A DNA stretch of 26,284 nt from a virus: the IMG/VR virus record IMGVR_UViG_3300042539_000162, positions 1 to 26,284 of that record; one strand, 5' to 3'. A program made the position numbers and the translations under genes. Shown here piece by piece: positions 1 to 26,284 of this stretch (positions within the stretch are counted from its first letter, which is position 1; each line of letters starts with the position of its first letter). The notes beneath the pieces are model-generated. The model ran no database searches. It was not told the DNA's origin and saw nothing but the letters and a program-made list of their open reading frames with translations.

Positions 1-1113
1 AGCCCAAGTAGCACCCGTCAAAGTTGGGTTTTTTAATAAAGCTATTTCATAGTTCTGGTTAGTGGTTGGTAAAAACTGTACTCGATTTGGCAACACTACA
101 GCACCTAAAGCTGTTGAGGCTAGTCGGATAGATACGATGGGAAAGAAGGTAGCTGCTGTGTTAATAGTAGTAAAAATGCTGGTGCGTCTAGCCACATGGT
201 CAATAGAGGTCTGTTCATAACCCCCAGAAGAGTAAACGCTAGAGCAGATCTGCTTCATGGACGAGCTTGTAGCCGTGGTAGCCGTATTGGTGATTTCGTA
301 ACGTACAGGCAGGATAGCCGTGGTCATATAGACGGTAGTATTGATATTATCGTTGTGGAAGGTATGGCAGACTACAAATTGACCATCCTCAAAGAACCCG
401 CACCGCACATCCCCCACGCCCAGCCATTCAAAGTCAATTGCCAGAATCTGGGTTTTGGTTACGTCAATAATACGACCGCTAGGCCCTGTGCCGTCTAGCT
501 TGTCCCCGTTCCAGTTGGCTTGGGTAATGGTGGTATCAATAGGCGCACCGCTGGTATAAGACCTAAGAACAAACGCTAGGGTAGTATCGTTTTGCTGTAA
601 AAACACCCCATTTTGGGTATTAAAGTACCCTACTCGTTGGCGTAGTCCTGTTTTCCCAGCATTCATAGTAAAGGTGGCTAATAAGCCTAGCCCTTTGCCA
701 GGTTGGTAAGGCATGGTGCGGTAAGTCTGTCTTACCACCTCAGAGCCGTTAGTGGTGGTTACATCTAACCGAACTGTCGATTCATTCGGTAAATAAGTAG
801 TAGACCCTCCCGAAGCGGTGCTGGTGTCAAACTGATTATCAATTGCAAAGCGGTTTTGGCTGTCAAATAAAGTGTATGGCTCAGCTACTACCAATCGGTT
901 AAAAGCATCTACGTTAGTGGGTGGGAACGTTACATAGGTTGGGTTGTTTATTGTTCCACTCATAGCTTGCACCAATTGTCCAATAGCGTTGTCTATCTCA
1001 TTAAAATAAAGACGTAGCTGGTTTTTAAATAATTCCTGTTGTTGCTGACTGTATTCTGGGCTGGCAATAATTAAATTGGGAGCCTTCGATGGGCGAAGCT
1101 GGATAAGAGCCAT
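1..1113 (-). CDS. Tail/neck structural protein, 3' truncated by window edge
   Basis: The minus-strand frame is open from an ATG at 1113 to base 1, so 371 codons are visible and the C-terminus is missing. The protein begins MALIQLRPSKAPNLIIAS, has a Gln-rich helical segment (about residues 19-51) and then a long Thr/Asn/Val-rich beta-like region with no motif I recognise. Its ATG shares one base with the stop of the gp10-like gene (TAATG), so translation is probably coupled. The position after the tail hub suggests a tail or receptor-contacting virion protein; that is inference. A plus-strand frame at 196-498 is a shadow of it. Function not identified. Confidence 0.8.
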   Translation of the reverse strand, partial: MALIQLRPSKAPNLIIASPEYSQQQQELFKNQLRLYFNEIDNAIGQLVQAMSGTINNPTYVTFPPTNVDAFNRLVVAEPYTLFDSQNRFAIDNQFDTSTASGGSTTYLPNESTVRLDVTTTNGSEVVRQTYRTMPYQPGKGLGLLATFTMNAGKTGLRQRVGYFNTQNGVFLQQNDTTLAFVLRSYTSGAPIDTTITQANWNGDKLDGTGPSGRIIDVTKTQILAIDFEWLGVGDVRCGFFEDGQFVVCHTFHNDNINTTVYMTTAILPVRYEITNTATTATSSSMKQICSSVYSSGGYEQTSIDHVARRTSIFTTINTAATFFPIVSIRLASTALGAVVLPNRVQFLPTTNQNYEIALLKNPTLTGATWA

Positions 1114-3053
1114 TATCTGCGTCCATCGGGTCTAATATCAATCCTAGGGCTACCAAGCTGCCATTGTACGCCTAAGCCTGTAGAATCAATCCTAAAGGCC
1201 ATTTGGCGACCCCGAATACGGGTATATACCTGTCCGGTGTATTCCTCAACCGGGAACGAAGCGGTACGGGTTACTGTAGGGTTGTTGGCTGTGCCATAGG
1301 GGGTACCTGAATTAACCCTTGGTTTTACTGTGAGCGTAACGGAAGGATTGGCTGTCGTAGACCCAGCGAAAGTCAGGTCAGGTAGGATACGCCATACAAA
1401 GCCAAAGTTATGCCCATCACCTATGTCAAAGTCAGAGGTCTGTATATAAGACACAATTGGCAAAGCCGTATTACCATCTGATTCGTCATCCACAGAAGCC
1501 TCATGGTAAAGCAGGCGTCCGTTGTAGTCCGCAGCAAAGGGGAAGTCACGTAGGCCTGAGCGTAGCCAAGCGGTGCGTGCCATGGTGCCATAGTACCAGC
1601 TCTGTTCCATAATGTTATAGATGACATAGCTGTCAATTACGTTAGAGCCCGTAGAGGGATAGAACCACCAGATTTCGTTAAATTCCTCGTTGTAGCCTAC
1701 GTTACATTGCCAGGCTTGGTCCTTGTTCAGTCGTCCATAAACAAAGCTTCTTAATGAGCAAGGCAAAGTCTGGACTCGGCCATCGTAGAAGTAGAACTTG
1801 TCGGTTCCCATCCAATACGTAATGTTATTGACCGTAATTACAGCATTTGGTCCCATTAAAGTAATGTTGTCTTGGATAATATTAAAGCCCCAAACAAAAG
1901 GCGGTCCAAGGTATTGCATAGAGTAAATAGCCGAATCCGTCCAAATTAAAATCTCTTGGCGAGTATTCCGTGCTGCTAGAATAAATGAGCCATTACTTAA
2001 ACGGAATTCTCCTGACTGATTGGTTGCAGCAGGAACCCAATCATATGGATTTTCTTGGTCTGACCACCGCACAAGCATTGGGTCAAAGGGGGTGTTGGCA
2101 TTGGTTGAGTCGTATGAATTAGACCCAAAGCAAATTACAAATCGTTGAATAGCAGAAGCTACAATCTGATTGGTTTGTGTTGGTACAAACTGACCTAAAA
2201 AGCCTTGTGAAGTAGACTCGGAGGCTAAGGTAACACCTCTAGCGGTTACTCCACTTGTTGCATCCCAATAGTAAGGCTGTCCGCCTCGAGGGGCAAATAC
2301 CAAGTCTTCACCGAAGTTATCTTGTGTCCATAGGCGAAGCTGTTCACCCACGCTAAGCGGAGCACCTGATCCCCAAGCTAGACGGCTCCAGTAACTTGCA
2401 CCCCAGCCGTTACCGGCAGTATAGGTATCTTGCCCTGTTTGGATTTGATAAGCAGCTACAACCGCTGCGCCACCCCCGCCCGTATCACTAGCGTTGGCTA
2501 GTACAGGAGCACCTGGGGTATTAACAAAAGATACCGCCCGTGCTTGGATACTGTAGCTGTTGGCGCTGATATAAGCGATTTGATACTCTTGGTTAAGGAT
2601 AGCGGCAGTAATATTGCCGCCTAAGCTAACCGCCCCACTAAACGTAACAAAGTCACCATCCGCACAGCCGTGGTTTACGTCGGTTACTACAATCGTAGCT
2701 GAGCCTGCCGTCGCAGCAAAAGGGTTGCCTGTAGCAGGGGGCTGTGGCCCAAGCATGGGATTAACTGTTTTACGGATTGGGGTAATGTCGTTGTAGCCAC
2801 CCCCTTTTTCAAGGTAAAACTTAAGGTTTGTTCCAACCCCAATTAAGTTATCCGCACTAAGGGTTACCCAATTCCAAAGGGATCGGCATGTTCCTAAAAA
2901 TTGGCTAGGAGTAACTACTACCCAGCCCCCAATCTTTTGAGGCATACCCGAGCGAAAGCGAATCTTATCGCACTCAAAATAACCACCCTCACCGGTGTAG
3001 TTAGTGACTTCCTTGTTAATTCCAGGGCGAAACTGTAGTTTAGATAGTGGCAT
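1113..3053 (-). CDS. P22 gp10-like tail hub / packaged-DNA stabilisation protein
   Basis: A 646-aa protein starting MPLSKLQFRPGINKEVTNY. It carries a set of blocks I recognise from a widespread podovirus tail family: GEGGYFECDKIRFRSG near residue 21, then RWSDQENPYDW, TRQEILIWTDSAIYS, YWMGTDKFYFYDGRVQTLP, and a C-terminus ending RIDIRPDGRR. The regularly spaced aromatic/Gly blocks suggest a beta-propeller-like fold, as in P22 gp10, which sits below the gp4 adaptor ring and closes the DNA channel. The start overlaps the endolysin stop by 14 nt. The placement next to lysis genes, away from the gp4-like adaptor, is unusual relative to P22. Tail family is confident; exact gp10 equivalence is inferred. 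Confidence 0.75.
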   Translation of the reverse strand: MPLSKLQFRPGINKEVTNYTGEGGYFECDKIRFRSGMPQKIGGWVVVTPSQFLGTCRSLWNWVTLSADNLIGVGTNLKFYLEKGGGYNDITPIRKTVNPMLGPQPPATGNPFAATAGSATIVVTDVNHGCADGDFVTFSGAVSLGGNITAAILNQEYQIAYISANSYSIQARAVSFVNTPGAPVLANASDTGGGGAAVVAAYQIQTGQDTYTAGNGWGASYWSRLAWGSGAPLSVGEQLRLWTQDNFGEDLVFAPRGGQPYYWDATSGVTARGVTLASESTSQGFLGQFVPTQTNQIVASAIQRFVICFGSNSYDSTNANTPFDPMLVRWSDQENPYDWVPAATNQSGEFRLSNGSFILAARNTRQEILIWTDSAIYSMQYLGPPFVWGFNIIQDNITLMGPNAVITVNNITYWMGTDKFYFYDGRVQTLPCSLRSFVYGRLNKDQAWQCNVGYNEEFNEIWWFYPSTGSNVIDSYVIYNIMEQSWYYGTMARTAWLRSGLRDFPFAADYNGRLLYHEASVDDESDGNTALPIVSYIQTSDFDIGDGHNFGFVWRILPDLTFAGSTTANPSVTLTVKPRVNSGTPYGTANNPTVTRTASFPVEEYTGQVYTRIRGRQMAFRIDSTGLGVQWQLGSPRIDIRPDGRR

Positions 3054-3570
3054 CTGCCATCCTTAAGGCTTCATCTCTTACTTCGTTTACACGGCGTTCC
3101 CAGCCTTTGCCAAACGTTTCAAAGGTCTTAAGTGATTTTAAGAAGTCTAAGCGTTTTTCACAATACTCTTTAACCAGGGTGTTGGATACGTCCCCTTGGA
3201 ATTGATTTACGGCAGCCATAGTAAGGCTGCCAAAACCACCGTCAGGATTAACCCCAACACAACTCTGTAAAAACTTAATAGCACGCCCTGCCCCGGAGTT
3301 AACAGCGCAGTCAAAAACAACATAGTCAAGACCAGATACAAGCTCATCAGCTCGGCAAGCATCCCAGTATTTCTTTCTATATAACGGTGCTACGGCTTCT
3401 GGAGTAAGCTCTCGCATTGTTTTTTCAGTAACTTCATGCCCTACCCACGCCTCGTAAACCGCTTTGGTAACACCAAGGTTAGTCATGCCACCTGGGTCTT
3501 TTGGGTGATTTACGAAGCCTCCCTCGTGTTTTAACAGGTTTTTTAGGCAACTTTCAAAATTATTTTGCAT
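3040..3570 (-). CDS. Endolysin, glycoside hydrolase family 108 lysozyme
   Basis: A 176-aa enzyme expected to cleave the glycan strands of peptidoglycan at the end of infection. The N-terminal catalytic domain shows the GH108 signature: HEGGFVNHPKDPGGMTNLGV at residues 15-34, with Glu16 the likely catalytic acid. Residues 95-165 resemble the PG_binding_3 region that usually follows. No signal peptide is visible, so release would depend on the adjacent holin. The start overlaps the holin stop by 11 nt, which fits coupled translation of a lysis cassette. The length is normal for the family and nothing appears truncated. Confidence 0.93.
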   Translation of the reverse strand: MQNNFESCLKNLLKHEGGFVNHPKDPGGMTNLGVTKAVYEAWVGHEVTEKTMRELTPEAVAPLYRKKYWDACRADELVSGLDYVVFDCAVNSGAGRAIKFLQSCVGVNPDGGFGSLTMAAVNQFQGDVSNTLVKEYCEKRLDFLKSLKTFETFGKGWERRVNEVRDEALRMADATI

Positions 3571-3967
3571 CTTTTTTAGCTTTCATGTCCATGATTTTTT
3601 CCAAGGTCCTGCCGCCAAAGTAAAACGACATAATCAACATGCCCCATTGTCCAAGTAATTCTACATACTTCTCGTTGGCGTTGGAGCCAAAAGCAGACAT
3701 CATGGCAAAAATAAAGTAGGCACCCAAAATAAAGATTAGGGTCATGGGACGGATGTTCTTGGATAGCCAAGAGTCGCTGCTCATATCCGCTTCTTGGCGC
3801 TTGGTCAGTTCTTGGGCTTCAATGTTATCGGCATTCAGTTCAGCTAGGCGCCCTTCTTGTTGCATCTTTAGAAGTTCTTGCTGGGCCTTGGCCTTGGCTT
3901 CTGGATCGGGGATAAACTTATCTAAGATTTTCATCCCAACGTCTACAATTGCGGTCAATGGAAACAT
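3560..3967 (-). CDS. Holin, 3TM-type
   Basis: A 135-aa membrane protein. Residues 4-18 are amphipathic, 25-65 are charged and helical, and two hydrophobic segments lie at about 75-93 and 103-118, separated by a short polar loop. The block DSWLSKNIRPMTLIFI followed by ELLGQWGMLIMSFYFGGRTL is characteristic of the phage 3TM holin family. It would make inner-membrane holes that release the endolysin encoded immediately downstream. Its start shares one base with the stop of the upstream coiled-coil gene. Role is well supported by sequence and neighbour; topology is inferred. Confidence 0.88.
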   Translation of the reverse strand: MFPLTAIVDVGMKILDKFIPDPEAKAKAQQELLKMQQEGRLAELNADNIEAQELTKRQEADMSSDSWLSKNIRPMTLIFILGAYFIFAMMSAFGSNANEKYVELLGQWGMLIMSFYFGGRTLEKIMDMKAKKDAK

Positions 3968-4416
3968 TATTTACTCCCCCATACGATATACCATGAAATC
4001 CAAGCAGCTACTAAAAAACACCAAAACTGCACCCAACGGACTTTAGCCAGCTCAGCGTCAAAGTATTCTTTGTCGGCCTTTTCTAGCTTCTCGATTTGGG
4101 TTTTAATATCTAACAATTTTTGCCACTCTTTAGTTCCGTACTGCTTGATAAAATCAATTCGTAATTTATATTCCTCATCCGAAATCTTCTTCTGGTGCTT
4201 ATACTCCTCAAGCGCTTTAAAGATCGCCCGTTCTTTTTTTAGCTCCGCTTCTCGCCGCTCACGGATTTTTGCATTCGCTCGCTGCCTTGCTACATCTACC
4301 GCTTCCTTCTGAACATCCTCGATGTTCTTGGCGATCTCACGACCAGCCTCTCGACCAGTTTTAAACCCTTCGCTGATGCCCTTGGCACCAGCCGCCAATC
4401 CGAGTTCGTCTGCCAT
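3967..4416 (-). CDS. Coiled-coil protein with C-terminal membrane anchor, lysis cassette
   Basis: A 149-aa protein. It starts with a Gly/Ala segment, continues as a long charged helix (about residues 25-125, rich in Lys, Glu, Arg) and ends in a Trp/Phe-rich hydrophobic stretch (127-146, VQFWCFLVAAWISWYIVWG) as a single C-terminal membrane segment. It precedes holin and endolysin with a 1-nt overlap. A spanin-like or accessory lysis role is possible, but known inner-membrane spanins are N-terminally anchored, so this does not fit simply. I have seen similar proteins beside phage lysis genes but know no assigned function. Confidence 0.8.
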   Translation of the reverse strand: MADELGLAAGAKGISEGFKTGREAGREIAKNIEDVQKEAVDVARQRANAKIRERREAELKKERAIFKALEEYKHQKKISDEEYKLRIDFIKQYGTKEWQKLLDIKTQIEKLEKADKEYFDAELAKVRWVQFWCFLVAAWISWYIVWGSK

Positions 4417-4433
4417 AGCTCACTTGATTGCAC

Positions 4434-4694
4434 CTATGGTTTGAGGCGGTTAGCCTGTTCGACCTTGAACGCTTCATAGGCAGCCTTGACTTCAGGTGTC
4501 CATGCGGCATTAGCAATATCTTGGACTTTTTGCTCTTGGTCGCTAATATCAGAATCAGGAGTTAATACCCAACGATGGAATGTGCGGGATACAAACTGAC
4601 CATCTCGTTCAATAATGGTAGCCTGACGAACTTGGATGTTCCAATCACGAACAATCTCAATTTGGTCTATTTCTACTTTTTCAGTAAGTGCCAT
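4434..4694 (-). CDS. Putative tail-fibre assembly / small conserved phage protein (pair 5)
   Basis: An 86-aa protein beginning MALTEKVEIDQIEIV, with RDGQFVSRTFHRWVLTPDSD in the middle and a helical C-terminus (TPEVKAAYEAFKVEQANRL). I recall this as a conserved small phage protein, usually near tail genes. It is the last of five small genes that each follow a fibre-like gene here, 9 nt after the stop of the 163-aa fibre. AAGGA upstream of the ATG supports the start. An assembly role rests on position only. Confidence 0.75.
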   Translation of the reverse strand: MALTEKVEIDQIEIVRDWNIQVRQATIIERDGQFVSRTFHRWVLTPDSDISDQEQKVQDIANAAWTPEVKAAYEAFKVEQANRLKP

Positions 4695-4703
4695 TTTAAA
4701 TCC

Positions 4704-5195
4704 TTAAACTTGATAAGTTACAGAAAAAATAAAAAACCTATTAGATCCAGCATTATGTGTTGCAGCATTCCAAGACGCATTAGATGACATATGATAAAAA
4801 AACACACTTGTTCCTGTAACATAAGGAGATAAATTACTTCCCGAATAAGTCATTAGGTCGTAAGCCATTACATTTCCAGTTGCATCAGAATCACCAGTCG
4901 TAAAAGGTAAACCTGAAACATAAAAACTCCCAGAAGCACCTGTAGTGTTAATACCTGAATAAGCTATTCTTGCAAATACTTGCCGACCAATTTTTGTATA
5001 ACTTCCAGTTGCTGTAACAGGTGTTGTAGGGTCTGTAGTTAGTCCTTTAATAGTTCCTGTCCAAGTACCTTCCTCATAATCATCTAGCGTATTAGCGTCA
5101 GCACTTGAGACTTGGGTAGCGGGAAAGGTAACACCGCTCATGGTGGCAAACCCAGTGCCGTTAATCATTGAGCCAGGTACAGTTGTTAATGGCAT
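4704..5195 (-). CDS. Short tail-fibre-like / receptor-binding tip protein (fibre 5)
   Basis: A 163-aa protein. After a short Gly/Thr-rich lead it carries DANTLDDYEEGTWTGTIKG (residues 34-52) and a TGSYTKIGRQVFARI block, a pattern common in C-terminal tip domains of phage fibres. The rest is beta-rich and ends FSVTYQV. No helical shaft or head-binding region is present, so it is probably a stand-alone tip or trimeric lectin-like module attached to another fibre. Start supported by AGGAGATAGAAT upstream of the ATG. Fifth fibre-like gene of the array. Confidence 0.75.
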   Translation of the reverse strand: MPLTTVPGSMINGTGFATMSGVTFPATQVSSADANTLDDYEEGTWTGTIKGLTTDPTTPVTATGSYTKIGRQVFARIAYSGINTTGASGSFYVSGLPFTTGDSDATGNVMAYDLMTYSGSNLSPYVTGTSVFFYHMSSNASWNAATHNAGSNRFFIFSVTYQV

Positions 5196-5205
5196 ATTCT
5201 ATCTC

Positions 5206-5412
5206 CTAGGGTAGCGTTGCTACGTATGTTTTTGCCTGTTCGGGCGTCATCGTGTTCCCATCCGCATCTTGAAGTTGGGCTTCATCGTGGTTAATCTGAT
5301 ATTTGAAGTTGTCGTAGTCGGTGTTGCCAGAATCGCAAGGGATAGTTGCCATATCTGACAAACGAACTACAAACTTCTGTACTGGAGAATTAGCTATTTT
5401 ATATGTAATCAT
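5206..5412 (-). CDS. Putative tail-fibre assembly protein (pair 4)
   Basis: A 68-aa protein. I chose the ATG at 5412 (MITYKIANSP) because it overlaps the stop of fibre 4 as ATGA; an in-frame ATG at 5433 lies inside fibre 4. Residues from about 19 read RLSDMATIPCDSGNTDY, then AQLQDADGNTMTPEQAK. This is clearly paralogous to the protein at 8405-8614 (RLTDFANIPFDPANSDY, AQLQDAEGNLMTAQAAK). Each copy follows one of two paralogous fibres, which argues that fibre and partner were duplicated together and that the product assists folding or trimerisation of that fibre. Function inferred. Confidence 0.8.
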   Translation of the reverse strand: MITYKIANSPVQKFVVRLSDMATIPCDSGNTDYDNFKYQINHDEAQLQDADGNTMTPEQAKTYVATLP

Positions 5413-6506
5413 AGTTCTGCTGATGCCTTCCACGAAAAACTTACGGCAAAATTACCCGCTGACAGGGTTACGCCTGATGCGTTATACAAATTAAATCCAT
5501 ATGTTCCTGATGTCCATAAAGCGCCCGAATTTGCATTTAAATCTGTTCCAAACCAGGGAATACTTACTGTATTAGCAGTTCCACCTGCCCCATTAATTGT
5601 CATTGTTGGGTTGGTTCTTTTTGACACAGCAAATCCAAGGGTACCAAATACATAGTTTGCCGTTGTAGAGCCAGAACTAATAGAGTTTGTGCCTGTTGAA
5701 ATAGTTACAACATATCCTCCAGCACTAATAACACCTGATGTTTCATAATAGCGTTGGCAAAGTTGCAGTTCTGTAGTGTAAGAGCGGGTTTCAAAATTTG
5801 TAGCTGTAGAGCCTACCTCTAATTGCACACCAGTAATGTAGAATGTTGCTCCGTTTGTGCCGACTACGCTAACTGCACTTGAAACTCCAACATAATTGGC
5901 ACTAGCCCACGCACCCACTGGACCAGCGTTTGTAGAACCCACACCAAGACCAAACCATATTTGAACACCAGTACCATTTGTAGCGTTCCATGTTCCGCTT
6001 TGGTCGCCAGCAACAGTTATTGACTTTTGTTCCCAAGTATTTGCAGATGAAATTGTGTAAGTAAATGGATAGCTTCTTGTTCCACCGTTATTAAGGCATA
6101 AACCAAAAGTTCCTGTTAAAGAGCTACGCACCCAAAATGATAGCGTTACAGTCTTGGCATTTGCAGTTCCCCAATTTAGGTCTGCTAAATTATAACCTTC
6201 AATACTTTGAAGAACGGCATAAAAATCACCAGCACCTATTGAATAAGCTGATTGCGAAGTTACACCTAAATAATTAGTAAACCCCGCTGGTGGCGTTACA
6301 GAGCCAGCGTTTTGTTGAACAATTAATTTGCCAGTTGTTGTTTGAACAGCGTTCCATCTATCAAGTGTGTAGCCACTAATGGTGTTAGCTGTAGCAGCAC
6401 CAGCGTACCTTTGATCGATGACCATATTGCCGTTAATGATTCTGTTCTTGAATCCTTGTGATACCCCCGTAGAGGCTTGTTGGGCTAACGCAACGGCTTG
6501 TGTCAT
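5409..6506 (-). CDS. Tail-fibre protein with jelly-roll-like domain (fibre 4)
   Basis: A 365-aa protein beginning MTQAVALAQQAS, then FKNRIINGNMVIDQRYAGA at residues 19-37, followed by a carbohydrate-binding-like jelly-roll region (NLADLNWGTANAKTVTLSFW, NTWEQKSITVAGDQSGTW) and ITGVQLEVGSTATNFETR. The C-terminal ~100 residues are a different beta-rich tip ending ASAEL. The central ~230 residues are closely paralogous to fibre 1 (8615-9994). It lacks fibre 1's N-terminal domain, so it may attach differently. ATGA overlaps link it to the genes on both sides. Likely host-surface recognition. Confidence 0.85.
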   Translation of the reverse strand: MTQAVALAQQASTGVSQGFKNRIINGNMVIDQRYAGAATANTISGYTLDRWNAVQTTTGKLIVQQNAGSVTPPAGFTNYLGVTSQSAYSIGAGDFYAVLQSIEGYNLADLNWGTANAKTVTLSFWVRSSLTGTFGLCLNNGGTRSYPFTYTISSANTWEQKSITVAGDQSGTWNATNGTGVQIWFGLGVGSTNAGPVGAWASANYVGVSSAVSVVGTNGATFYITGVQLEVGSTATNFETRSYTTELQLCQRYYETSGVISAGGYVVTISTGTNSISSGSTTANYVFGTLGFAVSKRTNPTMTINGAGGTANTVSIPWFGTDLNANSGALWTSGTYGFNLYNASGVTLSAGNFAVSFSWKASAEL

Positions 6507-6667
6507 TTTAGTTCCTCATCTGTTGGGCGGGCTAGTGTGGGGTGTTCCCACTTGGCGATATAGTCTCCACGACCATCGCTGTCGTTTTGTAAAACAATGC
6601 CGTGGTTTATCCAAGGCTCGTTTGGCAATTCAGGGTATATTTGTTTAATTTTTTCAGTTAAAGTCAT
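6503..6667 (-). CDS. XkdW-like small tail assembly protein (pair 3)
   Basis: A 54-aa protein. The ATG at 6667 (MTLTEKIKQIYPEL) is preferred because it overlaps the fibre 3 stop as ATGA; a frame start at 6685 lies inside fibre 3. The C-terminal half reads GIVLQNDSDGRGDYIAKWEH then PTLARPTDEEL, which matches the XkdW-like family found beside phage fibres. Its own stop overlaps the start of fibre 4. A chaperone or fibre-assembly role follows from family and position and is unproven. Confidence 0.78.
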   Translation of the reverse strand: MTLTEKIKQIYPELPNEPWINHGIVLQNDSDGRGDYIAKWEHPTLARPTDEELK

Positions 6668-7680
6668 GCTGCCCTCACTAAACAAGCATTAAAATTTGTG
6701 CCACTAGCTTTCGCTAATATTGTTGAATTAGCCGTATAGTCATATTGGTACATATATGCTTCTAAGTAGTCTGTCGTTCCATTCATATAAATTAACCCTG
6801 AAGAATTGACAGAATTATCAGCACCAGAGCCAAATGTTAAAGCAAACGCTCCTGTTAAAAAGGAACTCGCAGACCCATTTTTATAAATAAGGCTATATGC
6901 AAGGTAATCTCTTGAAGCAGTACCGCCAGTTAGTATCTGTAAACTTACTTGATAATACCCTGCAACATTAGGCGTAAAGCGATAGTTTGTTGTAGGGTCG
7001 TAGCAATTATTTGTATCAAATGTTTCTGAGTTAAGAGTTAATTTAGTATATGTATTAAAAGGAATTGTTTGATTGCCACTTAAAGCAGCCATAAACGCTG
7101 GACCATTACCAGCCACGCCTGTGCCTAACTTAGCCTGTGTTACCGAGCCATCCAACAGATACGTACTATTTACCGCACCAGCAGTCGCTGGGATAGCGTT
7201 TAGCACACTGCTCACGGAGAAGCTGATCGTCTCGACTAGGTCGCCAGCCGATGCACCAGCAGCCAAGACCACCGTGGTTCCGTTAGTTGCTGTAAAGTCC
7301 GCAGAGCCTAGTAACGCACCGTTACGGTACACATCAATAAAGCCAACCGTATAGGAAGGCACGGAGAAAGTAGTCTGTCCAGCAGTCGCTGTGAACTCGG
7401 TCTGGGTGCGATAGGCGGTGTTAACAATACCAGACGCTGGGATACCTAAAAAGCGTACTGAGATGTTGCCCGTGCCAGACGGAGGGGCAGCCGAGAAGTT
7501 TAAGGCGGTGCCCGAAATACTATAGGTGCTTGGGTCTTGCAAAACGCCAGAGACCGCTACCAGGATAGAGTTGGTGTTGGCCGGGGCAGCCGATAGTGTG
7601 AATGCGGTAGTAGACCCCGTACCGTTGAATGTATCGGTCAGGAAGGCTACGTTAGTTGGGACATTGCCTATATAGCTCAT
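6664..7680 (-). CDS. Tail-fibre protein with C1q/TNF-like tip (fibre 3)
   Basis: A 338-aa protein. The N-terminal domain (residues ~17-80, FNGTGSTTAFTLSAAPANTN to ISVRFLGI) is paralogous to the N-terminus of fibre 1 and is probably a virion-attachment or repeat module. A second related beta module follows (~90-155), then LLDGSVTQAKLGTGVAGNGP as linker. The last ~140 residues resemble a C1q/TNF-type trimeric tip (TIPFNTYTKLTLNSETFDTN, YRFTPNVAGYYQVSLQI). Such tips bind host surface molecules. Directly abuts the preceding stop at 7681; the fibre stop overlaps the XkdW-like start. Confidence 0.83.
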   Translation of the reverse strand: MSYIGNVPTNVAFLTDTFNGTGSTTAFTLSAAPANTNSILVAVSGVLQDPSTYSISGTALNFSAAPPSGTGNISVRFLGIPASGIVNTAYRTQTEFTATAGQTTFSVPSYTVGFIDVYRNGALLGSADFTATNGTTVVLAAGASAGDLVETISFSVSSVLNAIPATAGAVNSTYLLDGSVTQAKLGTGVAGNGPAFMAALSGNQTIPFNTYTKLTLNSETFDTNNCYDPTTNYRFTPNVAGYYQVSLQILTGGTASRDYLAYSLIYKNGSASSFLTGAFALTFGSGADNSVNSSGLIYMNGTTDYLEAYMYQYDYTANSTILAKASGTNFNACLVRAA

Positions 7681-7947
7681 TTAGGCTCCTTTGGGGTATT
7701 TATTTTTTACGGCTTGAATGTTCGCTTTCCACGCATCTAAGCCTTCGTGGAAGATTGTGTCAAACTGGTCGGCATAGGAGGGGTACTCTTTGGCACGTTT
7801 GGTTTTATAGGCATTAGCTGCAACGTAGGCTTCTACGGCTGCTTTATCGTACTCAACGATGTTCTCGTCTTTGTCATAAGCAACATCGCCACGAATGGTT
7901 ACTACGGATTGGTTTAGTTTATAGATAGCGTCTGTAAAATTAATCAT
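7681..7947 (-). CDS. Putative tail-fibre assembly protein (pair 2)
   Basis: An 88-aa protein, MINFTDAIYKLNQSVVTI at the start. The C-terminal half (KRAKEYPSYADQFDTIFHEG, then AWKANIQAVKNKYPK) is typical of small phage tail-assembly proteins that end in a Tyr-Pro-containing amphipathic helix. It overlaps the fibre 2 stop by an ATGA junction and its stop abuts the fibre 3 start. Unlike pairs 1 and 4 it shows no obvious similarity to the other small partners, so the array uses unrelated partner families. Confidence 0.78.
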   Translation of the reverse strand: MINFTDAIYKLNQSVVTIRGDVAYDKDENIVEYDKAAVEAYVAANAYKTKRAKEYPSYADQFDTIFHEGLDAWKANIQAVKNKYPKGA

Positions 7948-8405
7948 GCTGCAATCTCCATAAGAGTAATTGCTGAAATATCATTATTTGCTTGAACAAA
8001 AACAGATCCAGAGTTAGTGAAGTTTGCAAATTGAACTTTATATGTAAGCGCAGAAGTAGTTGCTGGGCTATCTAAATAATTAAATGAAGCGCAAACAATA
8101 TTGTCGACAAGGCTTCCAGTGTATCCAGCGGCAACTGCAAAAACACCTATACTTGTTCCATTTTTAACAAGTCTTAAATTCACAGCGTTTGAGTTTGCCG
8201 CAGCATTTTTATAAACTCCATTTTGACTTACTAAAATAAGTATTTTGCTAGAAGACGCTGTTGGAGTAATTGATGCAGTTAAGCCAGAATCAACATAAGT
8301 AGTTGAATTTGTTACAGCAAAGGTTGAAGTAGTAGCATTAACCACTTGCAAAACAGCGCCAGGGAACGTTACCGCCCGATTAGACGAAATAGTACTCACT
8401 GGCAT
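7944..8405 (-). CDS. Short tail-fibre tip protein (fibre 2)
   Basis: A 153-aa, Ser/Thr/Ala/Val-rich beta protein beginning MPVSTISSNRAVTFPGAVLQ. The middle, SSKILILVSQNGVYKNAA followed by NLRLVKNGTSIGVF, matches a tip module often seen at the ends of phage fibres. No shaft is visible. The start overlaps the preceding partner gene stop as TAATG and the stop overlaps the next gene as ATGA, placing it in the coupled chain. Lower G+C and simpler codon choice than the head genes are apparent by eye, consistent with exchange of tip genes. Confidence 0.75.
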   Translation of the reverse strand: MPVSTISSNRAVTFPGAVLQVVNATTSTFAVTNSTTYVDSGLTASITPTASSSKILILVSQNGVYKNAAANSNAVNLRLVKNGTSIGVFAVAAGYTGSLVDNIVCASFNYLDSPATTSALTYKVQFANFTNSGSVFVQANNDISAITLMEIAA

Positions 8406-8614
8406 TATGGTAGCTCCTTAATAAAGTCTTTTGCTGCTTGGGCGGTCATCAGATTACCCTCAGCGTCTTGTAACTGTGCGGTCTCTTCACTGATGGCTTT
8501 CTTAAACTGGGCGTAATCAGAATTTGCGGGGTCGAATGGGATGTTTGCAAAATCAGTTAAACGCTTAACTTGATCGTGTTCGTTACGAAGATTTAATGGG
8601 CATAATTTGTACAT
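8405..8614 (-). CDS. Putative tail-fibre assembly protein (pair 1)
   Basis: A 69-aa protein paralogous to 5206-5412: RLTDFANIPFDPANSDYAQF and then AQLQDAEGNLMTAQAAKDFI, ending KELP. It starts immediately after the fibre 1 stop (TAAATG) with no separate strong ribosome site, implying translational coupling. The shared Ile-Pro, Asn-x-Asp-Tyr and Asp-Ala-x-Gly-Asn positions are the clearest conserved features. A fibre-specific chaperone is the most likely role, by position and co-duplication. Confidence 0.8.
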   Translation of the reverse strand: MYKLCPLNLRNEHDQVKRLTDFANIPFDPANSDYAQFKKAISEETAQLQDAEGNLMTAQAAKDFIKELP

Positions 8615-9994
8615 TTATAACTCCGCTGATGCAACAAACTGACAAACATATGAAGCGGTTGTAGATGCGTTTGTGGTTGTGTTTAAATAACTACCAAAAC
8701 TGTTTTCACCCCTTCCAAGAATACTAGAAACAGTTAACGTGGTTACACTGTTGTTATACACAGATATTCTATCTGCTGTTCCAGTTTCTGAGTATGTTGT
8801 TACTGTTGGTTGAGCTCTCATTGAAACAGGTAGTCTTGCGCTAAAAGGTTTTAACCTTGTTAATGTGCCATCAGCTAATACTTCTAACGGCATAAGTCCT
8901 TCAATTGTAGAAGTTCCAGGGACAACGCTAGTATTATAAGTTTTATAATAATACCTCTGACACAATGCCAACTCAGCACCATACGAACCACCAGCCGTTG
9001 TGAAGGTCGTTGCCTGTGTGCCTACTTCGAGCTGTACGCCTGTGAGATAGAATGTTGCTCCTGTTGTAGAAGCAAAAGAGGTAGTTGCTGTGGTTGAACC
9101 ATAAGCTCCTGAACCAAGCCATGAATTAAGAGTAGATGTTGTGTAGGTTGATCCATAACCAAGATTCCACACAAGCACGACTCCGATGCCGTTATTTGTT
9201 AGCCATGTTCCTGAAGTATCCCCAGCAACGGTTATAGTTTTTTGTTCCCAAGTGTTTGCAGCGTTAATAGTGTAGTTTGTGACATAAGACCTGTTTCCCG
9301 CTGAGTTTAATAGTGCCACAGAATACGACCCAGTGACGCTAGAGCGAACCCAAAATGAAATTGTCACAGTAGCTGCATTTGCAGTTCCCCACCCTAAATC
9401 AGCAACATTAAATCCTTCAATTCTCTGGTTCAACGCAAGATAACTACCAGAAACAACTGAACCACCAGTGGACTGTGTTACTAACAAACTATTAATAAAC
9501 CCAGAGGGGGCAACGGTGGATTGCTGTGATGTAGTAGTTCCTACGTTTGAGAAGCCATAAAAGCGGTCAGTAACATATTTGTTGCTGCCGTCAAAGGTAA
9601 CACTCGCCCCAGCATTACGCTGGTCAATCACCATGTTGCCGTTAATTATGCGATTCTTAAAGCTAATACCCAAATCACCCTGAACATTACTATCTAATGT
9701 TCTCCAGCTAACTGTGCCTTGGCTTGGCGTAATCGCCTGAGTAGTCGTGCTGAGGTAACGCACGTAGACGTTATTCGTTCCAGCCGATGGTGCGGAGGTC
9801 ATGGTCAGCGTTGTGCCACTGATGGTATACGCATCGTTAGGCTGCTGGACTACGTTGTTGACTGTGACTTGAATGTCATTGATCGAGGCTACAGTGCGGG
9901 ATAAGGTAAACGCAGTCTGTGAGCCTGTGCCGTTAAAGTAGTCAGTGCCAGAGATAAAGCTCTGGGTGGTTGGTGTATTTCCGAGGTATGGCAT
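8615..9994 (-). CDS. Main tail-fibre protein (fibre 1)
   Basis: A 459-aa protein, the largest of the fibre array. Residues 17-82 form an N-terminal module (YFNGTGSQTAFTL to NNVYVRYLS) shared with fibre 3. Residues 112-126 carry FKNRIINGNMVIDQR, the start of a jelly-roll domain paralogous to fibre 4, including NTWEQKTITVAGDTSGTW and LTGVQLEVGTQATTF. The C-terminal ~110 residues are a separate tip ending ASAEL. Probably trimeric and host-recognising. The presence of both shared modules makes this the likely parent from which fibres 3 and 4 could have been assembled by recombination. Confidence 0.86.
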   Translation of the reverse strand: MPYLGNTPTTQSFISGTDYFNGTGSQTAFTLSRTVASINDIQVTVNNVVQQPNDAYTISGTTLTMTSAPSAGTNNVYVRYLSTTTQAITPSQGTVSWRTLDSNVQGDLGISFKNRIINGNMVIDQRNAGASVTFDGSNKYVTDRFYGFSNVGTTTSQQSTVAPSGFINSLLVTQSTGGSVVSGSYLALNQRIEGFNVADLGWGTANAATVTISFWVRSSVTGSYSVALLNSAGNRSYVTNYTINAANTWEQKTITVAGDTSGTWLTNNGIGVVLVWNLGYGSTYTTSTLNSWLGSGAYGSTTATTSFASTTGATFYLTGVQLEVGTQATTFTTAGGSYGAELALCQRYYYKTYNTSVVPGTSTIEGLMPLEVLADGTLTRLKPFSARLPVSMRAQPTVTTYSETGTADRISVYNNSVTTLTVSSILGRGENSFGSYLNTTTNASTTASYVCQFVASAEL

Positions 9995-10003
9995 AGTTTC
10001 CTC

Positions 10004-10330
10004 TTAGGTGATGTTCAACACGCTGGTTACTACGTCCGCTGATGAAGCAGCCGAAGAGACAACCTTCAGAGCATCACTGGTAATCAATACGACCTTTTGG
10101 TCGCCTCCCACGATGACAAGCGAACTGCCTACTGGCACGGTTGCCGTCTCAATCAAGTAATAATCAACACCTGAACGGGTAATGTAAGCATTTACTGTGA
10201 TTGGGCTAGACGTGGTGTTAGCCACGGACATACCGATAACGGTAGTTTGTGTTGAAGCGCCAACCGTCACGACTGTGGCGGGAGAAGTTCCAACGTCTTT
10301 GTTGACATACGAGGTAAATGTATTTGGCAT
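10004..10330 (-). CDS. Small beta-rich virion protein
   Basis: A 108-aa protein, MPNTFTSYVNKDVGTSPATV, with alternating hydrophobic/polar residues and a YLIETATVPVGSSLVIVGGD segment. I recall this as a conserved small structural protein in phage tail regions without a firmly assigned function. It lies between two fibre-like genes, with AAGGAA upstream of its ATG. It could be a fibre-attachment or collar protein; uncertain. Confidence 0.75.
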   Translation of the reverse strand: MPNTFTSYVNKDVGTSPATVVTVGASTQTTVIGMSVANTTSSPITVNAYITRSGVDYYLIETATVPVGSSLVIVGGDQKVVLITSDALKVVSSAASSADVVTSVLNIT

Positions 10331-10339
10331 GTTTTTTCC

Positions 10340-11083
10340 TTATCCTAATGCGATTGCTAGTGCTACAGCCGTACCCGCTTGGTCTGCACCAACCGTACTG
10401 TAATCAATTGTTCTTGCTACGCTACCATTAAATGTAACAGGAGCTGCGGCTCCACCAGTAGTGGCGATTGTTAATGAGTTTGTTGTAGTACCAGATGCAG
10501 TAGCCCAAGCTAAAGTTCCTCCACTTACAACCAAGGCTTGGCCACTTGAGCCAATCCCTAACTTGCTAAGTGCCGTTGTGCCCGTGGCATACAACAAGTC
10601 TCCTGCGGTGTAGCTTGTTTGCCCTGTACCGCCCGAAGCGGCAGGCAATGCTGTAGTCAGGGTAAGTGAGCTAAGGTGGGTAGTAGCGTCAACAACGTTT
10701 GTGCCGTTGTTGTATACAAACATGGTTTTACCAGCAGGGACGGCCACGCCTGAACCGCTGGTGTTTTTAACGGTGACTGCGTCCGCCAATCCGTTATTAA
10801 TGAGATACAGTTTTTCGATCTGGCATCCAGAACCAAGAATTAAGTTCCTCGCCCCGCCAGAAGTTCCTGTTAAATTTAAGCGTAAATTACGAGCTATTTG
10901 AGCTGCGTTAGTGTCTGTAAGGGTAACTGTGACGTCAGCGCTAGAAAAGGCAACATCTGCCGAACCCGTAATAGCATCTTCAAGGGCCGTGCCAAGGTTA
11001 GTGTTGGTAGTAGCGCCCCATGTTCCAGATTGCTCGCCAGTAGCGATAAGCTCTATTTTTAGCGGGGAAAAGGTGGATGGCAT
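10340..11083 (-). CDS. Tail-fibre-like protein
   Basis: A 247-aa protein. The N-terminus, LKIELIATGEQSGTWGATTN (residues 8-27), and NLGTALEDAI are a conserved virion-attachment-like block. The second half holds AASGGTGQTSYTAGDLLYAT, the GGTGQTSY repeat motif typical of phage fibre shafts, and ends in a Gly/Ala-rich segment (DQAGTAVALAIALG). It stops abruptly after the shaft-like region with no tip domain, so a tip may come from another gene of the array. That is an inference. Confidence 0.82.
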   Translation of the reverse strand: MPSTFSPLKIELIATGEQSGTWGATTNTNLGTALEDAITGSADVAFSSADVTVTLTDTNAAQIARNLRLNLTGTSGGARNLILGSGCQIEKLYLINNGLADAVTVKNTSGSGVAVPAGKTMFVYNNGTNVVDATTHLSSLTLTTALPAASGGTGQTSYTAGDLLYATGTTALSKLGIGSSGQALVVSGGTLAWATASGTTTNSLTIATTGGAAAPVTFNGSVARTIDYSTVGADQAGTAVALAIALG

Positions 11084-11092
11084 ATCTAGTCC

Positions 11093-12187
11093 TTATACGG
11101 TCGTTATTTCAGTCCAGGTAGGATTTTGGGAGTCATCTACCTGAGTCCAACTTGAGGGCTGGTCATCATTGATAGCAGCCCACGTAATCGTTTGGTTATC
11201 ATCAATTGGCTCCCAAAATAGCCTTGCAGTAACTGAATCTGTCGCTGTTAACGATTCTATTACAGAGGCAACAAAAATACTAGAGGGAGTTGAAACTATC
11301 ACGGCAACCCTACCCGAATCGGTAAACCCAGCATAGAAGGTACTTCCTGCCGGGTCCATTACGCCTGTTGCCGTAAGGGACTCATTTATAGCTACAACAA
11401 AGTTCTGTAACGCTTCTACAAGGTCGGAAGCTACCCCTGTTTCGCTGACATCAACAAAGTAAGCAAAAGCAGCGTCTAGGGCGTCTGCCCCAGCGGCGGA
11501 CTCACTTACTGCGGAGGCAAATACCTGCCCAGCAAAAATGTTGTCTGCCCCAGAAGCCGACTCACTTACGGCGGTGGCAAAGTTCTGGGAAGAGGATACG
11601 GAATCCAGGGCTACTGAGGTCTCATTTACAGTGGTAGCAAACTGCTGGGTTGAAGAAACAGCGTCGGTAGCGGTAGCGGTCTCATTGACTGCCGAGGCAA
11701 AAGCTTGGGTAGCCGATATGGCATCCGACCCGGCAGCAATGTCATTAAAAGAAGAATTAAAGCTACTGCCAGCTACAAACTGTGACTCAGAAGCAACCGC
11801 ACTTTCGTTGACAGCGGTAGCAAATGTTTGCAGTGCAGCAATATTGTCTGTGGCTACGGCAGTCTCATTGACAGCGGTAGCAAACAACTGGGTAGCACTA
11901 AATGAGTCCGTTGTTGCACTTATTTCACTTACGGACACCTCAAACGAGCTTGCAGCCACCAATACCGCATCAGAGCCAGCAGCAGACTCGCTTACGGCTG
12001 TACCAAAGGTTTGTGCTGCAGAGATAGAATCCGTGGCCGTAGCGGTCTCCGCAACAGCTACCCCAAAGGTTTGTGCTGCAGATACGGCGTCTGATCCGGC
12101 GGCTATTTCATTGGCATCTCGGTAATATACCGACATGCCCCATCCGGCTTCGCCCCAGGTGCCTGAGCTCCAGCCGCCGTCTGGCAT
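11093..12187 (-). CDS. Tandem-repeat fibre/tail protein
   Basis: A 364-aa protein in three parts. Residues 1-26 carry a Trp/Gly-rich attachment-like segment (GGWSSGTWGEAGWGMSVYY). Residues 27-310 are 14 copies of a 20-21-aa unit with pattern E[ST]A-x3-D-x3-A-x-Q-x-FA-x-AV[NS], and a partial copy follows. Residues 325-364 switch to an 11-aa repeat beginning W-x2-[IV]-[DN]-D-x-Q. Composition is almost free of Lys, Cys and Met. Such a protein is likely an extended fibre or whisker; the family is not one I can name. The starting ATG lies 2 nt after the stop of the 55-aa gene. Confidence 0.83.
   Translation of the reverse strand: MPDGGWSSGTWGEAGWGMSVYYRDANEIAAGSDAVSAAQTFGVAVAETATATDSISAAQTFGTAVSESAAGSDAVLVAASSFEVSVSEISATTDSFSATQLFATAVNETAVATDNIAALQTFATAVNESAVASESQFVAGSSFNSSFNDIAAGSDAISATQAFASAVNETATATDAVSSTQQFATTVNETSVALDSVSSSQNFATAVSESASGADNIFAGQVFASAVSESAAGADALDAAFAYFVDVSETGVASDLVEALQNFVVAINESLTATGVMDPAGSTFYAGFTDSGRVAVIVSTPSSIFVASVIESLTATDSVTARLFWEPIDDNQTITWAAINDDQPSSWTQVDDSQNPTWTEITTV
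11096..11215 (-). repeat. C-terminal 11-aa (33-bp) Trp repeat
   Basis: Within the 364-aa protein, residues 325-364 read as WEPIDDNQTIT, WAAINDDQPSS, WTQVDDSQNPT and a partial WTEITTV. The period is 11 residues with conserved Trp at position 1, Asp/Asn-Asp at 5-6 and Gln at 8. It is distinct from the 20-aa repeat before it. Confidence 0.85.
11219..12109 (-). repeat. Array of ~14.5 degenerate 60-63-bp coding repeats
   Basis: Fourteen full units and one partial unit are visible in translation (for example ETATATDSISAAQTFGTAVS, ETAVATDNIAALQTFATAVN, ETATATDAVSSTQQFATTVN). Ten units are 20 aa and four are 21 aa (units 3, 6, 13, 14). Units 3 and 6 share an alternative centre (VAxSSF), suggesting block duplication of several units. 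The repeats keep an antisense plus-strand frame open over 11538-12125, which is a by-product. Confidence 0.88.
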
Positions 12188-12189
12188 GA

Positions 12190-12357
12190 TTAACCCGCTA
12201 CGAGCTGATCTTGCTCAAACCAACGCTGTTGGGTTGTTTCCCCGTCATTCCACTCGATTAAGTAAGACACTACGCCTTCTTCAGACATGCGTAGGGCAAT
12301 TACTGGGCCTTCTGGAACAACTGCTTTTACCTTTACTACTTCGCCTTTTTTAAACAT
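12190..12357 (-). CDS. Small SH3-like protein, DUF2158/YodC-like
   Basis: A 55-aa gene below common length cut-offs: MFKKGEVVKVKAVVPEGPVI, then SYLIEWNDGETTQQRWF and a final QDQLVAG. The order G-x-VV-x-(L/V)K, VI, I-x-W-x-DG, F-x3-L is that of the DUF2158/YodC SH3-like family. AAGGA precedes the ATG, it begins 10 nt after the preceding stop, and the next gene starts 2 nt after its own stop. Role in the virion or in regulation is unknown. Confidence 0.75.
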   Translation of the reverse strand: MFKKGEVVKVKAVVPEGPVIALRMSEEGVVSYLIEWNDGETTQQRWFEQDQLVAG

Positions 12358-12367
12358 ATTCGTGTCC

Positions 12368-12946
12368 TTATGCGTCCAAACTAAACGTATATGTTACGTT
12401 TAGAACATCACCAGAAGCTACTGTGCGGTCGCCAGGAGCTGCAAAATCAGAAGCAGAAAACAATACACCGGTAAAGCCACCCTTGGTGTTATTGCTAATC
12501 AAGAACGCACCACCTACGGTCGAGGTAGCGTTGATATTAAACGCTGCTGGAGAGGCAGAATTACTGATAACAGAGGGGTCAGCCGTAGTCGCTGTGCCAA
12601 AGGTGCAGGCAGGGCGGGTAGCGTTGGCATAAGGGGTAATCTCGGTAAAGCCAGCATGGACCGCTGCGGTATCACCAGCAACTGGGTTATTAGACGCAGC
12701 AGCGCCGTATAAGCCAATATACCAAGCAGCGCTGTATGTTACGCCAGTAAAATACTTGGTATTCATATCCTGTAAACCTTCGTTTACAACCAAGTTAGAA
12801 GGCTCTAGCACCCACTTAACATTGCCTTGAGCGTCTACACACTCAATCTTATATTTACCCGTAGCACGGGCAGAATCACCAGATTTCATCGCCTTGGTTA
12901 AGGTGCTAGAAACCTTGTCCTCAACGCTTAATTTTTCAACTTGCAT
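12368..12946 (-). CDS. Virion structural protein, conserved phage family
   Basis: A 192-aa protein. The start is set at 12946 (MQVEKLSVEDKV) because AAGGAGCTAAAA lies just upstream; the longer frame to 13018 would overlap the preceding gene deeply. The first ~45 residues are charged, then GKYKIECVDAQGNVKWVLEP begins a beta domain containing AAWYIGLYG, AGDTAAVHAGFTEITPY and NATRPACTF, and it ends LNVTYTFSLDA. I recall this as a conserved structural family of podovirus-like and other phages, with no assigned role. Confidence 0.82.
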   Translation of the reverse strand: MQVEKLSVEDKVSSTLTKAMKSGDSARATGKYKIECVDAQGNVKWVLEPSNLVVNEGLQDMNTKYFTGVTYSAAWYIGLYGAAASNNPVAGDTAAVHAGFTEITPYANATRPACTFGTATTADPSVISNSASPAAFNINATSTVGGAFLISNNTKGGFTGVLFSASDFAAPGDRTVASGDVLNVTYTFSLDA

Positions 12947-12956
12947 TTTTAGCTCC

Positions 12957-13379
12957 TTAAAGAATGCGAATAATTGCTTCATTTGCGGTATTTGGGGGCA
13001 TTGTAATGTTAAATACATTCAAGGCTCCCGCAGTCTGATCCGTACCAAAATTGTATACAGCGACTGATTTATTCCCTTTGCTGCTATTGTATATCAGCGC
13101 TCCACGAGCAGTAAAGGAAACACTAGTCCAGGTTAGATTATTAAAAGTTACGTAAGCAACCCCACTTCCTGTGCTTAGGATAGTGCCTGTAAGAATCTGC
13201 CCTCCTGCCGCATAAGTACCTTGAGGAGTGACTTCTCCAGACGAGGTATAGACCAGGGTATTTGGTCCTAAAGTGGCAGTAGAGGTATAAAGTGCAATCT
13301 TAAAGGTGTCCGTCAAAAAGTTATGGACGCCTTCTAGGATTTCTCGCTTAAACGAGGTGGTTAGAGTTTGTGTCAGCAT
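12957..13379 (-). CDS. Virion structural protein, conserved small family
   Basis: A 140-aa protein, MLTQTLTTSFKREILEGVHN, followed by FKIALYTSTATLGPNTLVYT and a GTYAAGGQILTG turn, with beta-strand alternation through to NEAIIRIL. This matches a conserved phage structural family often found next to adaptor genes. Start is one base past the adaptor stop (TAAAATG). A head-tail joining or tail-tube role is possible but not shown. Confidence 0.82.
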   Translation of the reverse strand: MLTQTLTTSFKREILEGVHNFLTDTFKIALYTSTATLGPNTLVYTSSGEVTPQGTYAAGGQILTGTILSTGSGVAYVTFNNLTWTSVSFTARGALIYNSSKGNKSVAVYNFGTDQTAGALNVFNITMPPNTANEAIIRIL

Positions 13380-13380
13380 T

Positions 13381-14034
13381 TTAGGTCACCGGAACCCTAA
13401 CTTGACCAGAACGGTAAGCATCTTGACGCTCAAGGCCATCACCAAGGCGTTTAGCCTGTCCAAGGGCTTCGTTGTATTTTTGCTCTACGTTAGCGATCAA
13501 ATCAGGCTCGCCTTTCATAAATAAGTAAGCCTCACGCAACGAGCCATAAAGCAATACAGGGTCAAAGTTATCGCCAAGCCAAGAAGTGCCTGCATCCACA
13601 ATAGACTGTGGGTAGAAGAAATAATGCAACTCAGCCAAATAGCCACTATTTGGGGTTGGTCCAAGGATTAAGCTAAGCTCGTTTGGGAAAGTAAGCTGTG
13701 GCCCAAAAATAGCGTAAACCTTGGGGACGCCGGTAGTATTAGGGTTTGGATAGGCTTCCCGAATGTAGTTCACGTCTTTGTTAATCAAGTAGTAATACTC
13801 TCCGTTGACTACAATAGCCAGGGAATAGACTGATAAAAAGTCGCTTGGGGTAGATAGATACTTATTACCATTAGTCAAGTTTCCCGTTACGTTCTTGCGT
13901 AAGGAAGGGAACTGAACGGTGTTATATATGCGCTTTTCTGCCTGCTTTACAAAGACAGGAATATTGTCATCAAACGTCTGTTCGAAGTTTTCGGTGTAAT
14001 CCTTGATTGCTTGTTTTAGCTCTAAGTAGTTCAT
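13381..14034 (-). CDS. Head-tail adaptor protein (SU10 adaptor-like)
   Basis: A 217-aa protein, MNYLELKQAIKDYTENFEQT, with FVKQAEKRIYNTVQFPSLRK at residues 28-47 and GNKYLSTPSDFLSVYSLAI following. The helical N-terminus, central beta region and helical C-terminus (SLREAYLFMKGEPDLIANVE) match a phage adaptor family that forms the ring below the portal. The start overlaps the zinc-ribbon gene as ATGA. With the gp4-like gene nearby, two ring-forming adaptors are encoded. Family assignment is by recognition. Confidence 0.82.
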   Translation of the reverse strand: MNYLELKQAIKDYTENFEQTFDDNIPVFVKQAEKRIYNTVQFPSLRKNVTGNLTNGNKYLSTPSDFLSVYSLAIVVNGEYYYLINKDVNYIREAYPNPNTTGVPKVYAIFGPQLTFPNELSLILGPTPNSGYLAELHYFFYPQSIVDAGTSWLGDNFDPVLLYGSLREAYLFMKGEPDLIANVEQKYNEALGQAKRLGDGLERQDAYRSGQVRVPVT

Positions 14035-14360
14035 GATCCCGTTGCTTTCATGTTGCCTGCGTAGGTTATTGCAATGGTCGGATTAGAAACAGGTACAGGA
14101 ACCATGCCATCAGCCCCGATAGCGCTGTCTCCAATGACGCCAATATATACGTTAAACGTATCATCAGGGATTGGGCGAGGTTCTTGCAGCGCAATAGCGT
14201 CTGAGACATTACGGCGTGGCTCCAATTGTGGATGTTTTGGCTCATAACAATATTGACATGTTTTTAGACCCTGCCACTCTTTGCGAAGGGCGTTAAGCAA
14301 GAATCGCTGTCCACAGCGATCACAGGCACCCCAAGCAAGTCGTCCTTGTGCATAAGCCAT
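14031..14360 (-). CDS. Zinc-ribbon phage protein
   Basis: A 109-aa protein. The N-terminal half holds two Cys pairs, C13-x2-C16 (CDRCGQRF) and C35-x2-C38 (CQYCYEPKHPQLEP), a likely zinc ribbon. The C-terminal half is hydrophobic/Gly-rich (DTFNVYIGVIGDSAIGADGM). It sits between two adaptor genes with 1-nt and 4-nt overlaps. I recall similar proteins in the same place in other podovirus-like genomes; role unknown, possibly a small connector or virion component. Confidence 0.82.
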   Translation of the reverse strand: MAYAQGRLAWGACDRCGQRFLLNALRKEWQGLKTCQYCYEPKHPQLEPRRNVSDAIALQEPRPIPDDTFNVYIGVIGDSAIGADGMVPVPVSNPTIAITYAGNMKATGS

Positions 14361-15043
14361 TAGTAATTTAGTCGAGTATCTGGGACAGCATAATAACTAG
14401 CCCGATCACGGTCAAAATCAGCAATTCTCTTAAAATCTTCTTCGTAGATTTGCTTAAGAAGAACCATACGATCTGGCGCTTTTTTCATCGAAATAAAATA
14501 AGACAAACCTGAAACCAAACAGGGCAAAAACTTAAAATTTACATCTGCTGTATTAGTAAAACCACCAGCATCTTGAATTCTGCGAATAGCGTAATACACA
14601 AAAGTGTATGGCTGGGAATTATCTGGGCAAGGAAAGAAATATGCTTTTGGCTGATTAGTGTGCTGGTAGTAAAACTGCGCTGGGCGCCCTAGAGTGCCTG
14701 TCTTATTTGGTGTATGCAGCCATTCTGCTTGGCTAAAACGATTGAGGGTAATATCAATGTTTTGTCCGGGGCTTTGGGGAGAACGAACCACCGCAGACAA
14801 CACATCTACTGTATCAGTGGGTAAATTGTATTCGAATACGTTGGCGGTTAAAGCCTGTGATCGTTCTTCTATAGTCCATAAATTTAAGCCACGACTAGCC
14901 CAATCTAAAAACAGCAAGTTCAGCGAGCGCCTTGCCGTTCTTAAATCGTAACCTGTGCGAGACTCAATACCGCAACGCTCGTACGCTTCGGTAATCAGTT
15001 CCTCAATGTCCAGGTCAAAGGTAGTTGTACCTGACGTGGCCAT
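14360..15043 (-). CDS. Tail accessory / adaptor protein, P22 gp4-like
   Basis: A 227-aa protein. The helical N-terminus (IEELITEAYERCGIESRTGY, residues 13-32; LRTARRSLNLLFLDWASRGL) is the classic start of the P22 gp4-like family, which binds below the portal after packaging and stabilises packaged DNA. A beta region follows (FEYNLPTDTVDVLSAVVRS), then a helical C-terminus (RMVLLKQIYEEDFKRIADFD). Its length is longer than P22 gp4's catalytically studied core by recollection, but I see no separate enzymatic motif. Stop shares a base with the next ATG. Confidence 0.82.
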   Translation of the reverse strand: MATSGTTTFDLDIEELITEAYERCGIESRTGYDLRTARRSLNLLFLDWASRGLNLWTIEERSQALTANVFEYNLPTDTVDVLSAVVRSPQSPGQNIDITLNRFSQAEWLHTPNKTGTLGRPAQFYYQHTNQPKAYFFPCPDNSQPYTFVYYAIRRIQDAGGFTNTADVNFKFLPCLVSGLSYFISMKKAPDRMVLLKQIYEEDFKRIADFDRDRASYYAVPDTRLNY

Positions 15044-15049
15044 TAGTTA

Positions 15050-15226
15050 TTAGAAGCTGGTAGGTTGTGGAATGCGCTGAGTTTTTGGTGTGTCTACAGT
15101 ACCTTCGTACTTCTGCTTGTCAAAGTTGACATCGACAGGAGCTGGCTTTTTAGCCTGCTCAGTTGTCTCAGAGAACACTGCACCAAAACCTTTGATTGCT
15201 GCACCTACGCCACGTTTTTTGCTCAT
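15050..15226 (-). CDS. Small hypothetical phage protein, 58 aa
   Basis: A short gene read directly: MSKKRGVGAAIKGFGAVFSE, then a Pro-rich tail DVNFDKQKYEGTVDTPKTQR and ending PQPTSF. AAGGAGCTATC is well placed before the ATG at 15226, and it fits exactly between the 109-aa gene and the gp4-like gene with 6-9-nt gaps, so it is very likely real. Basic, no motif recognised. Confidence 0.72.
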   Translation of the reverse strand: MSKKRGVGAAIKGFGAVFSETTEQAKKPAPVDVNFDKQKYEGTVDTPKTQRIPQPTSF

Positions 15227-15235
15227 GATAGCTCC

Positions 15236-15565
15236 TTATTTACATCCACGTTTCATCATACCGCCCATTTTTTTGTGGGCTACCTTTGCTGGCTTGCCTG
15301 CGTGAGCAGCCAATTTTTTATCTTGCATCTTGTCGTAAGCAGAAGGCTTTACATCTCCACCTTTTTTATACGCAGACTGTGGTGCAATCATAGGCAAATT
15401 TTTAGCCATTTTGCCGGGTAGCAAAGCACGACCTTGGCGATCAGCTTTTGCACCGCTAGAAGCTTTAGTTGCAGATTTTTTCATCTCGCCTCCTTTAGCG
15501 GCTTTGATTGGTTTGCCCATAGCCATAAGCTTGTGGCGGTTTGTGTTGCTTGCGTTGTAGTCCAT
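15236..15565 (-). CDS. Lys-rich small protein with GG motifs, 109 aa
   Basis: A strongly basic, low-complexity protein. It holds three GG-x-(V/M) sites: AAKGGEMKKS (residues 22-31), AYKKGGDVKP (66-75) and KKMGGMMKRG (98-107). Other visible features are LLPGKMAKNLPMIAPQSAY and a terminal CK. GAGAGGAAGAT precedes the ATG, which abuts the previous stop. It resembles other basic phage proteins that may be DNA-associated virion components; no function is established. Confidence 0.78.
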   Translation of the reverse strand: MDYNASNTNRHKLMAMGKPIKAAKGGEMKKSATKASSGAKADRQGRALLPGKMAKNLPMIAPQSAYKKGGDVKPSAYDKMQDKKLAAHAGKPAKVAHKKMGGMMKRGCK

Positions 15566-15919
15566 TTATCTTCCTCTCGCTGAACGTTTAACTATTTTAG
15601 CTGTTTTAGCCGAATTAATAAACGCCTGTTTGGTAGGCGCACCTTTTGCTCCAACTGGTCTCATTTTTTCGCCAGAGCCCGCAGCGATCCTACGCTTTTT
15701 AGCGGCGATATTGGCATATAAGCCGGGTTTTGCTGCCATTACTTTACCTCCGGTTTTGTAATTATCAGGTAAGTCTTGTTGACTCTTTCCACGAACCTTA
15801 TCCAATACTTCTTTAAACCCTGGATCAACTTTGTTTTTGTCTACCTTGTCTGTTGCATTAGGGTTTTGTTTGGCAGGGGTTGGAGGAACAGAAGGGGCGG
15901 GATTTACACGTTTTACCAT
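15566..15919 (-). CDS. Lys-rich small protein, PGLYANI family, 117 aa
   Basis: The N-terminal third is Pro/Asn/Lys-rich and disordered-looking. Residues 53-62 read NYKTGGKVMA, followed by KPGLYANIAAKKRRIAAGSG and KMRPVGAKGAPTKQAFINSA. I recognise the PGLYANI...KKRRIAAGSGEKM block as conserved in many environmental phage genomes next to adaptor and head genes, without known role. Basic throughout; possibly DNA-binding. Start abuts the preceding stop (TAAATG). Confidence 0.82.
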   Translation of the reverse strand: MVKRVNPAPSVPPTPAKQNPNATDKVDKNKVDPGFKEVLDKVRGKSQQDLPDNYKTGGKVMAAKPGLYANIAAKKRRIAAGSGEKMRPVGAKGAPTKQAFINSAKTAKIVKRSARGR

Positions 15920-16156
15920 TTATTTTCCCCAATGGCCCATAACAAAGCCAATAACTCCTGTTACAGCACTAACTGCTCCACCTGCCCAAATCAAGGCTTT
16001 CCAGCCTCCCTTTGCTTCAGACAAAGTTTTTTGGATTATTTGAATCGACTTTTTAATTTCGTCCATGTCTCCAACAAGTTTGTCCATATCTGCTTGAAGG
16101 TGTTTAATATCGTTTGCATGTGTGGCTAACTCCCTAGCTGTTTGTATTTCTTCCAT
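15920..16156 (-). CDS. XhlA-like coiled-coil/TM protein, possible holin accessory
   Basis: A 78-aa protein using the ATG at 16156, which overlaps the preceding stop as TAATG; an alternative ATG at 16171 lies inside that gene. Residues 3-50 form a heptad-like coiled coil (HANDIKHLQADMDKLVGDMD), followed by one membrane segment at ~52-73 (WKALIWAGGAVSAVTGVIGF) and a short charged end. This is the architecture of the XhlA family of phage membrane proteins. It lies 12 kb from the main lysis genes, so it may act in lysis or as a virion membrane protein. Confidence 0.75.
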   Translation of the reverse strand: MEEIQTARELATHANDIKHLQADMDKLVGDMDEIKKSIQIIQKTLSEAKGGWKALIWAGGAVSAVTGVIGFVMGHWGK

Positions 16157-16416
16157 TATGCGCAGTTCCATCGTTTTAATGAAGCTTTTGCACGCTCTGC
16201 AGGACCCTTAGCTTTCGCTACTACTCCTGACATTCTGGCACAGAACGACTTTTTACGGCCTGCGTCCGCTTTTGTTTTTGGGTTTGGTGCAGGGGCTTTT
16301 AACTTGCTACCTGTTGCCTTGTTGTACTTGGCTCTTCCCTTGGCAGTAAGTCCAGCTCCCTGTTTGACAGGGAGCTTTTCTCCACGCCCAATAGCAAGGG
16401 AAGGATTCTTAGCCAT
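16156..16416 (-). CDS. Basic phage protein, DUF6321-like
   Basis: An 86-aa basic protein: PVKQGAGLTAKGRAKYNKAT (residues 16-35), GSKLKAPAPNP, then KKSFCARMSGV and a terminal LKRWNC. The GLTAKGRAKYN and SFCARMSGV blocks and the Trp-Asn-Cys end are conserved across many phages (DUF6321 from memory). The ATG overlaps the preceding stop by 8 nt. A DNA-binding or packaging-associated role is plausible from charge only. Confidence 0.82.
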   Translation of the reverse strand: MAKNPSLAIGRGEKLPVKQGAGLTAKGRAKYNKATGSKLKAPAPNPKTKADAGRKKSFCARMSGVVAKAKGPAERAKASLKRWNCA

Positions 16417-16693
16417 AAAACACCGTAGCAGTCATGCCAGCAGGGGTTGTTACATAAATACCGTTTGTGCAACGAATGCCGTCGCCAGGAACGCTAATAT
16501 TAAGTGACTGAGCTGCTGCTGGGGCTACAAAACTAAACACCGTAGTGCCTGCTGAACCATTTTTAATGGTCAAAGTACCGCCGCCTGCGGGAACTCCGAC
16601 AACCATTCCTTTGATACGGGCGGGTCCAGCAAACACAGCAGCGTCAGTCTGTGCCGCTGCGATTGCGGTTGATAGGACGTCATATTGAAGCAT
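16409..16693 (-). CDS. Small beta-rich virion protein, 94 aa
   Basis: MLQYDVLSTAIAAAQTDAAV, then RIKGMVVGVPAGGGTLTIKN, FSFVAPAAAQSLNISVPGDG and a C-terminal YVTTPAGMTATVFYG. Alternating hydrophobic residues and Gly turns suggest a compact beta sandwich, as in head-decoration or fibre-tip proteins. A well-placed AAGGAGATTAATT precedes the start. No family name recalled; location in the tail-side operon supports a virion role. Confidence 0.78.
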   Translation of the reverse strand: MLQYDVLSTAIAAAQTDAAVFAGPARIKGMVVGVPAGGGTLTIKNGSAGTTVFSFVAPAAAQSLNISVPGDGIRCTNGIYVTTPAGMTATVFYG

Positions 16694-16712
16694 AATTAAT
16701 CTCCTTGGTTAT

Positions 16713-16728
16713 TGGGGCCGAAGCCCCA
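16713..16728 (-). other. UUCG-tetraloop RNA hairpin between two genes
   Basis: On the minus strand TGGGGC-TTCG-GCCCCA forms a 6-bp stem with a UUCG loop, in the 44-nt gap between the 139-aa and 94-aa genes. No T-run follows (AATAACCAAGG), so it is not a good intrinsic terminator. It may protect the upstream message or adjust relative expression. The same loop occurs in the terminator at 18109-18136. Confidence 0.65.
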
Positions 16729-16737
16729 TAAGATTAA

Positions 16738-17157
16738 TTAAGCTGGGGTCACTAGACCAGAGGCGTCTGAGGGAGCCCAAGCAGAACCTGCTGTCGCACC
16801 AACTGCTGTGTAAATAATCCCAGTGGTATAGTCTACAACCATTTTTCCAGTATATTTACCAGTAGTATTAATTGCGTTTGCAATAGCACCAACCGCTGCC
16901 GCTGTACTTGACACTAAAGCTAAATTGGCATTTTTGTTGGTCCAAGTGGTTACGCCGCTGCCGTCGGTAGTTAATACTTCGTTAGCGGAACCGTCGTTTG
17001 GAGGAAATACTAGGCTGTAGCTTGCTGCTAGGCCGTTTGGGGCATCAATTGTGATGCTATTTGCGTTGTTACTTTGTAGTTCAACGGAAGTCGAAGAAAA
17101 TACGCCTTCAAACCCGTTTAGGGATTTAACTGGTCCCGTGAAGGTAGTGCGAGCCAT
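16738..17157 (-). CDS. Virion structural protein, first gene of tail-side operon
   Basis: A 139-aa protein using the ATG at 17157 (MARTTFTGPVKSLNGFEGVF); AAGGAGTTACC precedes it. The open frame to 17280 lies in the promoter/leader region and is rejected. The residues after the start resemble a conserved beginning in phage structural proteins (MARTT-(F/Y)-x-GPVKS). It continues as a beta-rich Gly/Ala/Thr protein with DGSGVTTWTNKNANLALV and ends SDASGLVTPA. Function unknown; possibly decoration or fibre-related. Confidence 0.8.
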   Translation of the reverse strand: MARTTFTGPVKSLNGFEGVFSSTSVELQSNNANSITIDAPNGLAASYSLVFPPNDGSANEVLTTDGSGVTTWTNKNANLALVSSTAAAVGAIANAINTTGKYTGKMVVDYTTGIIYTAVGATAGSAWAPSDASGLVTPA

Positions 17158-17221
17158 GGTAACTCCTTGTATATGCAGTACATTTTCCTGTAGTCTCTGC
17201 ATCGTCTGCTGGGCCAGTCTA

Positions 17222-17246
17222 CAGGAACTAAATATCCCAGTTCCTG
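17222..17246. promoter_or_regulatory. 8-bp inverted repeat at the tail-operon transcription start
   Basis: CAGGAACT (17222-17229) and AGTTCCTG (17239-17246) are perfect inverted copies around a 9-nt loop. It begins within a few bases downstream of the predicted start for the promoter at 17252-17280, so on the minus strand it would be either an extreme 5' RNA stem-loop or a DNA operator. No gene is coded here. Confidence 0.6.
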
Positions 17247-17251
17247 GTGTA

Positions 17252-17280
17252 TTTATACCCTTAAATTCATTTAGTTGCAA
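17252..17280 (-). promoter_or_regulatory. Sigma70-like promoter for the tail-side operon
   Basis: On the minus strand: -35 TTGCAA (17275-17280; 4/6 to TTGACA), 17-bp spacer, -10 TATAAA (17252-17257; 5/6). It lies about 90 nt upstream of the 139-aa gene in the only sizeable gap between convergent/divergent blocks, where a new transcript is needed because the head unit is terminated at 18109-18136. The -35 hexamer is self-complementary. Confidence 0.55.
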
Positions 17281-17298
17281 TAGATTTTTAGATAAAAT
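17270..17298 (+). promoter_or_regulatory. Weak candidate promoter for the GNAT-HNH island
   Basis: On the plus strand TTTAGT (17270-17275), 17-bp spacer, TAAAAT (17293-17298; 5/6 to TATAAT). The -35 is poor (3/6) and the start would fall only about 15 nt before the ATG, next to the GGAGG ribosome site. Listed because the island needs its own plus-strand promoter and this 160-base divergent gap is the nearest place for one. Confidence 0.25.
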
Positions 17299-17320
17299 GG
17301 GTTATCCCCGGAGGCGAATC

Positions 17321-17806
17321 ATGAAATTTACCATTAAGAAGGTTGACTTACGCAATGAGTCTAATAAGACCGTAATCCTATATCTTCAGAAAAAAATACT
17401 GCCTTCGGATGCTCCTTACAAACCAACTCAGGGGCATTGGTGGTTAGCTTACACAGAAGAAGGCAAGCCAGTAGCGTTTGCTGGGTTAGTCAGGTCACAA
17501 CGATTTACAGATACAGGGTATCTTTGTCGTGCAGGAGTCTTAGACGAGTACACAGGACACCGTTTGCAAAGACGCCTAATTAATGTAAGAATCCGTAAGG
17601 CCAAGGAATTAGGCTGGAATTGGATTATTACAGATACAACCGATAACCCTGCTTCATCTAACTCATTAATTAATGCTGGCTTTAAAATTTATACCCCTAG
17701 TACCCCGTGGTCGTTCAAGCACGCAATCTATTGGAAATACAGAATAGACCAGAGCGATGCCTTACAAAGACCCAAACGATCCAAGAAAAAAGCAGGCGTT
17801 GCGTAG
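17321..17806 (+). CDS. GNAT-family N-acetyltransferase-like protein
   Basis: A 161-aa protein on the opposite strand to its surroundings. The ATG at 17321 follows an excellent GGAGG (17310-17314). The frame shows the GNAT layout: N-terminal beta/alpha (FTIKKVDLRNESNKTVILYL), WWLAYTEEGKPVAFAGLV, then CRAGVLDEYTGHRLQRRLIN, equivalent to the acetyl-CoA-binding V-x-P-x-x-R-x-x-G-x-G/A motif, and DTTDNPASSNSLINAGFKIY typical of the final strands. The substrate is unknown. It overlaps the HNH gene by 50 nt. Likely an accessory (moron-type) gene. Confidence 0.82.
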   Translation: MKFTIKKVDLRNESNKTVILYLQKKILPSDAPYKPTQGHWWLAYTEEGKPVAFAGLVRSQRFTDTGYLCRAGVLDEYTGHRLQRRLINVRIRKAKELGWNWIITDTTDNPASSNSLINAGFKIYTPSTPWSFKHAIYWKYRIDQSDALQRPKRSKKKAGVA

Positions 17807-18140
17807 GGGTTCTGCCAATCATTACAAGAAAAACAAATTAAAGGTACTTATTGCTACCTACAAAAGAAAGAAAGAAGAAAGAGAAAAATGGATTGCATTT
17901 AAAGCCAGCCTAAAATGCAGTTACTGTGAACAAAACCATCCTGCTGCGCTAGACTTTCATCACGAAGACCCCAAACAAAAAGACCGAGAAGTCAGCTACT
18001 ACGTAAAAAACTACCAATACACTAGGGCGATGGAAGAAGTTAAAAAATGCCTTGTCCTATGTGCCAACTGCCATAGAATTTTGCACTTTAACGAAATTTC
18101 TAAAAGACAAAAGAAAAAGCCCCACCGAAGTGGGGCCTAA
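17757..18140 (+). CDS. HNH endonuclease
   Basis: A 127-aa protein with a basic, Lys-rich N-terminus (1-50) and an HNH domain: CSYC (C54, C57), LDFHHEDP (H68, H69), CANCHR (C102, C105, H106) and H110. The four Cys form the zinc site and the His residues the metal-dependent nuclease centre. Phage HNH proteins either act with packaging or spread as selfish nickases; no intron is seen here. The start has no strong ribosome site and lies inside the GNAT gene, so it is probably coupled. Its last nine codons are made of the minus-strand head terminator hairpin. Confidence 0.88.
   Translation: MPYKDPNDPRKKQALRRGSANHYKKNKLKVLIATYKRKKEEREKWIAFKASLKCSYCEQNHPAALDFHHEDPKQKDREVSYYVKNYQYTRAMEEVKKCLVLCANCHRILHFNEISKRQKKKPHRSGA
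18109..18136 (-). terminator. Intrinsic terminator after the major capsid gene
   Basis: Minus strand: GCCCCAC-TTCG-GTGGGGC (18119-18136), a perfect 7-bp GC-rich stem with a UUCG loop, followed by TTTTTCTTTT (18109-18118). It starts 22 nt after the coat stop. On the plus strand no T-run follows, so it is directional. It is embedded in the 3' end of the HNH reading frame. Confidence 0.9.
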
Positions 18141-18157
18141 CCTCACGTGAACAAGGT

Positions 18158-19069
18158 TTAAGCTGCGCCAGGTGATCCGTAGATACCACGTGGATCAGAC
18201 CAGCCGAAGCTGTAACGCTCACGAGCCTTGTAACGTACGTTGCCGGTGTCGAAGTCGCCTTCGAAAGCTGTACGGATTGGGGCACGTTGGAACATCTTGA
18301 GTCCATTTGGAGCGTCGGTTAACAAGAACCATGCCGATACGTCGGTTAGGTAATGGTTAACAACGAATCCATCAGGAATTAGACCCATAGACTTGATAGC
18401 GTTGATGTCGTTATCAGCCGTAGCAGTACGGAGAGTAGACTTCATTAAACGCTCTGCTGTGAACTGGAGTTCTTTTGGAACTACCAACTTCTTAGCAATC
18501 AAGGCAATCTTCAAACCACGCTCGTCTGTGAAACCAGCGATGTCGATGATACCTTGCTCAAGGGAGGTCTCATTCAAGTCAGCAGGAACCGTAGGACGGT
18601 TGCTGAAGTTTGGACCTAAAGCGGTTGGGTGGTTTGTTGCGCACAATTCTACGCCGTCGCCACCTTTATAGTTGCTGTCAAAGGCGTTGTTCAATACGGA
18701 CGCACCGAATACTTGCTTGGTGTGAGCCATTGAACGAGCCAAAGCCTTGGTATAACGGCTTGCCAAACGGTCGTAGAGGTTGTCCTCGATTGCCTCTTCG
18801 GTAATCGAGAATGCCAATGCGATAGTCTGGTGGGTGTAGCGAGCGGTAAATGACTCTTGTGCAGAATCATAGTTAACGCCAGCGCCTTCAGCCTTAACTG
18901 GGGCTTGACCGAAGCCAGTCAACATAACTTCTTCTTCGAACGCACGCTCAGAATCTTCAATTTCGAAGATATCTTCGTGTTCGTTCTCATAACGCTTGTA
19001 CTCGAGACCGAATAAAGCGTTAAGGCCTGGTTCTAGTTCTTTAACTAGTTGTGAACGAGTGATAGCCAT
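18158..19069 (-). CDS. Major capsid protein, HK97-fold
   Basis: A 303-aa coat protein, MAITRSQLVKELEPGLNALF. Recognisable blocks: FTARYTHQTIALAFSITEEA, LARSMAHTKQVFGASVLNNA, LCATNHPTALGPN, and a C-terminus RERYSFGWSDPRGIYGSPGA. These place it in a major-head-protein family with an HK97-type fold. It is preceded by scaffold and a decoration-like gene and followed at once by a strong terminator, as expected for the most abundant virion protein. Codon choice looks more regular and G+C-richer than the fibre genes. No prohead protease is seen, so maturation probably depends on the separate scaffold. Confidence 0.92.
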   Translation of the reverse strand: MAITRSQLVKELEPGLNALFGLEYKRYENEHEDIFEIEDSERAFEEEVMLTGFGQAPVKAEGAGVNYDSAQESFTARYTHQTIALAFSITEEAIEDNLYDRLASRYTKALARSMAHTKQVFGASVLNNAFDSNYKGGDGVELCATNHPTALGPNFSNRPTVPADLNETSLEQGIIDIAGFTDERGLKIALIAKKLVVPKELQFTAERLMKSTLRTATADNDINAIKSMGLIPDGFVVNHYLTDVSAWFLLTDAPNGLKMFQRAPIRTAFEGDFDTGNVRYKARERYSFGWSDPRGIYGSPGAA

Positions 19070-19071
19070 GA

Positions 19072-19668
19072 TTAACTAACTCCTGCTGTTGGTGCTTTAT
19101 ACAGATGCTCATTGATCGTAACGATCAAGTCAGCGTATGCAGCGGTTAAATCACTGTTGCTGGGATCAGCGGTAACACCAATAACTTTAACATTGAGTGC
19201 AGAAGCTGCAGCCAAAGAACCAGTGCTAAGCTCTAATCCAGAAACGCCAGTTGTAACGTTACCTGCTACTGTTTGTACCAAGTCAGCGTTTTGGCCGATA
19301 GCGGTTACGCCAGCGACGCCAGAAGCCTGAACTAGGAACTGAGCATAAGGATCGTCTACAACAAATGCAACAATATCGTCAGCAGCAATGCCGCCTGGAT
19401 AATAGTTACGCCATACAGGCTTTTTGCTTGTAGGGTCGGTGTAGTTACATCCAATGAAAACACCAAGAATGTTAGCTGCACCAGGGGTGTGTTTTACGAT
19501 GAAACCGGTAGATACACCGGTAGCAACACCGAAAGTTACGGTATCGCCCTGAAAGATTGCTGTAGCCGTACCACTAGCGATTTTGTACTGTGTATCACCA
19601 TCGCTGTTGTAGTTACTGCCTAGCTTTCCTAGAGGACGAAGACCAAAGGCTTTATTTACGTTTGCCAT
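19072..19668 (-). CDS. Head decoration / capsid-stabilising protein
   Basis: A 198-aa beta-rich protein, MANVNKAFGLRPLGKLGSNY, with TATAIFQGDTVTFGVATGVS, ILGVFIGCNYTDPTSKKPVW and a C-terminal DLIVTINEHLYKAPTAGVS. The family is often encoded directly before a coat gene and is thought to sit on or stabilise the capsid shell. It is 2 nt from the coat start, so both are probably made in similar amounts. Role inferred from family memory and position. Confidence 0.82.
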   Translation of the reverse strand: MANVNKAFGLRPLGKLGSNYNSDGDTQYKIASGTATAIFQGDTVTFGVATGVSTGFIVKHTPGAANILGVFIGCNYTDPTSKKPVWRNYYPGGIAADDIVAFVVDDPYAQFLVQASGVAGVTAIGQNADLVQTVAGNVTTGVSGLELSTGSLAAASALNVKVIGVTADPSNSDLTAAYADLIVTINEHLYKAPTAGVS

Positions 19669-19692
19669 TTGTTTTCTCCAAAATTAAATTAA

Positions 19693-20184
19693 TTAGCCTT
19701 CACTCTTAGAGTTAGGGCCACCAAAAGAAACACGAGTGTTACGCTCTGGCTGCTGAAAACGCATTGTTGAATGCGCATTCTCTTTCATCATGTTGTTGTC
19801 TACTGCTTCAATTTGGTCCCTTGCACGTTGGCGGTAATAGTGATTACGCTCACCGACAGTTTCTTCGGGGATTTTCGCTAAAAGTAAGCCGCCAACTCCG
19901 ACGACTCCTTTGTTCCGACCATCTTCAACAGCAGGCATGGTGTTTTGATACTCTTCGGGCAACTCTTCTAAACGAACGAGTTCATATCCCTCACGAAGCT
20001 TACTAAACACATTCTGCTTGTCTTCAAAGCCTTGAACTTCAGAGCGAATCCAACGATATTTAAAACCATCTGGTGCAGGGGGAGCATCCAAACGAGAAGG
20101 AGGTGCCCATGGTTTACGTTGCGCAGTCTTTTCACGTGTTTCAGCGTTACGGGAGCTGCGATTAAATTTAACAGTATCAGTCAT
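19693..20184 (-). CDS. Conserved head-region protein, 163 aa
   Basis: A charged protein: QRKPWAPPSRLDAPPAPDGF (residues 22-41) then KYRWIRSEVQGFEDKQNVFS, EGYELVRLEELPEEYQNTMP and GGLLLAKIPEETVGERNHYY. The RKPW-x-PPS-x-LDAPPAP-x-GF-x-YRWIR block is conserved between scaffold and coat genes in podovirus-like genomes I recall. It has no membrane or enzymatic motif and ends in a low-complexity tail. It may be a minor head or scaffold-associated protein. Confidence 0.8.
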   Translation of the reverse strand: MTDTVKFNRSSRNAETREKTAQRKPWAPPSRLDAPPAPDGFKYRWIRSEVQGFEDKQNVFSKLREGYELVRLEELPEEYQNTMPAVEDGRNKGVVGVGGLLLAKIPEETVGERNHYYRQRARDQIEAVDNNMMKENAHSTMRFQQPERNTRVSFGGPNSKSEG

Positions 20185-20188
20185 GGTT

Positions 20189-21172
20189 TTATTCCTTTAC
20201 GTATTTGGCATATTCCTCAATAGGAACACCAAGTTTTTTAGCAATAGCGACTTGACTAGGAGACAGTCTTACGCTGCGGCGTGCATTAGTATTTACTCCG
20301 GATGACCGGGCTGCAGGTGCAACGGCCTGCACGGGTTGCCGTTGTTGCCTGTTAGGTTGTGCAGCGAACTTCTGCGGAAACTGTGCTTTAATTCGCCGAT
20401 TTAGCTCATCATAATACTCATCTGATGATCCGTCAAACCCTTCTGCTTCACGAAGCTGTTTATCTATCCCCCAAGCAGCATAGGTCATCGTTGTATCTTG
20501 ACCAAACCATGGGTTTTCTTCTGCCCAAGACTCTGCCTTTGGATCAACCCGTGGAGCCTGTTGGGCTGGAGGTTGAAACTGAGGTTGTTGGTAAATCTGC
20601 TGTGGTTGGATAGGCGGGTTGTAAATCTGTGCTTGAGGTTGCTCTGCACCTCTTTCTAAATAGCCAGCAAGCTCCCGTTGCTCATGCGCTAGAGAAGCTA
20701 AACGCTCTTGAGCTTCGGTTTCGGTGTCAATGTCACCTTCTTCACGGGCTTTTTTGATAATTTGACGAATAGTCAAAAGCTGGGTGTCTACCCGGCTCTT
20801 GGCTTCTGCCAAGCGGCCATAATCAGAAGTAGCAGCCCGTTGTTGGGCTTGCTGGAACTGACCTTGAACGCCTTTTGCAAACTCCAAAGCTGCCTGTTCA
20901 CGGCGTTCTGCCTCACGCAGCTTAGAAGTTAGCTTATCAATCCGTTTTTTAACGGTATCGCTGTATTCCTTGAGCTCTTCGCCCTGGTTATTGGCTTCTT
21001 CCTTGGCAGGCTCTTTATCTACAGGCTCTGCTAAAGCAGGTTTGTCTGGCTCTGGAGCAAGGTCTTCTACAACCTCTGCCTTGCCATCATCATCTATGTC
21101 GACTTGAACTTCGGGTGCGTTTTCTGCCCCTACTTCGATGTCGTAAGTCGGATTTTCAGTTACTTGTCCCAT
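20189..21172 (-). CDS. Scaffolding protein
   Basis: A 327-aa protein with a very acidic N-terminus (1-65), a long coiled coil (about 66-185; RIDKLTSKLREAERREQAAL), a Gln/Pro-rich segment (185-225) and a short terminal helical unit (RLSPSQVAIAKKLGVPIEEY) with the basic/helical look of a P22-type coat-binding helix-turn-helix. It would template procapsid assembly and be removed afterwards. It lies just before the capsid genes. No protease motif is present. Confident as scaffold by architecture and place. Confidence 0.87.
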   Translation of the reverse strand: MGQVTENPTYDIEVGAENAPEVQVDIDDDGKAEVVEDLAPEPDKPALAEPVDKEPAKEEANNQGEELKEYSDTVKKRIDKLTSKLREAERREQAALEFAKGVQGQFQQAQQRAATSDYGRLAEAKSRVDTQLLTIRQIIKKAREEGDIDTETEAQERLASLAHEQRELAGYLERGAEQPQAQIYNPPIQPQQIYQQPQFQPPAQQAPRVDPKAESWAEENPWFGQDTTMTYAAWGIDKQLREAEGFDGSSDEYYDELNRRIKAQFPQKFAAQPNRQQRQPVQAVAPAARSSGVNTNARRSVRLSPSQVAIAKKLGVPIEEYAKYVKE

Positions 21173-21181
21173 TGTTGCTCC

Positions 21182-21634
21182 TTACATGTGCAAAATATCT
21201 TCGGGGTTGTTAATAACAGCAATGATTTCGTCATCATTTAAGATTCGGATTTCACCTTCGTCAATTCCAATACGGGAACCTGCATATCGGGTGAAAACTA
21301 CCCAATCACCGTCCTTGCACCACGCTCCTGTAGGAAATTTGCTTTCGTCTTTATATGCCAAAGGACCAGTTTTCAGAACGTAACCACATACTGTGGTTAT
21401 TTGGGTCTGCTTTTTGGTCTCTTCGACGTATAAAATACCGCCTTTAGATTTATTTGTGCCCCTGTAAGGTAGAACAGCAATACGCCATCCTGTGGGAGTT
21501 GGAATACGGTCTAAAACCGCTTCCTCAATCCTGTCGGGCTCTAATTGCCCATCTTCGTTATAGGCGTCTTCAAGTTCAGGCCCTCTTGCTGCCTTCTCGT
21601 CTGCCCATTTCTGCTCTAATGCAGTCAATTCCAT
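21182..21634 (-). CDS. GroES-like co-chaperonin (Cpn10)
   Basis: A 150-aa protein. Residues 1-46 are an acidic extension; residues 47-142 follow the Cpn10 fold: TPTGWRIAVLPYR, the mobile-loop motif KSKGGIL (62-68; GroES has KSAGGIV), a VCGYVLKTGP strand, WCKDGDWVVFTRYAG (GroES: VKVGDIVIFNDGYG), and ILNDDEIIAVI (GroES: IMSESDILAIV). It probably binds host GroEL and helps fold phage head proteins, like T4 gp31. It is encoded between portal and scaffold, as expected for a coat-folding factor. GGAG lies 9 nt before the ATG. Confidence 0.88.
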   Translation of the reverse strand: MELTALEQKWADEKAARGPELEDAYNEDGQLEPDRIEEAVLDRIPTPTGWRIAVLPYRGTNKSKGGILYVEETKKQTQITTVCGYVLKTGPLAYKDESKFPTGAWCKDGDWVVFTRYAGSRIGIDEGEIRILNDDEIIAVINNPEDILHM

Positions 21635-21652
21635 ACGGTTTTCTCCACAGGG

Positions 21653-21838
21653 TTAGTCAAAAGTCTCTTTCTTAAGCATGTCTTGTACGACCTGCTCAAC
21701 AAAAGTGTAGCCCTCAAGCCTACCCATCATCTGGCGGTATTGTTCCATATTCTTCATGGACCCCGAGATCACGAGTTGTTCCGTATCCTGCCGCATGCGG
21801 CGAATTTCGTATAGCAAGTTTTCTGTAAACTTGAGCAT
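21653..21838 (-). CDS. Small helical protein, first gene of head unit
   Basis: A 61-aa protein, MLKFTENLLYEIRRMRQDTE, then EQYRQMMGRLEGYTFVEQVV and ending KKETFD. The ATG at 21838 is preferred because GGTAGGAACC lies just upstream; an in-frame ATG at 21850 lacks a good site. It is probably all helical (two helices) and resembles small phage proteins next to head genes. It is the first product of the LexA-box promoter; role unknown. Confidence 0.72.
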   Translation of the reverse strand: MLKFTENLLYEIRRMRQDTEQLVISGSMKNMEQYRQMMGRLEGYTFVEQVVQDMLKKETFD

Positions 21839-21854
21839 GGTTCCTACCATGTTG

Positions 21855-21878
21855 CAAGAGGACTTTTAGCCCCTCTTG
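21855..21878 (-). other. Leader hairpin of the head transcript
   Basis: CAAGAGG (21855-21861) and CCTCTTG (21872-21878) are perfect inverted copies around a 10-nt loop. On the minus strand this lies about 10 nt into the predicted transcript and ends 16 nt before the 21838 ATG. No T-run follows on either strand, so it is not a terminator; RNA stabilisation or translational control is possible. Confidence 0.6.
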
Positions 21879-21887
21879 ATAGCTAGT

Positions 21888-21907
21888 TACTGTGAATATA
21901 CACAGTA
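21888..21907. promoter_or_regulatory. LexA (SOS) box-like operator
   Basis: TACTGTGAATATACACAGTA is a 20-bp near-perfect palindrome: 7-bp arms TACTGTG/CACAGTA around AATATA. It has CTGT-N8-ACAG, the LexA consensus of beta/gammaproteobacteria, with the flanking TA steps of the strong E. coli consensus. It overlaps the -10 of the promoter at 21895-21923, so a bound repressor would block RNA polymerase. A different regulator (for example a phage repressor) with the same half-site cannot be excluded. Confidence 0.65.
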
Positions 21908-21923
21908 TATTTCAAAAAATCAA
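21895..21923 (-). promoter_or_regulatory. Sigma70-like promoter of the head genes
   Basis: Minus strand: -35 TTGATT (21918-21923; 4/6 to TTGACA), 17-bp spacer, -10 TATATT (21895-21900; 5/6). It overlaps the 3' end of the 99-aa gene and the LexA-like box. It is placed to transcribe the 61-aa gene, co-chaperonin, scaffold, decoration and coat genes to the terminator at 18109. Confidence 0.65.
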
Positions 21924-22219
21924 TAAATACCTACAGGAAGGTTTCCGTCACGCTTGTACGTAACAGTCCCCCCTCGTTTTTGAATAGCCCGTTTCTGACT
22001 AGCCACCACATTACGGGGCTTTGCCGACGAAACCGAGCCACCTTCTTCTTTCTTTTGGACGCCCGCTTTTTTAAGGCTAATCGCCACCGCCTGCTTGACC
22101 GCAGCTTTTTTAGACTTAGGAGTGCTCGTACCGATACGCCCCTTAGACTGGTATGTGTCGACGAGTTCTTGGATGTTTCCACTAACTGTTTTTCTACTGC
22201 TTCCGGATTTGAGAGGCAT
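21920..22219 (-). CDS. Basic small protein with GG motifs, 99 aa
   Basis: Start at 22219 (MPLKSGSSRKTVSGNIQELV), with AGGAG just upstream and a 26-nt overlap with the portal stop; an upstream in-frame ATG at 22297 is deeper inside the portal gene and rejected. Residues 1-20 match a conserved phage block (KSGSSRKTVSGNI; DUF6496-like by memory). It is Lys-rich, with KEEGGSVSSA (58-64 region) and KRGGTVTYKR (81-90). The stop TGA overlaps the -35 of the head promoter. Role unknown. Confidence 0.8.
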   Translation of the reverse strand: MPLKSGSSRKTVSGNIQELVDTYQSKGRIGTSTPKSKKAAVKQAVAISLKKAGVQKKEEGGSVSSAKPRNVVASQKRAIQKRGGTVTYKRDGNLPVGIY

Positions 22220-24566
22220 TTTGGGCTCCTTTTTGTAACATAGCCATGATACGTTCATTTGCAATTTTTTCGTTAGACTGGATTTTAGCCACGTCAATTT
22301 GGTCCTGCTTTTGCTTGTCCATCTGCTCCATTTGGAGGCGGGCGCTAGCTTCTTGCGCTTTTTGCTGATCTCGCTGGGCGCTTTGCTGCAGCTCTTGCTT
22401 CTTCAGTTCAACTAATGGGTCTGTTTGGTCACCCATAAGCTGGTTTTGAAGTTCCCGTACTTGCTGAAGGTTCTCAACAATCTTCAAGGCAATCATGCCT
22501 TCTTTTTGCAAGTCAGACACCATATTTTCAGGGTCTGTGCCATACGTTTTGAAGAGTTCTGCTTCCACATCCTCTTCTGCCCTTAAGCGGCAATGCTCTA
22601 GGATATGCTTTTGCAGCTCCACCGCAGCCAAAGGATTGGATTGTAGGATTGGCGAGATACCTTGGATTAAGTGGCTCACAATATGAGCGTCATGTTGTTG
22701 TCCAGGAAACGCCTTGAGCTTGACTCCGTCCATTACGTCGCCATTTTCTGTGGCTGGGTCTTTTGGCAAGTCTGGGTTTTGTGGTTTTAAGATTGCGTCA
22801 ATATTTTTAGTTCCCAGCGCCTCATAAATACGGCGATATGCCTCATACAGGTTGTGCATCTGTGGAGCCGACTGCGCCAACTGTAGTTGGGTCTGCGCCA
22901 TGGTGATACGCTGTGCTGTCGAAAAGATATTGGGGTCTGCAACAGGAATTACATCGACGCTACCGTCAAAATCGGTACGCTTAATCTTACGGGAAGCGCC
23001 GGGTACATCATATGGGTACTCGTCAGGCAAGGATTCACCAAAGCCGTCAGCCAATAAGCGGAACTCAAGCTTCTGGGCATAGTGCATCCGCTTGTGAATA
23101 GCGGACATGATGTTTGCGCCTTTTTCCAAGAGTGCAATAGTGGTTCCAACTGCTGCTTGCTGGTTGCCGTCACCTACTTGCATGTCTGCAATCGACGCCA
23201 AGCGTTTACCAGCCTCAACGCAGAAGCCCAACAGGGTAAATAACGTCTGGCTTGGCTCTTTGTATGGCAAAGGTAGCATAGAAGACTGCAAATCAGCGCC
23301 ACCTGCGTCAATATCACGCCATTCGCCAGGTTGTAGTGGTACATCGTCGTTGGCAATACGGGCGCCCTTGGCTTTAAAGCCTGCCGGCAGGTTAGCCAAG
23401 GTTCCTGCGTCGATTAATTGACGCATGGAGGATGTTGCGGTGCGGGTTAAGCCACCAATCAAGTGTACAAAACCAAGGCCGTAGGCTCCCGGTCCCTCTA
23501 CGAGCACATAATGCACAAAATACTCTTTACGGCACTTGTAGCCGTCCTTCATTTTCCAATTACGACGAATCCCGACCACTTGGTTGGTGCTTTCTTCGAT
23601 GGTAATGACATAAGGCAGGGCAACACCGGTCTCTTCGCCGTCATCGTCCTTGTCTTCAAAGCCTTCTAAGTCCCAATCCACGTGGAACTCATACAAAAAC
23701 ACTTCTTCTGGCTCACCAGAGGCAGACATACCGACTAATTTGTCAATGCTGTCTTGGATTACGTCGCCTGGAGTCGAATTAACGACAGGCTGGACGTTAA
23801 CATCACGATAAAAACCAATATTGACCAGCTTGCGGTACTCATTTGCGTCCATTGGCACACGATGAGTAATGCGTGGGCACTTCGACATAATGGAAGAGCC
23901 GTTGTAAGGGATAAACAGATCATCTGGCAACACTAGTTTGCTTACCATCTTGCCTGTTTGTGGGTTTTGATAAACTTTTTTAAACGCTGAGCCACCATAA
24001 CCTGCATAAAACAGTAATTGGTCAAACTCAGGGGTGTAATCCGCCATGTCAGTAGTCAGTTCGTAGTTCATGAACTCTTTGACACGCTCTGCTTTGGCTA
24101 ATTTCTCACGAGTTTCCTTGCCAAGCACCTGTGTTTTGACAGGGCCTTCGGCTGGCATGAGTTCTTTGAACGCTTGAGCTTGAAATTGTACGATTGCTTC
24201 GGTGAGCATGGGGTGTGCTGTGCCACAAGCGCCCTTAAATGGCTTGGTACGCTCCTCGTATGAGAAGCCAAGAAGCTCTAAGCCCTTAGAATACTGCTTT
24301 TCCCAATCACCACGGCTCGCTTTATCAGCGTCTAACAGCGCCATAAGCTCGCTGGAGATAGGACCAAGCTCGCTAGGGTCTACTACTTCGGCTAAATTGG
24401 CGTCAAACGGCACTTCTTCGTGCTCGTCCTCGCCCATTTCGACTGTTGCACCGCCATCTTCTTCCAAAATAATCTCAATGTCGCCCTCTGGCGTCTTCAT
24501 TTCGATCTCAGGAAGCTCAATATCAATTGTTTCTTCGTCTTCTGGACGGTTTTTTTCAATAGCCAT
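22194..24566 (-). CDS. Portal protein, long P22-type
   Basis: A 790-aa portal. An acidic N-terminal ~60 residues precede the recognisable core: LLGFSYEERTKPFKGACGTA, HPMLTEAIVQFQAQAFKELM, QLLFYAGYGGSAFKKVYQNP, LVLPDDLFIPYNG, and LTRTATSSMRQLIDAGTLAN (near 375-395), with PLPYKEPSQTLFTLLGF. The C-terminal ~100 residues are a Gln/Lys coiled coil (LKKQELQQSAQRDQQKAQEA) that could make the barrel seen in P22. Twelve copies would form the packaging vertex. Start is 2 nt after the preceding stop. Confidence 0.93.
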   Translation of the reverse strand: MAIEKNRPEDEETIDIELPEIEMKTPEGDIEIILEEDGGATVEMGEDEHEEVPFDANLAEVVDPSELGPISSELMALLDADKASRGDWEKQYSKGLELLGFSYEERTKPFKGACGTAHPMLTEAIVQFQAQAFKELMPAEGPVKTQVLGKETREKLAKAERVKEFMNYELTTDMADYTPEFDQLLFYAGYGGSAFKKVYQNPQTGKMVSKLVLPDDLFIPYNGSSIMSKCPRITHRVPMDANEYRKLVNIGFYRDVNVQPVVNSTPGDVIQDSIDKLVGMSASGEPEEVFLYEFHVDWDLEGFEDKDDDGEETGVALPYVITIEESTNQVVGIRRNWKMKDGYKCRKEYFVHYVLVEGPGAYGLGFVHLIGGLTRTATSSMRQLIDAGTLANLPAGFKAKGARIANDDVPLQPGEWRDIDAGGADLQSSMLPLPYKEPSQTLFTLLGFCVEAGKRLASIADMQVGDGNQQAAVGTTIALLEKGANIMSAIHKRMHYAQKLEFRLLADGFGESLPDEYPYDVPGASRKIKRTDFDGSVDVIPVADPNIFSTAQRITMAQTQLQLAQSAPQMHNLYEAYRRIYEALGTKNIDAILKPQNPDLPKDPATENGDVMDGVKLKAFPGQQHDAHIVSHLIQGISPILQSNPLAAVELQKHILEHCRLRAEEDVEAELFKTYGTDPENMVSDLQKEGMIALKIVENLQQVRELQNQLMGDQTDPLVELKKQELQQSAQRDQQKAQEASARLQMEQMDKQKQDQIDVAKIQSNEKIANERIMAMLQKGAQNASQIRKQ

Positions 24567-24568
24567 AA

Positions 24569-26284
24569 TTATTTATATCTCCAATCAGGCGGCACAAAGT
24601 TTGGGCGCTCTGTAATTGACAGTTCGCCGCCTAGTTTAGCCGAGTAATCCTTTAAAAATGCGTCCACTTCATTAAAATATTTTTCGGGGCTGTTATTTCC
24701 CGTGCCTTTAATTTGTGCAACACGACTAAAACTGCCGTTTTGATCTTTTTGAAGTTCTATCGTAACATGCGGCACCCCTTTTTGGTCCCGCAAAGAAATA
24801 ATTTTTGTATTTTGTTTGGCTACGGCATTGCAATAACCAGAGCCACCCACGCAGTGACCCATAATATTACCCTCAAGACTTAACGCATCGGGAGTTTTTA
24901 CGTCCACCCATTTGTAACCTTCTCCCACTGGCAGCAGTTCTTTAGTGCCTTCAAATAATACTTTTGGTGAAAATTTGCTGGGATCACGACGTGCTGCTTC
25001 CATCCTTGCGTGCCACTGCTTGGATTTGGCAATTGCATCTGCCACACCCATGTTTTTAATGTCGTTGGGGTTGCGAGTTAACAGGTAATCACGTAATTCA
25101 ATCATGTCCAATACACCTCGTGGACCGGAATTAGTCGATGCAAATATTGGTTCCCCTTCTGCAACTGCCTTGCGTACATGTGGGGGCAGATCGGATTGAT
25201 TCATCATCCGCATTAATGCGCCTGCTTCGGATTCCTCTGCCATTTGCTTAAAGCCGGGAGCGCTGTAAAGTCTTGGATACTTTTCTAATTGTTCTGTGCT
25301 TATTCTGTTAACAGACGTCATCAGTTCAGTTGGGCTATCAGGAGATTGCTCTTTAATTTTTTTCCTAAGCGCTTTTTCCATGTTAACTAGGTAGCTGTTA
25401 GCGTTTCCTTTACCAAGCGCCTTGGCTTGTCCTTCTCCTACGTACGCATTTAAACTGATTGATGAGTCATACGCATTACGCACATTTTTTAATGCGTTTT
25501 TATCCCCTGCTTGCGCTGCGGCAAATTCGTCAGCAGACGCATATGTATAATTTGGAATTTCACCAGAAAGCATTTTTTTAAAAATTGGATCGTCTGCAGT
25601 GCCCATATCATTCATTACATAATTACGCAACTTTTTGTCTATGAATTTCACGACTTCTGCTTGCTGCGGATCAGTACGATCTAAGTCTTCTGTAAAATGG
25701 CGAACGTGAATATCAAAATTAGATAAAGGCGGTTCCTCTATAGATTTCGCACCAAGGTACACGCCACCTTTTGGTCGTACCGCAAACGCTGTACCAGGAG
25801 CCATGATCTTCTGTGCTAGGTTGCTGCCACCTTGTCCGGTACTTGCCATCGCCAAGTCTTCCAGCGCCGCTTTAGCTGTGCCTTTCACGGCTTGCCCTGC
25901 GGCGACCACGGCTCGTGGTCCGGCAGTAGGACTTAAAATTCCCGTTCCCAAGCGTGTCAAAGTTTCTGTGGTCGAGCCGGTTGGCTTGTCGGCAATGCCT
26001 AGCTCTCGAGACTTTTGAATCAGATAGTCACTGCCCCCTACAGGCTTCTCAGTCGCAAGCTTACTGCCGGTGACGTAGTCTACACCTTTTAAGCCAAGAT
26101 TGATAATGTCTACCGGAGCACCCAACAAGTCGTAAGGGGTATATTGGGTACTACGCAGGATTTCTTTAGCCGTGCCTTTTACCTTTTCGCCCATGCTGGG
26201 CTCTGGCTTTTTTTCGACTTCCCCGCCTTCTGCAAACAAAGGGGTACTGGTTCCTGCAAAGCCACTTACGTCCCCTAAGCCAAA
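24569..26284 (-). CDS. Large protein with C-terminal PcfJ-like domain, 5' truncated
   Basis: The minus-strand frame is open to the window end. The codon at 26239 is TTG and there are 15 sense codons upstream, so the true start is probably outside the window; at least 571 codons are visible. Near the visible N-terminus is FAEGGEVEKKPEPS, then an Ala/Gly-rich stretch (LTRLGTGILSPTAGPRAVVA) like phage internal proteins. The C-terminal region holds a PcfJ-like block: LEGNIMGHCVGGSGY, IISLRDQKGVPHVTIELQ, VAQIKGTGNN. Upstream of portal, it may be an internal/ejected virion protein; the role of the PcfJ-like domain is unknown. Confidence 0.8.
   Translation of the reverse strand, partial: FGLGDVSGFAGTSTPLFAEGGEVEKKPEPSMGEKVKGTAKEILRSTQYTPYDLLGAPVDIINLGLKGVDYVTGSKLATEKPVGGSDYLIQKSRELGIADKPTGSTTETLTRLGTGILSPTAGPRAVVAAGQAVKGTAKAALEDLAMASTGQGGSNLAQKIMAPGTAFAVRPKGGVYLGAKSIEEPPLSNFDIHVRHFTEDLDRTDPQQAEVVKFIDKKLRNYVMNDMGTADDPIFKKMLSGEIPNYTYASADEFAAAQAGDKNALKNVRNAYDSSISLNAYVGEGQAKALGKGNANSYLVNMEKALRKKIKEQSPDSPTELMTSVNRISTEQLEKYPRLYSAPGFKQMAEESEAGALMRMMNQSDLPPHVRKAVAEGEPIFASTNSGPRGVLDMIELRDYLLTRNPNDIKNMGVADAIAKSKQWHARMEAARRDPSKFSPKVLFEGTKELLPVGEGYKWVDVKTPDALSLEGNIMGHCVGGSGYCNAVAKQNTKIISLRDQKGVPHVTIELQKDQNGSFSRVAQIKGTGNNSPEKYFNEVDAFLKDYSAKLGGELSITERPNFVPPDWRYK

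Follow-up and report, generated by a model that had tools for sequence, protein, structure and literature searches.

A predicted RNA pseudoknot leader and a LexA-box-like inverted repeat ahead of the head genes of an uncultured HTVC023P-related phage

Introduction

Described systems resembling the locus reported here are found at the level of both transcription and translation. The LexA box of E. coli and other Gammaproteobacteria has the form CTGT-N8-ACAG. LexA acts at a late phage promoter in GIL01, a temperate phage of Bacillus thuringiensis, where promoter P3 is repressed by LexA-gp7 and the system comprises tandem boxes, the co-repressor gp7 and a LexA-like activator, gp6 (PMC6182141). 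Gene 32 of phages T4 and RB69 is repressed autogenously through a translational operator with a 5′ pseudoknot (PMC535899).

The DNA analysed here, called the window throughout, is the complete 26,284-base record of an uncultured freshwater phage, and a preliminary description had placed a LexA-box-like operator on the promoter of its head genes. The palindrome in question shares with LexA boxes the core, the flanking TA..TA, the AT-rich centre and the overlap with a -10-like element, and its matrix score is within the E. coli range; it differs in being broken in several close relatives and in lying at a putative head-morphogenesis promoter, not at that of an SOS, repressor or antirepressor gene. 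The likeness to GIL01 P3 is that of a virion-gene promoter with LexA-type boxes inside it, but the locus has a single box, and a phage LexA or S24 domain was not found. With gene 32 the locus shares a short leader pseudoknot just upstream of the ribosome-binding site, the fold being better conserved than the sequence; the pseudoknot of the window instead precedes head-morphogenesis genes, with some 4 nt between it and the predicted 5′ end, and a start-codon hairpin comes next where gene 32 has an unstructured, UUAAA-rich stretch.

Results and Discussion

Genomic context of the head operon

The portal protein of the window is 65% identical to that of Phage DSL-LC04 and 46-47% identical to those of the Pelagibacter phages HTVC023P and HTVC027P, and the phage belongs to a large, mostly uncultured, HTVC023P-related group. 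Searches of bacterial genomes for portal relatives gave one match, at 46% identity in a gammaproteobacterial MAG, from which no host call was made, and six sources contained no tRNA from which to call one. The minus-strand gap said to lie ahead of the head genes is present (21839-21919), and the co-chaperonin, scaffold and capsid unit claimed downstream of the palindrome was likewise found there, the order being a 61-aa ORF, the GroES-like gene, the scaffold-like gene, two uncharacterised ORFs and the major capsid protein gene (Table 1). The first head ORF, of 61-65 aa, directly follows the gap; its start was set by homology at the second ATG (21838) rather than at 21850, as the relatives begin MLxF.

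Two further genes may be mentioned. A PcfJ-like protein is encoded between TerL and portal (24569-26239, minus strand), and DSL-LC04 has one too. An ORF on the opposite strand among the late genes (17757-18140, plus strand) resembles an HNH-type homing endonuclease in its CxxC..H..CxxC pattern, as judged by eye, and is possibly an inserted homing gene.

Table 1. Features of the head-operon control region and neighbouring genes in the window.
Feature	Start	End	Strand	Remarks
Portal protein	22194	24566	-	phrog_1216
98-aa ORF	21920	22216	-	upstream of head promoter, downstream of portal; stop end at 21920
-35-like hexamer TTGATT	21918	21923	-	overlaps stop codon of the 98-aa ORF
Inverted repeat TACTGTG-TATATT-CACAGTA	21888	21907	.	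LexA-box-like (CTGT-N8-ACAG)
-10-like hexamer TATATT	21895	21900	-	centre of palindrome
Predicted transcription start	21888	21888	-	+/- 2 nt; 7 nt past -10
H-type RNA pseudoknot (predicted)	21855	21885	-	S1 + S2
Pseudoknot stem S1			-	UAGC (21885-21882) with GCUA (21870-21867)
Pseudoknot stem S2			-	CAAGAGGG (21878-21871) with UCCUCUUG (21862-21855)
Start-codon hairpin CAUGGU-AGGA-ACCAUG	21836	21851	-	SD-like AGGA in loop, AUG in 3′ arm
First head-operon gene	21653	21838	-	61 aa from second ATG; conserved; phrog_32603
GroES-like co-chaperonin	21182	21634	-	Pfam Cpn10, phrog_3188
Scaffold-like coiled-coil protein	20189	21172	-	phrog_28737
Major capsid protein	18158	19069	-	PF25209, phrog_371

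A conserved pseudoknot leader

Of all that is conserved here, a pseudoknot leader has the strongest support; it is the main discovery of this analysis and had been missed by the first reading of the sequence. In the window its first and third loops measure 3 nt and 4 nt, respectively, which is the usual geometry of H-type pseudoknots. When all leaders were aligned together with MAFFT, the 3′ arm of the window's clade fell out of place, and pairs were therefore not counted on that alignment; a covariance model (R1), built from 22 sequences outside the clade with only stem S2 and the start hairpin paired, was used instead. R1 recovers the window leader at 21833-21884 on the minus strand (28.9 bits, E 2.7e-5) and matches the same place in some 60 relatives, with a single copy in each of seven of the ten genomes searched and none in the other three.

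Both stems are backed by compensatory change. Seven of the eight pairs of S2 show changes on both sides, and its covariation score is 0.251, compared with 0.117 in shuffles and reached by none of 500, in an alignment that leans toward S2 by construction; pairing falls from 84% to 44% or less when the partner is slid. Stem S1, left unpaired in R1, gives a pairing score of 9.48 as against 7.09 after loops are exchanged among sequences, the highest of 2000 such exchanges reaching 8.69, and its arms are found in the compensated forms UAGC/GCUA, AGCC/GGCU, CGCC/GGCG, AACGC/GCGUU and GAGGGC/GCCCUU. Between the window and its near relative L015, S2 changes in a compensated manner from CAAGAGGG/UCCUCUUG to CAAGAAG/CUUCUUG. 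On this comparative evidence the pseudoknot is very probably real. Folding of the single leader sequence without the upstream repeat is only mildly more stable than that of shuffles (z -1.9), with a tool that cannot score pseudoknots.

The leader has the consensus (A)GCC-UU-CAGACGGU-GGCU-AAA-ACCGUCUG, and the two interleaved stems occur in all clades examined except L057, L062, L063 and L140, which have at most one simple stem. In HTVC023P, the gap before the corresponding small ORF is only 16 nt long and R1 finds no leader. We take the RNA layer to be ancient and common to the phage family at large. Neither the window nor six relatives gave an Rfam 15 hit that reached its gathering threshold, and permissive thresholds gave nothing credible; the best candidate, NsiR8, was below threshold (E 0.69) and was rejected. 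The leader appears to be an undescribed RNA family with no Rfam 15 counterpart.

The pseudoknot is followed by a hairpin, CAUGG..CCAUG, with bases resembling a Shine-Dalgarno sequence in or beside its loop. This predicted hairpin varies so little among relatives that covariation cannot serve as proof of it. With the AUG in the 3′ arm and the SD-like bases at the loop, it would form a natural translational brake. Autogenous control by a single-strand-binding protein, as at gene 32, does not fit the locus, as the first gene is the 61-aa phrog_32603 ORF and not ssb, and there are no UUAAA repeats before the start codon. In one relative, L135, a long and nearly perfect hairpin (GCCATGGTGCGGC..GCACCATGGC, -28.7 kcal/mol) lies just before the pseudoknot, and is possibly a processing site of the RNase III type.

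A probable promoter at a fixed distance from the pseudoknot

The hexamers of the sigma70-like promoter claimed in the preliminary description, with a 17-bp spacer and a -10 element overlapped by the palindrome, are present on the minus strand as TTGATT-N17-TATATT. Taken alone, such hexamers are not above chance (5 sigma70-type matches against 6.9 expected in the 6.3 kb scanned), yet here they are conserved among relatives. TTGATT is found at the same place in L015, L018, L087 and L091; the -10 hexamer reads TATAAT in L017 and clade B, and the distant L051/L060/L065 group has CATAAT in its place; and in most of clade A, TTGATT and TATAWT stand at a fixed distance from the pseudoknot. Transcription would begin 7 nt past the -10, at about 21888, so that the mRNA would start 3-4 nt before the pseudoknot, and the same arithmetic holds for the CATAAT group. 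On conservation and position, the head-operon promoter is probably genuine. No recognisable promoter or palindrome precedes the pseudoknot in L024, L025 and DSL-LC04, and since the pseudoknot lacks a recognisable promoter in many relatives, the leader can also sit in read-through mRNA.

At 17222-17280 (minus strand), a second promoter-like site, TTGCAA-N17-TATAAA, is located ahead of the next ORF and directly before a strong hairpin (CAGGAACU..AGUUCCUG, -12.4 kcal/mol); here again the predicted transcript would start with a folded structure.

Resemblance of the repeat to a LexA operator

The palindrome itself was found as previously described: 20 bp, with perfect 7-bp arms, a 6-bp centre and CTGT-N8-ACAG at 21890-21905. 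On the minus strand it is followed by ACTAGCTATCAAGAGGGGCTAAAAGTCCTCTTGCAACATGGTAGGAACCATG. Inverted repeats with arms this long are frequent in the window (26, against a mean of 11 in shuffles), which would allow for a neutral coincidence; the overlap with the -10, the retention of the palindrome in about 30 loci (many of them overlapping contigs of the same phages) and in a sister clade, and a closeness to LexA beyond that of any shuffle make coincidence very improbable. CTGT-N8-ACAG occurs three times in the window (0.47 expected), the other two sites lying inside genes; the intragenic sites of the window species were dropped as candidate operators. A CRP site was rejected, the spacing TGTG-N6-CACA being wrong.

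The palindrome departs from the E. coli LexA consensus at 3 of 20 positions, whereas the best site in each of 20 shuffles departs at 5-7. With a matrix built from 18 known E. coli LexA sites, it scores 23.3, within the range of 13.5-25.7 that 17 of these sites cover in a leave-one-out test (the 18th scored 6.2). The palindrome is also the best site of G001, a contig of 57.8 kb from the same species; the second best (17.8) is in the intergenic gap before terS, and dinucleotide shuffles predict 0.05 sites at 17.5 or above. The clade B phage G006 has a site scoring 27.8 in the gap corresponding to the terS gap and one of 16.8 at the head promoter. Further sites of this type in control regions, as sought in the scan proposed earlier, were thus found before terS in both phages, as the second-best site of G001 and the best of G006.

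These data fit a working host LexA operator, at which the head promoter, and with it the terS region, would be kept off until LexA undergoes RecA-driven self-cleavage after DNA damage, whether inflicted by the phage or otherwise, which would couple virion production to SOS; GIL01 P3 offers a precedent at a late promoter (PMC6182141). Several observations weigh against it. An equally strong match of G006 is intragenic: a near-consensus box, TACTGGATGTATATACAGTA (score 27.3), lies inside an ORF (L157:6280-6299), so strong LexA matches also arise in the coding DNA of these phages. The likeness is moreover partly expected, because a -10 box amid any CTG..CAG repeat automatically resembles the LexA core TATATATA. 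LexA and S24 domains (PF00717, PF01726) and the tyrosine integrase domain (PF00589, the only integrase type covered) were absent from G001, G006, G003, G008, G009 and DSL-LC04, of which G003 and G006 are partial contigs, with positive controls in each case. DSL-LC04 is predicted to be virulent (PMC10611076). A role of LexA would therefore concern timing within infection rather than lysogeny. The operator reading is a tentative one; its resemblance to true E. coli boxes and the second site before terS stand, while the half-sites are broken in near kin.

The site before terS is flanked by an 18-bp near-palindrome, TTGCYTAAAAAATAGGCA, in two copies in G001 (L155:13084-13143; about 47,083-47,142 of G001) and one in G006 (L156:8950-8997). 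Among IMG/VR phage contigs it has exact matches in at least 120 stretches, often in tandem, and lies within 120 bp of LexA-like boxes in L233, L308 and L228 and about 160 bp from one in L204. Its 19-bp form had no match in 185 bacterial genomes, and no mention of it was found in the literature searched.

Turnover of the repeat among relatives

Retention of the palindrome at this position is partial. It is identical within the window species, differs by one base in L015/L016, and takes the form GGCTGTG-TATAAT-CACAGTA or -CACAGTG in clade B (L019-L023, L090). In L017, L018 and L087, which in trees branch just outside the window species and L015 (the portal tree covering L087 and L017, that of the GroES region L017 and L018), the sequence is GGCTGTG-TATAWT-CATAGCC: the ACAG half-site is broken and LexA scores drop to 5.9-7.6, and all seven arm positions still pair, one of them as G-U. 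L091, L094 and L146 have a hairpin unrelated to LexA, GGCTAT-TCTG-ATAGCC, L093 has no repeat, and no further relative beyond clade B has the LexA-like box. In a distant group (L049, L051, L060, L065, L130), repeats of the type GTGCAT/ATGCAC surround CATAAT and their distance to the pseudoknot is unchanged, and other distant relatives have unrelated hairpins at the same place (GTTGAC/GTCAAC, GAAGTAA/TTACTTC) or none. With the half-site lost and the pairing retained in near kin, the inverted repeat at the -10 either predates the LexA likeness or recurs for other reasons. As far as these comparisons go, the likeness to LexA arose late and locally, as a variant of the upstream inverted repeat.

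This pattern could mean that pairing itself is selected, the repeat acting as an RNA hairpin in read-through transcripts or under a constraint tied to the leader, with the LexA match incidental. The arms co-vary (TACTGTG/CACAGTA; GGCTGTG/CATAGCC, with one G-U; GGCTAT/ATAGCC), unrelated hairpins take the same place in distant groups and in L135, and the window stretch that includes the repeat folds well as RNA (z -3.8). Among non-Watson-Crick arm pairs there are eight G-U, no A-C and four others, a suggestive pointer to RNA pairing, with arms chosen by eye and few independent haplotypes. Many relatives are without a hairpin (mean z only -1.15 at this position), a transcript from the predicted +1 would exclude the hairpin, and the two best LexA matches, at two late control gaps, are left unexplained. 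We regard selection on RNA pairing as possible but short of probable.

Alternatively, the repeat may serve as operator for a regulator encoded by the phage, or for another one of the host, with turnover from lineage to lineage. An inverted repeat covers the -10 in two distinct clades whose arm sequences differ, and DSL-LC04 is annotated with a helix-turn-helix regulator; on the other hand, the distant-type repeat occurs only once per genome tested, with no second GTGCATAATATGCAC-type copy beyond the head site, and no regulator could be linked to it. Such an operator seems unlikely.

Proposed control of the head operon

The earlier claim of a control site for the head operon is supported by its position, by conservation and by the adjoining conserved RNA leader. 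We favour, with some reserve, a model in which 21836-21923 exerts control in two layers, a promoter within an inverted repeat and a structured 5′ leader. In the first layer, a sigma70-type promoter would be shut by a DNA-binding repressor on the inverted repeat; as the -10 lies inside the repeat, a bound repressor can block it. In the window species and those nearest to it, where the repeat makes a good E. coli-type LexA box, host LexA is the foremost single candidate for this role, albeit a conjectural one. In the second layer, the pseudoknot, whose stems covary, and the ensuing hairpin with Shine-Dalgarno and start codon would most likely govern how the mRNA encoding the 61-aa protein, the co-chaperonin, the scaffold and the capsid protein is translated, how stable it is, or both. 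The pseudoknot might protect the 5′ end, gate ribosome access to the start-codon hairpin, or be the target of an autogenous repressor as in T4 gene 32 (PMC535899). A post-transcriptional action of the leader is rather likely.

It is rather doubtful, if conceivable from the sites present, that a virulent-looking aquatic lineage has put both its terS and its head regions under host LexA, with the pseudoknot as a second, translational brake. If this were true, the making of head proteins would await the damage that infection does to host DNA, and the cleavage of LexA. That one phage has LexA-like sites in two of its late control regions raises the question of whether the host SOS repressor can serve as a clock where there are no lysogeny genes. 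The pseudoknot leader, for its part, provides a concrete handle on the ratio or timing of capsid proteins in HTVC023P-related phages.
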